This document shows positions 1 to 64,000 of a DNA stretch of 64,000 bases, one piece after another (position 1 is the first letter of the stretch; each line of letters begins with the position of its first letter). The stretch lies in assembly GCF_014695385.1 (NCBI RefSeq), contig NZ_JACJOD010000032.1:1-64000 (forward strand). Reading direction: 5' to 3'. The translations under genes were made by a program, and so were the position numbers. The notes under the pieces are model-generated. The model saw only the letters and a list, made by a program, of their open reading frames with translations, searched no databases and was not told the origin of the DNA. Origin of the DNA: Trichocoleus sp. FACHB-46. Its GTDB lineage: Bacteria; Cyanobacteriota; Cyanobacteriia; FACHB-46.

Positions 1-221
1 ATTCGTTGCCGTAAATCAACAGACAATGGGGCAGGCATGAGTGGTCATCGTCTCATCTTGCAAGACTCACTTAGACTATCAAACTGTGGCTTACTCAAGC
101 AATAACTGCTGTAAGAGAAGAATTAGATGGTCTATCAGTTACTCTGTCGGTCAGAAGATCCCATAGAGACGAGTAATTTCTATTGTTACTTCGCCTCTAG
201 CTGAAGCTGATTCAGCAAGTC
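1..221. other. Window edge, no gene recognised
   Basis: A plus-strand frame is open from base 1 to a TAA at 103-105 (34 codons). It could be the tail of a gene starting outside the window, but nothing in it is recognisable. No transposon end, tRNA or clear terminator was seen downstream of the nuclease gene that stops at 222. Confidence 0.3.
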
Positions 222-1406
222 TTACGTTCTCACTCCTGGCAACTTAGGCTCCGTCTCTGCCGTATAGCTAGGGCAAAACGTTCTCGCATCACAGGCAGCA
301 CAGGTACTCTCATCCTCCGCATTCTTCTCCCAGGTGGACAATACCCGCCCCTGCTGCAACTCCTTCCCTCGGCAAATTTCAATTCGGGCAACGGCACTGT
401 CAAACTCCTGGAGGGCATGGGCAATGGTTGCTTCTGCCACTGGTAGAACTCGCAAACCCCGTTTTAGCCGAAACTCAAACGGCAAAATCGGAGGCTCCTC
501 CCCCTTACGATCCTTCCACTCCCGCAGCAGCTGTTCCGTTTCACTTCCCGGTTCTGGCACGACATCAGTCTCCCCGTTTGCAATCTCCTCCCGCAGTCGC
601 CGCAGATCTCCCTTCGTCGGCAGCAACTCATTCAGGTAAATAATCACTCCAGCCATTACAGGCAAACTGTCTTCCTGTGCCTGCCGCAAGTGAGCGTAGG
701 TTTGAGCTTGCCAACCATAAATGTCCCAAAAGCTGGGCTTACTGGGGTCAATTGGCTTCTGCGATGGGCGACGCATTCCCTTGTAGTCGATAATCACCTC
801 AAACTCACCAGGAGGCTTGAGCGATCGCGCCTTAAAATCTGTCAGAAGCTCTTTCACCAATAGATTCCCCCACAAATCTGGGTCGTAAAGCTGGACGTTC
901 GTTACAACGTCAATTACGCCCATCATCTCGTAGCGATCGGCTTCTCGGAATCTATACTCAGGGGGTATCTGGGCGAGTGGTAATGCTCTTGCCCCCGTCA
1001 ACCGCACCTCTGCTCGGTGGATCAGAGGAAACAATTGTGGTCCCAATTCATTCACAGCCACTTTAGCTCTGGCGTATCCTAATTCCTCCAGGTCTGCTCC
1101 CCAGGGGAAAAGCTGTTGCGCTGCTAGCCGCTTCTTGATGAGTTCACAAATTCCGGCGATCGTCTCCTCTGACCAGGGTGGCAAATTCATTGCTCCCCTC
1201 TTCCGAGACTCATCAAACCGACGATACGACTCCTCTAACACTCCATGAATGAACTGACCAAACCACGCTTGCACCGGACGAGTCGAAGGCAATTTGCCGA
1301 TGCGTGTATATCGATACTGAAGCCCACACCGCAAGAAGCCCAGTAAATCGCCAGTCAAGCTGTAGGAAGGAAGTGCATAAACCGCAGGACGTTGAGAAAG
1401 TTGCAT
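222..1406 (-). CDS. Cas4/AddB-like PD-(D/E)XK nuclease with Fe-S cluster cysteines
   Basis: This 394-residue protein has the layout of the RecB/Cas4 nuclease family. Cys27 sits in the N-terminal FLRC motif, His54 in FIHGVLE, Asp166 in MMGVID, and Asp207-Lys209 in EVIIDYK. Cys369, Cys372 and Cys378 lie near the C-terminus and with Cys27 can hold a 4Fe-4S cluster as in AddB and Cas4. Such enzymes trim or cut DNA ends. The ATG shares one base with the TAA of the upstream sacsin-like gene (TAATG), so the two are probably translationally coupled. It is the last gene of the minus-strand cluster. The nuclease call is firm; a defence role is inferred from the neighbours. Confidence 0.8.
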   Translation of the reverse strand: MQLSQRPAVYALPSYSLTGDLLGFLRCGLQYRYTRIGKLPSTRPVQAWFGQFIHGVLEESYRRFDESRKRGAMNLPPWSEETIAGICELIKKRLAAQQLFPWGADLEELGYARAKVAVNELGPQLFPLIHRAEVRLTGARALPLAQIPPEYRFREADRYEMMGVIDVVTNVQLYDPDLWGNLLVKELLTDFKARSLKPPGEFEVIIDYKGMRRPSQKPIDPSKPSFWDIYGWQAQTYAHLRQAQEDSLPVMAGVIIYLNELLPTKGDLRRLREEIANGETDVVPEPGSETEQLLREWKDRKGEEPPILPFEFRLKRGLRVLPVAEATIAHALQEFDSAVARIEICRGKELQQGRVLSTWEKNAEDESTCAACDARTFCPSYTAETEPKLPGVRT

Positions 1407-4400
1407 TAGCCCACCCCACTCATTTCATCATCTGCCAATTGCCGCCAGCTATCGTCGTAGAAGAACTCACTTACTAGCCCAACCGGATTCTGAATGGGCG
1501 TTACTTTAGCCTCGTCTGATTCGACTTGTTCCACTACATACAACCAGAAGCTATCTTGCTTCTCATTGCCTGTTTCAAACTGCTTTAGAGACATACAAAC
1601 ACCTCGTCTGTCCCACATCCCCCGCAGAGACTTGACCTCGATATAGCGCACCTCGCCCAATCGCTGATCCCTTGACTCAACATCGTAACCTGGGTGGTTA
1701 GGGTCAATTTCATTCATATCCTGAGGGTCGCGGCCATGCCGACGCTCATACTCCATCACTCGTGCCATTCCAGCCTGGTCAATCTTTCTCGCTTCGGATT
1801 CTGTCAATTCCGCTTCTGCATTTTTGTTCGGATCGACTTCCAGACCAGAGCGAACACGGACGCCATTTCGATACTGCTGACTCGAATATGTTGTTCTCGG
1901 TTGGGATTGTCGCTTGCCAGTGCTTCGCGATCGCCGCGATCCGCCTGATCGCCCTAACCGAATCACATTGTTTCTCCTGGAAACGGAGGAAATTAAGTTA
2001 GGCTGGCGATCCTTCTCTTCAGAATCATTTTGCTCAACACCCTCTGAATCACCTTGATCAGCGGACTGAGCAGCAGGTTTTACATCTAAAATGCCTCTTC
2101 TCTGTGGGGCTACTAGGGTGGGTTTTACAGGCTTAATAATTGGATTGGCAGTGGGCTGAGTAGAGATTGGGGAAACAGAGGATGAAACTACTGGAGAGCT
2201 ATTGGCTGTAGATGGAGTAGGGGTACGTTTAGGAACGGGTTGTTGTGGAACACTGCCATTAGAGGGTTTAGTGATTGCTTGTTCAGTACGACCATTAGAG
2301 GTTGAAGTTGGGGCAGCACTTGCTAGCTCCCGCCCATTGTTATCTCTTGTAGTGCCCTCATTTGCATTATCTGTTGCAAACTCGTCTGAGAAATCAGCAT
2401 CAAAAATTTCATCAACTTCGTCCTCATCCGTTTCTTCAAACGGTGCTGTCACTAAAGGCGATCGTTTAAGGTGTTTAACTCGAAGCTCATCCAGCAATTG
2501 TTCGATTTCGGATGGATGACTTTCAATAATTGTCTGTAGACGAGCCGTATCAGCCAACTTGAGGTCACCTAACTGCTGATTGAGGCTATCAGTGAGATAG
2601 TTACGCATCAATTTTTCGCTTTTGTGGCTGAGGTAGAACACGCAACTGTTTCGCTTAAAGAAATAGTTTCCTTGCAGACCTGAAGCAATGTCAGAGCCGT
2701 CTAGTTGCAATTTGGTAACTATTGCTGCTGCCGCTTTGACCTCTGCCCTTAGCAGCCAACTCAACTCCACCGTATTGTCTAATCCATGTTGATCTATAGT
2801 GAGCCGCTCTAAACCTTGAATAAATTCTGGCGATCGCAGCAATTTCTGCCACTTTTGGCAAAGCTTACTCGCATCCTGGTCGTTTGTAGGCTCAATACTA
2901 TTTGGAATCTCAATCACGTCGTTTAGTAATGAACGGCTACCTGCATCAATTGCTAAACTATGTGGTACCTCAGGATGCAAAATTTTAACTTGCTCGCGAC
3001 CAACAATTGCATTAAGTCGCCAGGGTGCATCAGGGATAAGAATCTGATTGGGTGGCAACAGTAAATTATTATCTGTTAGAAGTAGCAAGTCGTAATCAGC
3101 CGCAGAACGTTGTTCTATTCCTAAATCCTGGGCTAGGAGCTTTAGAACCTCGTAGACACACTTCACATCATCTTCGTTGAGAGGATTTCCTTTGCAGTCT
3201 GCTGCTACCTCTTCTAAAAAGGCTATATAGTCGCTGATATCAGGCGATTTCTTCTGACCCAATAGCTCATAAACCTGGCGAATTTGTGGTTTATCAATCA
3301 GAATTTTCTGTCTACGTTTGCCAAAAAACGGTATTTTCCTCTGAAATGTATGCTCTGGCAACCAAAATTGTCCGTAGTCCCATAAGCATTCGTAACCGTC
3401 TAGCTGATCTCGTAACCATTGTTGCCCCTTTTCAGAAGAGCCAGTGCTACAGAAGGTATTGTGAAAGTAGACATAAATGTTTTGCACCGCCTTGTGGAAA
3501 GCTTCGTTATCAATACCGTCTCCACGAGTTGTACTCCATAAATCAATTAGTGTTTTGAAGTGAGAAACAACGGATTGCTGGTCAGGATAAGTACTAAATC
3601 CCAACGCTGTTTGAAACTCTTTCGGTGGCAGCTTACTAACGGGAAACAGAGGCTTCTGACTAGCTACGAGAGATCCGTAAGGACTAAAGTAGACCTCGGA
3701 ACTGTGATATAGCCTATTCTGTGGAATCGTAAATGCTGGAAATCGCTTAAGCCTTTCAGGATCTCGTTCAACAGGAAGCCAAGCCCGCATCTTCAATGCT
3801 TCAGTTAAGGTTTTTCCGTTAAGTACCTTTTCTCTGTCTAGGCGTTCCCAATGTTTCTCAAGGTGACTAAATATATCTGTCAAATGCTTGGCAATTTCAT
3901 TTGTTACCCCATTCTTTGCCTGCTGAATTTGCCGATCCACATATGCCAGCAAGTCTTTTGCGCTGGGTGTTATCAGAATCCTCAACTCCCGAAAGAAGTC
4001 AAGCCAGTGCTCTGTGTTTTTGTAGATTGCCATATCAGGTGAATGAGCACCGTCTCCCAGCACTTGCCGCACTGAACTGTATGTTCTGGGATCGTAAATG
4101 GTAACTGCTGCTCTCAATTGACCATCTGTACAGCGAATGAGAGGTGCTTCTCGCACTCGTTTTTTCAGATCAACACCTCGATTGCGTTTCTCTAACTCAT
4201 CTTGAGCAATGCTCAAGTGGACTCGTATCCACTCCAGAGCTTCTAGCTGCTGGTTTAGCTGAAGATTACCGTAATCCTTCAGCAAATTTTGAATCATCGT
4301 TGCATGATCTAGAACAGGAATACCCAGAAAATCATAAAACGCTTTCCATTCCTGGCCATTTTCGCTGACTCCTAAACAGAGCAGCTTTAGAGAACCAGCA

Positions 4401-6991
4401 ACTTTAGGAGGAATGTAACCACCAGGTATATAGACATCCTTCAAATTCGTTGGCTGATCCTCAACAGTTGGATAAATGTGCAACTGACGCAGCTTTTGTT
4501 TGCGATCGTCGTCATTCTTTCCTTCCCCATGCATCCAATTGCGATCGGATAGAAAACTAACCAATCCCTTGTATAGATCTGAATTGTAGGCAGGCAGTTT
4601 TTTCTGAGCTTCTAATGTATCAATTAAGTCAGGAACAGTGAGTTGATAAATTAGTTGATTGGGATGACGACTGAGAAATGTAGCGATAGCTCTCTGCAAA
4701 GATTTCTGCGTCTCAATTAGTGGAATGCCAAAGTACTGTAGGGTATCTAGCATTTCCCTTGATGTATTAGACCCACACCACAGGGGCGTTATGACATTTC
4801 CGCCTACATACAAAAAACCATTATTGCAGGGGACTAATGGTACTTTTATAAACTCATCGCGTGGCAGACTTTTAAGATCGGCAAGGTAACTGTAAACCTT
4901 TGTTAGCCACTCTACATTAGGGATTTGTTTTCCATTGGGTTCCCACTTGACCTTAACATCGTCATCTGGATTAATTAAGTCATTTAACCGTTTAGCTACC
5001 TCTATGGGAGTAAGCATGGAAACACCCTTCCAGTCGCTACTTGCCCTCACCTGATGTGCAAAATCTGGGTCTAGGAACCAGTTAGGGTGGTCGATGAAGA
5101 TGTGATCCATCAGGATTTCCTCTTCGTCCTTGGGTACAAGGTAGATCAAGCCTGACGGATTGTATCCAAAGGTTTGCAGCTTTCCATCTGCCAAAATTGC
5201 TAATGGCAACCCCCTTACATGGCGGCAACCATCACTTAAGCAGTAACGCAGCAGGTTCACCACCCAATCTCGCTGCCGGAGACACGCTCTAGGAGCATTT
5301 TCCACAGGCATTCCTAAAGGTTTGTTCGTTAGCAGTCGCGATCGCAAATCCTCTGGCTCAAAGACTTTAAAGGGAATCCCGGCACTCTTAAATGCAGTTT
5401 CTAGTTCAGGAGGCAAAGTCGGATCAGGCAAGTCAACACCATCTAACCGTAGTGGTTCGAGTAGATGAGCCCAACCTTTAGGAAGGATATTGATGGTCTG
5501 AGGCGTAACCCAGTTCGTTTTACCATTCTGTCGTTGGCCATTCTGGTGAACAGTAGAATGCTCAATTGCGGAGCGAATAACTCTTTTCGAGTGGAGCAGC
5601 TTGATGACAGAGATTGGCAACTCTGCTAAAGCTTTGGTTGAACTTTGAGTGGGGAAGAACTTATAGAATCGTGCAGGATCTGTATCCCCAATATCTTCGA
5701 CTAAGCTCTGAATCAAATTGGCGTAAGCGTGCGACAAGACGTGGCGCACAAGCAGTTGGTTCCAAAGCACTCGCTTTGCGTCCCTACCTGTAAGCGTATC
5801 GCTGGTTAACTCGCGCCGAGACGAATCCAGATCAAAGAAGCCATTAATGTGAACAGGAAGCCCTGTTTCCTGAGGCAGTGGAAGAAAGCAGTAGGCTCGA
5901 CCTACAAAACCTTTTGGTTGTAAATTACTCGTTCTAGAAATCAAGGCAGCGGTTCCTGCCCAAGGAACTGCTTTCTCACCTTGTGTTGCCAGTTCCCGCA
6001 TTAACTTGAGCAATTCGCCTTCTGCACGGATCAAGCTGGTGACGCGCCAAGTTGAAGTTGTCTGATTTTGAGTAGTGGCAACCTGAATTATGTGTTGGTA
6101 CGAAACTGCGGGAAGAGCATTTGGATGACTCTGGCAAAGGGTGAGCAGTGCCTCTGCCCCTCCCTGCAAGGGAGCAAGCAGCTTATTCCGTTCAACTTTT
6201 ACCTCTTGGTCGTTCTGGGTTGAAATGCCAAGTAAAGTACTTTTTCTGCCATCAGGACTAATTTCGCTAACCCGGATTGCAAGAACCGATTTAAGAAAGA
6301 GCAGCATCTCCTCCCCAACTTTGACAAACTCCATCAACAGTTGGCGTACATTCTCTTGGGTAAATGGCTCATTCCGAATCTTGCTCTGCTTTGCTTGAGT
6401 GGTAGTTCGTAAAGGCAGACGGAAGAGTGTTCCCTCAAAAGCTAGTGTGTCTGGTTGCAATCCCCCCGGCTCATAAACCTTCATGAAATCCGGGTAATCC
6501 CACCATCCCTCTTCTGAGAATCGCCAGCTACGTCCTGGTTGCCCTAAAGACGCACCCGGAATTGCAGTGGCATGAGGGTCAAAGAAGACAATGCGATCGC
6601 GAGAAATAAAGCTTGGGTAGTCGGTAACGTGATAAATAGAATTGAAGCCGACTCCAAACCTACCTGTTTTCCAGAGGGTTTCTCGCTTACCGCTATGTCC
6701 TAAATTTTGGATGTTTTGGAAGTCTTGATCGGTAAATATGGAGTCGTTATAGACCAGCATGGCAGCCCCCATCAAAGCTTTCATGCAAGGGTCGGGTAGC
6801 TGGGTAAAGTTGTGGGTCCGCCAATCGAAGACAATTTCTACACGAGTTGCCCCCGCATCATCAGCGTTTTGGATTAGCTCCTTAATGATGCCAACCCCTT
6901 CTGGATAGTCTCGAATTAAATTCTTTAACCGTGTGGTGAGCGGTTCGCTTTGATACCAAGCTTCGCCCTCGCCCAACCCTACCTTTTCCAT
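1406..6991 (-). CDS. Giant sacsin-like GHKL ATPase with C-terminal DUF3883 domain
   Basis: This 1861-residue protein starts with a sacsin-type Hsp90-like ATPase fold. Residues about 15-50 carry SEPLTTRLKNLIRDYPEG followed by ELIQNADDAGA, the N box that binds ATP/Mg, and further GHKL motifs (GRFGVGFNSIYH) follow. The long middle is not assignable by eye. Residues about 1500-1720 are low-complexity, rich in Ser, Thr, Pro and Asn, and look like a linker. The last 120 residues match DUF3883, with GYDVES and RYIEVKS resembling a PD-(D/E)XK core. A plausible role is an ATP-driven sensor tethering a nuclease. It lies 129 bp after the helicase gene and overlaps the nuclease gene downstream. The domain calls are confident; the function is inference. 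Confidence 0.8.
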   Translation of the reverse strand: MEKVGLGEGEAWYQSEPLTTRLKNLIRDYPEGVGIIKELIQNADDAGATRVEIVFDWRTHNFTQLPDPCMKALMGAAMLVYNDSIFTDQDFQNIQNLGHSGKRETLWKTGRFGVGFNSIYHVTDYPSFISRDRIVFFDPHATAIPGASLGQPGRSWRFSEEGWWDYPDFMKVYEPGGLQPDTLAFEGTLFRLPLRTTTQAKQSKIRNEPFTQENVRQLLMEFVKVGEEMLLFLKSVLAIRVSEISPDGRKSTLLGISTQNDQEVKVERNKLLAPLQGGAEALLTLCQSHPNALPAVSYQHIIQVATTQNQTTSTWRVTSLIRAEGELLKLMRELATQGEKAVPWAGTAALISRTSNLQPKGFVGRAYCFLPLPQETGLPVHINGFFDLDSSRRELTSDTLTGRDAKRVLWNQLLVRHVLSHAYANLIQSLVEDIGDTDPARFYKFFPTQSSTKALAELPISVIKLLHSKRVIRSAIEHSTVHQNGQRQNGKTNWVTPQTINILPKGWAHLLEPLRLDGVDLPDPTLPPELETAFKSAGIPFKVFEPEDLRSRLLTNKPLGMPVENAPRACLRQRDWVVNLLRYCLSDGCRHVRGLPLAILADGKLQTFGYNPSGLIYLVPKDEEEILMDHIFIDHPNWFLDPDFAHQVRASSDWKGVSMLTPIEVAKRLNDLINPDDDVKVKWEPNGKQIPNVEWLTKVYSYLADLKSLPRDEFIKVPLVPCNNGFLYVGGNVITPLWCGSNTSREMLDTLQYFGIPLIETQKSLQRAIATFLSRHPNQLIYQLTVPDLIDTLEAQKKLPAYNSDLYKGLVSFLSDRNWMHGEGKNDDDRKQKLRQLHIYPTVEDQPTNLKDVYIPGGYIPPKVAGSLKLLCLGVSENGQEWKAFYDFLGIPVLDHATMIQNLLKDYGNLQLNQQLEALEWIRVHLSIAQDELEKRNRGVDLKKRVREAPLIRCTDGQLRAAVTIYDPRTYSSVRQVLGDGAHSPDMAIYKNTEHWLDFFRELRILITPSAKDLLAYVDRQIQQAKNGVTNEIAKHLTDIFSHLEKHWERLDREKVLNGKTLTEALKMRAWLPVERDPERLKRFPAFTIPQNRLYHSSEVYFSPYGSLVASQKPLFPVSKLPPKEFQTALGFSTYPDQQSVVSHFKTLIDLWSTTRGDGIDNEAFHKAVQNIYVYFHNTFCSTGSSEKGQQWLRDQLDGYECLWDYGQFWLPEHTFQRKIPFFGKRRQKILIDKPQIRQVYELLGQKKSPDISDYIAFLEEVAADCKGNPLNEDDVKCVYEVLKLLAQDLGIEQRSAADYDLLLLTDNNLLLPPNQILIPDAPWRLNAIVGREQVKILHPEVPHSLAIDAGSRSLLNDVIEIPNSIEPTNDQDASKLCQKWQKLLRSPEFIQGLERLTIDQHGLDNTVELSWLLRAEVKAAAAIVTKLQLDGSDIASGLQGNYFFKRNSCVFYLSHKSEKLMRNYLTDSLNQQLGDLKLADTARLQTIIESHPSEIEQLLDELRVKHLKRSPLVTAPFEETDEDEVDEIFDADFSDEFATDNANEGTTRDNNGRELASAAPTSTSNGRTEQAITKPSNGSVPQQPVPKRTPTPSTANSSPVVSSSVSPISTQPTANPIIKPVKPTLVAPQRRGILDVKPAAQSADQGDSEGVEQNDSEEKDRQPNLISSVSRRNNVIRLGRSGGSRRSRSTGKRQSQPRTTYSSQQYRNGVRVRSGLEVDPNKNAEAELTESEARKIDQAGMARVMEYERRHGRDPQDMNEIDPNHPGYDVESRDQRLGEVRYIEVKSLRGMWDRRGVCMSLKQFETGNEKQDSFWLYVVEQVESDEAKVTPIQNPVGLVSEFFYDDSWRQLADDEMSGVG

Positions 6992-7120
6992 ATACTGGCC
7001 TATACCTTGTAATATTTAATGTAAATTCAGTCAAAGCTATACGGCTTTCAATTAAATCCCCAACGGGTTTGCCGTACGCTAGTGGTGTAGTTCCACGAAA
7101 GCTAGGTAATAAGACCTCAC

Positions 7121-9475
7121 TCAAATCATTTGAAAGGGTTGATTTCCACCCCAAGGGCAGGTTCCATTTCGATTCCATCCCGTCGCTATGTTTGGGACTC
7201 TGCCACCAGGTAGTGTTGCCATTAGCCCAACTAAAAGTAGAACCTCCTGTGGACGGCTATAGGCGACAAAGAATTGGCGGTAGAGATCGTCAAACGTGCG
7301 ATCGCGCCCTCCTCGAATGGGGGCATTCAAATCTGTATGAGGGCGCAGCAAATCCTCCATTGTGTGCGGGGTGCCGCCTCTCTCTGGAAAACGTTTGAAT
7401 CGGTGTGCAGCGTGGTTGCTCTTAAAGTCAGAGCCAACATCGACGATCGTGAGCGGGAACTCTAAACCCTTTGACTGGTGAATAGACAGAATGCTGAGGC
7501 GATCGCGCGGAAACGCTTCCATTAGGTCTTCGTTGACTTTAACTGTGCCAGAGGCGATCGGTGCCAGGAAGTACCGCAGTAGCTCTTTGACGGAGGCTTC
7601 GGACAAACCTGGTTCATCTGGGTCGGTTACAACCCTCCCAGAAAAACTACCTACCTGCTGACAAGCTGAAACTTGGCGAGTGAAAACCTCTAGATATATC
7701 TGCCCCTCTGGATCGTCATGGAGAAATGGGAAGTAGTGAACCAGCCCATAAATGAGTGCTAGAACGGGAACATTTGGTGACCAGCGAAAACCTGCTCTCC
7801 GTGGGTCTCGTAATGCCCAGCATTGAGCAAACTCCAAAAGTCCTGCTGGTGCGCTGGCGGAACTAACCAGCCGGATAGCTGCATCACGCCAATCTGCGAA
7901 GGTGTTCGTGATGCTGTCATTCAATCCACTGGTATTGGCTTCGATTGCTCCTCCTGGGTCGAGGCACTCCAGTAATAGCCCACCAAAATAAGCAACAACG
8001 TCAATGTCGGTCAGATCTTGCCCTCTGGGATTGAAGACTTTAATGGGTGGGGTCTTGCCCAGCAATTGTTCTCGTAGGAGTAGCGGCAAACGTTGGTTCC
8101 CGCTAGTGTTGTATTCTGCTGGACTGCTACAAAGCAGGGCACAGTCGCCTAAATCTCCTCCATTGGCATTACACTCAATCCTGGTGCCGTCAGGAAGGGT
8201 ATAGCCAATGCCTCGAAAAATGCGGTGGATAAAGCTTGCTAAATCGTTGGCGAGAGTATCCATGTCTAGTCGAAACATTCCTAAAACTGGAATGCCAACA
8301 TCGGCATTCGGTCCGTGTAAAAGGGTGGGTTTGTTTTGAACTCTGACAGCTTGATAGCCAGGATCAAGTGTTGCGTAGTTGTTAACGAACTGAATGATAG
8401 TTCGGGTTGATCGGTAGTTAGTCCTCAGGAAAATAGTGCTTGGCTGGCGATAGAACACTGCTTCGTAGCGATCGCCAAAGTCGCTGAACAGTTCGACGGT
8501 CGCTCCCCTAAAGCGGTAGAGGCTCTGGTCATCGTCGCCTACAACTGTAATAGCCCCATCACAGGCTTCGGCCAGTTCAAAATAGATCCCTTCTTGGAGT
8601 AGGTTGGTATCCTGGTACTCGTCCACCAGCACAACTTGAATTTGCTGAGAAAATTCGGTCAGTTTTCCCCGGCGTAAGCGGTTCAGAACTTCCTGCTCTA
8701 GCAAAGCAAAATCGACCATTAACCGATCGCCCAACTCCTGCTGGTAATCTGCGATCGCCTCTCCAATGAGGTCCACGGCTACTTGTTCGCTATTGGATGA
8801 ACCGCTGGTGAGAAAATTGCCCCAATCAACCTGGTCTTGAAACCGACGATCCCAAATTTCTTGAAGCAGGTTAGTCTTTTTGCCAACATTCCAGTTCCAA
8901 CGGGAGCCTTGTAGAGTTAGCAGGAATTCGTCTAACTCCCCGTTTTGATCTCGGCGATCTTTGAATAGCCCTGCTTGGAGCAGAAGCGTTTTGGAGACGA
9001 AATCGTCAGCAAGGATAGGAGGTTGGGTGCCAGGATCGCGGAAGTCGCGCAAGATCCGCTCGCAGAGGCTATCGATCGTCCCTGTGAGAACCTGATTGAT
9101 GTCTACTTTGGCCAGTTCGACTTTAGCCTGGGTAGGAATTTGAGAGTCAGTTTGGAGTGCTTCAAGTAGTTGGAAGCCCCAACCAAGGATGCGCGATCGC
9201 AATTCTGCTGCTGCTTTCTTTGTAAAGGTGGTAGCAAGGATAGCTTTAGGTGGGACACCGTCCACCAGAATTAGCTTGAGAATACGGACGGTGAGACAGG
9301 TTGTTTTGCCAGTACCGGGTCCAGCCACAATAAAGAGAGGTTCACTGGGAGGTTGGGCGATCGCCTCAGCCTGCTCATCGTTAGGAAGGTTACGGAAAGT
9401 ACTGTAAGCACGGTAGAACTCTTCCAGGGGGATTAGCCCAAGCCCCTGAGTTGGCTGAGGTGAAGTAAACGTCAT
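7121..9475 (-). CDS. UvrD/Rep-type superfamily 1 DNA helicase
   Basis: This 784-residue protein has a complete SF1A helicase motif set: the Q-motif NDEQAEAI, Walker A AGPGTGKT (residues 51-58), motif Ia ATTFTKKAAAEL, Walker B VDEYQDT, motif III VVGDDDQSLYRFRGA, motif IV LRTNYRS, motif V SIHQSKGLEF and motif VI FFVAYSRPQE. It should unwind DNA 3'-5' using ATP. No nuclease domain was seen at the C-terminus, so it would need a separate nuclease, and several are encoded next to it. It is in the same orientation as the rest of the cluster, 221 bp after the 700-residue gene. It differs from housekeeping UvrD/PcrA in its cluster location and long insertions. Confidence 0.9.
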   Translation of the reverse strand: MTFTSPQPTQGLGLIPLEEFYRAYSTFRNLPNDEQAEAIAQPPSEPLFIVAGPGTGKTTCLTVRILKLILVDGVPPKAILATTFTKKAAAELRSRILGWGFQLLEALQTDSQIPTQAKVELAKVDINQVLTGTIDSLCERILRDFRDPGTQPPILADDFVSKTLLLQAGLFKDRRDQNGELDEFLLTLQGSRWNWNVGKKTNLLQEIWDRRFQDQVDWGNFLTSGSSNSEQVAVDLIGEAIADYQQELGDRLMVDFALLEQEVLNRLRRGKLTEFSQQIQVVLVDEYQDTNLLQEGIYFELAEACDGAITVVGDDDQSLYRFRGATVELFSDFGDRYEAVFYRQPSTIFLRTNYRSTRTIIQFVNNYATLDPGYQAVRVQNKPTLLHGPNADVGIPVLGMFRLDMDTLANDLASFIHRIFRGIGYTLPDGTRIECNANGGDLGDCALLCSSPAEYNTSGNQRLPLLLREQLLGKTPPIKVFNPRGQDLTDIDVVAYFGGLLLECLDPGGAIEANTSGLNDSITNTFADWRDAAIRLVSSASAPAGLLEFAQCWALRDPRRAGFRWSPNVPVLALIYGLVHYFPFLHDDPEGQIYLEVFTRQVSACQQVGSFSGRVVTDPDEPGLSEASVKELLRYFLAPIASGTVKVNEDLMEAFPRDRLSILSIHQSKGLEFPLTIVDVGSDFKSNHAAHRFKRFPERGGTPHTMEDLLRPHTDLNAPIRGGRDRTFDDLYRQFFVAYSRPQEVLLLVGLMATLPGGRVPNIATGWNRNGTCPWGGNQPFQMI

Positions 9476-9696
9476 GATGCCTAGCTAGAGTGCAGGAGGG
9501 GAGGTTATCTTCTTGTTGAATAATTCCCTCAATCCGGTTTAACTTAATCAGCACTACTAACAGGCAAAAATTGAGGTAAGGCATAGCGAATTCACTGAGT
9601 CTTTACTCAAGGTGCCTTTTCGTAAAAGTAAGTTGAACTGAGAGCTTTGGCAGATTGTAACTTCAGTGTTTAGTTAATGGGTGACACGCAATTTAT

Positions 9697-11799
9697 TCAA
9701 ATGGATGACGTTGCTTGAATCAACTGGCGAAGCTCGTGAAGCTGAGAAACATCGCCAACCCAATCCCATCCTGCCTCATAGAGGTTACGCTTTTTGGTTG
9801 CGTCCCAATCGCCATCAAGAACGATGGCAAGTTTCGGGAGAGGACGTTGGCTGAATGACCACTGTGAGCGATCGCGTGGATCGGTTCCGTGTGACCAGGC
9901 TAGGCGAAGCGCACGACACCGACCTGCTAATTCTTTAGTTTTATCACCAGGATTACTAGGAGCAGACTGAGCTTTTATCATCCACTGACGGTTAAGAGAA
10001 AGTCCTTCCATCCAGGTTTCTAACGGTCTTCCATTCCAAATTTTTCCAATTACATCAGTTTGCCAAGAAGGGCAAATTCTCTGACTTCGTGTGTTACTGG
10101 TAGCGTTTTCGTCAAAAGCAAAAGCACACAAATCTCCCAGATAATGCTCAAGTAAGATATGAAAACTATTAAGGTCAGCACCAATAATTCGCATAGATTT
10201 GGTTTGAATATATCTTCTAATCACCTCTTCCTGCCCACGAATTACTCTTCCCTTTTCTTGAAAAGCTTGAAGCACAGATTTAGCAACAGTTCGCCAGCTA
10301 AAGGTACGGAATTCTACTTCGGTCAATGTCTGTCTGCAGCTTCTCGAAGACCAATGTCCACAAATATTTCTGCCTTGAAGAAGGTATCGGCTCAGCTTAG
10401 CCTCATCTCCATAAGGTGCATGAGGTTGTAGAAGATGTGGATGGGCGATCGCCTCAAAATTTTCTTTCAATTTGGTCTGAATATCTTCATCACTGGTTAA
10501 GCCTGCCAGGTAAAGCAGCATTTCAAAGACCCAATTTTGCTGATGGGTAGAGACTGCGCTTCTTTCAGGACTAAACTCTTTAGCATGGGTTTGTAGCAAA
10601 TTATCGAGAGTAGCTTCGTCTCCAGTTGTTAAGGCAGTCAAAAACGTCTGACGAATAAAATTCTCTTTAGAGACAACCAACGGCTGGCTCGCGAGATCCT
10701 CGAAGCATTCATTAATACCAAGGGTTGCATCAAAACGTCCGAAGGCTCTTTGGATTGCATCTACAAATCCTGGTTCATTCAAATGCTGTCCTAGGTCTTG
10801 AAGACAAAGCCGAAGGTCTTGATTGAAACGAATTCTGTGTACGCTTCCTCCTGCAATTGGATTATGAAGGCTAGTCATTGTGCAGAAGGTTTCGGCATCT
10901 TGGCTCTTGCGAACATAAACTTGAGAAAGTTCGGAGAAAACTTCAATCAACTGCTGTCGAGGAATTTGTGCAAAAGCTGAAGCTTGAATCAGCGCATCCA
11001 AGTTCACCTGATTCTGATCGGTACTTACCAGAGCGTTTACGAACTCATCTAAATCTAGTCCCCCATCGGGAACAAGGTAGTGAAAAAGACGATAAAATAG
11101 GTAAACATGAAGTAATCCAATCCTATAGCGACTTTGAGTGTCTTGAAGGTTAATGAGGTTATTTCCAATGGCTTGACTTTGAATAGTTTGAAGCGTTTGC
11201 CATTGCGATGTGAGATAGGGCTTTGCCGTTCTGGCTAAGGTTAGTTCTAATAAATTGCTAGTAATTACATCATGCTGCCCATTTATCAAATCAAGCTGTG
11301 TACTGCAAGGTTCATAGCTGTTTGGGAAAATCAAAGAAACATCGAAAGATTCAACTAGTGACCAACTTATTGCTCCATACCATCCATTAAATGAGATCGG
11401 TATCCCGTCATCTCGTGATGGATCTGGAGGTAGTTCATCGCTAGTGATGTAATCAAAAGGGCTGCTGTTAGGAGGTAGAGCTTCAAAAACACAGTTGATT
11501 GCTACAAAATCTGTTCCGATAGCTAACTTTTGCTGAGCTAGCTCTTCCCAAGTTCTCCAAAACTTAAAATTTGAGTTTCGTCGGTTACTCCAATGCGTCA
11601 CATATAAAATGGCTCGAATACTTGTGTCTTGGCGGATTACAATGTCAGGTTGAATAAAAGTTCCAGGAATAATCACCTGCCCACGGACTGATGGACGAAT
11701 ATAGTTCAGTCCTATATCACTGTCGCGGGTATAGTCTAGATGTAGTAAAGAAGCTTCTAAAAGCTGTTCATAGCGATTTCCTGTCCTATCTCTTGGCAT
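9697..11799 (-). CDS. Unknown 700-residue protein, restriction-endonuclease-like N-terminus
   Basis: I do not recognise a named family. The N-terminal 110 residues look like a restriction-type PD-(D/E)XK core: RYEQLLEASL, then QPDIVI, then ILYVTHWSNRRNSNFKFWRTWEEL, where PD-x(n)-LYVTHW...KFWR resembles uncharacterised restriction-like nucleases. The C-terminus (LAIVLDGDW...AGWDWV) also resembles the end of such proteins. The middle, about residues 200-600, is mostly helical in appearance without motifs. Its start lies 2 bp beyond the HerA-like stop codon, so the two genes are surely co-expressed and may act together, the ATPase as motor and this as nuclease. The catalytic lysine is not certain, so activity is unproven. 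Confidence 0.6.
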   Translation of the reverse strand: MPRDRTGNRYEQLLEASLLHLDYTRDSDIGLNYIRPSVRGQVIIPGTFIQPDIVIRQDTSIRAILYVTHWSNRRNSNFKFWRTWEELAQQKLAIGTDFVAINCVFEALPPNSSPFDYITSDELPPDPSRDDGIPISFNGWYGAISWSLVESFDVSLIFPNSYEPCSTQLDLINGQHDVITSNLLELTLARTAKPYLTSQWQTLQTIQSQAIGNNLINLQDTQSRYRIGLLHVYLFYRLFHYLVPDGGLDLDEFVNALVSTDQNQVNLDALIQASAFAQIPRQQLIEVFSELSQVYVRKSQDAETFCTMTSLHNPIAGGSVHRIRFNQDLRLCLQDLGQHLNEPGFVDAIQRAFGRFDATLGINECFEDLASQPLVVSKENFIRQTFLTALTTGDEATLDNLLQTHAKEFSPERSAVSTHQQNWVFEMLLYLAGLTSDEDIQTKLKENFEAIAHPHLLQPHAPYGDEAKLSRYLLQGRNICGHWSSRSCRQTLTEVEFRTFSWRTVAKSVLQAFQEKGRVIRGQEEVIRRYIQTKSMRIIGADLNSFHILLEHYLGDLCAFAFDENATSNTRSQRICPSWQTDVIGKIWNGRPLETWMEGLSLNRQWMIKAQSAPSNPGDKTKELAGRCRALRLAWSHGTDPRDRSQWSFSQRPLPKLAIVLDGDWDATKKRNLYEAGWDWVGDVSQLHELRQLIQATSSI

Positions 11800-11801
11800 A
11801 A

Positions 11802-13613
11802 TTATTCCATCTGATCGAATTCCGGCACCTGCACAGGCAACGGTACATCTTTGTAAGAAGCCGAGACAATTACCTGTCCCTTCCCCATCACCTGTAACTC
11901 CCGCTCAAACCCCGACAAATCTGCCGAGGCATTGCGAACAGCCTCTTTCCGTTCTAACTCATTCCCCAGTGCCATCACCAGTTCTGTATTAATCTGCGAC
12001 AGCACCCCATCATCAATCTCGCTCACCTGCTGGCTCACAACTGTCAGCCCAATGCCAAACTTCCGCCCCTGCCGCGAAATATCCCGGAATACGGAGCCGA
12101 ACTTCATCCGTTGTGGGTTCAGCACGCTCGGAGCCTCTTCTACAACCACATTGACATAGGGCAATTGATCTGGGCTTTTCAATACACCTCCCTCCCCATA
12201 GGGCAACCGCCCATCCTCGACCCGTTGCACCAAATCATCGGCTAAGGTTCGCAGACCCACCTGCCCTTGCTCATCATCATTCCCAAATGCCTCACGGATC
12301 GCGCGAGGTAACTCATCCACCCTTGCCACACTCCGTAACGTCCGTCGCAATGTAAAGAGCGATCGCGCCACTACTGTCGTCAGCAAAAACTGCTCCATTT
12401 CCCCCATCAAGGTCGTATCCACAATCAAAATTCGACCCCGCTCCAACGCACACAAAATCTCTGGCAACAGCGACTCATACTCATACCCCACATCCGGGTC
12501 AAAGGGTAAAAACAGCCTCGTTTGCCCTCGCCGCAAAAAGCTCAGCCTGCGCTGAACGGCTGCCACTGTCCCCGACAGAAAATCCACATTTCCTTCAAAG
12601 CCCCCTGCTCCACCCTGCGTATCTCCCAGTAGCACTCGCCCGATCCACTGTTCCCCCCATAGAGCAAACTGCTGCTGAGCGAATGCCACCTGTTGCTCGC
12701 TAAACTCACTGATACTGCTCAGGTCATCCGGTAGCACATCTGCCCTCGACAACATGACCTGCCGTTCCAAACCCTTCTCTCCAACCTCCCGTGCAGTCAG
12801 GTAATAGAAAGGTTCTACCAGTGCCTTACGCTCTTCCGACGAGTAGCCCTTCACAATGCCATGAACACCGTCCTTACCTCCGATCGCCCCATGCCAAAAG
12901 CGGAACTCATCATGAGGATCGATCGCCAGCATACTCACCAAAGGCTTGTTCACCTCTTGACTCTTCTGCTGCGTGGCTGCTTGGTTATAGTCCATCACAG
13001 CTTTCAGCAGCACCATCATCAAGTTGCTCTTGCCAGCACCCGTCCTGCCAAACACTCCTAAATGGTGTGACAACGCATAAGCAGGTAGAAATACCTTGAC
13101 TCCTTCTAATGCTTGCTCTCCCGCTAACAAGTCCCCAACATAAAGCCCTTCATCCCCAAGTTGACTGGCAAGCAGCGATCGCATCACTTCTGCAACCTCA
13201 GGCTGCTGAGGATCGACCCGGAATACATTAGATAGGTGTTCTGGCAACCGACGAGGTTTGTGAAACGTCCATTCCCTCTCTTTAGCCTCTGCATAACCCA
13301 ACACGATACCTGTCAACTTAATCAGCAGTTCCTCTGCCAAATTCTGGCTCAGATAAGAATCTGGCATCGTCAATTTATTACGGGCAATGTCATCTATTTC
13401 TAATGCCCGGTTCATGATATTGGCATATTGAGTCGTTCGAAAAATGTAGAAGCGCTCTTGCCCTCCCCGACGACTTGGTAGGAGAAATAAATCCCCCACG
13501 GCCACATCCGCATTCTCCGCCACCACTGTTAGCTGGTAAGTGTCGCTTTCAGCTAAGACTCCAAACCGCTTACCCAGCTGCTTGATCAAGCTGTCCATAC
13601 TAATAACAGCCAT
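11802..13613 (-). CDS. HerA-like hexameric DNA-translocating ATPase
   Basis: This 603-residue protein has the HerA/FtsK-fold layout. An N-terminal barrel-like segment (about residues 10-115, HAS-barrel type) is followed by Walker A GRTGAGKS (189-196), the LAIDPHDEF region, Walker B VNVVVEEAP and a sensor segment GIGLTVVSQQVSEID, and ends in KEAVRNASADLSGF. HerA forms a ring that pumps double-stranded DNA and partners NurA nuclease; a NurA-like gene lies just upstream in the same transcription unit. The start at 13613 lies inside the end of a short upstream reading frame, which suggests coupled translation. In bacterial genomes HerA homologues outside archaea are often parts of anti-phage systems. 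Confidence 0.88.
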   Translation of the reverse strand: MAVISMDSLIKQLGKRFGVLAESDTYQLTVVAENADVAVGDLFLLPSRRGGQERFYIFRTTQYANIMNRALEIDDIARNKLTMPDSYLSQNLAEELLIKLTGIVLGYAEAKEREWTFHKPRRLPEHLSNVFRVDPQQPEVAEVMRSLLASQLGDEGLYVGDLLAGEQALEGVKVFLPAYALSHHLGVFGRTGAGKSNLMMVLLKAVMDYNQAATQQKSQEVNKPLVSMLAIDPHDEFRFWHGAIGGKDGVHGIVKGYSSEERKALVEPFYYLTAREVGEKGLERQVMLSRADVLPDDLSSISEFSEQQVAFAQQQFALWGEQWIGRVLLGDTQGGAGGFEGNVDFLSGTVAAVQRRLSFLRRGQTRLFLPFDPDVGYEYESLLPEILCALERGRILIVDTTLMGEMEQFLLTTVVARSLFTLRRTLRSVARVDELPRAIREAFGNDDEQGQVGLRTLADDLVQRVEDGRLPYGEGGVLKSPDQLPYVNVVVEEAPSVLNPQRMKFGSVFRDISRQGRKFGIGLTVVSQQVSEIDDGVLSQINTELVMALGNELERKEAVRNASADLSGFERELQVMGKGQVIVSASYKDVPLPVQVPEFDQME

Positions 13614-13851
13614 CCGTGCTAGTAGATGCGGTAAGCTCTGTTACCCAGCTCAGATGTAGCGTGTCCTCTAGAAAACCAAGATGGAATGATAAAGGTAGCT
13701 GCTCAGGAGGTTTCTTGCAGAGAGCAGTTTGCAGCGTAGTAATGAGTTCTTTCAAGAAGTACTGGCTTGAAAGTGAGTTACGAAGCTGTATGTTCTGATC
13801 AATCTCCTCTTCATGGCAAATATCAATACCATGAACGAATACAAGCGGCAT
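13600..13851 (-). CDS. Short protein with alpha/beta-hydrolase-like N-terminus, probably a truncated gene
   Basis: This 83-residue frame begins MPLVFVHGI, which is typical of the first strand and oxyanion loop of serine esterase/lipase-like hydrolases. It ends abruptly, with no nucleophile elbow (GxSxG) and no catalytic His. Its stop lies 14 bp inside the start of the HerA-like gene. It therefore looks like the 5' remnant of a hydrolase gene whose remainder was deleted when the HerA gene was joined to it, or a small protein kept for translational coupling. Whether it is expressed is unknown. Confidence 0.45.
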   Translation of the reverse strand: MPLVFVHGIDICHEEEIDQNIQLRNSLSSQYFLKELITTLQTALCKKPPEQLPLSFHLGFLEDTLHLSWVTELTASTSTDGCY

Positions 13852-13940
13852 AGGCTCACTTAGCTAAGATGCGGACTCTGCGAATGGGCATTCACAATCC
13901 TAATGGTCATTTTTCTAAAAGTAAGGATTATGAAGGGAAG

Positions 13941-15182
13941 TTAACGATGACCAGTCGCCATTGAAGGATCTCGGAATAAGTTTGGATTCATCCCTCCAGC
14001 GATCGCCTTAGCAATTAGTTGTTTACGGTAGGTAAGTCGTTCAGTTTGAGTCAGGGAGGCGCGATCGTGAGCTGCCTTAATTGGGTAGGGGTAGCCAAAA
14101 GCTCGCTGATCATGAGAAGCATAGTCCAAATCCTCAAAAACTCTAGACTCGTTGCGTTGGGTTTCGCTATCATTAGAGCCTTTGATAAAGGTTTTCCAGT
14201 AAGCTCGGTCCATATCTAGACGCATTACGGGCGTGTTTTTATGAAAGCGAACTAGATACGAAACGGCTCCCGGTGGTGGCAGGCGTCGCCCTTGAGCCAT
14301 TGAGAGTGCCCATTGATCCTGATCTGGTTCAGGGACTCTTAAATACCAGTGTTCTGCCACATCCCCCTTTACCAGACCTTGTAGTTCGGCAGCAATTCGC
14401 TCCAAAAATTCCATTCCTGGCAAGCCATGCGATTTAGAGAGCGTGAAGAAGCCAATGTCTTGCCCACGAGCTTTTACGCAACAAAGCCGTTTTAGGTGCT
14501 CATAAAACAAAGAATTCTTCGGGTTTGTTACCAAAGGTAAAGCAAAGGTAGTGTCCATCAGCAGATAGTTCAAAGGCTGATTGCCAACAAGCAGGCGAAA
14601 GGCTGCACCCATCTCAGCGGTCGAGCGCAATTGAATTGCAACATTACCCGTGTCACTGGCATGAGGGCGGATCAAATCCTCAAAGAGCTTTCCAGGTTTG
14701 CCTATGCTCTTCTTGCCAGTCTCCTGAGCTTTAAGCTGACGATAATCAGATTCTTGGATCACATCCATTAAAGACCAACCTAACGACATCAAGCCTGCCG
14801 CTCGCTCCAAAGCCTTTTCAAAAGCGACTGGCCCTCTTTCGTTATGCTCAGGCAACCACGAAATCCCTAGCGATCGCCCCAAGGGATCTTCTAATTCACG
14901 TAAACCATAAGCAAAATCAGCAGCATATACAGTCGCTTGAGCTACCGACATGTAAACAAAAGAGTCAGCGTAGCTTAGCATCGGAAAGTCACCACTACCA
15001 TCGACGCCCGCTACAAGTAGAGCTTCTCGCTGAGTTGTATGACTAAAACACTGTATACATTTGCGGAGAAGCGCCTCTTCCCCTTCACAAGGGCTAATTT
15101 GCCCTTGCCATAACTGCATGTCGCCCACAATTGCGTCTAACTGTTCTTGAAATTCCGCCTGCAAGTACAAATCAAAACGCAA
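13941..15182 (-). CDS. NurA-like 5'-3' nuclease
   Basis: This 413-residue protein has the NurA hallmark LLVAGVDGSG near residues 56-64, with Asp61 as the first metal ligand, then YLLMDTTFALPLV around residue 208 and a C-terminal YPYPIKAAHDRASLT with a conserved His-Asp pair. NurA resects DNA ends together with the HerA translocase, and a HerA-like ATPase is encoded two frames downstream in the same direction. This is the first gene of the minus-strand cluster. About 175 bp separate it from the divergent GNAT gene at 15358, so the cluster promoter is expected at 15183-15357. The family call is fairly secure; the biological role here is inferred to be defence. Confidence 0.75.
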   Translation of the reverse strand: MRFDLYLQAEFQEQLDAIVGDMQLWQGQISPCEGEEALLRKCIQCFSHTTQREALLVAGVDGSGDFPMLSYADSFVYMSVAQATVYAADFAYGLRELEDPLGRSLGISWLPEHNERGPVAFEKALERAAGLMSLGWSLMDVIQESDYRQLKAQETGKKSIGKPGKLFEDLIRPHASDTGNVAIQLRSTAEMGAAFRLLVGNQPLNYLLMDTTFALPLVTNPKNSLFYEHLKRLCCVKARGQDIGFFTLSKSHGLPGMEFLERIAAELQGLVKGDVAEHWYLRVPEPDQDQWALSMAQGRRLPPPGAVSYLVRFHKNTPVMRLDMDRAYWKTFIKGSNDSETQRNESRVFEDLDYASHDQRAFGYPYPIKAAHDRASLTQTERLTYRKQLIAKAIAGGMNPNLFRDPSMATGHR

Positions 15183-15357
15183 CTTTTTGGCTCCCTACTC
15201 CATCAATTCTGAACAACCAGTCATACGCTATCGGTAGCCTCCAGTTAGATCGAGGCTATACGACTCTACATTCAACTGGTAGTTCTACTCTACCAATCCC
15301 ACAGCCCTCTACCATACAAATAGCGAGCAAATCAAAGCCTAAAGAGGCGATCGCACA

Positions 15358-16242
15358 ATGCCCAATACTGATGCAGTGAACGATATTGTCATACGACCAG
15401 CCCAACCAGATGACAAACCAGTAGTGATGGAATTCTGCCAGCACACCTGGAAGGATGCAGAAGACTATATTCCTGAAGTTTGGGATAAGTGGCTAGCTGA
15501 TCCCTCTGGACAGATTTTCGTGGCAGTTTTGCAGGAACGTCCGGTAGCAATGGCACGAGCTGTGAAGCTGTCGCAGCAAGAGGGCTGGTGGGAAGGCTTA
15601 CGGGTTGATCTTCAATATCGCCGACTGGGTCTGGCAAGAGTTTTAGAAGCTCATATTTCTCAGTACTTGCAGCAAGTTGGTGTGACTATCACCCGCTGTT
15701 GCGTCGCAACTTGGAATACAGCTGCACATCCATTTATGAAGCAGCAAGGCTATCACAAAATTGATAACTACATTTTGCATCGAGCCGATGCAACAGACAG
15801 CTCTACACCACAAATCTCACGGCTCGGCTTAGAATCCTTTGATGCAGCTAGGTCTCTGGTCCATCAGTCTCAATCCAATCGCTTGTTTGTGTGCCGAGGA
15901 GCCAAGTGGCAAGCCTTGACAGCTCAAGTGCTCCGCGATCGCTTAAACCAAGGCTTAGTATGGGGGATCGAACACGAAAAAGTCTTGCAAAGTGTCTTTC
16001 TTCAAAGTCATCTAGAAAGTTCTAACGAGGCACTATGGGTTGGTTGTATTGAGGGTAGGGAAGACAGCTTGCCAGTTATGTTGAGTGGGATGTGTCACTT
16101 AGCACGGCAGCAAGGCTATGAAGCTGTCAGCGGCTTTTTTCCTAAGAGGGAGCCTATCCTCAACGCACTGCAAAAGGCTGGATATCAGTTGCTCCCAGAA
16201 GAAGAGTTTTGGATTTACGAGAAATCCCTTCAACAAAAGTAG
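15358..16242 (+). CDS. GNAT-family N-acetyltransferase
   Basis: This 294-residue protein has an N-terminal GNAT domain: IVIRPAQPDDKPVVMEF at the start, GLRVDLQYRRLGLARVLEAH as the acetyl-CoA pyrophosphate-binding loop (a variant of R/Q-x-x-G-x-G/A), and a C-terminal half that again ends in acetyltransferase-like text (QQGYEAVSGFFP). It would transfer an acetyl group from acetyl-CoA to an amine; the substrate cannot be told. It is transcribed divergently from the NurA gene. It may be transposon cargo or an acetyltransferase toxin or modifier, but there is no antitoxin-like gene directly beside it. Confidence 0.8.
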   Translation: MPNTDAVNDIVIRPAQPDDKPVVMEFCQHTWKDAEDYIPEVWDKWLADPSGQIFVAVLQERPVAMARAVKLSQQEGWWEGLRVDLQYRRLGLARVLEAHISQYLQQVGVTITRCCVATWNTAAHPFMKQQGYHKIDNYILHRADATDSSTPQISRLGLESFDAARSLVHQSQSNRLFVCRGAKWQALTAQVLRDRLNQGLVWGIEHEKVLQSVFLQSHLESSNEALWVGCIEGREDSLPVMLSGMCHLARQQGYEAVSGFFPKREPILNALQKAGYQLLPEEEFWIYEKSLQQK

Positions 16243-16311
16243 GGCCTTCAATCGTAAGCCCTTATACCTGTGTGCGACAAATCTTCTCCAAATGCCTAAA
16301 ACGAGCAAACT

Positions 16312-17247
16312 TCAACCCTTGTATTCTCTACTCACCATAAGAACACTAATGCCCTGATTGACGAAACCTTCGATTTCAAATTTAGGAACTGTTTCAGCAG
16401 TTAAAATTACTTTGTCACAATTCAGTTCCTGCCGAAAGTAGTTAATTTGCTTCAATGTTTCTCCAAAACCTTGGTTCTCATTTTGGGCGACAACTAGTAT
16501 TTTTTGACAGGAAATGCCTGTAGTAGTCAGGTCTTCTTGGATGTAAACCGTTACCACTGCGTCTGCTGCCTGGGGATACTGAACAGGCACGCCAACTTGA
16601 GCCACAATCTTTTGAATTCTCGACTCTGCTGTGGCAGATACAGCAGGAGGTTCGCACCCTAGGACGAGTGACTTCAGAGCATCTTCATCAGCGATCGCGA
16701 GTGCCAGCCATGATTGCTCTTGAAATGTCGGTTTGCGTTCTTCACAGCGCTCACCCAGAGTAGGTTGTTTAGCGCTGCTAGTACTTGTATTGTTATCTGG
16801 CTTGCCAAAACTTATAAATGGTCGGCTGCTTAACGTATTCGAGATTGTTTTGAGCACAACAGCCAGTTCATGGATAGAACCTCGTAGTTCTTCCAATACA
16901 GGTTGCATTTCCTCTAATTGCTGCTGTTTGCCAGACTGACTGGAAGAAGCCGTTGAGCTTAAAACTTCCAAGGCAGATTCACCCAAGCTGGTTTGAGCGA
17001 TCGTCTCTAGATCCAACCAAGAGTACGGTTGGTTAGTTGAGTCATTAACTGTGTGAGGTGCTATTTTCCTGAGAGTTGTCCTTCTAGGAAGTTGAGTTTT
17101 GCCGTTGCAGATAGAGGCGATCGCCGCTCGGCTCACCCTCGTTCGTCTTCCGGCTTCGTGTAACGATCCACACCGCCGAACTGCGAACTGCACAATGGCA
17201 GCTAAAGTAGTTGCGTTCGCTTTTTTGGCATGATTAGCTGATCTCAT
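16312..17247 (-). CDS. HTH DNA-binding protein, possible regulator with C-terminal sensor domain
   Basis: This 311-residue protein has an N-terminal helix-turn-helix of the Cro/XRE kind around residues 25-70 (GSLHEAGRRTRVSRAAIASICNGKTQLP). A polar helical region (about 95-150) and a C-terminal alpha/beta domain (about 210-311: VVTVYIQEDL, KILVVAQNEN, CDKVILTAE, GISVLMVSREY) follow. The C-terminal domain resembles restriction-nuclease-like or Rossmann-like sensor folds, but I cannot assign it. Four tandem 13-19 bp repeats lie 26-95 bp upstream of its start, consistent with autoregulation. It could control the cargo or the transposon; there is no direct evidence for the target. Confidence 0.6.
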   Translation of the reverse strand: MRSANHAKKANATTLAAIVQFAVRRCGSLHEAGRRTRVSRAAIASICNGKTQLPRRTTLRKIAPHTVNDSTNQPYSWLDLETIAQTSLGESALEVLSSTASSSQSGKQQQLEEMQPVLEELRGSIHELAVVLKTISNTLSSRPFISFGKPDNNTSTSSAKQPTLGERCEERKPTFQEQSWLALAIADEDALKSLVLGCEPPAVSATAESRIQKIVAQVGVPVQYPQAADAVVTVYIQEDLTTTGISCQKILVVAQNENQGFGETLKQINYFRQELNCDKVILTAETVPKFEIEGFVNQGISVLMVSREYKG

Positions 17248-17272
17248 TCGATATTTAGGCTTGTAGCAAAAC

Positions 17273-17342
17273 CTCAGATCGAAACGACAGCTCAGATCGA
17301 AATGACAAGCTGGCTCAGAATGACAGCTCAGATTGTCATGAG
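17273..17342. promoter_or_regulatory. Four tandem operator-like repeats upstream of the HTH gene
   Basis: Units start at 17273, 17291, 17314 and 17327. The first two read CTCAGATCGAAACGACAG and CTCAGATCGAAATGACAAG; the third is CTCAGAATGACAG and the fourth CTCAGATTGTCATGAG. Spacing is about 18-23 bp, roughly two helical turns, as expected for cooperative binding. They sit just before the start of the divergently reading HTH gene (17247). The operator role is inferred. Confidence 0.55.
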
Positions 17343-17459
17343 AGCTTGCACTTGTGGTTTCGCAAGTTGCCGAATGAATCGAGTGGGTGTATTACCAACT
17401 CTTCATTAAAGATGTTGGATGTGGAAAGGGCAAATTCATACCCGCACCGTGCGGGGATT

Positions 17460-17768
17460 TTATAAAGTTCGATCGCGCTCGTTCCTGCACAGCCGCTGCC
17501 ACAATTCCTCTGGGATTTGCTCGTAGTACTCCCATAGGAAATCTATCTCTGCTAAACGCCTCAGGTAAATTGACTCCGGCAGTTGGCTACTTCGACTTTG
17601 TTGAAACCAGCGATCGACGGTTGACTCAGAGCAACCGCAGATTTGAGCCATTTGAGCATGAGTTACATTCCACTTAGCGTAGAAGTCCGTGGGGGTCATG
17701 CCTAGCTGACAATTACGGTAAAGGTTCAGCAGGGTCTGTTCTCGGTTGCCCAACTGTCTCAAGCTCAT
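17460..17768 (-). CDS. Small helix-turn-helix protein
   Basis: This 102-residue protein has a clear HTH in its middle (WNVTHAQMAQICGCSESTVDRWF, about residues 33-55) and a helical C-terminus rich in acidic residues and leucine. The type is seen in cyanobacterial small proteins of unknown role. Its start ATG overlaps the TGA of the upstream 101-residue gene by four bases, so the pair is translationally coupled. It probably binds DNA as a regulator; the target is unknown. Confidence 0.65.
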   Translation of the reverse strand: MSLRQLGNREQTLLNLYRNCQLGMTPTDFYAKWNVTHAQMAQICGCSESTVDRWFQQSRSSQLPESIYLRRLAEIDFLWEYYEQIPEELWQRLCRNERDRTL

Positions 17769-18070
17769 GACCGATCCTTCTCCAAGCTACCTTGATGACA
17801 AGTGGTGGTAATCAGTAGCTCCAAATCGCTTTCCCAAGCAGTATCAGACATGACCCAGGCTCGTGAAGGACTATAGCGATCGAGCCAGATGACATATTTC
17901 CAAGCCCACATCTTTAACTGTGAAGCAGGGGCATACTGAAGGCCTGTGATGGTGCCGAAGTCTTGGGATGGTTGGGGTTGCCACTGCACGCGATCGCCAA
18001 GTTGGAATTTGGGAATTGGGACTTGCTGTGGAAAGTCTCCCGGTAAGGCATCAAGAGCGATGGAGTCCAT
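17765..18070 (-). CDS. Hypothetical small protein with SH3-like barrel segment
   Basis: This 101-residue protein has a central part (FQLGDRVQWQ, FGTITGLQY, WKYVIWLDRYSPSR) with the pattern of a small beta-barrel, such as those in KOW/SH3-like chromatin or RNA-binding proteins. I do not recognise a named family. It is the first gene of a coupled pair with the HTH protein and overlaps it by four bases. The pair lies between the cargo genes and the CRISPR array, a common place for transposon accessory regulators. Confidence 0.6.
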   Translation of the reverse strand: MDSIALDALPGDFPQQVPIPKFQLGDRVQWQPQPSQDFGTITGLQYAPASQLKMWAWKYVIWLDRYSPSRAWVMSDTAWESDLELLITTTCHQGSLEKDRS

Positions 18071-18218
18071 AAGACGGACGATGAATCAAGCAGAAAGTAG
18101 GGTAGGCACTCTCTATACTACAGCGCAATGACGCAACGACGCAATAGCTATAGTGGCAAATTGAGTTTTTAGCGAAATGCTGTGTAAAAATTGACGCCGA
18201 ATCAAGCTGTAGGATCAA

Positions 18219-18389
18219 ATGGCACAGGAAAGTAGAGAGGTTCGGGGAAGGATTCCTAAGGATTTGAAGATTGCCTTTGAGGTAGCTTGTGTACGCATGG
18301 AAATTACACAGGCTGCTGCATTGGAGGAGGCAATTCGCGATTGGTTAGTTAAGAAAGGGTTGCCTACTAGTGATGAGGGGAAACGGTAG
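18219..18389 (+). CDS. Small ribbon-helix-helix-like protein
   Basis: A 56-codon frame starts ATG GCA CAG GAA. The protein begins MAQESREVRGRIPKDLKIAF and continues with EVACVRMEITQAAALEEAIRDWL. A short beta strand (REVRGRIPKDL) followed by two helices is the ribbon-helix-helix pattern of Arc/CopG/ParG-type DNA-binding proteins. It reads towards the CRISPR array on the opposite strand from the cas operon. It could be a repressor of the cas/tns unit or an antitoxin-type protein; no toxin gene was found beside it. Confidence 0.6.
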   Translation: MAQESREVRGRIPKDLKIAFEVACVRMEITQAAALEEAIRDWLVKKGLPTSDEGKR

Positions 18390-18558
18390 AAGTGAAAATC
18401 CCTAAATTCTTAGGTAGTACTTCAAGTTAGTACTAATCCTGGGCAGAAATCTCTTCTGGATAAGGGTTACGACAGGACTTGGAAGATTAGGCTCAAAGAG
18501 AGCGGAGTGCTAAGCAAGCATAATCACCTCCAAGACTTGCTCAAAAGATCACCCCTGA

Positions 18559-18735
18559 GCAAACAGCCTCTCAACCGGGATATGGCCTTTGAAAATAGCG
18601 TGATCGATAGCGATCCTAGAGACTCTTTCAGTCCCGTAAACCGGGATATGGCCTTTGCAACTCCGTAACTGCTCCAGCGCCTCGTCAGCGTCTGCAAACT
18701 TTCAGTCCCGTAAACCGGGATATGGCCTTTGCAAC
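18559..18735 (-). CRISPR. Short type I-D CRISPR array, two spacers, degenerate last repeat
   Basis: Two identical 37-bp repeats lie at 18625-18661 and 18699-18735. On the minus strand each starts GTTGCAAAGGCC and ends ACGGGACTGAAAG, matching the GGGACTGAAA(C/G) 3' handle typical of type I-D. A third, degenerate copy at 18559-18595 keeps the first two thirds (AAAGGCCATATCCCGGTT) but has a different 3' part, as expected of the trailer end. Spacers are 37 nt (18662-18698) and 29 nt (18596-18624). The array reads in the same direction as the cas genes and lies downstream of cas6. Confidence 0.9.
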
Positions 18736-18923
18736 CGAGGCTTCAAAAAGACAGTTGGTGAAAGGTTTCTAGAAACGATTTTGGCAAACCTCGAATTGAA
18801 ATGTCAAATACTGCTTTCAAATGACTTACCATCGTTTTTCTATCCAAACTTAAAAACCGAAAAGCCTTATCCGCTAAGGGCTCTACTAATTATGATATAG
18901 CTCCTGGGATTTTGAATCACGCT
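18736..18923 (-). promoter_or_regulatory. Putative CRISPR leader between cas6 and the array
   Basis: This AT-rich 188-bp stretch separates the cas6 stop from the first repeat in the minus-strand direction. It contains a TATCATAATTAG-like -10 candidate near 18885-18898 and no credible gene. It is where a crRNA promoter would be expected. The assignment is by position only. Confidence 0.45.
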
Positions 18924-19769
18924 TTAGCTTGCCAAAGATTGCATCATGTTGGGGGCAATCTGATCCAATCTCGTTTGTCCCATTCCCATCGCTGTTTTTC
19001 GCCCTACGCCAGAAAAGAAGGCAAAATGAGCTAATATCGTAGCGGCTTTTGCCTGTTCTGGGTCGGGAAATCGGTATGTAACCCAACCCACTGCTCCAAG
19101 TTCAACTGAGTTTTTGATTTTTACCTTTTCGGTTCTCAGCTCATAATCAGAAACCCACCCATTCCAATGAATTTTAGGAAGCTTTAGGTTTTCTGGGGCA
19201 AACGCATTCCATCGGCGATATAAGCTGCCAAATGCTGCTTCAAGTAAAGGAAAGGCTTGAATTCCCTGCCCGGTATTCAGCTTGAAGCTAACTGGAGAAA
19301 GATACTTCAATGTCAGCTCGTTCAAGATGAGCGGCGTTTTAGCAAGCAAAGTATAACTAGATGAACAAACCCATAAATCAGTGCTGGGCAACATGTTGAT
19401 GCTTTGAATGACAAAGGGGAATTCCGCCAAAGAGAATGGTGTGTCTTCCAATTTTTGGAACCCCTCTAGAAGTGGTTTCATAAGATTTCCACTCAATAGT
19501 CCAATCCGAAAGTGGAATTCATTTCCTGCCTTTGCCTCCGTTTCTTGGCGTTTACTCATTAATCCGGAGATAATAAAGGGTGACTCTTGGCTCTTGTGAA
19601 TTGCTTCAGAAACGTTTGGGTCACCCTGACGAAACCACTCCAAGACTTGGGCATGAATGGCTCGATTGCAGGCCGAGGGCAAAGGTCCACTCCTAGCAGC
19701 TCTCAAATGAATAACCAGAGTTTGTAGCGTTTCAGGCTCAACAGAGAGCAGGGGCATAATTGGCTCCAT
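18924..19769 (-). CDS. cas6: Cas6 crRNA-processing endoribonuclease (type I-D)
   Basis: This 281-residue protein has a Cas6 fold: an N-terminal ferredoxin-like start (LQTLVIHLRAARSGPLPS), AIHAQVLEWF, and the C-terminal glycine-rich loop GVGRKTAMGMGQ at about residues 257-268, which binds the repeat. Cas6 cuts the pre-crRNA within the repeat and stays on the 3' end. The gene is the last of the operon and overlaps the end of csc1 by about 30 bases (about 20 if Met5 is used), indicating coupled translation. It looks intact, unlike csc2 and cas10d upstream, so crRNA processing may persist even if the surveillance complex fails. Confidence 0.9.
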   Translation of the reverse strand: MEPIMPLLSVEPETLQTLVIHLRAARSGPLPSACNRAIHAQVLEWFRQGDPNVSEAIHKSQESPFIISGLMSKRQETEAKAGNEFHFRIGLLSGNLMKPLLEGFQKLEDTPFSLAEFPFVIQSINMLPSTDLWVCSSSYTLLAKTPLILNELTLKYLSPVSFKLNTGQGIQAFPLLEAAFGSLYRRWNAFAPENLKLPKIHWNGWVSDYELRTEKVKIKNSVELGAVGWVTYRFPDPEQAKAATILAHFAFFSGVGRKTAMGMGQTRLDQIAPNMMQSLAS

Positions 19770-20523
19770 ATGCTATTCCGCTTGGTAAGCAAATTTGGTT
19801 TGGCAATTCTTCTAGGGCTCGCCATTTTGCTGGTACTTCGTGCTCAAGCGGTCGATCAATTTTCCAGTAGTCACCGGATAGTTGGGCTTGACTTAACAGG
19901 CTCACAGGGGGCATAACAATCCGGTTGTATGACAGTAAGCGAGTTGAACTGGGCAAATCTATAGGATTCAAGGGATGCTGGCAAGTATAGTCACCTGATT
20001 CTTGGTTGATCCTCACTTCAGGAATCAATTTTGTCTCCACTCGTATCTTGGCTGCCCACTTACCCAACCTGATCCAACGAGGAATCTGAACGATTTCAGG
20101 AGCAATAATATAAGTTTTGTAGGTGCTGCCTACTGCTAGTTCTTTTGCTCGTCCGTAGCTAAGAGGATAGTTACGATCGTTCCCCTTCCCTCCTAATGGT
20201 CTGGACTTCTCATGATAAGCAGCTTGAGATACTTTAAAGGTGTTGACCTGATAAGAGTACCGTATCGGTAAAGCTGGGAAGACGTAGATACCTGATTCAT
20301 TCAAGCTGAGTAAATTTTGCTCATTATCAGCCTCTAGGTAGCCGGGGCGCTGAGCGATCGCACCTTCCAAGCGGTAAGGTCTGGGAATGTAGGTGCCTTC
20401 GAACAGGGCATAGCTAAGTGCCCAGTTATGAAGGTATTTCTCCGTCTCATAGAGGGTGCCCATTTCACGCGAGGCAAAGAAGACATTGTCGTGGAGAGTT
20501 AGATGGCATAGATAGAGAACCAT
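19738..20523 (-). CDS. csc1: Csc1 (Cas5d), type I-D Cascade subunit
   Basis: This protein of about 261 residues begins MVLYLCHLTLHDNVFFASREMG, a normal Csc1 start with the RAMP-type first strand. Other Csc1 features are YETEKYLHNWALSYAL and YIIAPE...RWIRLGKWAAKIRVE. Cas5d caps the 5' handle of the crRNA in the type I-D complex. The start at 20523 was preferred over a TTG at 20538; it lies 12 bp after the csc2 stop codon. The length is normal for the family. No damage was seen. Confidence 0.85.
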   Translation of the reverse strand: MVLYLCHLTLHDNVFFASREMGTLYETEKYLHNWALSYALFEGTYIPRPYRLEGAIAQRPGYLEADNEQNLLSLNESGIYVFPALPIRYSYQVNTFKVSQAAYHEKSRPLGGKGNDRNYPLSYGRAKELAVGSTYKTYIIAPEIVQIPRWIRLGKWAAKIRVETKLIPEVRINQESGDYTCQHPLNPIDLPSSTRLLSYNRIVMPPVSLLSQAQLSGDYWKIDRPLEHEVPAKWRALEELPNQICLPSGIAYGANYAPALC

Positions 20524-20534
20524 TCGAGTACCTC

Positions 20535-21370
20535 TCAAATAGAAGATCCTTGCCTTGCTTTTTTCTTCCGTTCAGGAAAGAGAGCCCCATAACTTTCGGA
20601 GTAGGACTGGGTCTGCTGGTAAAGGGTAGTCATAATGGTTCGCAGTTTCACCTCGTCCTGATAAATGCCAGTGACTTCTTCCAGAAGTTGTTCTAGCTCA
20701 AATCCAAAAACTGTGGTGCTGCGAACGGGCTCCTGCTTCAAACAAGTTTCTGCAACTATTGCTGCTTCCTGCCGAAGTTCCCCAATCGATACGTGAATAT
20801 CACCCTTTGTGTTCAAGGCATCATAGAGTGCTTGAGTGAAATGCAGGTTGCTGAAGATTTCGCCATCACAGAAGGCAAGACCAACAATGTGATTGGTCAT
20901 CGTCCCAGTTCGAGATTGAAACTGCGATGGGAGACTTCATATGGACTGAGTGAGAACCCGGAGTCTGAGTAAACCTTAGACCGCTCTGATCCTTTGTCGC
21001 CAATGCCAAATCCATAAAGGATACAATCTGGACATCTTTTGCATGATTTCTGACCGTTGTATTCGCAAAAGCCAGTCTCGCCCTCTACATCACTGGTTAA
21101 GCCTAGCGATCGCAACAATTGCCGTCCTACCAGCCGTTCTGGTGTCACCTGCTTGCGCTTAAACATAACTAATCGGCTGATCAATTGCCTAGATTTTTCA
21201 TCCTCAGAGTTTAAGCCTGCTTGAGTTCGGGCCGTATTGAGCACCCCATCCGTTTGAAAGACCGGAAATGATTGGCTGTGACGTACCAGGAAAACGTGAA
21301 CATACTTCCCCGATGCCAAACGGGGAAAAGCAGGATGGAATTGAGGTTTCAGATTTTCTAAGACACTCAT
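20535..21370 (-). pseudogene. csc2: csc2 (cas7d) disrupted by internal deletion and frame change
   Basis: Two frames cover the gene: 21370-20897 (157 aa, N-terminal part with CEYNGQKSCKRCPDC and YSDSGFSLSPYEVSHRSFN) and 20900-20535 (121 aa, starting MTNHIVGLAFCDGEIFSN). In the second frame the bases just before this ATG still read SRTGT, which in ordinary Csc2 precedes the NHxVxxAFCDGEIFSN motif. The roughly 60-70 residues normally found between SFN and RTGT are absent, and the frame shifts near 20915. The simplest reading is a deletion of about 190-200 bp. Csc2 is the backbone of the type I-D complex, so loss should abolish crRNA-guided targeting unless the two halves assemble. A genuinely split gene is less likely but possible, since the overlap is an ATGA. 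Confidence 0.75.
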
Positions 21371-22233
21371 AACTGTGCTCCTTCAACTTCCTGCTTTTTC
21401 GTTTTGGGTTTAGTTTCCTCCATTGCCAATAAGCGGTAAGCAAACTCGGCACCTGATTTAATCCGGCTGCGGTGTTCTTGCAGAAGGGCGCGATCGCCCT
21501 TGTATTGCCCCAGAAATAAATCGTTGACACAGGTGCTTACGAACTGGTGAACTGCCTGTATTTCGTTATTGACACGAATTTCAATCGATAAAGAGTGATC
21601 CTTGACGAGAGGACGTCTCTTGGGCTCCTGCCGTCTCAGAGCGTCATGTAATCGTTCCGATGTTTGCAATATTAGGGTTTCGATCGGTAAATCGCTGGGA
21701 GTTGACAGGATATCTTCTAAAACCTTTGATAGGGGAAGGAGAATCGCGTAGGTTGATTTCGCTACATGGACTTGATAGAACACTCGATATTCCTGAACTA
21801 ACCGTTGAGTTATGTCAAGTTGTTGTTTCATAGCCGGATTTCCTGCTGTCCAAATCTGGGCAAATTTCCAGTATCTTTGAACTATTTCATCGGAAAGGAC
21901 TGGAAAAGATGCATGGGCAAGACTAAAAATAGCTAAGACATCGTCTGTAATTGCGTGTACAGTACCAGGAAAAGCTTGCCAACGAGGGTCAGGAGGCTTC
22001 GACCGACAGTCAAGATGAACGCTGTAAGCAATCAATAAACGATTAAGCCAATCACTCAGGTGTTTGACCTGTCCCTTTCTCTCCTCTTCCAGATGAATGC
22101 GGGTTGGCAAATCTAACAGGTTCCAGAAGCTAGCGGGTCCATCCACCTGAACTGTTGTTAGAAATTCGCTATCGCTATCTCTGTTGTAGGGTGGTGCAGA
22201 ACTGGTGGTAGCGGTTACTTTAATGCCTAGCAC
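21367..22233 (-). CDS. Cas10d C-terminal part, including Cas11d small subunit region
   Basis: This 288-residue frame opens at GTG 22233. Homology extends further upstream in the same frame (DAWIEPAFLAIALPLVLG), joining the end of the cas10d frame after a one-base shift at 22287-22291. It carries the Cas10d C-terminal region (DDVLAIFSLAHASFPV, GNPAMKQQLD). In type I-D systems the small subunit Cas11d is translated from an internal start in cas10d. Met135 at 21831, preceded by AGGAAA about 9 bases away, is a good candidate and gives 154 residues. So Cas11d could be made even though the full-length fusion frame is broken. The gene overlaps csc2 by four bases. Confidence 0.7.
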   Translation of the reverse strand: MLGIKVTATTSSAPPYNRDSDSEFLTTVQVDGPASFWNLLDLPTRIHLEEERKGQVKHLSDWLNRLLIAYSVHLDCRSKPPDPRWQAFPGTVHAITDDVLAIFSLAHASFPVLSDEIVQRYWKFAQIWTAGNPAMKQQLDITQRLVQEYRVFYQVHVAKSTYAILLPLSKVLEDILSTPSDLPIETLILQTSERLHDALRRQEPKRRPLVKDHSLSIEIRVNNEIQAVHQFVSTCVNDLFLGQYKGDRALLQEHRSRIKSGAEFAYRLLAMEETKPKTKKQEVEGAQL

Positions 22234-22264
22234 CAGTGGAAGTGCGATCGCCAGAAATGCAGGT

Positions 22265-24271
22265 TCAATCCAGGCATCTGTCGTTGTTTTTCCCCTTTGT
22301 AGTGGTGTAAGTCATTGCCAGGAAAGTGAGGTTGTGCTGACTCTCCTCGTTAGAGTTGAGCTCATTTTTCAACCAGGGATAGAAGCGCAAAGCATTGGCA
22401 TCCATCCCATGCTCCTGCCAGAACCGGCGAATTTTCCATAGATTGACTCGTTCGAGTTGCTTGGCCAGGATATGAATGACTTTTGTAACCGGAGGAGCGT
22501 GAGCAAAGGTAGGAGAAAAATATAAAAAAACGGGCTGTCGCTCTTCCAGTTTGCCTGGAGAAAATGACCAGAATGCCTGCCGTAAGAGCATCTCTAATGA
22601 CCAGATTTTAGAAATGCCTCGCTTCAGTTGCCGCCCTCCTAACGGATTTTTGTTGCTATACTGCTGGGGCTTAAAGGGGACAACTGAAGCCATTTGAGCT
22701 TCTGAGACGAATTCACCAGAGCTGAGGGAGCAAATCGGTTGTCTAGCAGCTTTTGTCTTCGCAGCCATATACGTTGCCAATTCATGTTCGAAGGATGACT
22801 CTGGGCTATCCCATCCTGGTAACTCTAAATATTGAACCAAGTAGCGATCGAAGGCTTCACGAGTGGCACTGGTTAGAACTGGAAAGAGTTTTTTCTCCTC
22901 AGCCCAGATTGTTAACCGGCTAGCTATTTCTTGAAGTTTTCTAGTGACAGATCTCAAATCTAAGTGAGGGCTGTTAGCGACATAATAAGCGGCTGCATGA
23001 TACCAGCCCAAATTCACTCCTCCTGTATGAATCTGAGCTTGCTCCCAAGTGATAGCAGATTGAATGCCCAATTGTTCCAGAATCCACGCAATGAACTCTG
23101 AATTGCTTCTAAAAAACTGCTTTTGCAAGAAAATGATAAATTCTGCAATGCGATCGCTTCTCAAATCTGCACCTTGAGACAGGAATTTCCGCTCTAATGT
23201 AGTGATACTTAAATTCATGAGGCGTTTAGGTGTTGCAGGATCGATTTCATTTTTAATCGTGGCTTCAACGATACTAGGCAAACCCTGAATCAACTGGGCT
23301 GGAGAAAGGAGTTCGAGGATTTGAGGTGCTGCTTTTAATCCCTTTCCGTCTCGCTTGAATCCAATCTCTCCCACTAACATGTTGGTCACCAATTGGTCAC
23401 TAATCTGTTCCCATATAAATTGCTGGAGATCCATGCGATTGAGTAAGTTGAAACCTCGTGGTGCAAGGTAGACAACCCCTTCGGTAAAGCATAGAATTGG
23501 TTGCCAATTCAACTTCTCAGTGAAGTTCAGGACAGCATTATGGATGCTGTTAGTGAGCAGTCCAGTACAGTTACGGAGACGGTGATAGATTAGAGTGCGA
23601 TCGATCCCCAATTCCTTCAGCAGCGCTGGCAAGCGATCACCTGCCGATGTAGTAACAATATCGACAGGACTAGTGAGTTGAGCGGCGATTGTACTAAATG
23701 AGAGTAACGGGTGCAGAGTGAGCCTCAGACGCTGGTCAGGGACTCTGAAACCATTTCTCTTAGCTGAGGTATTATTGTCTGAATTTTGAAGAGTAATTTG
23801 AGTGAGATAATCAATCTCTGGCAAGTACTCACGCCACTGTGGCCAAAACATATCCAGATTGAGTACTTCTCCTAGATTAATATCTGGAGTAAGCAGTGGA
23901 GCTGTTACTCTGCTTGAATAGCAACTGTTATACCCCTGCAAGGTAAACCACACACAGAGTAAGCATTTCTCATCCTTAGATAGTGCGAGTTCTTCATTCA
24001 GAAGAGGGATTAAGCTCCAAACGATTAGCAGGCTATTCAAGATATTAATCAGTAGACTTTGGTTTAAATGTTTATCACTACTGATCAACTGTCTCGTTTG
24101 GTTTTGCTCTTGCGTTAGCGTTTTCCAGTAACTTTTTGTCCTACAAAACGTAGATGCTCTTCCAAACTCTTGTTCTACAGCAGGTAGTACTACATTGATG
24201 TAGTTAAATAGTACCGAATCAAGGCTGTGCGGTAGAGTTTCGAGCAGGAGGGTTTGGAGAAGAGTTTTCAT
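22265..24271 (-). CDS. cas10d: Cas10d (Csc3) large subunit, N-terminal 668 residues, HD motif lost
   Basis: This first gene of the Cas operon encodes most of Cas10d. The N-terminal domain shows LNEELALSKDEKCLLCVWFTLQGYN (about 91-115), where the HD-nuclease family has LHDLNK; both His and Asp are replaced (LQGYN at 111-115), so no target cleavage is expected, as in other CASTs. The frame ends ...TTKGKNNDRCLD at 22265. In a +1 frame the text would continue TTDAWIEPAFL, so an extra A in the A5 run (22287-22291) has split the gene. This could be a mutation, a sequencing error or slippage-corrected expression. It is divergent from tniQ. Confidence 0.8.
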   Translation of the reverse strand: MKTLLQTLLLETLPHSLDSVLFNYINVVLPAVEQEFGRASTFCRTKSYWKTLTQEQNQTRQLISSDKHLNQSLLINILNSLLIVWSLIPLLNEELALSKDEKCLLCVWFTLQGYNSCYSSRVTAPLLTPDINLGEVLNLDMFWPQWREYLPEIDYLTQITLQNSDNNTSAKRNGFRVPDQRLRLTLHPLLSFSTIAAQLTSPVDIVTTSAGDRLPALLKELGIDRTLIYHRLRNCTGLLTNSIHNAVLNFTEKLNWQPILCFTEGVVYLAPRGFNLLNRMDLQQFIWEQISDQLVTNMLVGEIGFKRDGKGLKAAPQILELLSPAQLIQGLPSIVEATIKNEIDPATPKRLMNLSITTLERKFLSQGADLRSDRIAEFIIFLQKQFFRSNSEFIAWILEQLGIQSAITWEQAQIHTGGVNLGWYHAAAYYVANSPHLDLRSVTRKLQEIASRLTIWAEEKKLFPVLTSATREAFDRYLVQYLELPGWDSPESSFEHELATYMAAKTKAARQPICSLSSGEFVSEAQMASVVPFKPQQYSNKNPLGGRQLKRGISKIWSLEMLLRQAFWSFSPGKLEERQPVFLYFSPTFAHAPPVTKVIHILAKQLERVNLWKIRRFWQEHGMDANALRFYPWLKNELNSNEESQHNLTFLAMTYTTTKGKNNDRCLD

Positions 24272-24383
24272 GGCAGACCAAAATAGAGTTTAAGGCTGCT
24301 AATTCTCCTAATATTAAGGTGAAAACCTGAAAAAGCCAGAAAGATAACACTTTCTCTTGAATTAAATTTTGCTAATAGTTTCA

Positions 24384-24418
24384 GAAAATTGTCTTGTCTC
24401 TGAGACAAGACAATTTTC
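24384..24418. promoter_or_regulatory. Perfect 17-bp inverted repeat between cas10d and tniQ
   Basis: Arms GAAAATTGTCTTGTCTC and GAGACAAGACAATTTTC flank a single T. It lies 113 bp before the cas10d start and 208 bp before tniQ, in the divergent promoter region. A related partial copy, TGTCTTGTCTCTATGAC, lies at 24508-24524. A dimeric repressor site controlling both operons is the likeliest role. As RNA it would be a hairpin with a one-base loop, which is unfavourable, so a DNA operator is preferred. Confidence 0.65.
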
Positions 24419-24626
24419 GATAGAATCACAATAAGGAGCAATATTTTCTTTGTTGATTTTGTGATGTTATAGATAAAAACAATTTGTGCTTCATTTTGAA
24501 TGGAATCTGTCTTGTCTCTATGACGAATTGCGAGAAGAATCATATTGGAAATCAATATTTTTTTAATTGTTTCTGTACTATTAAAGAGGTTAAATAGAAA
24601 GAGGCCTCATAGTAGCAACAAGCTAG

Positions 24627-25373
24627 ATGGTTATAAGTTTTGAGAAGTTAAACCTTCCAACTATCCCAAAGCGAAGTAGACTTTATCACTTAGATCCGCT
24701 CAAGATTGGCACCCCATATGTTGAAGGCCTAATCAGCTATATTTGCCGTCTAGCTGAAGCTCATTGTGTTTCTCCAGGTATTCTCATAAAGAAAGAGATT
24801 CTGCCCAGCTTTCGGAAAAATTACAGTATTAGTGTTGGAGGGGCTTATGCATTGCAGGAGAATGGCAATAATGTTCTGGTATCTTATTTACCCAAACTAC
24901 CCTCTCGGAAAAATTTGAATGAGTATGGGCTGCTAGCTTGGCAGTACCTTGAAGGACTTAAGCCTATAACAATGAGGGAAGATTTAGAAGCATTAGTGAT
25001 TCCTCTTGAAGCTTCCAAAATCTTGCCGAGAATAGTGGATAGTGACCTAACAAGGGATTTACGAGCTTGGTGCCCTGAATGTTTTCAGGCATGGCGTACA
25101 ATCAATCATCTCATTTACGAACCACTTCTCTGGTCAATTGCTGCTATCACTATTTGTCCTGAACATCACAAACTCTTACAGTCTCGATGTCCACACTGTA
25201 ATAAGTCACAGCGACCACTCACAGCTAGAATGCGTGTTGCTCACTGTTCTCAATGTATAGGTTGGCTTGGTGTTCGCTTAGGGCCAGCATCCGAAAAAGA
25301 ACTTGCAACTGCAACAGACCTTGAGGGGCATCTTGAGATTGCCAAGCACGTCATGGAAATACTAAGCCTTTAG
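24627..25373 (+). CDS. tniQ: TniQ, short form, links TnsC to the Cas complex
   Basis: This 248-residue TniQ-family protein has the N-terminal signature RLYHLDPLKIGTPYVEGLISYICRLAEAHC and a zinc-finger part with CPECFQAW, CPEHHKLL, CPHC and CSQC. It lacks the long C-terminal HTH arm of TnsD proteins. In type I CASTs the short TniQ binds the Cas effector and recruits TnsC to the crRNA-matched DNA. It is divergent from the cas10d operon, sharing the 355-bp promoter region, and is followed by a 91-bp MITE-like insertion before tnsAB. The start ATG gives a normal N-terminus. Confidence 0.88.
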   Translation: MVISFEKLNLPTIPKRSRLYHLDPLKIGTPYVEGLISYICRLAEAHCVSPGILIKKEILPSFRKNYSISVGGAYALQENGNNVLVSYLPKLPSRKNLNEYGLLAWQYLEGLKPITMREDLEALVIPLEASKILPRIVDSDLTRDLRAWCPECFQAWRTINHLIYEPLLWSIAAITICPEHHKLLQSRCPHCNKSQRPLTARMRVAHCSQCIGWLGVRLGPASEKELATATDLEGHLEIAKHVMEILSL

Positions 25374-25380
25374 AAATTCC

Positions 25381-25471
25381 GGCGTTGCTGAGTCAAGGTA
25401 TGAGTCAAATGCTGTAAACCCTGAAAACCTGTTCAAAACTTTTTAAAATCATACTTCTATTCAGCAACACC
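25381..25471. repeat. MITE-like 91-bp element between tniQ and tnsAB
   Basis: The ends are imperfect 23-bp inverted repeats: GGCGTTGCTGAGTCAAGGTATGA at 25381 and, reading inwards from 25471, GGTGTTGCTGAATAGAAGTATGA (18 of 23 positions match). I recall such ends from cyanobacterial IS elements. There is no coding capacity. It starts 8 bp after the tniQ stop, so it may act as a terminator or separate tniQ expression from tnsAB. Confidence 0.55.
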
Positions 25472-25539
25472 GAATTTTTTTGTAGAAATATCAAAACAAC
25501 AGGTCTCAGATTTAAAGCTTTTCAAGAAAGAGCTATTCA

Positions 25540-25565
25540 ACCTAAACAAGTGATTAGGTTTAGGT
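25540..25565. promoter_or_regulatory. Inverted repeat upstream of tnsAB
   Basis: ACCTAAAC and GTTTAGGT flank a 10-base centre, 125 bp before the tnsAB start, in a gene-free AT-rich region. The rest of 25472-25689 holds no gene and a GGAGGG Shine-Dalgarno just before the ATG. A regulator site is plausible; the evidence is symmetry and position only. Confidence 0.35.
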
Positions 25566-25689
25566 CAATTATCAATAGTAGAAGGGGAATGATTGGCGAT
25601 GTCTGCTAGGCAAAGGATATGCAGGAAATTTCAAACTTTTCTGTAGAGTACAACCTTTCAAAAAGTTCTAATTCGGAGGGATAATACTC

Positions 25690-28533
25690 ATGATGAATGA
25701 TGTTGAGTTTGAGGCTTGGTGTTGTCATCTTAGCCTCAGTGACGAAGCCATAAACGAAATACAGAAAACTCGCTCTTCCGAGCCATCCCGTTTAGTTGAT
25801 GGAGGGAAAAAGAGCGTCTCAGGTCGATTTCCTAGCCTCAAAATGGGGAGAACCATTCAGTTTGAGTCACATCAGAATGAGTTGGCGCTGATTTACAAAC
25901 TTGAATTTGATCATGATGTCCTTGAGTACTGGGACCAACCTCCTACAATCTATCTGGAATACCTCAGTAAGTCAGGAAGGCGTAATCGCCATCCTCATAC
26001 ACCGGACTTTTTCGTAATTCGGAGAAATAGTGCTGGCTGGGAGGAATGCAAAACTGAGCAGGAATTGCTCAGACTAACGGAGAAAAGCCCAAATCGTTGG
26101 ACGAGAATAGAAGTAAATAGTGCTTGGAGCTGTCCACCTGGACAAGAGTATGCACAGCAGTTTGGGCTTTATTATGCTGTTCGCTCCTCTGCTGAAATTA
26201 ACTGGATCTTCGTTGAAAATTTTATTTGGCTAGAAGACTACTTCACTCATAAAGCTCTGGAAGTTAAAAAAGTACTAGTTTGTCGTATTCAAGCCTTAGT
26301 GAGGGCTGAGCCAGGTATTACTCTGAATGAAATATATCAACATGTGGGAGAGGCTACTGCTGATGATCTAAATATTTTAATTGTCACACGTCAAGTTTTT
26401 GTAGATCTTGAGAAATACCTCATTTTTTTGCCTGAACAGGTTAAGGTTTTTGCCGACCAGGATACATATGACCACTACAAGTTAATAACATTTGTTGAAG
26501 CACCAACAGTTTTAGACTCCAGAAAACTAGATATCACTATAGGTAAGATAATCGATTGGGATGGGGTGAGTTGGACAATCATTAATACTGGCGAAACCTC
26601 CATCACGTTGAGTAGGCCAGACGGTGAATGCAGTACCCTAACCAATAAAGCCTTCGAAGCCCTAGCTCGTGATGGGAAAATTATTGGCTTGTTACAAATC
26701 TCTGAGGTTTCTTCTTCTGAAGTTGAAGAATTTTGGAGAAGAGCAAGTAAGCGGGATCAAGAAGTAGCTTACTCTCGTGTTAAAGAACTGGAGCCATTTT
26801 TAAATGAGGAAAGACCACGTAAAGAACTTAACCGGACTCAGCGACGATGGCTCTCTAAATATTTAAAGGCGGAGAAGCTTGTTGGTAACGGTATCGTTGG
26901 CTTGTTTCCAAATTACCAAAATCGAGGCTGGCGACGTGATGGCATTGAGCCTGAAGTTCAACGCCTAATGGAACAGCATGTAGAAGATCACTACGAAACT
27001 GTAAAACAAGAGTCTGTTCGCCATGCTTACAGAATGTTCAAAGTTATCTGCCACGAGAAAGGGTACAAACCGCCAAGCTATGAATCATACCGTTTAGCTA
27101 TAAATAAGCGCCCAATTCATGAACAAATCGAAAAGCGTATGGGAGCAAGAGCAGCCTACTCAGAAGAGGATTTTCATTGGTATCTATATCGTGAGGAGAC
27201 ACCAGCGCATGGTCGTCGCCCTTTTCAAATTTGCCACATGGATTGCACTTTAGTAGATGTTGAGTTACTCAGTGAAATCATGCTTTACCTGGGTCTCGAT
27301 CCAAAGGAACTCAGGGGACAGGCTGAGATGGGTCGAGCTTATGTTATTACCCTTATGGATGCTTATTCCCGTAAAGTTCTTGCCAATTACATGACATTTG
27401 ATCCACCGAGCTATCGCTCAGTCATGATGGTACTGCGAATTTGCGTTGATAAATGGAGACGGCTTCCTCAAATTATCGTAGTGGATCGAGGCTCGGAATT
27501 TGACAACGTCTATTTTGATGTTCTTCTTGCTCACTATCGAATTACTAAGAAACAGAGACCGTCAGCCAAGCCTAGGAATGGTTCAGTTATGGAATGTTTA
27601 TTTGGGATTGCCGATCAGGAGTTTTGGCACAACTTAATGGGCAATACTCAAATTATGAAATCAGTGCGGCAAGTTACTAAGAAGGTAGATCCTAAGAACA
27701 ACGCTGTTTGGACACTGGCAAGACTATACCTTTTCTTCCGTATATACTGCGATGAAATTTATGATACTTCCCCTCATCCTGCCATCAGGATGAGCCCTCG
27801 CGATACCTTTAGAATTGGTTTGGAACGTAGTGGACTCAGAGGACATACACTAATTTCCCCAGAGGAGTTTAAGTATTGGAGCATGCCAGAGCCTCGCGAT
27901 CGAGGCGGGCAAAGGCAAGTAACTGCTAAGGGTGTGAAAATCCACTACATCTGGTATTGGCATGAATCCTTCAAAACAATCCGCCGAAGATCTAGGGTTG
28001 TTAAGGTAGATGTCCGGTTTGATCCCTTTGATATTACGGTAGCTTATGCCTATGTCGATGGTGAGTGGGTTAGATGTCGTCCCAAACGCTTAAGTGAGCT
28101 TGAAATACTTTCGGGACGCTCGGAAAAAGAAATGTTGACTGCTGCTGAAGAGATTAGAAGGCTGAATAAGCTTCAGGGTAGAGATTTCATAGATGTCACA
28201 GACAAGAAACTGGCTGAGTTCTTTAAGCATGTTGAAATGGCGGAAACTGCCCTTTCCACTGCTTGGCGCGATGCAAAGAAGAAGATAGCGATTCAGCATT
28301 GGCGTGATGTTGAAAGGCAGATTATCCATGCCCTAATTGAAGAAAGTGAAATTGAACCGGAGACGAATCATCTACTGAGACTGTTGAATCTCCCAACTCC
28401 ACAAGCTGACACCACCTCAAATCATGAGTTGAATGACGGGGATTTCAGCACTGATGGATTTGATAATGAATATGAATTCGATCTCAATATTGACCTCAAC
28501 GCTAAACCCTTTGAGCCTTTGGAGGTTTGGTAA
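25690..28533 (+). CDS. tnsAB: TnsA-TnsB fusion transposase
   Basis: In this 947-residue protein, residues about 45-200 are the TnsA endonuclease, with FESHQNEL (Glu59/Glu64), TPDFFV (Asp106) and WEECK (Lys121) as the PD-(D/E)XK triad. Residues about 250-900 are TnsB, an RNase-H-fold DDE transposase with Asp518 (HMDCT), Asp599 (VDRGSEFD) and Glu635 (SVMECLFG), a DD35E spacing. Together they cut both strands, so movement should be cut-and-paste rather than co-integrate forming. A strong GGAGGG site precedes the start (an alternative ATG is one codon later). The stop TAA overlaps the tnsC ATG. All catalytic residues are present. Confidence 0.93.
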   Translation: MMNDVEFEAWCCHLSLSDEAINEIQKTRSSEPSRLVDGGKKSVSGRFPSLKMGRTIQFESHQNELALIYKLEFDHDVLEYWDQPPTIYLEYLSKSGRRNRHPHTPDFFVIRRNSAGWEECKTEQELLRLTEKSPNRWTRIEVNSAWSCPPGQEYAQQFGLYYAVRSSAEINWIFVENFIWLEDYFTHKALEVKKVLVCRIQALVRAEPGITLNEIYQHVGEATADDLNILIVTRQVFVDLEKYLIFLPEQVKVFADQDTYDHYKLITFVEAPTVLDSRKLDITIGKIIDWDGVSWTIINTGETSITLSRPDGECSTLTNKAFEALARDGKIIGLLQISEVSSSEVEEFWRRASKRDQEVAYSRVKELEPFLNEERPRKELNRTQRRWLSKYLKAEKLVGNGIVGLFPNYQNRGWRRDGIEPEVQRLMEQHVEDHYETVKQESVRHAYRMFKVICHEKGYKPPSYESYRLAINKRPIHEQIEKRMGARAAYSEEDFHWYLYREETPAHGRRPFQICHMDCTLVDVELLSEIMLYLGLDPKELRGQAEMGRAYVITLMDAYSRKVLANYMTFDPPSYRSVMMVLRICVDKWRRLPQIIVVDRGSEFDNVYFDVLLAHYRITKKQRPSAKPRNGSVMECLFGIADQEFWHNLMGNTQIMKSVRQVTKKVDPKNNAVWTLARLYLFFRIYCDEIYDTSPHPAIRMSPRDTFRIGLERSGLRGHTLISPEEFKYWSMPEPRDRGGQRQVTAKGVKIHYIWYWHESFKTIRRRSRVVKVDVRFDPFDITVAYAYVDGEWVRCRPKRLSELEILSGRSEKEMLTAAEEIRRLNKLQGRDFIDVTDKKLAEFFKHVEMAETALSTAWRDAKKKIAIQHWRDVERQIIHALIEESEIEPETNHLLRLLNLPTPQADTTSNHELNDGDFSTDGFDNEYEFDLNIDLNAKPFEPLEVW

Positions 28534-29747
28534 TGGCTTCTGAACACGATTTTTCAATTGAACTACTTGACTTATCCATTGATCAACGCTTGGAATTCTT
28601 CAAAAATCCTGGCAAAACAATAATGCATCGCAACCTGAAGAAGACGTTTGAGCACCTCTATCGGATTGTTCGTAACCCTGCTGGTGCGAGCTTAATTCTA
28701 GTTATAGGTCCATCAGGGGTTGGTAAATCTACGCTGCTAGCTTTACTGCAAAGAAAGATATTGGAGACTAGTTTAGCCCGTATGGAAGTTGATTTGAGCT
28801 GGTATCCCATTATTTGCATTGAAGCTCCAGCTGTTAATCGCGGCTTTAGATGGAGACCTTTCTACAAAGAAATTTTGTTGGCAGTAGACGAACCATGTAT
28901 CGAGAATAAAATTACTTATGATGAGGATTGCCTTCGCCGCAACAAAGATGGAAAACTAATTGTTGCTACTAGGGCTACAGAAGACTCATTGCGCCTTGCG
29001 GCTCGGAAGGTTTGCTTACACCGCAAACCCTATACTCTAGCAATAGACGAGTTTGAGCATATTGGCATCTCAGCCACTAACGAAGATATAGAAGCCCATA
29101 TGCACTGTGCCAAATCGTTCATCAATGAAAGTAAGGTACCTTGGACGGCATTTGGAACTTATGAAATGCTTGACTTTCTAGAAATAAACGATCAACTCAG
29201 CCAACGTGACAGAATCATTCATTTCCCACGTTACCTCGTTGAAGCTGATGAGGATGTAGCAGAATTCAAGCGAATTTTGGAACAACTACTGCGGCGCATG
29301 CCCCTTCGACAGACACCTCGATTGACTAGTAAGCTTTTTGAGTTGTGCTACATAGGCAGTATTGGCAAAATTGGTACACTAATCAACTGGCTAACAAATG
29401 CCTATGATCTTTGTCTCTCTGAAGAAGCAAAGACATTAAGTTTCACTCATCTTGAGGAGACAATCAAACCTGAATTTGAACTTGCAAAGATGCTTGACGA
29501 AGCAGAAAGAGGTGAGGCAAAACTAATAAAAAGCAAAGAAAAGAGAAGAGCATTTCGTGCCAGACTAGGTTTTGAGCAAGGCGCAGAGGGGTCATTGGCT
29601 CAATTCAATAACAGTACGAACTTAAAAAGCTCGGACTTGTCAGAAATGTCTGAAATTCAGCCAGAGCAGGAAAATAAATTAAAGAAACAAACGAAACCGT
29701 TCAAGCGATCGCCTAAACGCGATCCCGTTGGAGACAAGCAAGTATGA
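28533..29747 (+). CDS. tnsC: TnsC AAA+ transposition regulator
   Basis: This 404-residue AAA+ ATPase has Walker A GPSGVGKST (residues 59-67) and Walker B YTLAIDEFEH (Asp172-Glu173), followed by a sensor-like IHFPRYL segment. TnsC polymerises on DNA and passes the target signal from TniQ or TnsD to the transposase. The ATG overlaps the tnsAB stop (TAATG), with GGAGG eight bases before it inside tnsAB, so the two are translationally coupled. The C-terminal 60 residues are charged and low in complexity (many Lys, Glu, Ser). It appears intact. Confidence 0.92.
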   Translation: MASEHDFSIELLDLSIDQRLEFFKNPGKTIMHRNLKKTFEHLYRIVRNPAGASLILVIGPSGVGKSTLLALLQRKILETSLARMEVDLSWYPIICIEAPAVNRGFRWRPFYKEILLAVDEPCIENKITYDEDCLRRNKDGKLIVATRATEDSLRLAARKVCLHRKPYTLAIDEFEHIGISATNEDIEAHMHCAKSFINESKVPWTAFGTYEMLDFLEINDQLSQRDRIIHFPRYLVEADEDVAEFKRILEQLLRRMPLRQTPRLTSKLFELCYIGSIGKIGTLINWLTNAYDLCLSEEAKTLSFTHLEETIKPEFELAKMLDEAERGEAKLIKSKEKRRAFRARLGFEQGAEGSLAQFNNSTNLKSSDLSEMSEIQPEQENKLKKQTKPFKRSPKRDPVGDKQV

Positions 29748-29912
29748 GATTATTTAGCAAGCTTTTAACATATAAACTTTTCTTGGATATGAAGTCAGTT
29801 CATTTTTATATTTATACAGCAGTCCTCAATCATTTCTAAATTAAGTATGTCTTGTGAGAGGTGTGTCTAGAGAACGCATCTTCCACAAAATATCTAGGAT
29901 TGCTATATCAGC

Positions 29913-29930
29913 TTTGCCTCTAGAGGCAAA
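29913..29930. promoter_or_regulatory. Perfect 18-bp palindrome upstream of tnsD
   Basis: TTTGCCTCTAGAGGCAAA lies 67 bp before the tnsD start, in the 249-bp gap after tnsC, flanked by AGCT on each side (an outer pair that lengthens the symmetry). Its sequence differs from the cas10d/tniQ operator, suggesting tnsD is controlled separately. The operator role is inferred. Confidence 0.5.
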
Positions 29931-29996
29931 CTAGTTAGCTGAAATAATTTAGCTCTTGAATGGGATCAACATGGGTTCCGGGTAAATGTTATTTCA

Positions 29997-31376
29997 ATGA
30001 AAACGAACCAGCTTTACCATGATTTAGAGCTGCCTTCACATCTTTGCCGCAGCCGTTTGTTCTGCATAGAACCTGTAGGGATTGGAACGCAGCTAACAGA
30101 GAGCTTAATTAGTCTTACTGTTCGATTGGCAGAAGCACACTGCCTTCCTCCAGGCATGCTTATGGAAAAGGAAGTTGCACCTATTATCGCTAGGACGCAT
30201 GGTGGTAACTTACATAAAATTTATAGTCACACAGCAGCGTTAAATAGCACAGGAGTAATGGCTTTAAATTTAGCGTCTGCCTTAGAAAAGCTAAGTGGAC
30301 AAAAAAATCTCCATTTACTTACGTTGGCACCTTGGTCGGAGTTGATGCCATCAAGGAAATTATTGCGGCGGGATCGCGCTTGGTGCCCAGTTTGCTATGA
30401 AAATTGGTATACAACTAAGAATGTAATTTATGAGCCTTTACTCTGGTCTTTAGAGGTTGTCAAAGCATGTCCATCGCATCGCTGTCTTCTACTGGAAAGC
30501 TGCCCTTACTGTCATCAAAAGAACCTTCCCCTAGCATGGAATTCGCGACCAGGCTATTGCTCGAAATGCCAGGAATGGCTTGGTTCACTACCTAGCAACT
30601 TAGCTGAAAATCTCAAAAACTTCTCCGAAGATGAATCAAAAGCATTAATTTGGATAGCTGATTCAGTTGGGGATTTGCTCGCTTCTACCCCTTATCTGAC
30701 CTCACCTGTTACCAAGGATAGCTTTGCTCAAGCCTTTAGAGCACACATCAATCTTGTGTCTAACGGAAATATAGCTGAGTTTGCACGCCAACTTCAACTA
30801 CCAAAAAATACTGTCTGGCTTTGGTGTAATGGTAGAAATCTGCCACAGCTAGACACGTGGGTACACATCTGTTATCGCCTCAATTCCTCCTTAATAGACT
30901 TCCTAACTCAGAGACCAGAACAAGACATTTGTCTAACTCCGGTAAAGGTCTTAGGACCTTTACACTCTAAACCAAGAGCTGAGCCCAGAGTAATTGATAC
31001 AGATCACCTGGAGCAGCAATTAGAGATTATTCTTCTCAACCATGAGTGTCCACCACCACCGATGGAAGAAGTTGCGAGACGCCTAGAGATTCACAGAGAA
31101 ACAATCTTCAGGCTTTTTCCAGAAATGTGTCGAGCAATCTCCGCTAAGTATGATCAGTTTCAAAAAATTCGTCATCATCGAGAAATTGAACAAAGTCGCA
31201 AAGAAATCAATCAAGCTGTTCTAAAACTTTATAGTGAGGGCTTATATCCATCTGAAGGACAGGTAGCTCAACTCATGAGCAAACCTGGTTACTTACGATA
31301 CAAGCAAGTACGTGCAGCTATAAAAGAGGCAAAGTTGGAATTTAACACTCAAGGTAGAAATCTACCCAACAGTTAA
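29997..31376 (+). CDS. tnsD: TnsD (long TniQ-family attachment-site selector)
   Basis: This 459-residue protein starts with a TniQ domain (RSRLFCIEPVGIGTQLTESLI...AEAHCLPPG) similar to the short TniQ and has zinc-binding motifs CPVCYENW, CPSHRCLLL, CPYC and CSKC. Its longer C-terminus carries HTH-like segments (FARQLQLPKNTVWLWCNGRNLP; VARRLEIHRETIFRLFPEM; EGQVAQLMSKPG). Long TnsD proteins bind a fixed chromosomal site and recruit TnsC without a guide RNA. Here the element ends 13 bp from a tRNA-Ala gene, so tRNA-Ala is the likely recognised site. It looks intact and has its own upstream region. Confidence 0.88.
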   Translation: MKTNQLYHDLELPSHLCRSRLFCIEPVGIGTQLTESLISLTVRLAEAHCLPPGMLMEKEVAPIIARTHGGNLHKIYSHTAALNSTGVMALNLASALEKLSGQKNLHLLTLAPWSELMPSRKLLRRDRAWCPVCYENWYTTKNVIYEPLLWSLEVVKACPSHRCLLLESCPYCHQKNLPLAWNSRPGYCSKCQEWLGSLPSNLAENLKNFSEDESKALIWIADSVGDLLASTPYLTSPVTKDSFAQAFRAHINLVSNGNIAEFARQLQLPKNTVWLWCNGRNLPQLDTWVHICYRLNSSLIDFLTQRPEQDICLTPVKVLGPLHSKPRAEPRVIDTDHLEQQLEIILLNHECPPPPMEEVARRLEIHRETIFRLFPEMCRAISAKYDQFQKIRHHREIEQSRKEINQAVLKLYSEGLYPSEGQVAQLMSKPGYLRYKQVRAAIKEAKLEFNTQGRNLPNS

Positions 31377-31544
31377 TTTCGGTAATGTTTGTATCTTTTC
31401 GAGCAAATAGGAGAAGCTCTACCTCAATAATTTTGGAACTGTAAAGCTTTCACAAAGACCTCTAGACCCTCAGCAAGTGATCTAGAAGAGATAATAAGCT
31501 AAGCTTATAGTACAGTCAGAATTGTCGCTTGGATTTGCAGAGTC

Positions 31545-31641
31545 CAGGTAAAGCACTAAGTGTCCAAGGTCCGTTACAAGCATTAAGTGGCAATTCTGGA
31601 CAATTAATGCTTGTTGTCCCAAAATAGCTCTTTAACGGACA
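31545..31641. repeat. Right end of the Tn7-like element with TnsB-site-like repeats
   Basis: Related motifs AAAGCACTAAGTGTCC (about 31550), ACAAGCATTAAGTGGC (31576) and TAGCTCTTTAACGGACA (31625-31641) share an AGC-(C/A)(T/C)-TTAA-like core. An 11-bp inverted repeat (ACAAGCATTAA 31576-31586, TTAATGCTTGT 31604-31614) sits in the middle, and GTCCGTTACAAGC at 31570 is an inverted copy of the terminus. Read inwards, the terminus starts TGTCCGTTAAAGAGCTA. The next five bases, AAAAA, would be the target duplication. No gene fits in 31377-31654. Confidence 0.7.
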
Positions 31642-31654
31642 AAAAATGTACCTA

Positions 31655-31727
31655 TGGAGCTAAGCGGATTCGAACCGCTGACCCCTTCAATGCCATTGAA
31701 GTGCGCTACCAACTGCGCTATAGCCCC
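31655..31727 (-). tRNA. tRNA-Ala (anticodon GGC)
   Basis: This is a 73-nt cloverleaf on the minus strand. The acceptor GGGGCTA pairs with TAGCTCC and shows the G3:U70 pair diagnostic of alanine. The D arm is GCGC-AGTTGGTA-GCGC, the anticodon loop ATGGCAT is closed by CTTCA/TGAAG, the T loop is TTCGAAT, and the discriminator is A. CCA is not encoded. It abuts the right end of the transposon and is the likely TnsD attachment gene. Confidence 0.95.
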
Positions 31728-31927
31728 TTATATTTCGCGTTTACAATTATGCCTTAGATTGTAGAGATTCGTCAAGTCAATCTAAAAACTTTTTGAAACC
31801 CTAATGCTTGCGAGGCAGGGCTGAGATAGATTTCTAAGGCAATCTGCCCCAGTAGTATAGAAATCGTGAAGGGCTTAGAATTAAAGACTGCTTGCTGTTC
31901 TTTAGTGATCTGCTGCCTACCTCAACC

Positions 31928-33022
31928 ATGACTGAAACCTCCTCAAATGCTTTCAACCCAAATTCTCAAGATCCCCAAGCTGCTCTGGATACAGACACCT
32001 TATTGCGATCGCTGCGTCGCAAAGAAGGATCTTGGGTAAAGTGGGGTCAAGCTTGTCAGCAGTTGCAAAAAGCAGGTTTCAACCCACAAAAGATTTTTGA
32101 GGAAACAGGATTTGAGCCAATTCAGCAAAATCAAGTCATTGTAGGGTCGCAGGTTTTCACCTCGATGGTGAATGCGGGAGTCTCGGAGGCAACCCGACAA
32201 CACTTTGAGCGTAAAGGTAGCGATATATTGTACGAGTTTCGCATTCTGAACCAGGCAGAGCGAGCTGCAGCAGCAGACTTTGTAGTTGAGAAAAATATTG
32301 ATCTTGATGATTCGCATGATTTAGCCAAAGCGATGAAAGATTTGTCTCCTCGGAGCACTCCACCGGAGGGTTTTACTAAGCATCCAGGAGATGCGATCGC
32401 CTACCAGTGCTGGAAGTTAGCCCGACAACACAGCGACTTGCAAGACCGTTCGCGCCTGATTGCCAAAGGATTGCGGTTTGTCAACAGCGTCGCAGCGCGG
32501 CAAAAACTAGAGCAGTTATTGACCGATTTCAGCATCACTTCCTCTCGTTCTGCTCCTCGCTTACCGATTTATCGGTTAGAAAACGAAGAAGAACTGCCAC
32601 GGGTACTGCCTGTCGTGGGTAAATTGCCCTTGAGCCTAGCCGATTTGCAAGCAGTGCCGCTAACCGAGGAGGTTGGAGCCTTTCGTATGGTGCAATTTTC
32701 TGGGACTGGGGCTTGGGTTCCAGTTCCAGGCTGGAAAGTGCTCTTAGGTGCAGAAGATCCAGTGGTCTTGCTATGTGACAGCAATCATTTACCTGCGCCG
32801 CTGCCTGGCCAGCCAGAAGAGATTTTGGTGGTGGTAGACCGAGCCCAGCGCCAATGGAATGCCAACAGCTATTTCGTGGTGGCTCAAGACCAGCAGCTAG
32901 AGTTGCAATGGTTCGACGAGGCTCCTAGCTTGTCCCTCTTAGGTCAAGTGATTCTAGTAGTGCGTCCGAAGCGAATTATCGATGAAGACTTGACGAAGGA
33001 TGCTTGGCAGATTGATGAATAG
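31928..33022 (+). CDS. raf1: RuBisCO accumulation factor 1 (Raf1)
   Basis: This protein of about 364 residues starts MTETSSNAFNPNSQD, chosen over an ATG 36 bases upstream because the extra residues look like non-coding leader. The helical N-terminal domain (LRRKEGSWVKWGQACQQLQKAGF; FEETGFEP) and the C-terminal beta domain (RLPIYRLENEEELPRVLPVVG; VPVPGWKVLLGAEDPVVLL) are typical Raf1. It is a dimeric chaperone that stabilises RbcL during RuBisCO assembly in cyanobacteria and plants. It stands alone, 200 bp from the tRNA, outside the mobile element. Confidence 0.95.
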   Translation: MTETSSNAFNPNSQDPQAALDTDTLLRSLRRKEGSWVKWGQACQQLQKAGFNPQKIFEETGFEPIQQNQVIVGSQVFTSMVNAGVSEATRQHFERKGSDILYEFRILNQAERAAAADFVVEKNIDLDDSHDLAKAMKDLSPRSTPPEGFTKHPGDAIAYQCWKLARQHSDLQDRSRLIAKGLRFVNSVAARQKLEQLLTDFSITSSRSAPRLPIYRLENEEELPRVLPVVGKLPLSLADLQAVPLTEEVGAFRMVQFSGTGAWVPVPGWKVLLGAEDPVVLLCDSNHLPAPLPGQPEEILVVVDRAQRQWNANSYFVVAQDQQLELQWFDEAPSLSLLGQVILVVRPKRIIDEDLTKDAWQIDE

Positions 33023-33123
33023 CTTGAATGCAATAGTTGTCAGAAAACCCTGAAGAAATATCTGCCTCTAGTTGGAGCAAGTTTCGCTTAAAAATGTCAA
33101 AATAGATACAGAAGTGAAAACGA

Positions 33124-33212
33124 AATCGTTCATTTCTTTGGATGAGTTTAGTAATTGACGACTAAAAGCAGCCAAGAAACGGAAGTAGGGAGTGATCCCG
33201 AAGGAACGCGCC
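33124..33212 (+). ncRNA. Glutamine riboswitch (glnA / Downstream-peptide motif)
   Basis: The stretch contains ATCGTTCAT at 33125 and, after a stem region, CGGAAGTAGG and CCGAAGGAACGCGCC, ending near 33212. These are the conserved blocks of the cyanobacterial glutamine-binding RNA known as the glnA or Downstream-peptide motif; ATCGTTCAT and AACGCG(C) form the outer parts of its three-way junction. It lies about 36 bp before a DUF4278 protein gene, the usual downstream gene type. It should change that gene's expression according to the glutamine level. Confidence 0.85.
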
Positions 33213-33247
33213 TCATATCACTACAGTTCTAATTTGAGGCGAAAATC

Positions 33248-33706
33248 ATGCAATTGACCTATCGTGGCAGTAAATACGAATCCAACACTCCTACTGTTGA
33301 AACTACTGCTGGAGAGACCGGAAAGTATCGGGGTTTGGATTGGCGCTTTCGTAACTTCAAAAAAGCACCCGTTCAACAAGCGAGCTTAGACTTGAAATAC
33401 CGTGGTGTGGCTTATCGCACAAGCGATCGCCCAGATGTGAACGACGCAGTAGCCAATGAAACGGCTGTGGTCGCAGCACCTCTGGCTGAATCTATTAAAG
33501 CGACTGGCTTATCGACTGAGAACAGAGCCCGCACCCGAATGACGCAGCAACATCATCTGATCAAGAATCGCCAGCAAACTCTACTGAGTCGCTCTGCGGC
33601 TGAAGCGGGGTTCACGCATCTAAGCGATTATTGGAATCACATTCAAGGTGACATTCATCCGACATTTCGGCGCAATTACGAGCGTAGTCATGTTGCTCTC
33701 AGCTAA
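33248..33706 (+). CDS. DUF4278 domain protein under glutamine riboswitch control
   Basis: This 152-residue protein has two DUF4278-like motifs: MQLTYRGSKYES at the N-terminus and LKYRGVAYRTSD at about 49-60. The C-terminal half is basic and carries NRARTRMTQQHHLIKNRQQTLLSRSAAEAG. Function is unknown; DUF4278 proteins are small cyanobacterial proteins often linked to nitrogen status. The upstream RNA motif suggests it responds to glutamine, perhaps as a small regulator of nitrogen metabolism. It is followed by a good terminator, so it is monocistronic. Confidence 0.85.
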   Translation: MQLTYRGSKYESNTPTVETTAGETGKYRGLDWRFRNFKKAPVQQASLDLKYRGVAYRTSDRPDVNDAVANETAVVAAPLAESIKATGLSTENRARTRMTQQHHLIKNRQQTLLSRSAAEAGFTHLSDYWNHIQGDIHPTFRRNYERSHVALS

Positions 33707-33741
33707 TTAATCCCGATTAATCGGCACAACTTAATCTCAAT

Positions 33742-33768
33742 GCCCCTGCAATGCGGGGGTATTTTTTT
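33742..33768 (+). terminator. Rho-independent terminator after the DUF4278 gene
   Basis: A seven-pair stem CCCCTGC/GCGGGGG with an AAT loop is followed by TATTTTTTT. It lies about 37 bp after the stop codon. Confidence 0.85.
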
Positions 33769-33824
33769 GGGGTTAATTTCTGCTAATACAGTGAGGAACT
33801 GCTTCTACTTAGGCAGATTGCTTT

Positions 33825-35087
33825 ATGTCCTCACAGTCTTACGATTTAATTCTGCGTCATTGCCGTCTATTGCGATCGCCAGATGCTTTAGAGTCTGTGG
33901 ATGTTGGCATCCAAGCAGGCAAGATTATGGCGATCGCACCTCACTTGGAGGCTACAGCCCAGCAAGAACTAGATATGCAGGGACAGTTGGTGAGCCCTCC
34001 TTTTGTAGAATCCCATATCCATCTAGATTCAGCTCTGACAGCAGGAGAACCTCGCTGGAATGAAAGTGGCACATTGTTTGAAGGAATTGAAATTTGGCGC
34101 GATCGCAAGCAAAGTTTGACCTTAGAGGATGTGAAACAACGCGCGATCGCCACCCTAAAGCAACAAGCAATGCAAGGTGTGTTGTTTGTTCGTAGTCATG
34201 CCGATGTCAGCGAAACGAATTTAACGGCGTTGCAAGCTTTACTGGCGGTGCGGGAGGAAGTGCAGGATTGGATCACGCTGCAAGTCGTGGCATTTCCGCA
34301 GGATGGCATTTACGGCAACCCTCAGAATCAGGCGTTGATGGAGGAAGCCCTGAAACTCGGTGTAGATGTAGTGGGCGGGATTCCCCATTATGAACTGACG
34401 CGAGAAGATGGGGTGCGATCGGTACAACAGGTGTTTGAGTGGGCACAGCAGTACGATCGCTTGATTGACATACATTGTGATGAGATTGATGATGATCAGT
34501 CACGGTTTTTGGAAGTTGTGGCGGCATACGCGATTCGCACTGGGTTGGGATCACGGGTAACAGCCAGCCATACCACGGCCTTTGGGTCTTATAACAATGC
34601 CTATGCTTACAAGCTGATGGGGTTTCTTCAGCGGGCACAACTTAATTTTATTGCCAATCCGCTGATCAACATCACGCTGCAAGGCAGGACAGATACTTAC
34701 CCGAAACGACGTGGGGTCACTAGGGTGAAAGAGTTGTGGCAGCAAGGATTGAATGTGAGTTTGGGCCATGATTGCGTGCAAGATCCTTGGTACAGCTTGG
34801 GCACAGGTAACATGCTGGATGTGGCGTTTATGGCAGTGCATGTCTGCCAAATGACGGGGATGGGAGAGATCGATGCCTGCTATGACATGGTGACTTGGCA
34901 GGGAGCCAAAACGCTGGGTTTGGGAGATCAGTATGGAGTGGAGGTGGGAAAGCCTGCAAATCTAATTGTATTGGCGGCCAGCGATCGCTATGATGCAATT
35001 CGTCGTCGAGCCTCGGTACGGTATGTGATTTCGCAGGGGAGGTTGTTGGTGGAGATGGAGCCAACCAAGATGATTTGGCATAGATAA
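33825..35087 (+). CDS. codA: Cytosine deaminase-like amidohydrolase
   Basis: This 420-residue amidohydrolase has metal ligands in ESHIHLDSAL (His-x-His), IDIHCDEIDD and SHTTAFGSYN, and the late aspartate in SLGHDCVQDPW. GTLFEGIEIWRDRK resembles bacterial CodA/AtzC-type deaminases. It would convert cytosine to uracil, or a related N-heterocycle. It stands alone between the DUF4278 terminator and the flavoprotein gene. Substrate is by family only; close relatives act on other compounds. Confidence 0.85.
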   Translation: MSSQSYDLILRHCRLLRSPDALESVDVGIQAGKIMAIAPHLEATAQQELDMQGQLVSPPFVESHIHLDSALTAGEPRWNESGTLFEGIEIWRDRKQSLTLEDVKQRAIATLKQQAMQGVLFVRSHADVSETNLTALQALLAVREEVQDWITLQVVAFPQDGIYGNPQNQALMEEALKLGVDVVGGIPHYELTREDGVRSVQQVFEWAQQYDRLIDIHCDEIDDDQSRFLEVVAAYAIRTGLGSRVTASHTTAFGSYNNAYAYKLMGFLQRAQLNFIANPLINITLQGRTDTYPKRRGVTRVKELWQQGLNVSLGHDCVQDPWYSLGTGNMLDVAFMAVHVCQMTGMGEIDACYDMVTWQGAKTLGLGDQYGVEVGKPANLIVLAASDRYDAIRRRASVRYVISQGRLLVEMEPTKMIWHR

Positions 35088-35233
35088 CATCTTTGTTTTT
35101 TGTTTGTGCACCTTACAAGCCAGAGGCTGTGAGTTCTCTAGCGTCAATTTGGCTCGCTTCTTCCCCTGGGGCAAAGTAAAGCCAGCGAAAAGATGCCATC
35201 CTGAAAAAAGATGTTGTAAAGAATGTAAGAGTG

Positions 35234-36739
35234 ATGGACGAGCGATCGCCACGGATAGTGATTGTGGGGGCTGGTTGGGCTGGTTTAGGGGCAGCTCACC
35301 ATTTGGCGAAGCAAGGCTATGATGTAACGCTGTTGGAGGCAGGTGCTTATCCAGGTGGGTTGGTAGCAGGCTGGAAAACGCCAGGTGGTCGCTCCATCGA
35401 GGCTGGAATTCATGGCTTCTGGTATCCTTATCGCAATATTTTTTCTTTAGTAGATCAACTGGGACTAAAGCCTTTCACTCCCTGGACTCGGTCTTCGCAA
35501 TATTCCCCCGTGGGGCTAGAGGTGGAGTCACCGATTTTTCAAGATCTGCCGCGTCTACCTACACCGCTTGGTACGTTTCTCTACACGCAGTTCAAGCGCT
35601 TACCCTTGCGCGATCGCCTCTCAGCCTTGCCGCTACTGTATGCGTTGATAGATTTCGACAACTCCGATGCTGCATGGCGACGCTACGACTCTGTGACAGC
35701 GCGAGAACTCTTCAAGGATTTTGGGGTTTCTGCTCGACTCTACCGGGAATCCTTTGAACCGATGTTGCTGGTGGGCCTATTTGCGCCGGGAGAGCAATGT
35801 TCAGCAGCGGCAGCCTTGGGCATGCTTTATTACTTCATCTTGGCCCACCAACCCGATTTCGATGTGGTTTGGTGTCGGGGCACTGTGGGTGAGATGATCT
35901 TCCGACCTTGGGTGCAGCAGATTGAGCAAGCGGGCGGCAAAGTGCTGACCCAGCGACGAGTGAGCGATGTGCGTTTAGATAGCCGAGGCCAAGCCACAGG
36001 TGTAGTTTGCGGAGATGAAATATTTGATGCCGATGCGGTGATCTTCGCCGTGGGGGTGACGGGAATGCAGAAAATTGTCAGTGGCAGCCCCATGCTCCGC
36101 AACCGTCGAGAGTTCCGCGATTTGATGAACCTGAGCGCGATTGATGTCATGGCGACTCGCTTATGGTTCGATCGCAAAATTGAGATTCCTCGCCCCTCCA
36201 ATGCTTGCTTTGGCTTCCAAGCCACCACAGGCTGGACGTTCTTTGACCTGAATGCACTCCACGATGAGTTCCGAGACGAGCCAGGAACCGTGGTGGAAGC
36301 AGATTTTTACCACGCCAACCAATTCCTGCCCTTGAGTGACACAGAAATTGTGCCCTTAGTACAGCGCGACTTAGCCACCTGCATTCCCGCCTTCCACGAA
36401 GCCAAGGTGATTGATAGCGGTGTGGTACGACTGCCTAGAGCGGTGACTCACTTTGCCCCTGGCAGCTACCGCTACCTGTTGCCAGCAGAAACCAGTATCA
36501 GCAACCTGTTTATGAGCGGTGACTGGGTGGTAACCCGCCACGGCTCCTGGTCTCAAGAGAAGGCCTATGTGACGGGATTAGAAGCAGCTAACTTAGCGAT
36601 TGCCCAACTCCGACGAGGCACACCCGCCACAATTTTGCCTGTAGAACCCGATGAACCTCATATTCAGACCATGCGATCGCTAAATCAATCTCTCCGGAAT
36701 TGGGGACAAAGTATCTTGCCTAACTTCTGGTTGCCCTGA
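35234..36739 (+). CDS. FAD-dependent oxidoreductase, carotenoid desaturase-like
   Basis: This protein of about 501 residues has the dinucleotide-binding start RIVIVGAGWAGLGAAHHLAKQGYDVTLLEAG, then PGGLVAGW and GIHGFWYPYRNIF. This is the phytoene/zeta-carotene desaturase and amine-oxidase-like pattern, and the C-terminal FAD motif (NLFMSGDWVV...GLEAANLAI) matches it. Substrate is uncertain: the paralogue set in cyanobacteria includes CrtP, CrtQ and related enzymes, and this is closest in style to unassigned members. An ATG at 35234 follows a GTG one codon earlier. Confidence 0.8.
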   Translation: MDERSPRIVIVGAGWAGLGAAHHLAKQGYDVTLLEAGAYPGGLVAGWKTPGGRSIEAGIHGFWYPYRNIFSLVDQLGLKPFTPWTRSSQYSPVGLEVESPIFQDLPRLPTPLGTFLYTQFKRLPLRDRLSALPLLYALIDFDNSDAAWRRYDSVTARELFKDFGVSARLYRESFEPMLLVGLFAPGEQCSAAAALGMLYYFILAHQPDFDVVWCRGTVGEMIFRPWVQQIEQAGGKVLTQRRVSDVRLDSRGQATGVVCGDEIFDADAVIFAVGVTGMQKIVSGSPMLRNRREFRDLMNLSAIDVMATRLWFDRKIEIPRPSNACFGFQATTGWTFFDLNALHDEFRDEPGTVVEADFYHANQFLPLSDTEIVPLVQRDLATCIPAFHEAKVIDSGVVRLPRAVTHFAPGSYRYLLPAETSISNLFMSGDWVVTRHGSWSQEKAYVTGLEAANLAIAQLRRGTPATILPVEPDEPHIQTMRSLNQSLRNWGQSILPNFWLP

Positions 36740-36905
36740 GTCACGGACGGTACAAAACGCCAACATTGTTAAATCACCCTCGTCGAAGCAGGGAGTGGGC
36801 AATTCCTCCGCGATAGAATGGACAGACAAAACCGTGCAGCCTGCCACAGTCTGAAGGTCATTGCCCATTTGGGTAGGCGGCACAATTGGTTGCCTGAGGT
36901 AGTGG

Positions 36906-37868
36906 ATGGTACGGATCAACGAGCTCAACCGATGCTACAGAGTCCTGGGACTAAAACCAGGCGCATCTCTGGATGAAATCAACCAAGCTTACAAAGACTT
37001 GGCTCGACAGTGGCATCCCGATCGCGTGCCCCAAGACGATTCTGAACGGCAGCACGAAGCCCACGAAAAACTGAAAGAAATTAATGAGGCGCGAGACCTG
37101 TTACGGTCTTGCCATGCCAAAGCCGGAGCCAAACGAAACCAAACTGCCAGTAAAAGTACCGCCAGCAAAAGTACTCCCCCCACTCCACCACCTGCCCCAC
37201 CTCCACCACCAAAAGCCACCCCACCTAAGGCTACTTATCACCCCCCTAGGGCTACTTACCAAACCCCTACTGCGGCTCAACCCCCTAAACCTGCGGCTCA
37301 GCCACCTAAGCCTGCTGCTTACCCGCTGCACCCTTACTTGCGATCGTCCTACTACGCGGCTTACGAAACTCAAACTTCTCCTGCACCAGAACCTAAATCT
37401 CCCTACCCTCAGCCTCAAGCATCTGACTATCCTGCCTACCCAACCCAAACACCCACCCATCAAGTCCCCAAATATCAAACGCCTCAAGTTCCTAAATATC
37501 GAGGCCCTGACCTGAGTGGCAGTGATTTCCAGGGGGCAAACCTCAAAGAAAAAGACTATGCCAATCGCAACTTAAGCGATGCCAATTTAAGCAACGCTGA
37601 CCTCAGCGACGCTTTTCTGCACAACGTCAACCTCAGCCACGCCAAACTATTCCGCGCCAAACTATTCCGCGCCAATTTATTGCAAGCTGATTTAAGTTAT
37701 GCCGACCTGAGAGAAGCCAACTTAATGGGGGCTGATTTGAGTGGGGCTAATTTGAGTGGCGCTGATCTCACTGGTGCCCGGGTTGGGATCAATAATCGTT
37801 TGATGGTTAAGCTGACGGGAGCTAATCTATCCGGGACTATCATGCCCGATGGCACTATTCACTCATAG
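36906..37868 (+). CDS. J-domain protein fused to pentapeptide repeats
   Basis: This 320-residue protein has residues 8-65 as a DnaJ J-domain with the HPD motif (QWHPDRVPQ), so it can stimulate DnaK. Residues about 80-200 are a Pro/Ala/Thr-rich disordered linker with repeated AAQPPKP and ATYxxP units. Residues about 205-315 are pentapeptide repeats (A(D/N)LSxA) forming a right-handed beta helix. Such fusions occur in cyanobacteria; the helix may place Hsp70 at a client or surface. It stands alone with no obvious operon partner. Confidence 0.9.
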   Translation: MVRINELNRCYRVLGLKPGASLDEINQAYKDLARQWHPDRVPQDDSERQHEAHEKLKEINEARDLLRSCHAKAGAKRNQTASKSTASKSTPPTPPPAPPPPPKATPPKATYHPPRATYQTPTAAQPPKPAAQPPKPAAYPLHPYLRSSYYAAYETQTSPAPEPKSPYPQPQASDYPAYPTQTPTHQVPKYQTPQVPKYRGPDLSGSDFQGANLKEKDYANRNLSDANLSNADLSDAFLHNVNLSHAKLFRAKLFRANLLQADLSYADLREANLMGADLSGANLSGADLTGARVGINNRLMVKLTGANLSGTIMPDGTIHS

Positions 37869-37947
37869 TTTGTCTAGGAGGCAGAAATGTTTGGCAGGGC
37901 GAGCTGAGCAGCGATCGCGTTCCTAATTTGTTTAATCACGACATTCC

Positions 37948-39075
37948 ATGAAAACCGCTACCGATAAATTGATCGCCGCTAATAATCAATTCGGTTTCAA
38001 GCTTTTTTCGGAACTGCTCAAGCAACAGCCTAACCAAAATATTTTTGTCTCTCCACTCAGCATTTCGATCGCGCTTTCTATGCTCTACAACGGCGCTGTC
38101 GGCCAAACCCAAGCAGAAATGGCGATCGCCTTGGGCTTGCAGAATATGAGCGTCCAGGAGGTGAATCAAGCCAATGCTGAGCTTATTAAGCAGTTGGAAA
38201 GCTTGCCAGATGTGCGAGTGGCGATCGCAAATTCACTTTGGGCGGCACCAAATCTACGCTTTCGGTCTGAATTTTTACAGCGAGTTCAAGAGTTTTATCA
38301 AGCAGAAGTGCAGAATTTGGACTTTAGTCGTCCTGACGCAGCAACAACGATTAATCAATGGGCAAATGATCAAACACATGGCAAGATTCAGCAAATTGTG
38401 CAGCAGCTTAGGCCAGCCACAATTCTAGTTTTACTTAACGCCATCTACTTCAAAGGTAACTGGAGCGATCGCTTTGACCCATCGCAGACCCAGCCAGGGA
38501 TGTTTACTCTCCTAGATAGCAGTCAAAAGCAAGTTCCCATGATGAGGCAGTTTAATGAATACTGCTGTTACCAAGGTGAAGATTTTCAAGCAGTCAGAAT
38601 TCCCTTTAAGGACAAACGCCTCAGTCTAGATATCTTTTCACCTCCTTCTCTGGCTCAGGTGAACAGTTTTTATGAGAGCTTGAGGTCGGGGAGTGGGTCT
38701 AAATGGCTCGATCAGTTTCCGCCAAAGTCTATTACTCAACGTTTGATCAACCTTACGATGCCTAGCTTTCAGCTAGAGTATGAAACGAAATCCGCACTGA
38801 AGCAGGCTCTAGTGAGCTTAGGTATGAAGCAAGCCTTTGATGAAACAGCTAATTTCTCGCAACTCTGCAAGGACAGCGCTGCTATTAGCCAAATTACTCA
38901 CAAAACTTTTTTTGAGGTCAACGAAGCAGGAGCGAAAGCGGCGGCTGTGACTGCGATCGATGTGGAAAGAGGTTTACCTCCTACTTTGACTATCGATCGC
39001 CCGTTCTTCTGTGCTATTCGAGATCAGCAAACTGGAGCAATTTTATTTATGGGTGTCATTGTCGATCCTGCATAG
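37948..39075 (+). CDS. Serpin-family serine protease inhibitor
   Basis: This 375-residue protein is full-length serpin size. Seen features are NIFVSPLSISIALSMLYNGAVG (helix B region), LLNAIYFKGNW, and the reactive-loop hinge NEAGAKAAAVTA, which matches the small-residue inhibitory hinge. The downstream conserved end (IDRPFFCAIRDQQTGAILFMGVIVDP) is also present. It should trap a serine or cysteine protease by loop insertion. No signal peptide was seen, so it is probably cytoplasmic. Confidence 0.93.
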   Translation: MKTATDKLIAANNQFGFKLFSELLKQQPNQNIFVSPLSISIALSMLYNGAVGQTQAEMAIALGLQNMSVQEVNQANAELIKQLESLPDVRVAIANSLWAAPNLRFRSEFLQRVQEFYQAEVQNLDFSRPDAATTINQWANDQTHGKIQQIVQQLRPATILVLLNAIYFKGNWSDRFDPSQTQPGMFTLLDSSQKQVPMMRQFNEYCCYQGEDFQAVRIPFKDKRLSLDIFSPPSLAQVNSFYESLRSGSGSKWLDQFPPKSITQRLINLTMPSFQLEYETKSALKQALVSLGMKQAFDETANFSQLCKDSAAISQITHKTFFEVNEAGAKAAAVTAIDVERGLPPTLTIDRPFFCAIRDQQTGAILFMGVIVDPA

Positions 39076-39130
39076 GCCCAGGAGTAGCGGTGTATGGCAG
39101 CGAGCTTACTCTACCACCTAGGAACACCCA

Positions 39131-39355
39131 TTACCTTGACTCAAGCTGCTCTGGAGCCAAGGTTTGCAATAAACTATCTAATTTCTCTTCTGGGCAATAC
39201 TCAATCAACGATTCAAATGCTTCTAGCAACTTAGCCGCACTATCCCCCAGAAGCGGACTCAACCCCCAAACATCCTGTACCCAGTCTTGAGGCAAGGTAT
39301 CCTCAAAAATGAGCTGTTCTAAGAGCTGTTTGGCTTCTGGCTTAGAGATAGGCAT
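39131..39355 (-). CDS. Hypothetical 74-residue acidic protein
   Basis: This small helical protein, MPISKPEAKQLLEQLIF at the start and EEKLDSLLQTLAPEQLES at the end, is leucine- and glutamate-rich. I do not recognise a family. It is convergent with the serpin gene and lies just after it. Composition and a clean ATG suggest it is a real gene. Confidence 0.5.
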   Translation of the reverse strand: MPISKPEAKQLLEQLIFEDTLPQDWVQDVWGLSPLLGDSAAKLLEAFESLIEYCPEEKLDSLLQTLAPEQLESR

Positions 39356-39403
39356 AAAATCCTTGGCGGTCAGTAGAACACTACGTTGACTTTAGCGATC
39401 GCG

Positions 39404-40183
39404 CTAACGATTCGCAACACTCATTTCTGGCTGAGTTGCCGCTTGGCGCTTGACTTCATAGAAACGGCAAGCGAGCTGTCCTAAAGTGTAGAGCAAAGCA
39501 GCATCACTCGATGCTCCCACTACAGGCCCAATCAGAGGCAAGATTTCCACAAAGCTCAGACCTAGCTTTAAGACACCAGAGCCACCTACTGACAAACCGA
39601 AAATCGCCAGCACTTCACCACGTCGGGTCGGATCGGTGAGCGGAAAGCCATAAACTGCTGCAATGCGATAAATCATCTCAGCTTGGAGGGCGGTGACTGC
39701 CGCTATATCCACCGCAAACAGAGCTAGCGCTAAGGGAGGGATAAAATTGGTCAGTAGGCCAATGCCGCCTGCCTTCAGCGAAGTATCCGAAATAATCCGC
39801 TGAGCCAATTGCTCTGGCGTTTCTAAGGGATAGGTTTGCCGCAGTTGGTCTACTTCCCGCTGCGCCTTTTGAACATCTACTTGACCGAGCGCCGCCATCA
39901 GTAAATTAATTCCTGGAACCTTGGCCGCAAATTTCACCAATGGATTCTCTGCAATGGGAGTGACGAATTTGCCCACAGTTTCGGTGGTTTGCTCTAGCGA
40001 TCGCTGCACAGATGGACCAATCGTTTCACCAATCGCTGCCGTAGTCGTGCTGACATTACCTGTTGTGGCTTGCAAGACTTCGGTTGCTGCTTGCGCCATC
40101 CGAGTGGCTGTGGCGATCGCGTCCTGCATCGGATCAGAGGTGGAGTCTGCCCGTTTGGAACTCTCTTTATCTGCTACTGCCAT
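39404..40183 (-). CDS. Membrane-associated EcsC/DUF697-like protein
   Basis: In this 259-residue protein, residues 1-80 are polar and Thr/Ala-rich, like a disordered or coiled segment. Residues about 85-250 contain a hydrophobic hairpin region (GGIGLLTNFIPPLALALFAVDIAAVTALQAEMIYRIAAVYGFP) and a later pair (FVEILPLIGPVVGASSDAALLY) typical of EcsC/DUF697-like proteins. Function is unknown; it is probably membrane attached. It stands alone on the minus strand. Confidence 0.65.
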   Translation of the reverse strand: MAVADKESSKRADSTSDPMQDAIATATRMAQAATEVLQATTGNVSTTTAAIGETIGPSVQRSLEQTTETVGKFVTPIAENPLVKFAAKVPGINLLMAALGQVDVQKAQREVDQLRQTYPLETPEQLAQRIISDTSLKAGGIGLLTNFIPPLALALFAVDIAAVTALQAEMIYRIAAVYGFPLTDPTRRGEVLAIFGLSVGGSGVLKLGLSFVEILPLIGPVVGASSDAALLYTLGQLACRFYEVKRQAATQPEMSVANR

Positions 40184-40331
40184 AGGTACCCGGAACTATA
40201 CTGTTCTACTACTGACTAAGTTCTACGGTAGCGATCGCCACAGCTTGATGGCCTCTATCTCCTGATAGTGATTGTGCCTTGTCATGGGCTGATTTACTGA
40301 TTTGTAGAGCAAGCGGCGATGAAGCAGTTGA

Positions 40332-40790
40332 TTAGAAATTCCCTTCCGCAACTTGCAGACAAGTGAGTCCTTGTCTTCTCCACATCTTCACTACCTGATC
40401 GCGATCGTCAAGCACAAAGAAGACATTATAGCGACCTTGAATGAATTGTTCGTAGATCTCCTTTTTGACGATAAAGTCTGGTCTAGAATCTTCCGTTCTT
40501 CTCATCCAGAGCGCATCATATTCCACTTCATGATCGGCTAGCCAGGCTTCAGTTTCTGGTTTGTATTCAGCAGGCCGCCCAGAAACCAACAAAATGGCAA
40601 ATCCTCTCTCTTTGTACATCTGAACAATATCTCGACAAAACTCATGAGCTAAGTCTTTCCCTAAAGCTCGATAAAAAGCTTTCCAGTTCTTGGGTCGGGA
40701 GCGCATGTAGTGTTGTCGATGGTAGATATTGCAGAGCGTACCATCTAAGTCACAGATGAGTGCTTTAGGCAGAGGTTTGTCGGAGGTCAT
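40332..40790 (-). CDS. HAD-type polynucleotide 3'-phosphatase-like protein
   Basis: This 152-residue protein has the HAD motif I ALICDLDGTLCN (DxD), motif II ILLVSGRPAEY and the C-terminal acidic motif VFFVLDDRDQVV. The pattern resembles the phosphatase half of T4 polynucleotide kinase (PseT), without the kinase part. It may remove 3'-phosphates from nucleic acid ends. All catalytic aspartates are present. No neighbour suggests a pathway. Confidence 0.75.
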   Translation of the reverse strand: MTSDKPLPKALICDLDGTLCNIYHRQHYMRSRPKNWKAFYRALGKDLAHEFCRDIVQMYKERGFAILLVSGRPAEYKPETEAWLADHEVEYDALWMRRTEDSRPDFIVKKEIYEQFIQGRYNVFFVLDDRDQVVKMWRRQGLTCLQVAEGNF

Positions 40791-40879
40791 GGCACAAATA
40801 GCTGGGCTGGAGCACAGCTTGTAAATATGCCACCCTACACAACGACTTCTCTAAATTGCGCCTAGCGTCAGATAGACTC

Positions 40880-41158
40880 TCAAAACAGGCCTAAGGTTAT
40901 GGACTGATCGATTGGCAGCGTGGCTCCAATGCCTAGCCACAGCGTGATCAGTGTCCCAAGCAGAAAGATAGTAGTCGCTACAGGACGGCGGAAGGGGTTT
41001 TGGAACTTGTTAACGTTCTCAATAAAGGGAATCAACATTAGTCCCAAAGGAATTGAGGCATTGAGCAGTATACCCAGGAATTTGTTGGGGACAATGCGGA
41101 AAATTTGAAACGTGGGATAGAGATACCACTCTGGCAAAATTTCTAAAGGAGTGGCGAA
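40880..41158 (-). pseudogene. C-terminal fragment of petD (cytochrome b6f subunit IV)
   Basis: The frame reads [20 protein letters not shown] through [14 protein letters not shown] to the natural end SITLGLF, which is the C-terminal half of PetD (normally 160 residues). Homology begins at about 41158; the frame upstream is short and closes at a TAG (41189-41191), so the N-terminal transmembrane part is missing. A full gene is not present here. It might be translated from the TTG at 41137, but a functional subunit IV is unlikely. It is probably a duplication remnant. Confidence 0.75.
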
Positions 41159-41226
41159 GTTTAGCGATCGCCTTGGTGCTCTGTCTGGCTAATTCTTCCA
41201 AAACTGTTCTAATCTTCCGAAGACTT

Positions 41227-42122
41227 TTAGCTATGGCTCCGATAAGCTGTGGGGGTCAGTCCAGTTTGCTCCTGGAATACTCTAGTAAAGTGACTTTGGC
41301 TCTTGAAACCAAGCTGTAGCAAGATTTCTAAAATTGTTAGTTCTTGCTTGGCTAACAACCATTTGGCACGTTCAATCCGGCATTGGGTTACGAACTGATG
41401 GGGAGCCAAGCCCGTAGATTGCTTGAATAAAGTGGCGAAGTAATGCGGACTCATTTGCACGATCGCAGCGATTTCCACTAATCGTAAGTCTTGGTCTAAA
41501 TGATCGTGAATATAGGTAATCGCTTGGTTGAGCTTATGGGGTGGTAAGCCACCTGTGTATTCTCTCAGGAGCGATCGCTGGGTAGAGTATCGCTGGAACA
41601 GATGGGCTGAGAGTGCTGTCGCCATAGCATCGGCATAGAGGCGGCTATCTGTGCCACTAGATTCCAACTCGGTTTTGAGTGTGAGGCCAATTTGTTGAAT
41701 CAAAGGGTCGCGAATTTTATGTTGGGGCATGATGGCAACTGAGCCTGTCTCTAGGGATGTAGCAGCGACCTGAGCAACAAAGTGAGGCTCTGATAAAGCT
41801 GAATAAACTCAGCTCCGCGATCGCAGCGAGCTTGAGGATGAGACTGATTCGCTGGAAAGATACCGATATCACCAGGTCTATATCGCTCTAGTTGCCAACG
41901 GCTCCCGCGCTTCAGCTCTACCTCAAACTGCCCCATGCAAATCGTAATGACGTGCTGGGCACAATAGCAATCAAGCAGTTCATGGGCCGACAGGTGATGG
42001 TGTGCCAAGTGAATGCCTTGCCAACCAGCGACCACGCTAGAACAAAGTGGAGCACTGACGAGCAATTGCTGCCACACTCCTGATTGGGTTAAATCTACAT
42101 GGGGCAGTTGGGCCTCTAACAT
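41227..42122 (-). pseudogene. AraC-family regulator split by a one-base frameshift
   Basis: Two frames make one protein: 42122-41751 (N-terminal cupin-like sensor half, ending after FIQLYQ) and 41730-41227 (C-terminal half with the AraC DNA-binding domain: LRLVEIAAIVQMSPHYFATLFKQSTGLAPHQFV and LQLGFKSQSHFTRVFQEQTG). In the shifted frame the gap reads EPHFVAQVAATSLETGSVAIMPQHKI, joining the halves. One base appears lost near 41792. The HTH half could still be made as a fragment from ATG 41730. A sequencing error is possible. Confidence 0.8.
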
Positions 42123-42226
42123 CCCAGTATCAATTTTGGATCGCAGTTCCTAGTTTACTGAGTTGTAGCAACCTATCTAATAAGTGATAAACATAGGTGA
42201 TGAATGGCAGCAAGTCGCAACCCTGC

Positions 42227-42376
42227 CTAACCGTCGGACTGTACGGCAGGGTTGCGAATACTTGAGGTAGGAACGTCCGGGGAAGACGACAATCCCCAAG
42301 TAATTAAACCTGCGCTGGCAAAAAGGGTAGCTACCACAAAGACGATAGGACCCCATGAAATTCCTTGTCTAGGCAT
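42227..42376 (-). CDS. Small 49-residue membrane protein
   Basis: The frame ATG...TAG gives MPRQGISWGPIVFVVATLFA, then SAGLITWGLSSSPDVPTSSI and a polar end. Residues about 9-29 form one transmembrane helix. The gene is too short for common gene finders. The codon use and composition (hydrophobic core, short polar tail) resemble small cyanobacterial thylakoid or membrane proteins, but no family is recognised. The last third overlaps an imperfect inverted repeat (CGCAACCCTGCC and GGCAGGGTTGCG, 42217-42256) that could act as a terminator or stabilising hairpin. Confidence 0.5.
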   Translation of the reverse strand: MPRQGISWGPIVFVVATLFASAGLITWGLSSSPDVPTSSIRNPAVQSDG

Positions 42377-42621
42377 AAAATTTGATGGTTATCCTGAACT
42401 CCACCCGTAATTATGCTTAGCCTTTTTCAGACGGATGCAATTCTTGTCTAGACCTTGTTCTAATCTTGTTATTTGCCAGAGTTTCTTAAAAGTAGCTTAA
42501 AAAATTGTCTGAATTCGCAAATCTCTTCCTTAAGGTGAACGACAGACATTAAACATGCTAAAAATACACTTGCCAGGAAGCCCACAATCCCCATCTGTAA
42601 GCATTTAGCGGGTCTAGCGAG

Positions 42622-43392
42622 CTATAAGGCCAACAGTAGAGCTGAATAACCTGCGGCCCCAACTAAAAAAGCCCAAAACCGGCTTTCTCTGTCGTCTGGC
42701 AGTTCTTCCTTCAACACATTCAGCACAATGCCACCCGCTAAGAAGGCAAACAAAACCGCGATCGCCGCTTGAGGAACTTGAGTGCCGCTGCCAATCACCC
42801 ACCCAGCCATCACAGAGGCGGCCAATATCCAACGGCCCACTTGGTCATAGTACTTCTTGTGATGCTCGCGCAGGCCATAGTCATTAACCACAAAATGCAA
42901 AGCCATAGCCACTGCAAAAAGTAGCAAACTGGCGAACCCAGCTTCTTCTCGATGCAGCAGAAGATAACCAATCAAGGCATTGTAAAGGGCAAACGACCCC
43001 ATATGCAGCCAGAAGACACCTGTTTCCGTCACATCTCCTTGGCCAGATTCGCGGTTACGCCGTCGTGAAATTTTTGCAGTTCGCTCCAATCCATAGAAAA
43101 CTGCTAACCCTACCAACGCCACCAAATAGACATGGTGCTCCAGAAACGTCCATCCTTTACCCCAGGTTTCGCGGAGAGTTTCTTGAGCTGCACTCAGATC
43201 TGGCAGAACATGGACAAAGACATAGGCCACCGACACACCACTGCCAAACGACAACCAACGGCTACGAGGAACAGCTTCAAGAAAACGTAGGTTGCTAGAG
43301 AAAAGATGCACCAGAACCAGTGCTACAGCCGACAGACCTGATACCAGGGTGAGATTAAACGGTGCAGCCACTATAGGTTCGGTAGGAGACAT
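42622..43392 (-). CDS. ZIP-like multi-spanning membrane protein
   Basis: This 256-residue protein has about eight hydrophobic segments. It carries a histidine pattern in FLEHHVYLVALVG (about 83-95), FWLHMGSF (about 127-134) and MALHFVVNDYGLREHHKKYYD (about 163-185), which resembles ZIP-type metal transporters or their relatives. Metal transport is inferred. It is in single-gene context. Confidence 0.6.
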   Translation of the reverse strand: MSPTEPIVAAPFNLTLVSGLSAVALVLVHLFSSNLRFLEAVPRSRWLSFGSGVSVAYVFVHVLPDLSAAQETLRETWGKGWTFLEHHVYLVALVGLAVFYGLERTAKISRRRNRESGQGDVTETGVFWLHMGSFALYNALIGYLLLHREEAGFASLLLFAVAMALHFVVNDYGLREHHKKYYDQVGRWILAASVMAGWVIGSGTQVPQAAIAVLFAFLAGGIVLNVLKEELPDDRESRFWAFLVGAAGYSALLLAL

Positions 43393-43484
43393 TAGCTCAG
43401 CGCCCCTCTTATGCTACTTGCTACAAAGATCTCATGATCCCTGAAATAGGTTGTAACTTAATACACTTCTTTAAGGTGATGCCT

Positions 43485-43925
43485 TTAATATCGCATGCTC
43501 GGGATAATCCACAAGTCTATTGCTTCCCCGATGATTAAACCTAGACTAGCTGTTGTAACCGAACACAAAAAGATATCAGTGGCCTTCAAGCCGATCGCTT
43601 TCATTTCCAGTTCAGAATATACCAGCGTCGCCAGTGGTAGAAAAATCAGGTTTAATAACATGGGTTGGGTCAATGCCAAAGCGACTATCACACTCACGAG
43701 CAGGGTAATGCCAACCACGGCAAACAACTTCTGAGTCCCCAGCCAAACCAAGGACTCCAAGATTGGATTGTTCTTCCAAGCTGCAATTAGCGTGACACCA
43801 ATGACAAAAGTACCCACCAGCCAAAAGATATGGTGAGTAGATAGATGCCATCCCAGCACTGTGTAGGCTAATCCGAGCAGACTAAGAGCGAGCCAAGGCT
43901 TTCGAGTGAGAAGTTCGGTATTCAT
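43485..43925 (-). CDS. Hypothetical membrane protein, 146 residues
   Basis: The start MNTELLTRKPWLALSLLGLAY was preferred over an ATG-like start 57 bases upstream that adds an atypical tail. The protein has four or five hydrophobic stretches (LALSLLGLAYTVLGW; IFWLVGTFVIGVTLIAAW; LFAVVGITLLVSVIVALAL; DIFLCSVTTASLGLIIGEAI). No family is recognised; it may be an inner-membrane protein. Confidence 0.6.
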   Translation of the reverse strand: MNTELLTRKPWLALSLLGLAYTVLGWHLSTHHIFWLVGTFVIGVTLIAAWKNNPILESLVWLGTQKLFAVVGITLLVSVIVALALTQPMLLNLIFLPLATLVYSELEMKAIGLKATDIFLCSVTTASLGLIIGEAIDLWIIPSMRY

Positions 43926-44000
43926 AAAAAATGAAGTTATGCCACACCAAGGTCTCAAATAGGACCAGGATGCTACTACCACTATAGCGACCCTAAAGCA

Positions 44001-45950
44001 TTACTGATAACCCGCTGCTTGCAGAGAGAACAAGTGAGCATAACGCTTGCCTGCTTGGACTAAGTCTTCATGGGTGCCTTGCTCAATTAGCTCACCAGCC
44101 GATAGCACCACAATCCAATCCGCCATCCGCACTGTAGAGAAACGGTGGGAAATCAAGATCGCCATTTGGTGCTGCGTCACGGTCCGAAAGTGATTAAAAA
44201 TTTGCACTTCCGCTTCTGCATCCATCGCTGACGTGGGTTCATCTAGAACGAGAATATCAGCCCCTGTTCGCATAAAGGCGCGCGACAAAGCAATTTTTTG
44301 CCATTGCCCCCCTGACAACTCTCTCCCACCTTTAAACCACTTGCCCAACTGGGTTTGGAACCCCTCTGTCATCTCTTCAATAAAGGGCAACGCCATCCCT
44401 TTATTTGCGGCTTCTTCCCAGCGGGGCGATTCGGTAATATGTTCTACGTCCCCCACCCCAACATTTTCCCCTACGGTGAATTGATAACGCACAAAGTTCT
44501 GAAAGATGACGCCAATCCGACGTTGCAGTACTTCCATATCCCAAGCTTCTAGGTCAAGGCCATCGAGGAGAATGCGGCCTGAGGTAGGGCTATAGAGGCG
44601 AGTGAGCAGCTTGATCAGCGTGGTTTTGCCAGAGCCATTTTCCCCCACGATCGCCATCTTTTCCCCCGGTTTGAGGTGAAAAGAGATATTGGTTAAAGCA
44701 GGTTGAGCATTGCCCGGATACATAAAGGAGACATTTTCAAAGCGGATGCCATCGCCTGGAGTTGGCCCTTTTGTCGCGGCTCCAAAGGGTTGAGGGATTT
44801 CTTGCTCTAAGAATTCATATAGATTAGAGAGATAAAGCGAATCCTCGAACATGCCGCCGATAGAGCTGAGAGCTGAAGAAAAGGTTGTCTGACCTTGGCG
44901 AAATACCACCAAATACATGGTTAAGTCACCCAGAGAGATACGGCCTGCGATCGCCTCAATCACAATCCAGGTGTAAGCCGCATAAAAAGCCGCCGTACTG
45001 AGCAAGCCGAGCAAGTAGCCCCAAAGCCCGCGCCGAATGGTTAAGCTACGGTCCTCATCATAAAGGCGATGGAAAATCTCTTGGTAGCGGGTCAAGAGCA
45101 GCGGCCCCAACTGAAACAGCTTCACCTCCATGGCAAAGTCTTCACGAGCGATTAAGGTTTCTAAATAGGTTTGTTCGCGCGTTTCTGGGGCTCGCCAACG
45201 AAACAGCCGAAACGCTTGTCCCGCAAAGCGTGTCTCCGCAATAAAGGCAGGCACAGCAGCTAACATCAAGACAAAGACAGCCCCAATCGAGAAGTTCAGC
45301 AGCAAACCGCCGTAGGTAATCAGGGCTAAACTGTCCTGCACTAGCCCAAAGGTTCGCCCCACCAAGCTTAACGGGCGGCTAGACGCTTCCCGGCGAGCGC
45401 GGGTCATTTTGTCGTAAAACTCGGAATCCTCGAAATGCGCCAAATCCAGCGTCAGTGCTTTCTTCAGAATCAGCACATTCACTTTCTGCCCTAGAAGCAC
45501 GCGCAGCAGGGATTGGCAGAGCGTTAGACCTTGCTTGCTGCCCGCCAAAAGCGCTACGGCGATCGCCTCTAAAGCCAGATAACCTAATGCGTCCCAGCGA
45601 TCGCCGACAGCTTGCGATTGAGACGCTGCAACCACACTGTCAATAATTAGCTTGCCGACATAAGCGATCGCGCCAGGGAGTAACCCCGCAACCAAGGTAA
45701 AGAGGGCCAAAGCCAGGGTCAAGCGGTGATTGGTTGACCAGACCAATTCCACAGCACGGCCACCATATTGAAATAGATTCAGCGATTGGGAGAGTTCCTG
45801 CAAGCGCCGTTGCAGGCCAGAGTAAAGGTTACGATACTTCATATTCTCCACAATAGCCCGCACTCCTGATTGATGACATTGCTTCCCTTGGCGCTGGCTA
45901 GCAAAACTGCCGTCACTGTTGAGAGAAGCGCTATTCTGAATCAGGGCCAA
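44001..45950 (-). CDS. ABC transporter, fused permease and ATPase
   Basis: This 649-residue protein (about 613 if the start MKYRNLYSGLQ is used) has an N-terminal transmembrane domain with about six spans followed by an ATP-binding domain: Walker A GENGSGKTT, the ABC signature LSGGQ in GRELSGGQWQKIALSRAF, Walker B ILVLDEPTSAMD, and the switch His in ISHRFSTV. It is a half-transporter of the exporter type and probably dimerises. The cargo cannot be inferred. The gene start lies 15 bp from the divergent DUF6464 gene. Confidence 0.9.
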   Translation of the reverse strand: MALIQNSASLNSDGSFASQRQGKQCHQSGVRAIVENMKYRNLYSGLQRRLQELSQSLNLFQYGGRAVELVWSTNHRLTLALALFTLVAGLLPGAIAYVGKLIIDSVVAASQSQAVGDRWDALGYLALEAIAVALLAGSKQGLTLCQSLLRVLLGQKVNVLILKKALTLDLAHFEDSEFYDKMTRARREASSRPLSLVGRTFGLVQDSLALITYGGLLLNFSIGAVFVLMLAAVPAFIAETRFAGQAFRLFRWRAPETREQTYLETLIAREDFAMEVKLFQLGPLLLTRYQEIFHRLYDEDRSLTIRRGLWGYLLGLLSTAAFYAAYTWIVIEAIAGRISLGDLTMYLVVFRQGQTTFSSALSSIGGMFEDSLYLSNLYEFLEQEIPQPFGAATKGPTPGDGIRFENVSFMYPGNAQPALTNISFHLKPGEKMAIVGENGSGKTTLIKLLTRLYSPTSGRILLDGLDLEAWDMEVLQRRIGVIFQNFVRYQFTVGENVGVGDVEHITESPRWEEAANKGMALPFIEEMTEGFQTQLGKWFKGGRELSGGQWQKIALSRAFMRTGADILVLDEPTSAMDAEAEVQIFNHFRTVTQHQMAILISHRFSTVRMADWIVVLSAGELIEQGTHEDLVQAGKRYAHLFSLQAAGYQ

Positions 45951-45964
45951 GCTCTACCCAGGCC

Positions 45965-46348
45965 ATGGTCATGGCTTTCATGTCTCTGTTTCAACAATCA
46001 ACTCGCACCTTGATGCGGCACAGCAACTACTGCTTGATCAGCATCATGTTTGCCAATCTCTGTTTGGCCTTGCAAGCAGGATCACCCGGACTGCTTACCG
46101 GAATCGTCGTGGGTAGCTCGCTGCTTTACTTGCCGCTGAGCCTGCTAAATCTCTGGTGGCAGTGGCAGCAGCATAAAGCCCGCACGGATGAGTTAAATGC
46201 TCAATTCCGGGCACGACTTGCTGCCACGAAGCAAAAACCTCTAGGCAATCCTCACTGTATTTACTCAGCGCGATCGCTGCATATTAGATGTGCGGTGCAT
46301 CCCTACGGCCCCTGTGAAGGCTGCTTAGACTTTGAGCCTCGTAGCTGA
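45965..46348 (+). CDS. DUF6464 family protein
   Basis: In this 127-residue protein, residues about 20-60 are hydrophobic (LISIMFANLCLALQAG, LLTGIVVGSSLLYLPLSLL), giving two membrane segments. The C-terminus has CIYSARSLHIRCAVHPYGPCEGCLDFEPR, the cysteine-rich hallmark of the cyanobacterial DUF6464 family. Cysteines may bind metal. Function is unknown. It is divergent from the ABC transporter. Confidence 0.75.
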   Translation: MVMAFMSLFQQSTRTLMRHSNYCLISIMFANLCLALQAGSPGLLTGIVVGSSLLYLPLSLLNLWWQWQQHKARTDELNAQFRARLAATKQKPLGNPHCIYSARSLHIRCAVHPYGPCEGCLDFEPRS

Positions 46349-46509
46349 AGTCCAATACTTCTAAGCAAATTCTGAAAAAGTAACATTTGAACTTGTTTTC
46401 CTGATTCTGGCCTGCAATACTGCCAAATACACACAAGTCTACCGACTTACCGTAGATTAAGTGATACGAAATTGCTGGCTCGACAGTAGGGCTAACAGGA
46501 GTAATTGGC

Positions 46510-46788
46510 ATGGCGATCGCATTTGATAGTCACACTCGTCTAGGTCAAAGAAGATTGACGAATCAGACGGTTAATTCTATTCGGAGCCCTTTTTCCCCTT
46601 TAGGGCAAGCGCACCAGTTAAGTTCGTCGCTCGTGAAGCGGCTTTGGTGGCATACCAAAGGATATGGCACGGTGCTAGGAGTGATGCTTTTGGTGCTGGG
46701 TAGTCTAATGTTTCTCAACCTGCATTGGTTGAGTCGGCAATTATTAGAAGCACCATCCGAAGACAGCACCGCTGAAGATGCGGGTTAG
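46510..46788 (+). CDS. Hypothetical 92-residue single-span protein
   Basis: The protein starts MAIAFDSHTRLGQRR, has one hydrophobic span (GTVLGVMLLVLGSLMFLNL, about residues 54-72) and ends in an acidic tail (SEDSTAEDAG). The type is unrecognised. It lies between DUF6464 and the convergent hflX gene. Confidence 0.55.
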   Translation: MAIAFDSHTRLGQRRLTNQTVNSIRSPFSPLGQAHQLSSSLVKRLWWHTKGYGTVLGVMLLVLGSLMFLNLHWLSRQLLEAPSEDSTAEDAG

Positions 46789-46856
46789 ACTCCTTAGGTT
46801 GGGCTGTTTGAACCGGGGCGCGACCGAGGCGCGATCGCTGCCATAAACCGGATAAA

Positions 46857-48635
46857 TTAAGGGGCGCTGAACTCTGTGTTCATCTTGGCATCCGCAGCAG
46901 GCGTGGCGATGTGCACCAAGCGTTGCTTGAGTGTTGCTAAACCCAGTCCTCGCGTCGCTGAGATAAAGACAGCATCCGGATAAGTTTGTTGAGCAGCCCC
47001 TAGAGCCTCGCTTTCCACTTGATCCACTTTGTTAAACACCAACAATGTAGGACCAGAAATGGTTGGGAGATCTGCCAACACCTCTTGGACTGACTGTATA
47101 TGGCTTTCCCAAGCAGGATGGGAGAGATCGACTACATGCAGCACCGCATCGGCTTCTGTGACTTCTTCCAAAGTGGCTCGGAAGGCATCCATCAAGGGAG
47201 GCGGCAGTTCATGGATAAAACCCACTGTATCTGTGAGCAGAAGCGATCGCTGAGATTGGGTCTCAGCATCGGTGATGGTCAGCCGTCGCGTGGTGGGGTC
47301 GAGGGTGGCAAATAACTGGTCAGCGGTATAAACTTCTGAGTGAGTCAAGGTATTGAGCAGAGTAGACTTCCCGGCATTGGTGTAACCTGCTAAAGCAACG
47401 GTCGGAATTTCGTTATGTTGGCGCTGTTGGCGCAGGCGAGAACGATGGGCTTGCAACTGGTTCACTTCCTGTTGCAATTGATTGATCCGCCGCTGAATCG
47501 TCCGGCGCTCCGTTTCTAGCTTAGTCTCCCCTGGACCTCTGGTGCCAATACCACCTCCCAACCTAGACATCGCCTGCCCTCGTCCTCGCAGTCGTGGCAA
47601 CATATATTCCAACTGGGCAAGTTCAACCTGCAATTTACCTGCTTGAGACTGAGCGCGTTGGGCAAAAATATCCAGAATCAGTTCAGTACGGTCTACCACT
47701 CGTAGGTTCATTTGGGCTTCCAAATTCCGAATCTGGGAAGCCGAGATATCGCGATCGAACACTACTAAGTTGGCTCCAATCGCTTGAGCTTGTTGGGCAA
47801 TTTCATCCACTTTTCCCTGACCTACAACCGTTTGGGGATGCGGTTGCGATCGCTTCTGAATCATGGTTTCCAGAACCGTTCCTCCAGCACTCTCGGCTAG
47901 ACGAACCAGTTCTTCTAAACCATCCTGGAAGCGCTGAGGCGACAGATCATCGGTCATCAACCCCACGAGCAAAATCTTGTCTTGGTCATCTCCTTTTTCC
48001 TCAAACTGGAAAGCTCCATACCCAGCGGCGTGAAACTCTTTCTCCCAGTCATCGACTAAATCCCCAAAGTCTTCCTCTATCAGCTCTGCGAGGGGAAGGG
48101 GAGAAATCTCCCAAGGTTGATCCAGATCCGGAACGAGATGCACTAAATAAGTAGATTGAATTTCGCCTGAAGTTCCGTTTTTCGCGATCGCACCCTTCGA
48201 CTTGGAATTCGACTTGGAATCAGTGGGAGCACAAATTAGCGTAATCAGGGCATCTAAGCGCTGCCGAGCGATCGCTGTTAGGTTAGCGCCATCCGGAGGA
48301 GTTGCTTTAAGCTGGGTTGCCAGACACCGAACTCCACTCAAGCGCTCGGCACTATGTCGAGGTAGTTCCTGCTCGGATAGCTGAGTTTGGGCTGGCGTAC
48401 CCACGGCCACCCGCAACACCTGTCCCCGGCGATTTAGGTACATACAGACAGGATGATGAATCGCTGTGCTAACAGCCGCTAATTCTTGAGCCAACTCCGG
48501 AGTACAAAAGCGATCGCTCGGTTGCCGCTGTTCGTACAATCGCTGAAGCTGCTTGAGCTGGCTGGATTTGATGCCTTGGGTATTACCGTAAATCGTTTCG
48601 ATAGGTCTAACCAGAAAGCTGGTTTCTGAATTCAC
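46857..48635 (-). CDS. hflX: HflX ribosome-associated GTPase
   Basis: This 592-residue protein has a GTP-binding domain with G1 AGYTNAGKST, G3 DTVGF and G4 NKVD motifs. It also carries the HflX-specific part GGIGTRGPGETKLETERR and a coiled linker QLQQEVNQLQAH. HflX splits stalled ribosomes during stress. The N-terminal extension before the usual HflX domain is about 200 residues longer than in E. coli, a variant common in cyanobacteria. Confidence 0.95.
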   Translation of the reverse strand: MNSETSFLVRPIETIYGNTQGIKSSQLKQLQRLYEQRQPSDRFCTPELAQELAAVSTAIHHPVCMYLNRRGQVLRVAVGTPAQTQLSEQELPRHSAERLSGVRCLATQLKATPPDGANLTAIARQRLDALITLICAPTDSKSNSKSKGAIAKNGTSGEIQSTYLVHLVPDLDQPWEISPLPLAELIEEDFGDLVDDWEKEFHAAGYGAFQFEEKGDDQDKILLVGLMTDDLSPQRFQDGLEELVRLAESAGGTVLETMIQKRSQPHPQTVVGQGKVDEIAQQAQAIGANLVVFDRDISASQIRNLEAQMNLRVVDRTELILDIFAQRAQSQAGKLQVELAQLEYMLPRLRGRGQAMSRLGGGIGTRGPGETKLETERRTIQRRINQLQQEVNQLQAHRSRLRQQRQHNEIPTVALAGYTNAGKSTLLNTLTHSEVYTADQLFATLDPTTRRLTITDAETQSQRSLLLTDTVGFIHELPPPLMDAFRATLEEVTEADAVLHVVDLSHPAWESHIQSVQEVLADLPTISGPTLLVFNKVDQVESEALGAAQQTYPDAVFISATRGLGLATLKQRLVHIATPAADAKMNTEFSAP

Positions 48636-49082
48636 TAATCTATGTTTAATCTGCTTTAGCGTTGACTGAATCTCTCTTGAGGGCGAACTGATGGCTCAGC
48701 GGACAGGCCAGAAATCTGTGTAGAGCGATACAGTTGCTTGCTAAAGCCCCCTCTACAAAAACCAAGACTACTTTGTGACTTTAGCCACAAACCAGCTTGA
48801 TTGTTTTACAGCTCTTTAGATATATACCCAAGCTTTCTTTAGATAGACGTTAGCTTCAGCGATCGCTTCTAATCTGCTGAATAAGTACAACCACGTATTT
48901 CTTTTGTCCAGCTAATTGCGATCGCTCTCTAACCTTAGGCTGGCTACCAAGCCAAGCTTTAGCACCAAGCTTTTTCGCTTTTTCGTCTCCGCTACCGCTA
49001 ACTTCCGCGACTGTCGAATTAATCTCCTTGATGCTATTCCAGTAGGCCGACTGGAAGCATTGGGTTATCTCTCAGGTGATGT
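48636..49082. other. Gap of 447 bp, no gene recognised
   Basis: This AT-rich stretch lies between two divergent genes. It is likely to hold the promoters for hflX and the MBL hydrolase. It also has HIP1 motifs (GCGATCGC). No RNA gene, repeat array or clear ORF was found. Confidence 0.4.
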
Positions 49083-49949
49083 ATGACTGACTCAAGTACC
49101 TTAGTTTTGCCAGCCGAAAACCACACCCCCGATATTGCGACTGGTTCCATTTTCTTTGTTGGTACTGCGACTGTCATTCTTCGGTATGCTGGGTTCACCA
49201 TCCTGACCGACCCTAACTTCTTGCACCAGGGAGATCACGTTCACTTAGGATATGGATTGCGTTCTGAACGAGTCACCAATCCTGCGATCGAGATTGAGGA
49301 GTTACCGCCGCTGGATCTGGTCGTACTCTCCCACATGCACGAAGATCACTTCGATCATATTGCTGAGCAAAAGCTGAACAAAACTGTCCCTATTGTCACG
49401 ACCAAACACGCGACTGAGAAGTTGCAGAAGAAGGGCTTCCAAGCAACCTATGCTTTAGACACTTGGGAAACCATAACTATTCAGAAAGGAGGGGTGCAGC
49501 TCCGCATCAGTGCCATGCCAGGAAGACATGGACCTGGAGCTTTAGCCGCTTTACTGCCTCCGGTGATGGGTAGCTTATTAGAATTTCAAAATAGTACTGG
49601 ACAGGCTTTCTTTCGCCTCTATATTACGGGCGATACATTGGTCTATGAAGAAATCAAGGAGATTCCCCAGCGACACTCTCAGATTGATTTGGCACTGCTG
49701 CATTTAGGCGGTACTAGAGCGTTTGGCGTGTTAGTGACAATGGACGGCAAACAAGGCGTAGAAATGGTGCGCTTGATCGCCCCTAAAACCGCCATCCCCA
49801 TCCACTACAACGACTACACCGTCTTTAAATCTCCCTTAGAAGAGTTTAAACAGGCGATCGCTGCCGCAGGACTAGACACCCAAATCGAATACCTCAGCCA
49901 CGGCGATACTTACCAATTTCAAGTTCCTGCCAACCGTTTACAAAGTTGA
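49083..49949 (+). CDS. Metallo-beta-lactamase-fold hydrolase
   Basis: This 288-residue protein has the MBL motif HMHEDHFDH (His-x-His-x-Asp-His), TDPNFLHQG upstream, MPGRHGPGA, YITGDTLVYEE as the later Asp, and IPIHYNDYTVFK as the last His. The layout resembles UPF0173/UlaG-like hydrolases. Substrate is unknown. It stands alone, followed by the repeat at 49968. Confidence 0.85.
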   Translation: MTDSSTLVLPAENHTPDIATGSIFFVGTATVILRYAGFTILTDPNFLHQGDHVHLGYGLRSERVTNPAIEIEELPPLDLVVLSHMHEDHFDHIAEQKLNKTVPIVTTKHATEKLQKKGFQATYALDTWETITIQKGGVQLRISAMPGRHGPGALAALLPPVMGSLLEFQNSTGQAFFRLYITGDTLVYEEIKEIPQRHSQIDLALLHLGGTRAFGVLVTMDGKQGVEMVRLIAPKTAIPIHYNDYTVFKSPLEEFKQAIAAAGLDTQIEYLSHGDTYQFQVPANRLQS

Positions 49950-49967
49950 ACCCTGAAGTCCTGGCAG

Positions 49968-50050
49968 ACCTCTCCCCAAACCCCTCCCCAATGCGGAGAG
50001 GAGCTTTGAATTCTCCCCTTCCCTCGGAGGGAAGGGGCTGGGGGTTAGGT
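49968..50050. repeat. Pyrimidine-rich interspersed repeat
   Basis: The block CCTCTCCCCAAACCCCTCCC is followed by GGAGAGGAG, then CTCCCCTTCCCT and GGGAAGGGGCTGGGGGTT. It is an imperfect hairpin of a type very common between cyanobacterial genes. It may act as a transcript 3' structure after the MBL hydrolase gene. It has no coding content. Confidence 0.65.
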
Positions 50051-50142
50051 TTCTTCCATCTGCCAAACAGTTGTTCCCAGCAACGCTCAAAACTTCTTAA
50101 CATAGGAGTTAAGTGCTAGGGAACCGTGCGGAAAGGAAAGAA

Positions 50143-51663
50143 ATGGAGATAACCCCAAGAGTGATGTCTGATGCGTCTTTAACTCAAGCGCAGGCGATCG
50201 CAGACACAGAGCTGGAAACCACTGTAGGTAGGGCAACTGTGGCCACTCTCCAGAGCGGAGTACTAGAACAAGATAGCGGAACGCATGAATTGCCTGCGGG
50301 TGGCCCTGACCCATCTCGGTTTGATGCCAAAGAAGCTTGGTATCCGGTGTTCTATGTAGAGGATTTAGATAAGACCAAGCCAGCTAGATTTACGTTGCTG
50401 GAAATCGATTTAGTCATCTGGTGGGAGCAGGCGACGGAATCTTGGCGAGTTTTAGAAGATAAATGTCCTCACCGCTTAGCGCCGCTTTCCGAAGGCAGAA
50501 TTGCTGAGGATGGTTTGCTAGAGTGCCCCTATCACGGTTGGGCGTTTTCTGGAGCGGGTCACTGCGATCGCATTCCTCAACAGGCGATCGGAGGTACTGC
50601 AGAAACCTCGGAACGGGCTTGTGTGACGGCATTCCCCGCTACAATCCGTCAGGGGTTGTTGTTTGTTTATCCTGGCAACCCAAACAACGCCACCAAAACC
50701 GCAGTGCCAATCGTAACTCCAATAGAAGAATTAGACGGCTGGGTTTGCCTCAATACCTTTAGAGATTTGCCTTACGACGCGCTGACCTTGTTGGAAAACG
50801 TCTTAGATGCCAGCCATGTGCCTTATACGCACCACCGCTCCGTGGGCAACCGCGCTAACGCTGCCCCAGTAGATTTGGAGCTTGTGGAGTCTGGCAAGCA
50901 AGGCTTTCAGGGATTGTGGGAGGAAGGACCACGCAAGGGAACACTCGGTCGCCAAGACACCACCTTTATTGCCCCAGGGTTGATGTGGCACGACCTGACT
51001 TCCAAGCAGTTCGGCAGAACGCTGACGGTGGTTTACGCTACCCCAATCCGCAAAGGAGAATGTCGGCTGTTTGCGATATTCCCTTTCAAGTTCTCTGCTA
51101 AACTGCCCAGTTTCTTTATTCGCCTGACACCCCGTTGGTATTCTCACTTGGGACAGAACAATGTGCTAGAAGATGACCAAATCTTTCTGCATCACCAAGA
51201 GCGCTATCTGGAGCAGGCAGGCGGGAGCGCCAACTTTGCCAAAGCATTTTATTTGCCTACCAGAGCCGATCGCTTTGTCTCAGCGCTGCGGCAATGGGTG
51301 AACCGATACAGCGCCGATCCGTTTTCAGGTGCGACGTTGCCCCCCGCACTGCCCAAAGAACAATTGCTTGATCGCTACTATTCGCACACCATCAAATGCG
51401 CCAGTTGCAGCGCGGCCTTGACCCGACTACAAAGAATTAGGTTAGCTTGTCTCATCTTGGCAGCGATCGCCTGGACCGTTGCCCCATTGCTAGCCGTTTC
51501 GCTAGGAAATGAAGCGGGGTTTGGTGTGGTGGCAGTGGCGGTCGCCAGCTTGGTGAGTGGAGCCGCCTGGCTGGGATTAGGTAGGCTAGAGCAGCAGTTT
51601 TACCGAGGGCGAGAAACTCCGCTTCGCAATTTACCAGAGAAGAAGCGGTCTCAGAAAAAATGA
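50143..51663 (+). CDS. Rieske oxygenase, pheophorbide-a-oxygenase/Tic55-like
   Basis: This 506-residue protein has the Rieske cluster in CPHRLAP (Cys108, His110) and CPYHGW (Cys128, His131). The mononuclear-iron region LLENVLDASHVPYTHH follows. The PaO-type C-terminus carries CxxC (Cys419-Cys422, KCASCSAA) and two hydrophobic segments that anchor it in the membrane. It is typical of chlorophyll-breakdown oxygenases and relatives. AGGAAAG before ATG 50143 makes this start better than a GTG 30 bases upstream. Confidence 0.85.
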   Translation: MEITPRVMSDASLTQAQAIADTELETTVGRATVATLQSGVLEQDSGTHELPAGGPDPSRFDAKEAWYPVFYVEDLDKTKPARFTLLEIDLVIWWEQATESWRVLEDKCPHRLAPLSEGRIAEDGLLECPYHGWAFSGAGHCDRIPQQAIGGTAETSERACVTAFPATIRQGLLFVYPGNPNNATKTAVPIVTPIEELDGWVCLNTFRDLPYDALTLLENVLDASHVPYTHHRSVGNRANAAPVDLELVESGKQGFQGLWEEGPRKGTLGRQDTTFIAPGLMWHDLTSKQFGRTLTVVYATPIRKGECRLFAIFPFKFSAKLPSFFIRLTPRWYSHLGQNNVLEDDQIFLHHQERYLEQAGGSANFAKAFYLPTRADRFVSALRQWVNRYSADPFSGATLPPALPKEQLLDRYYSHTIKCASCSAALTRLQRIRLACLILAAIAWTVAPLLAVSLGNEAGFGVVAVAVASLVSGAAWLGLGRLEQQFYRGRETPLRNLPEKKRSQKK

Positions 51664-51686
51664 TTTGAGTTGCAGAAAGTAGCTTA

Positions 51687-52355
51687 TTACTTACGTTTAG
51701 AGGCTTTTGGCTCTAAGGATAACCCCAACCAAGGCGCAAGTTCCTGCACTTCTGCATTGGTAAAGTTGCCGCTAATCATGGCTTGCCCACCTGTAATCCC
51801 CTTGGAGGCATAGACCGCATCAACGAGGGACGCACTGATCAATCGGTCATTCAAGAAAATGCCCAAGGTGCGTCCCGTTCCCGCGATCGCTTTTGTCAAT
51901 GTAGAAAAGGTTTCGCTACCTGAATCGTCAAATTCAACGCTAATGTCTAAAGCGGTGAAAGATTGCCACGGAGAAGGCGGGGTGAAAGTGGACGCAGTGT
52001 CAGCAGATTTGATATGGCTGCTATGGAGACGTGTGGGTTCGTACAAAGCTGCGATCGCTTGGTAGGTTTTTTCTATGGCAGCCCGATTTTCGTATAGAGC
52101 GATGGATTTTTCAGTTTGGCTGATTTGTGTTTTCTGGAGTAGCAGGCGAGCGAGCGTTTGTTGCTGGACTTGCAGTTGTACTTCTGTACCTGGCTTTTGC
52201 AAGCGAAACTCAATCCGAGGTGTAGAGCTTTGAGTCTGTGGAGTCGGGGATACGGGTGAGCATTCATATAGCGGTTCAGCCACTGCGATCGCTGCGCCAC
52301 AACTCAACAAGAGGGCTACCGTGGGAGCCAGCCAACTCAGAAGTTCCTTATTCAT
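51687..52355 (-). CDS. Hypothetical secreted or periplasmic protein
   Basis: This protein of about 222 residues has the start MNKELLSWLAPTVALLLSCGAAIAVAEPLYE, a signal peptide with possible cleavage after AVA. The rest is polar and has no recognised motif. The longer reading frame upstream of this Met (16 residues) was not preferred because the signal peptide would be displaced. It converges with the Rieske gene. Confidence 0.6.
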   Translation of the reverse strand: MNKELLSWLAPTVALLLSCGAAIAVAEPLYECSPVSPTPQTQSSTPRIEFRLQKPGTEVQLQVQQQTLARLLLQKTQISQTEKSIALYENRAAIEKTYQAIAALYEPTRLHSSHIKSADTASTFTPPSPWQSFTALDISVEFDDSGSETFSTLTKAIAGTGRTLGIFLNDRLISASLVDAVYASKGITGGQAMISGNFTNAEVQELAPWLGLSLEPKASKRK

Positions 52356-52529
52356 CACATCTTCTCCATGAGGGCGAATTGAGCCATTTTCCACCAAATC
52401 CACTGATGCCCCTCATTAAGTATCTTCAGGGGAAATTCAGCAATTTTCTGAAAATTTAACTTGTCACTCTCCAAAATTGCCGAAGTTACGGATGTAGCTA
52501 TTCTGACACCGTGACGAAATTTGAGATCC

Positions 52530-54629
52530 ATGAACAGACTGCCCAAGCTCAGCGGATTGCTGTTGTCTTTGTTGCTAACCGCTACGCCTCATGTGGCGAT
52601 CGCGGCTCCTTCGCTGGAGCAACTGTTTAAGCAAGGAGAAGCAGCCCAGGAAGCCAAGCAGTACCTTGAAGCGGAACGAATTTGGCGGCAAGTGATTCAG
52701 CAGCAACCCAGTGATGCTGATGCCTACCTGAATTTGGGTGACGCACTTTATGACCAAAAACAGTTTAACCAGGCAGTTGCCGCTTATCGTCAAGCAATTC
52801 AGCTCAACCCTCAGCTGATAAATGCTTACACTAGCCTAGGAGCAGTCTTACGTGATCAGGGCAGATTGGCAGAGGCGATCGCAACTCACCGCCAAGTTTT
52901 GAAGATCGATCCGCAAAACGCCACAGCTTACAACAACCTGGGAGTGGCCTTAGCCGACCAAAACCAAACAGAAGAGGCGATCGCCGCCTTCCGCCAGTCG
53001 CTCAAGCTGAATCCTAAAGATGCCATTGTGCATACAAATTTAGCGGATACTCTTGAAGCTGACAAACAAATAGATGCGGCGATCGCCAGTTATCGCCAAG
53101 CGATTCAACTTAACCCCAAGAATGGGACAGCTTACAACAACTTAGCCAATTTGTTCTACAGGCAAAAGCAGCTGGATGAGGCGATGGCAGCTTTCCGTAA
53201 AAGTGTAGAAGTAGAGCCCCAGGAAGCAACTGGTCATTACGGTATTGGTATCATCCTCCATGACCAAGGCAAGTTAGAGGAAGCTATTGTCAACTACCGC
53301 AAAGCGATCGCCTTTGATCCATTACTGATCAGACCTTATGAAGAACTCGGCAACGCTTTGCAAGACAGCGAGAAAAGCCCTAGCAATGCCGCAGATTATT
53401 ATGGCTTAGGTCTGCTGCTGTCTCGGGAAGGAAAAACTCCACAAGCGATCGTAGCTTATCGTCGCGCCATTGCCCTCAATCCCAAACTAGCGCTTGCCTA
53501 TAAGTCATTAGGCGATGCACTTTTGCAAAACGGGCCTACTGCACTTAAATCTACAGAAGAAGCAGTCGTGGCTTATCGCCAAGCTGTAACCCTAGCACCT
53601 AACTATCGTCCTTTCTATACTGACCTGAGCGCCATCGCCGATCAATTTCAAGATTTTGGCAATGATCAAGCTGCGATCGCTGTTTACCAACTGTTGCTGC
53701 AAATGGTTCCCGACGACCCAGCCACCTATGTCGGTTTGGGGCGCACCTATCGGCAGCAGGGAAAGCTAGAGATCGCAGTCAAGCAGTACCGCCGTGCTAT
53801 TGAGCTGAATCAGAACTACGCAGAAGCTCACTTGGAGCTAGCCAACCTTCTGAGCATGGATTTGCAGCGCTGGTCAGAGGCCGAAGCTGCTTATCGCCAA
53901 GCCATCACGCTAGAAACTGATTCTGATTACTTTGATGTTGCTATTAACGGCTTTGAAGAGAGCTTAAGACGCCAAAACAAATTAGAAACTGCGATCGCTT
54001 TCTATCGAGAACTTCTAAAGCGCTATCCGGAGAGTATGCCCCTGCATCGCTACTTAGGTGATGTTTTAGTTGAGCAGAAGCAATTCGCCGCAGCCACGCC
54101 ACTTTACCGCCGTCTGATCGAGCTACAGCGAACGACTCAAGCATCTCCTGATCAAATTGCTTCCAGTTACGAAAAGCTAGATAGAATACTCGTTCTACAG
54201 GATCAAGTCGATGCAGCTTTTGCTCTTTATCAGGAGGCCATTCAACTTGATCCGAGCAACTTTCAAGTACTTCATCATTTCGCGGAACTACAAAAATCCC
54301 AGAATCGTCGGAGCGAAGCAGTTGCCACTTATCGCCAGATGATTGCGCTTGCACCCACAGAAATTTTACCGCGTCTGTGGTTAGGGGAAATCCTACGTTT
54401 AGAGCAGCAGTTTACAGAAGCAATCACAGTGTATGAAGAAGCCCTGAAGGTCGCTAAAGACTCTTACTCCAAAGCGATCGCCCATGATGGCTTAGGGCTG
54501 ATCTTCGAGCAGCAAGGTAACTTAACCGCAGCTATTCGGCAGTTCCAGCAAGCCTTGCAGATCTTCCCTGGATCAAGTGAGGTTCAAAGACATTTGCAAG
54601 CCGCTGAGCAACGCCTAAAACAGAAGTAG
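52530..54629 (+). CDS. Secreted tetratricopeptide-repeat protein
   Basis: This protein of about 699 residues has an N-terminal signal peptide (NRLPKLSGLLLSLLLTATPHVAIAA) and then about 16-18 TPR units with the consensus A-x-x-x-Y-x-x-A-I-x-L-(N/D)-P (AVAAYRQAIQLNP, AIASYRQAIQLNPKNG, and so on). TPRs form a superhelix for protein binding. The repeat number makes a large scaffold in the periplasm or membrane. No partner gene is evident; glgX is convergent. Confidence 0.85.
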   Translation: MNRLPKLSGLLLSLLLTATPHVAIAAPSLEQLFKQGEAAQEAKQYLEAERIWRQVIQQQPSDADAYLNLGDALYDQKQFNQAVAAYRQAIQLNPQLINAYTSLGAVLRDQGRLAEAIATHRQVLKIDPQNATAYNNLGVALADQNQTEEAIAAFRQSLKLNPKDAIVHTNLADTLEADKQIDAAIASYRQAIQLNPKNGTAYNNLANLFYRQKQLDEAMAAFRKSVEVEPQEATGHYGIGIILHDQGKLEEAIVNYRKAIAFDPLLIRPYEELGNALQDSEKSPSNAADYYGLGLLLSREGKTPQAIVAYRRAIALNPKLALAYKSLGDALLQNGPTALKSTEEAVVAYRQAVTLAPNYRPFYTDLSAIADQFQDFGNDQAAIAVYQLLLQMVPDDPATYVGLGRTYRQQGKLEIAVKQYRRAIELNQNYAEAHLELANLLSMDLQRWSEAEAAYRQAITLETDSDYFDVAINGFEESLRRQNKLETAIAFYRELLKRYPESMPLHRYLGDVLVEQKQFAAATPLYRRLIELQRTTQASPDQIASSYEKLDRILVLQDQVDAAFALYQEAIQLDPSNFQVLHHFAELQKSQNRRSEAVATYRQMIALAPTEILPRLWLGEILRLEQQFTEAITVYEEALKVAKDSYSKAIAHDGLGLIFEQQGNLTAAIRQFQQALQIFPGSSEVQRHLQAAEQRLKQK

Positions 54630-54747
54630 CCTCAAGCAGCGATCGCAATTCTTGAGCAAGCCACAAAAAAGCGATCGCTAGTAATGGACTTAGGCGATCG
54701 CTTCGTTGGTTGTTTTGGAGGTTGCTTTCCAGTTCAGCGACTAAAGA

Positions 54748-56877
54748 CTATCCCAAGAGGCGGAGAACGACACTGGAGCGCGCATTGACGGGGATCATCT
54801 GCTCTCCATTAAAGATAATTTCCTCTTGAATGAAGCGTGGTTCCTTGGTGTCAATTGTCAACTGCCACTGTTTTTGCCTAAATGCCTCAGGCAAGGCAAA
54901 CTCAATCATTTCGTAGTGAGCATTGAAGAACAGGATGAAACTGTCATCACTGATTCGTTGTCCTTGCGGGCCTGGACTGGGGATCTGGCGACCATCCAAG
55001 AATACTCCGATCGCCTTAGCGTAACCAATCTCCCATTGCTCATCACTTGTCTCAGTACCATCCGGGTTGAACCAGACGATATCACTTACGCCAGTTCCGT
55101 GAATGGCCTGTCCTTGGAACCACTTGCGTCGCCGGAAGACTGGATGCTGTCGTCGGAAGTAGATCAACTCGCGAGCAAAGTCCAAGAGATTTTCATTCTT
55201 TTCTTGCAACTCCCAGTTGGTCCAAGAAATTTCACTATCTTGGCAATAGGCATTGTTATTGCCCTGCTGGGTTCGGCCTAGCTCATCTCCTGCCAACATC
55301 ATTGGGATGCCTTGGGAGAGCATCAACGTCAATAAGAAATTCCGCCGTTGCTGTTCCCGCAACTGCAACACTTCAGGATCATCTGTTTCTCCCTCCGCGC
55401 CACAGTTCCAAGAACGATTATGGCTCTCACCATCTTGGCTATTCTCACCGTTGGCTTCGTTATGCTTTTCGTTGTAGCTCACTAAGTCATTGAGGGGAAA
55501 ACCATCATGGGCGGTAATAAAGTTGATGCTGGCGTTGGGGCGGCGGCCATTGAACTGGAAATAGAGATCAGGGCTACCAGTAAAGCGGTAGGCAAACTCT
55601 CCTAAAATACTGTTCTCTCCGCGCCAGAAATCCCGCACCGTGTCACGATATTTGCCGTTCCACTCAGACCAAAGGACAGGGAAATTGCCCACTTGATAGC
55701 CACCATCCCCAATATCCCAAGGCTCTGCAATCAGCTTCACATCAGCTAAGACTGGATCTTGGTGAATAATATCGAAGAAGGCAGCTAGGCTATTCACTTC
55801 ATACAGTTCTCTCGCCAAAGCAGATGCTAAATCAAAGCGGAAACCGTCCACATGCATCTCCAACACCCAGTAGCGCAAGCTATCCATGATCAGCTTCAGC
55901 ACTTGGGGTTGACCTACATGCAGGGAGTTACCGCAACCTGTGAAGTCCATGTAGTAGCGCTTATCATCATCTACTAAACGGTAGTAGACGCTGTTATCAA
56001 TGCCACGCAAGGATAGGGTTGGACCAAGATGATTTCCTTCTCCGGTGTGGTTGTAAACCACATCCAAGATTACCTCAATCCCAGCGCGGTGCAGCGCTTT
56101 CACCATCTCCTTAAACTCATTTAGTTGCTGGCCTGTACTGCCACCAGCGCTGTAGCCAGAGTGGGGAGCGAAGTAGTTGACTGAGTCGTAGCCCCAGTAG
56201 TTCTTGAGGCCCTTATCTGCTAAGTGACCGGGATACGACAGAAAATGATGCACAGGCATCAACTCAACTGCACTAATGCCCAATCGCTGCAAATGCTCGA
56301 TCGCGGCTGGGTGAGCCATGCCAGCATAGGTACCACGCAACTCTTCTGGGATATCGGGATGCAGTTTCGTAAAACCCTTGACATGTGTTTCATAAATAAT
56401 GGTTTCATGCCAGGGAGTCCGGAGCAGGCGATCGCCTTCCCAGTCAAAAGATTCATCAACAACGACTGATTTGGGGATTAAATGGGCGCTGTCTAACTCA
56501 GAGAAGGAGAGGTCAGCTTCTGGAGACTCCCAAGAGTAGCCAAATAATTCGGGTCCGTTACCGATGTCACCATCGATTGCCTTAGCATAAGGATCGAGCA
56601 ACAGCTTGTTGGGGTTGAAGCGGTGTCCTTCATGAGGAGAATAAGGACCGTGAACTCGGAAGCCATAACGCTGACCAGGACCAATGCCAGGGATATACCC
56701 GTGCCAAACGAAGTTGCTTACTTCAGTCAGGTGTATTCGAGTTTCCTTGTCATCGCGATCGAATAAGCACAACTCCACTCCTGTGGCGTTTTCTGAGAAC
56801 AAGGCAAAGTTGGTACCTTTTCCATCCCAATAAGAACCGAGGGGATAAACTTTTCCCGGCCAAAGCGCTAGATACAT
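54748..56877 (-). CDS. glgX: Glycogen debranching enzyme GlgX (isoamylase type)
   Basis: This 709-residue protein has an N-terminal CBM48 (YPLGSYWDGKGTNFALFSENATG...LFD) and a GH13 catalytic domain with VDGFRFDLA (nucleophile Asp), LIAEPWDIG (acid/base Glu) and FITAHDGF (transition-state Asp/His). It hydrolyses alpha-1,6 branches of glycogen. Length is normal. There is no operon. Confidence 0.96.
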   Translation of the reverse strand: MYLALWPGKVYPLGSYWDGKGTNFALFSENATGVELCLFDRDDKETRIHLTEVSNFVWHGYIPGIGPGQRYGFRVHGPYSPHEGHRFNPNKLLLDPYAKAIDGDIGNGPELFGYSWESPEADLSFSELDSAHLIPKSVVVDESFDWEGDRLLRTPWHETIIYETHVKGFTKLHPDIPEELRGTYAGMAHPAAIEHLQRLGISAVELMPVHHFLSYPGHLADKGLKNYWGYDSVNYFAPHSGYSAGGSTGQQLNEFKEMVKALHRAGIEVILDVVYNHTGEGNHLGPTLSLRGIDNSVYYRLVDDDKRYYMDFTGCGNSLHVGQPQVLKLIMDSLRYWVLEMHVDGFRFDLASALARELYEVNSLAAFFDIIHQDPVLADVKLIAEPWDIGDGGYQVGNFPVLWSEWNGKYRDTVRDFWRGENSILGEFAYRFTGSPDLYFQFNGRRPNASINFITAHDGFPLNDLVSYNEKHNEANGENSQDGESHNRSWNCGAEGETDDPEVLQLREQQRRNFLLTLMLSQGIPMMLAGDELGRTQQGNNNAYCQDSEISWTNWELQEKNENLLDFARELIYFRRQHPVFRRRKWFQGQAIHGTGVSDIVWFNPDGTETSDEQWEIGYAKAIGVFLDGRQIPSPGPQGQRISDDSFILFFNAHYEMIEFALPEAFRQKQWQLTIDTKEPRFIQEEIIFNGEQMIPVNARSSVVLRLLG

Positions 56878-57230
56878 AAACTGAAAATTTTAGTGGGGGT
56901 AAAAATTAGTGGAGGCAAAAATAGCTAAATTGCATCTAATGATTTTAGATACAACTAAGCAAGACTGTTGTGTTTGCTAAAACAAATTGAAGCCCGTCTT
57001 TAACTTAATAACTCAATTTTGAAGTCGATTTCAATGCCAATTCAATGCCAGTTCTTGCAACCAAACTTCCCGAAAGTCAATTTGGCTTTTGCTACATTCA
57101 CTCTGCTCCTCTTCGCCTTCAAACAAGGTCAACAGTTTTTGAAGTTATTGAAGAAAGTAGCTGAGTAAGCTGCCTGATGGCATCTACCCCAAGGACAGTC
57201 TCGGTGCATAGCTTGATGTAGTGCAGACGA
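56878..57230. other. Gap of 353 bp, no gene recognised
   Basis: This AT-rich gap holds the likely glgX promoter. I saw no RNA gene, repeat or credible reading frame. Confidence 0.4.
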
Positions 57231-57416
57231 CTAGGTTCTGCCTCTAAGTTTAGAGCGCGATAAGCAAGCTTCTAGATAAGGGCATTCCTCACACCGAAGT
57301 TTTTGCCCTGGGTTATCACAATGGCAGGGGAGGTTCGAGCAGCTTATTTCGGAGCGCTGATGAAGTAAGTGGGTGGCCGTGGTTTGCAATAGCAGAATAA
57401 TATCTTGGGTAATCAT
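57231..57416 (-). CDS. Possible small cysteine-rich protein
   Basis: This 61-residue frame has CSNLPCHC and LRCEECPYLEAC, a pattern that could bind zinc or an Fe-S cluster, and a helical N-terminus. The combination is more regular than expected by chance, but there is no recognised family. It is a candidate small protein; it could also be a chance frame. Confidence 0.35.
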   Translation of the reverse strand: MITQDIILLLQTTATHLLHQRSEISCSNLPCHCDNPGQKLRCEECPYLEACLSRSKLRGRT

Positions 57417-57556
57417 AAAACGCTTAATATTTCAGTAAAAAAGGTTACTAGTTTTAGTTCTTTTACTGTAGTCAAGTAGGGGATTAAATATCGTCTAGCT
57501 AAGGAAGGACCCCGACTTTGGCTGTTATCTATCGAAAAGTTGCCTAGACACTGACC

Positions 57557-58654
57557 CTAGTCTTGGGCCAAAGGTAAAACGACTCGCACAGTCGTTTGCT
57601 TACCGGGAATACTCTCGATCCCCAGTTCTCCACCCTGCAATTCTGCTAGGCGTTTGGCAATGGCTAGCCCTAGCCCTGAACCTTTTTGCTCATATAGTTT
57701 GCGCTCAAATTGTACGTAAGCGCCAACATTCTCAATTTGTTCTGGAGTCATCCCTCGACCCTGATCAATTACGTAGAGAATAAATGTATGCTCATTGCAT
57801 CTACTAAGAATTCGTATGGGAGTCCCTGAGGGCGAGAACTTACAGGCATTGTCAACCAGTTCATCTACTATTTTTTTCAGTTTGGCTTGTGCAACCTGAA
57901 CTACTGCGTCCTTCAGCTCTAACTGTAAATCAGTGGCTCGATTCATCTCTTGGGCCTTTTGCGTCACCCAATCGCTAACTAGCATACTGACAGAATGAGT
58001 GATACCTTTACGGAGAGCCTTGATTCGTTCTGGACTTTTGACTAATAGCTCCAACTGAGCATATAAAAGAAAGTTTTGCACCAACCGATGCAGAGTTTGC
58101 GTGGAGTTGTGAATGTCTTCTGCTACTTCTACAATTTCAGCTTGCTCCATCAAGCTGCACTCGTTCATTAGCACACTCGACAAGCCTGCGATCGCATTCA
58201 AAGGAGTAATTAATTCATGAGGTAGAGCCAGAGTAATCGTGCTGCGTACATCCTCAAGTTTTTGCTGCACTCTCTCATCTACCACTGCTTGCTTTTCCAG
58301 GCGAGTAGAAATCGTCTTGAGCAACTGCGATCGCGTGAACGGCTTGGTCAGATAATCATCGGCCCCCAGTTCCATCCCTTGGCGAAAATCATCTTTACTA
58401 GCTTTAGCCGTCAAAAACACAAATGGGATCGCTGCTGTTTCAGGGTGCTTTCGCAATGCCGCCAAAACACCCAATCCATCCAGTTCAGGCATCATCACAT
58501 CACAAATGATCAGATCCGGTGCTTTTTCTTGGGCCAATTGCACTCCAACCAAACCATTTTCTGCTCCAAGTGCATCAAATTCTTCTGCATCCAAGATGTC
58601 CAGAATGACATCTCGCACATCTCGCTCATCTTCAATTACTAAAATCTTTTTCAT
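57557..58654 (-). CDS. Response regulator fused to histidine-kinase module
   Basis: This 365-residue protein has an N-terminal REC domain (KILVIEDERDVRDVILDIL; LIICDVMMPELDG with the phospho-acceptor Asp near residue 53; PFVFLTAKAS, YLTKPF). It is followed by a HisKA-like segment (LPHELITPLNAIAGLSS) and a HATPase domain with N box VDELVDNACKFSPSG and G box DQGRGMTP and GSGLGLAI. It lies 18 bp after the sensor kinase gene, so the two are one operon and probably a signalling pair. Confidence 0.92.
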   Translation of the reverse strand: MKKILVIEDERDVRDVILDILDAEEFDALGAENGLVGVQLAQEKAPDLIICDVMMPELDGLGVLAALRKHPETAAIPFVFLTAKASKDDFRQGMELGADDYLTKPFTRSQLLKTISTRLEKQAVVDERVQQKLEDVRSTITLALPHELITPLNAIAGLSSVLMNECSLMEQAEIVEVAEDIHNSTQTLHRLVQNFLLYAQLELLVKSPERIKALRKGITHSVSMLVSDWVTQKAQEMNRATDLQLELKDAVVQVAQAKLKKIVDELVDNACKFSPSGTPIRILSRCNEHTFILYVIDQGRGMTPEQIENVGAYVQFERKLYEQKGSGLGLAIAKRLAELQGGELGIESIPGKQTTVRVVLPLAQD

Positions 58655-58672
58655 GGTTTATTATCCTTTCTA

Positions 58673-60304
58673 TTACTCTTTATTAAGTGGTAGCAGCACG
58701 GTAAATGTGGTACCTAGCCCAACCGTACTATTAACCGAAACAGTGCCCCTGTGCGTTTCTACAGCTCGCTTGACGATGGATAGCCCTAAGCCAGTTCCTG
58801 GAATATTGCCTACATTTGTGGCTCGGTGAAAAGATTCAAACAAACATTTTTGGTCTTGCTGGGGAATTCCTATTCCTGAGTCTTGAACTTGAAAAGCAGC
58901 CATTCTATCTTGACAAGAAAGCTGAAAATTGACTTGACCTCCTGTGGGAGAATATTTAACTGCGTTTGATAGCAAGTTGATCAAGATATGCCGCACTAAC
59001 TTCTCATCCATACAGGCTGAATGACACAAACCATCACTGACGAAGTTGATCAAGTGATTAGGACTACTGAGCTGAACTTCCTCCACCAATTCATAGCAAA
59101 ATTTTTCTAAATCTAGAGGCGTTGGCTGATACTCCAGCTTGCCTGCGGTAGATTTGCCAATCAGTAAAACATCATTTAAAAGCCCATTGAGATGGTGCAC
59201 CGTTGATTGGATGCGGTGGAGATAAGTCAGCTTTTTTTCATCAGACCATTTATGGCTGTAGTGCTCTAAGCCTTCAGCAGAGGCCAAGATGGTAGTGAGT
59301 GGGGTCCGAAATTCGTGCGAGGCTGTGTTGATAAAGCGGGATTTAAGTTCACTTAGTTCTTTTTCTTTCGTCAGGGCTTTACGAATTTGTTGTTCTGCTT
59401 GCTTGCGTTCGGTAATGTCGCGAGTCACGCCCCGGTAACCTTCCAATTGGTTTTGCTGACCAAAGATCGGGGAAGCACTACTCTCGCAAACCACAAGCCG
59501 ACCATTTTTGTGGACTAGAGTGGTTTCTAGCTGAGTAAAGGGCGTTTGTTGAGCTGTGAAGTAACTGATTAAAGTTGTGTAGCGCTTGGCTTCGTCCTCA
59601 AGCATAAACTGGTCCAGGGTTTTGCCAATCACCTCATTGGGTTCGTAACCTAAAATGGCAGAAACTTTGGGACTAACGTAAGAAAAAACAGCCTTAATAT
59701 CCGCTTCCCAAACCCAATCATTGATTTGCTCAACCAAATTTCGGAGTTGCTCTCGACTTTGCCATAGAGCCGCTTCTGCCTCTTGCCGTTTGCGTGTAAT
59801 TCGAGCTAAAGCCCCCAAATTGCGCCGTAATTCCAGTTGCCTCATGACTTGATTGCCCAACGATTGCAGTGCTGTCAACTGCTCTGGGCTGAGTTGCCTA
59901 GGTACGCGATCGAGAGTGCAGAGAGTGCCTAAGGCATGCCCCTTGGCAGTGAGTAGAGGAGAACCAGCATAAAATCGGATATGAGGATCAGCGACTACCA
60001 GCGGATTGGTGGCGAAGCGTTCGTCAGCGAGGGTATCAGGCACCACAAACATGTCGTATTGCAAAACAGCATGGCTACAAAAGGCAACGTCTCGTGGGAC
60101 TTCTGTAGCATCTAAACCAACCTTCGCTTTGAACCATTGACGGTTACTGTCAGACAGGCTGATTAAGGCGATGGGAGTTTGACAAATGTAGGCAGCCAAG
60201 CGGCAGAGTTCATCAAAGGATTCCTCAGCCTCAGTATCCAGGATGGCGTACTGAAGCAGACTTTCAAACCTTTCTGCTTCGTTGGCAGGTAAGAGGGCAG
60301 GCAT
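58673..60304 (-). CDS. GAF-PAS sensor histidine kinase
   Basis: This 543-residue protein has an N-terminal GAF domain (LQYAILDTEAEESFDELCRLA...CQTPIALISLSDSNRQWF), a PAS domain (about 185-300: INDWVWEADIKAVFSYVSPKVSAILGY), HisKA (NTASHEFRTPLTTILAS, His in SHEFRTP) and HATPase (LLSNAVKYSPTG, DSGIGIPQQDQ, GTGLGLSIV). The N-terminal GAF resembles light- or ligand-sensing kinases, but a bilin-binding Cys was not identified. It is cytoplasmic, with no transmembrane segment seen. It is the upstream gene of the operon with the response regulator fusion. Confidence 0.92.
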   Translation of the reverse strand: MPALLPANEAERFESLLQYAILDTEAEESFDELCRLAAYICQTPIALISLSDSNRQWFKAKVGLDATEVPRDVAFCSHAVLQYDMFVVPDTLADERFATNPLVVADPHIRFYAGSPLLTAKGHALGTLCTLDRVPRQLSPEQLTALQSLGNQVMRQLELRRNLGALARITRKRQEAEAALWQSREQLRNLVEQINDWVWEADIKAVFSYVSPKVSAILGYEPNEVIGKTLDQFMLEDEAKRYTTLISYFTAQQTPFTQLETTLVHKNGRLVVCESSASPIFGQQNQLEGYRGVTRDITERKQAEQQIRKALTKEKELSELKSRFINTASHEFRTPLTTILASAEGLEHYSHKWSDEKKLTYLHRIQSTVHHLNGLLNDVLLIGKSTAGKLEYQPTPLDLEKFCYELVEEVQLSSPNHLINFVSDGLCHSACMDEKLVRHILINLLSNAVKYSPTGGQVNFQLSCQDRMAAFQVQDSGIGIPQQDQKCLFESFHRATNVGNIPGTGLGLSIVKRAVETHRGTVSVNSTVGLGTTFTVLLPLNKE

Positions 60305-60630
60305 GGCTAGTTCTTGGGAATTTTAGGAGCTTGCACATTTGCTAGAGAGTGCCCAATTGCTATCTAGTACTGCTGTTTAGGGACGCACTCTAACTGCACC
60401 GTCAAGACCGTAGCAAAAATAGGCTTTTTTCAGGATCGCTCGCTAGAGGCATCCTTAGCAGTTCTGGGCTATGGCTGAGTCAGGTTTATTGCTCACTTGG
60501 TAAGAAGTTGAGATGTGAGCGGTGGCATGACGTGAGTTAATTCATTAAACTTCATAAAAGTAGAATGTTACTAAGGCGGTCCTACCTTTTGGTTGTGGCG
60601 GCTGGCAAGAACCCTATTAGGTAGCTTCCT
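60305..60630. other. Gap of 326 bp, no gene recognised
   Basis: This is the divergent promoter region between the sensor kinase and the methyltransferase gene. I saw no hairpin or RNA motif that I can name. Confidence 0.4.
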
Positions 60631-61527
60631 ATGGCAGTTCGGAAGGATACAATTTTTGAGCGATTTTTGTCGCCTGTTCTACAGTTGTTTATTGATCGTG
60701 ACGGCTTAGAGCAGTTTTATCGCAGCATCGATTGGGAAACAGAAAGCGATCGCTTCCGCAACCCCACCCTGGTTTATCCTGTTTACTACAGCACTCAAAA
60801 TTTTCATGGGGTTGAAAAAGGCTATTTAAATCCCCGAGCGGCGGTCTCTTATGACCCGATCACTCAGTATGTCTTGCTGCCCAACGAAACCTTAATTCGG
60901 CAAGCGGCGATCGCCACTGTGCAAGGCAAACCCAGACGCATCTTAGATTTAGGTTGTGGGACAGGCTCAACGACTTTATTGCTCAAACAAGCATTTCCAG
61001 AAGCTGAAGTCATTGGCTTGGATTTTTCGCCCTACATGCTAGTCATGGCCGACTATAAAGCGCAGCAGGCTGGGCTAAATATCAAGTTTATTCATGCCAA
61101 CGCTGAGCAAACAGGCTTGCTAGATGGCTCTTTTGATTTAGTCACCGCTTCTCTGCTGTTTCATGAAACTCCTCCGACTGTTTCACGAGCCATTTTGCAG
61201 GAAGCGGCTCGGCTTCTAAAACCTGGTGGAGAAGTTTTGATTCTGGATGGCAGCCAAAACACCCTGCGGCAAACTGAATGGTTGACCCAAATCTTTGAAG
61301 AACCCTATATGCAAGCTTATGCCACTGGAAGTGTGGATGCCTGGATGGGGGCAGCGGGGTTTGGCGCGGTACAGACTCAAGAGCTGTGGTGGATACACCA
61401 AATCACTTGGGGAATTAAGCCGCTTCCGGGGCACGATCCTGAATCTGCTAGACCCCATCCCAACTCTGTTAGGATTGATGACTCTGCTGTCCCTGACACA
61501 GGGTTTCCAGCTCCCGCATTTGAGTAA
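60631..61527 (+). CDS. Class I SAM-dependent methyltransferase
   Basis: This 298-residue protein has motif I ILDLGCGTGSTTLLLKQAFPEAEVIGLDFS for SAM binding, LVTASLLFHETPP at motif IV, and LLKPGGEVLILDG at motif VI. The substrate is unknown. The N-terminal 90 residues are specific to a cyanobacterial subfamily. It is 8 bp from the HAD gene, so they form an operon. Confidence 0.85.
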   Translation: MAVRKDTIFERFLSPVLQLFIDRDGLEQFYRSIDWETESDRFRNPTLVYPVYYSTQNFHGVEKGYLNPRAAVSYDPITQYVLLPNETLIRQAAIATVQGKPRRILDLGCGTGSTTLLLKQAFPEAEVIGLDFSPYMLVMADYKAQQAGLNIKFIHANAEQTGLLDGSFDLVTASLLFHETPPTVSRAILQEAARLLKPGGEVLILDGSQNTLRQTEWLTQIFEEPYMQAYATGSVDAWMGAAGFGAVQTQELWWIHQITWGIKPLPGHDPESARPHPNSVRIDDSAVPDTGFPAPAFE

Positions 61528-61534
61528 GCTAAGT

Positions 61535-62260
61535 ATGGTTTTAAAGGCGGTTCTGTTTGATTTTAATGGTGTCATCATCAACGATGAGGCAGTTCACGAG
61601 CAGCTGATTGAGCAACTGCTGATTGAGGAAAATCTACGGCTCGGCCCTGGAGAGTTTAGTCGTGTCTGCTTAGGACGCAGCGATCGCGCTTGTTTAAGTG
61701 AGCTGTTAAACAGTCGGGGCCGAGTCGTCACAGAACCGTATCTGATGGACTTAATGGTTCGCAAAGCTCGTGCCTACCAACGCCACCTAGAAACCTTAGA
61801 AAAACTGCCGCTTTATCCAGGCTTAGCCGACTTGATGTTTAACCTGCGAGCAGCGCAACTCAAACTTGCGGTTGTCAGTGGAGCCTTACAGGCTGAAATC
61901 GAGTTGGTTTTGCAGAAGAGCCAACTGGCTCCATATTTCAGCGCGATCGTCGCGGGTGATGAGATTACGGCAAGCAAACCCGAACCCGACGGTTATCTTT
62001 TAGCGGTGGAACGGCTCAATCAACAATATCCGGAGCTGGATCTGCAACCCTCTGAATGTCTCGCGATCGAGGATACTCCCGCAGGAATTCAGGCGGCGAA
62101 GCGAGCGGGAATGTCCGTCGTAGGAGTCGCTAATACTTATCCGTTTCATATGATGCAGCGGCAAGCAAACTGGGCTGTAGACTACCTATCTGATTTAGAG
62201 CTGGACCGAGTGCAAGAATTGTATGCTCAACCAAACTTGAGTCAAGCCACATCTCTCTAA
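61535..62260 (+). CDS. HAD-superfamily hydrolase, beta-phosphoglucomutase-like
   Basis: This 241-residue protein starts MVLKAVLFDFNGVIINDEAVHEQ; the start was chosen because it follows the methyltransferase stop by 8 bp, and the longer frame reads through that gene. Motif I is DFN rather than DxD, so the second Asp is replaced by Asn. The other motifs are VVSGALQAEI, KPEPDGYLLAVE and ECLAIEDTPAGIQAAKRAG. The change may alter or abolish phosphoryl transfer. Confidence 0.85.
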   Translation: MVLKAVLFDFNGVIINDEAVHEQLIEQLLIEENLRLGPGEFSRVCLGRSDRACLSELLNSRGRVVTEPYLMDLMVRKARAYQRHLETLEKLPLYPGLADLMFNLRAAQLKLAVVSGALQAEIELVLQKSQLAPYFSAIVAGDEITASKPEPDGYLLAVERLNQQYPELDLQPSECLAIEDTPAGIQAAKRAGMSVVGVANTYPFHMMQRQANWAVDYLSDLELDRVQELYAQPNLSQATSL

Positions 62261-62327
62261 CCCCGATTTCATCAGCAATCTCTCTAGAGCTTGTTTAAGT
62301 TTCTTGTTATAATAGCCGAGCGCTATT

Positions 62328-62400
62328 GGGGAATTAGCTCAGTTGGTAGAGTGCTGCGATCGCACCGCAGAGGTCAGGGGTTCGAATCCCCTATTCTCCA
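62328..62400 (+). tRNA. tRNA-Ala (anticodon CGC)
   Basis: This is a 73-nt cloverleaf. The acceptor GGGGAAT pairs with ATTCTCC and includes G3:U70, the alanine determinant. The anticodon loop is ATCGCAC closed by CTGCG/CGCAG. The T loop is TTCGAAT, with stem AGGGG/CCCCT. The discriminator is A, and CCA is not encoded. It is followed two bases later by a Tn7-like end motif. Confidence 0.95.
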
Positions 62401-62402
62401 TT

Positions 62403-62503
62403 TGTCCTTTAAAGAATTAATGTCCAATTTCACGAGTTTTAGAGATTTCAGCTTCTAGCAGGCAATTGACCCCTTCAAAATTCCTGTTTAAAGAATTAAT
62501 GTC
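62403..62503. repeat. Transposon-end-like direct repeats beside tRNA-Ala(CGC)
   Basis: The 17-bp repeat TTTAAAGAATTAATGTC occurs exactly at 62408-62424 and 62487-62503. The first copy is preceded by TGTCC, giving TGTCCTTTAAAGAATTA at 62403, which differs at one of the first 13 positions from the CAST terminus near 31641 (TGTCCGTTAAAGA) and has the same orientation to a tRNA-Ala 3' end. No transposition gene is present within the window on this side. It is likely a relic of a Tn7-like element. Confidence 0.55.
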
Positions 62504-64000
62504 AGTCGATAAAATTATATTGCATTATTTGTTTCTCGGTGGGCTGTCTGAGGACAGCCTGTAGCGTTTGTAGCAGTTCTTGAATGGTGTATGGCTTGGC
62601 AATAAAGTTCTGGATGCCGTTTGCCCCCTGCAATTTCTCGTTCGAGACAAAACCACTGACGGCGATCGCTTTAATCTGCGGATTAATTTTTTGCAGCGTT
62701 TGAATGGTGGTGGGGCCATCCATTGATGGCATCATCATATCGACTAGGGCGACAGCAATCTGGTCTTTGTGGCGAGCGCAGAGTGAAATCGCTTCAATGC
62801 CATCGTGGGCTGTTAGCACATGATAGTTATAAGCTTCCAGCGCCATTTTGGTTGTTTCTAAAATCTTTGTTTCATCATCGACCACCAGAATCCATTCGGC
62901 ATTGCCATTGGCTGGATTAGCAGGCTCTACTTGAATGGGAACAGATGCTTCTACTGCTGGCAAGAATACTTTGAACTCAGTTCCTTGACCCACCTTGCTA
63001 GACACATCTATGAATCCTCTATGACTTTTAACAATGCCCCTCACCGTAGAAAGCCCTAATCCTGTGCCTTTGCCCAGCTCTTTAGTAGTAAAAAAAGGTT
63101 CAAAAATTCTGTCTACAATATCCGGTGACATGCCAGTTCCGGTGTCTTTCACAATCAGTCCAATGTAGGAACCCACCGAGGCATCCAGATGCAGTCGGGC
63201 ATAGGGTTCGTCTACAAACAGGTTTTTGGCAGAAATAGTGAGTGTACCGCCGTGAGGCATGGCATCACGGGCGTTGACGACCAGGTTCATGAGCACTTGA
63301 TGCAGGTGCGTGGCATCACCAGACACCAGCCCCAGTCCCGGTTCCACGTCGATGACCAGCTCAATGGATTTAGGAAATGTCTTTTCAGCAATCTGCTTCA
63401 CTTCGTGGATCAGGTGTTTCACTTGCACAATCGCCTGTTTACCCTCGACCCCACGCGCAAATTGCAGCACTTGCTTCACCAAAGCCGCTCCCCGTCTGGT
63501 ATTGGTTTCAATAATTTCAAATAAATGCTGACTCTGCTGATCGGCATGAGGAAACTTGAACTGTAACAATTGGGCTGTGCTGAGAACGGGAGTCAGAATG
63601 TTGTTGAGATCATGAGCAATGCCACCCGCCAGAGTTCCTAAACTTTCCAGTCGTTGCGTTCGCAGAAATTGACTTTCGAGCTGTTTCTTTTCCGTGATGT
63701 TGGTATTGACGGTCAAGATCGATTGGGGTTCTCCCTGAGCATCATGCATTAAGGTCCAGCGGCTCGCCACAATGATTTCTTGACCTTGGCGATCGACTTG
63801 ATACAGTTCACCTTGCCAGGTGCCAGATGCTCTTAAGCTGCTTTGAGCACTTTCGAGTTGATCGAGCGAGTCTGAGGGATACAATAGCTGATTCGCGTCT
63901 TGGGCGATCGCCTCTTCCGCGCTCCAGCCGTAGACCTGCTCTGCGCCCTTGTTCCAATATTGAATTTTGTTATCTAAATCTCGGACGAGGATGGCATCCG
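62502..64000 (-). CDS. Hybrid histidine kinase with PAS and receiver domains (5' end outside window)
   Basis: The frame is open to the right edge of the window: codons from base 64000 down read DAILVRDLDNKIQYWNKG, then WSAEEAIAQDANQLLYPSDS, a PAS domain. Then come HisKA LAGGIAHDLNNILTPVLSTAQLL, HATPase (LMNLVVNARDAMPHGG, DTGTGMSPDIVDRIFEPFFTTKELGKGTGLGL) and a C-terminal REC domain (ILVVDDETKI, ALVDMMMPSMDGP, KPYTIQELL). At least 499 codons are present; the start is beyond the window. It belongs to the PAS-NtrB-like type with an attached receiver. The stop overlaps the second 17-bp repeat. Confidence 0.9.
   Translation of the reverse strand, partial: DAILVRDLDNKIQYWNKGAEQVYGWSAEEAIAQDANQLLYPSDSLDQLESAQSSLRASGTWQGELYQVDRQGQEIIVASRWTLMHDAQGEPQSILTVNTNITEKKQLESQFLRTQRLESLGTLAGGIAHDLNNILTPVLSTAQLLQFKFPHADQQSQHLFEIIETNTRRGAALVKQVLQFARGVEGKQAIVQVKHLIHEVKQIAEKTFPKSIELVIDVEPGLGLVSGDATHLHQVLMNLVVNARDAMPHGGTLTISAKNLFVDEPYARLHLDASVGSYIGLIVKDTGTGMSPDIVDRIFEPFFTTKELGKGTGLGLSTVRGIVKSHRGFIDVSSKVGQGTEFKVFLPAVEASVPIQVEPANPANGNAEWILVVDDETKILETTKMALEAYNYHVLTAHDGIEAISLCARHKDQIAVALVDMMMPSMDGPTTIQTLQKINPQIKAIAVSGFVSNEKLQGANGIQNFIAKPYTIQELLQTLQAVLRQPTEKQIMQYNFID

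What the first reader, a model, noticed from the sequence alone, without database searches (positions are those of the whole stretch)
62328..62510. Relic of a related element at a second tRNA-Ala gene
Directly after tRNA-Ala(CGC) comes TGTCCTTTAAAGAATTA, which differs at one of the first 13 positions from the CAST terminus and is in the same orientation to its tRNA. A 17-bp repeat recurs 79 bp away. Two tRNA-Ala genes in one window each beside such ends suggests TnsD recognises a feature shared by tRNA-Ala genes. The 2-bp spacing here differs from the 13 bp at the first site, so the relic may come from another CAST type (for example V-K-like, whose ends carry TTAATGTC).
Basis: partly seen in the sequence, partly recalled or inferred. 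Interest (0 to 1): 0.6.

Follow-up and report, generated by a model that had tools for sequence, protein, structure and literature searches.

The report
Fossil RNA-guided transposon beside tRNA-Ala gene
[quoted passage not shown] the finding is real, but the element is of a known kind and no longer complete here.

Summary
In detail: TGTCCTTTAAAGAATTA starts at 62403, just after tRNA-Ala(CGC), and TTTAAAGAATTAATGTC occurs at 62408-62424 and 62487-62503. It is the tRNA-proximal (left) end of a decayed type V-K (Cas12k) CRISPR-associated transposon. The same end lies 3' of tRNA-Ala at eight other sites in seven cyanobacterial genomes, one of them an intact V-K CAST (Nostoc sp. FACHB-152). At seven of the eight, a truncated CRISPR repeat plus a 17-nt spacer copied from the adjacent tRNA lies 198-412 bp inside the element. 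The GGTA PAM and the 54-bp PAM-to-end distance fit V-K rules. So a guide RNA, not TnsD, most likely chose this site. In the window's genome the guide and all transposition genes are gone from the site, and one 21-bp end unit is deleted. The contig continues past the window and holds an inverted terminal copy at C32:71488-71510, bounding a 9.1-kb segment filled with hybrid-kinase genes; whether both termini belong to one insertion is unsettled. The window's other element is a type I-D CAST at tRNA-Ala(GGC), with different inner repeats. Both CAST kinds use tRNA-Ala genes, by different mechanisms. Known kind, new decayed instance.

The parts
62327..62401 (+). tRNA-Ala(CGC), the attachment-site gene, pointing toward the element
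   Evidence: ARAGORN; Rfam RF00005 67.1 bits
62345..62348 (+). GGTA, PAM for Cas12k (NGTN) inside the tRNA gene
   Evidence: PAM rule from PMC12765450 and PMC9938897; role inferred
62349..62365 (+). 17-bp anchor protospacer GAGTGCTGCGATCGCAC; copied as a guide spacer in relatives (G115 and G244 17/17; G001, G333, G190 16/17); no guide copy in the window's genome
62398..62402 (+). CCATT, candidate 5-bp target duplication; the flank of the distal end is CCATC (C32:71511-71515)
   Evidence: 4 of 5 match, inconclusive
62403..62424 (+). Transposon left-end terminus with boxes 1 and 2 fused (a 21-bp unit present in G001 is missing)
   Evidence: Alignment; sequences
62487..62503 (+). Third end box TTTAAAGAATTAATGTC (putative TnsB site); last recognisable left-end base
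62502..64000 (-). Hybrid histidine kinase gene joined directly to the end box (797 aa on the contig, runs past the window); presumed cargo or later acquisition
   Evidence: only diverged paralogous DNA elsewhere in the three congeners

Best explanation
[quoted passage not shown] The ancestral element carried a short guide RNA (truncated repeat plus 17-nt spacer) matching tRNA-Ala(CGC); Cas12k would bind the tRNA gene at a GGTA PAM, and TniQ, TnsC and TnsB would insert the element 54 bp downstream, just after the tRNA, leaving the tRNA intact. The repeated TTTAAAGAATTAATGTC boxes are TnsB binding sites. In this genome the guide, CRISPR array, cas12k, tnsB, tnsC and tniQ have been lost from the site, the boxes are thinned to two at this end and one at the far end, and kinase genes and an IS5-like fragment now lie between the two termini (C32:62403-71510, 9,108 bp). 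Shown by sequence: the ends, the spacing, guide copies in relatives, the intact relative. Inferred: TnsB binding, guide use, and that the two termini belong to one insertion.
For: Same end architecture 3' of tRNA-Ala in G001 (both tRNA-Ala genes), G115, G333, G190, G088, G244 (= Anabaena sp. FACHB-1237) and Nostoc sp. FACHB-152. FACHB-152 is intact in genes: TnsB, TnsC, TniQ (ShTniQ E 2e-58), Cas12k (ShCas12k E 4e-138), boxes at +6, +26, +106, +139, +172, and guide GAGCGCTGCAATGGCAT identical to its own tRNA-Ala(GGC). G244 has a V-K TnsB (ShCAST TnsB E 6e-104). Guides matching the adjacent tRNA at 0-1 mismatch in 17 nt in G001 C7, G001 C23, G115, G333, G190, G244 and FACHB-152. G001 C23 also has a Cas12k ORF less than 1 kb beyond the guide. 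PAM GGTA and 54 bp from PAM to end in G000, G001 C7, G333, G190, G244 and FACHB-152, inside the published 46-82 nt (PMC9938897) and AcCAST 49-56 bp (PMC12765450). Inverted terminal copy at C32:71488-71510, 24 bp identical to the G001 left end.
Against: No guide, cas12k, tnsC or tniQ at the window site, and no Cas12k anywhere in the genome. The distal end keeps only one box and abuts an IS5-like fragment. The flank beyond the distal end (FemAB-like gene) adjoins a codA-like region in G001, not the tRNA, so the two termini may come from different events. The target duplication is 4/5 only.
Confidence: 0.95

Rival explanations
1. The relic is a second copy or close relative of the type I-D CAST at 31.6 kb, and its TnsD recognises tRNA-Ala genes generally.
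For: 12 of the first 13 terminal bases agree, and 17 of 24 against the G001 end; both lie 3' of tRNA-Ala genes in the same orientation.
Against: Inner boxes differ (I-D: GCATTAATTGTCC and similar; here TTTAAAGAATTAATGTC), spacing differs (13 vs 2 bp), the I-D TnsAB is a 947-aa fusion with another closest solved relative, while elements with the relic's ends encode V-K TnsB and Cas12k.
Confidence: 0.02
2. The 9.1-kb segment C32:62403-71510 is not one insertion: the tRNA-side end and the FemAB-side end come from two V-K insertions, or from a rearrangement that joined them. (Compatible with the main explanation of the left end.)
For: In G001 and G002 the tRNA is followed by an insert and then a ZIP transporter gene; in G000 that ZIP gene is at 42.6 kb, and the FemAB gene, which in G001 adjoins codA, follows the distal end.
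Against: Flanks CCATT and CCATC agree at 4 of 5, as expected for one insertion with a slightly mutated duplication.
Confidence: 0.5
3. Chance repeat, or a feature of the hybrid kinase gene family.
For: The kinase stop codon overlaps the second repeat copy.
Against: The 17-bp repeat is unique in the genome and conserved beside tRNA-Ala in genomes with other neighbours.
Confidence: 0.005

Closest known systems
Type V-K CAST, AcCAST-like by insertion distance; complete example here in Nostoc sp. FACHB-152
   Same: tRNA attachment gene pointing at the left end, GTN PAM, 54-bp PAM-to-end distance, end boxes at +6 and (in G001 and the others) about +26 and +106
   Different: Window copy lacks guide, CRISPR array, cas12k, tnsB, tnsC and tniQ at the site, and lacks one 21-bp end unit
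Type V-K CAST, ShCAST-like
   Same: TnsB, TniQ and Cas12k families; relics of this type lie at the same locus in G001 and G002
   Different: End boxes are GTGACAAATTGTTTGTC-like (seen in G002 at tRNA-Val), not TTTAAAGAATTAATGTC
Type I-D CAST (CyCAST, McCAST kind), the element at 18.9-31.6 kb of the window
   Same: Tn7-like, beside a tRNA gene, terminus TGTCCGTTAAAGA similar at 12 of 13
   Different: Cascade I-D, fused TnsAB, separate TnsD homing (PMC10293859); other inner boxes and spacing

Membership tests
Type V-K CAST | Left end just downstream of a tRNA gene directed toward the element | tested here: met
   rule in PMC9938897
Type V-K CAST | GTN PAM in the tRNA, 46-82 nt from PAM to left end | tested here: met
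   GGTA, 54 bp, identical to the FACHB-152 element
Type V-K CAST | Terminal TGT and repeated boxes shared with V-K elements that encode TnsB and Cas12k | tested here: met
   box 2 fused with box 1 in the window copy
Type V-K CAST | Truncated repeat plus ~17-nt anchor spacer matching the tRNA | tested here: not met
   Absent in the window copy; present at seven other sites including congener G001 at the same tRNA
Type V-K CAST | tnsB, tnsC, tniQ and cas12k within the element | tested here: not met
   None in C32:62403-71510; no Cas12k in the genome; so it is filed as a remnant, not as a working CAST
Type V-K CAST | 5-bp target-site duplication | tested here: inconclusive
   CCATT vs CCATC; flanks rearranged
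Type V-K CAST | RNA-guided transposition activity | not testable with these tools
   Needs experiment
Type I-D CAST | End boxes like those of the I-D element in this window | tested here: not met
   Only about the first 13 bases resemble each other
TnsD-guided tRNA homing | A TnsD encoded by the element whose ends these are | tested here: not met
   The FACHB-152 element has only a 170-aa V-K TniQ and a tRNA-matching guide

The most novel reading that the evidence does not exclude
The two tRNA-Ala genes are shared landing sites at which RNA-guided (V-K) and protein-guided (I-D) CASTs succeed or exclude each other: tRNA-Ala(GGC) holds a I-D CAST in this genome and a V-K CAST remnant with cas12k in congener G001, while tRNA-Ala(CGC) has received at least two V-K types in the genus, leaving fossil ends and local rearrangements. 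The shared use is shown; succession or exclusion is inferred.
Probability: 0.5. Interest if true: 0.45.

Novelty: new member of a known kind. Interest (0 to 1): 0.33.

Why it matters
It shows that V-K CAST homing sites can be read from fossils: end boxes, PAM spacing and, in relatives, a leftover guide that names its own target. In one small genus two CAST kinds with different targeting mechanisms (TnsD protein versus guide RNA) have used the same tRNA-Ala gene, which makes competition for, or succession at, attachment sites testable by comparing congeners. For annotation it warns that such short end relics can mark the borders of cargo-bearing segments (here about 9 kb) that searches for transposase genes miss.

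Tried and rejected
Own-genome search for further copies of the end: only the two left boxes and the distal copy. Inverted repeats within 62000-63200: none, because the second terminus lies outside the window. Idea that the distal 24 bp belong to the IS5-like fragment: rejected, the other genomic copy of the IS matches only up to the bases before them. Idea of a V-K CAST elsewhere in the genome that could mobilise the relic: one V-K-family TnsB (C59, ShCAST TnsB E 3e-116) next to short ORFs, but no V-K TniQ and no Cas12k. Search for an end beside the displaced ZIP gene at 42.6 kb: none found. Clean empty site in the genus: not available, all three genomes carry relics at this tRNA. G088: same ends but 71 bp from the PAM and no guide found, unexplained. 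Other pattern matches not beside tRNA-Ala (G065, G130, G151, G280, G299, G337, G347 and others) were fetched in part but not worked out.

Full report
Observation. The sequence described is present as written: tRNA-Ala(CGC) at 62327-62401, TGTCCTTTAAAGAATTA from 62403 and two identical copies of TTTAAAGAATTAATGTC 79 bp apart. The repeat is unique in the window and in the genome. The resemblance to the other CAST's terminus (12 of 13) is above chance but does not extend to the inner repeats.

The far side lies outside the window. In the full contig (G000 C32, 193,633 bp) an exact inverted copy of the terminus lies at C32:71494-71510 and continues inward as TTTAAAGAATTATTTGTC (71488-71505); 24 bases there equal the outermost bases of the left end in congener G001. 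Between the termini are a 797-aa hybrid kinase, a 1502-aa and a 510-aa kinase ORF, and the 3' part of an IS5-family transposase. No transposition gene of a Tn7-like element is present. The segment has only diverged, scattered matches elsewhere in the three congeners, so it is specific to this place in this genome. The flanks are CCATT (tRNA side) and CCATC (far side), a possible 5-bp duplication with one change.

What it is. A search of 388 genomes of the class for TTTAAAGAATTAN{1,2}TGTC found 17 with a match and one control match. Seven of them (G000, G001, G088, G115, G190, G244, G333) have the end directly 3' of tRNA-Ala(CGC). G244, which is Anabaena sp. FACHB-1237, has an end at each side and a 551-aa TnsB beside the far one; its closest solved relative is ShCAST TnsB (E 6e-104; the next best, I-F3 TnsB, E 6e-24), and a decayed TniQ-like stretch follows (my reading of the translation). 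Using that TnsB, the species collection gave Nostocales elements with TnsB, TnsC and TniQ in the V-K order and the same kind of end boxes. Nostoc sp. FACHB-152 (L097) has the full gene set: TnsB 634 aa, TnsC 306 aa, TniQ 170 aa (ShTniQ, E 2e-58), Cas12k 655 aa (ShCas12k, E 4e-138), a CRISPR array, then a truncated repeat GGTGGTTTGAAAG with the spacer GAGCGCTGCAATGGCAT, identical to bases 23-39 of the adjacent tRNA-Ala(GGC). Its TnsB-side end was not recognised, so its far border is not verified here.

The guide is the decisive feature. Scanning each site for a copy of the 17 bases that follow GGTA in its own tRNA gave one, preceded by a truncated repeat ending in TTGAAAG (ATGAAAG in G244), in G001 C7 (1 mismatch), G001 C23 (0), G115 (0), G333 (1), G190 (1), G244 (0) and FACHB-152 (0), 198-412 bp inside the element. 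PAM-to-end distance is 54 bp in G000, G001 C7, G333, G190, G244 and FACHB-152, 57 in G115, 59 in G001 C23 and 71 in G088. This is the published V-K anatomy: left end downstream of a tRNA pointing at it, truncated repeat of about 12 nt, 17-nt anchor spacer, GTN PAM, 46-82 nt spacing (PMC9938897). AcCAST inserts 49-56 bp from an NGTN PAM (PMC12765450). The att-site crRNA is truncated and most V-K att sites are tRNA genes (PMC11406308). The window copy has the PAM, protospacer, distance and ends, but no guide: everything inward of the third box has been replaced.

Decay in the window copy. Against G001 the first two boxes are fused, with loss of 21 bp between direct TTTAAAGAATTA copies (alignment). 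Homology stops at the third box (62503), where a kinase gene begins; the far terminus keeps one box and then meets the IS5-like fragment. The genome has no Cas12k and no V-K TniQ (only the two TniQ genes of the I-D element); one V-K-family TnsB sits on C59. The relic is therefore very unlikely to move now (inference).

Locus history. In G001 and G002 the order is HAD gene, tRNA-Ala(CGC), insert, ZIP transporter. The G001 insert begins with the TTTAAAGAATTA-type end and guide, and beside ZIP it has a different V-K-like end (TGTACAGGAACTAATTAAATGTCGTCGTGACTAATTAGTGTC, read on the other strand). G002 has TACAGTGACTAATTATTTGTCATCAGTGACAGATTATTATC beside ZIP, nearly the same as the end beside tRNA-Val(GAC) in that genome, at a locus with V-K TnsB and Cas12k (TGTACAGTGACAAATTGTTTGTCATCGGTGACAGATTATTGTC). 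G002 also has a tyrosine-integrase element inserted in tRNA-Ala(CGC) itself (366-aa integrase ORF by my reading, 3' tRNA duplication). So this tRNA has received at least two V-K types and an integrase element within one genus. In G000 the ZIP block lies at 42.6-46.8 kb, and a FemAB-like gene, which in G001 adjoins a codA-like gene, follows the far terminus; a rearrangement has involved this place. I cannot tell whether 62403-71510 is one insertion or two ends brought together.

The other CAST. The element at 18.9-31.6 kb is type I-D (Cas6, Csc1, Csc2, Csc3/Cas10d) with a 947-aa TnsAB fusion and two TniQ-domain proteins, beside tRNA-Ala(GGC). In G001 the same tRNA-Ala(GGC) gene carries V-K-type boxes, an 18/18 guide and a Cas12k ORF; in FACHB-152 tRNA-Ala(GGC) carries the V-K CAST. 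TnsD homing of I-D CASTs to a tRNA gene is published for CyCAST (tRNA-Leu, PMC10293859) and was not tested here.

Verdict. A real, well-supported fossil of a known kind of element. Interest is moderate, mainly because guide-directed and (by family) TnsD-directed CASTs use the same tRNA gene in close relatives. I found no paper in the held library that names tRNA-Ala as a CAST site, but preprints and most subscription papers are not held, so this is weak evidence of novelty.

Noticed in passing
window 18924-31641: Type I-D CAST beside tRNA-Ala(GGC): Csc3/Cas10d and Csc2 are each split over two ORFs, so the Cascade part may be decayed; TnsAB (947 aa) and the two TniQ-domain genes are open.
   Followed up: partly
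L181 901-4148 (G001 C23): Congener G001 carries V-K end boxes, an 18/18 guide and a 687-aa Cas12k ORF at tRNA-Ala(GGC), the gene that holds the I-D CAST in the window genome; no V-K TnsB or TniQ was found in G001.
   Followed up: yes
L088 2739-9020 (G002): Tyrosine-integrase element inserted into tRNA-Ala(CGC) with a 3' tRNA duplication, next to a ShCAST-type V-K end relic.
   Followed up: partly
L017 985-11653 (G001 C7): Between the V-K left end and the ZIP gene G001 has SulP-type transporter, NDH-1-type subunits and PxcA-like genes, possibly inorganic-carbon uptake genes carried as cargo (names from my reading of the translations).
   Followed up: no
L182 6871-10147 (G000 C59): A V-K-family TnsB (619 aa) followed by short ORFs of 155 and 274 aa, with no TniQ or Cas12k in the genome: another V-K remnant in the window's genome.
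   Followed up: partly
L049 19560-19755 (G088): Same end boxes but 71 bp from the PAM, with a variant tRNA-Ala(CGC) and no guide found within 2.5 kb.
   Followed up: no
window 33125-33212: Glutamine riboswitch (glnA leader type, RF01739, 52.6 bits).
   Followed up: no
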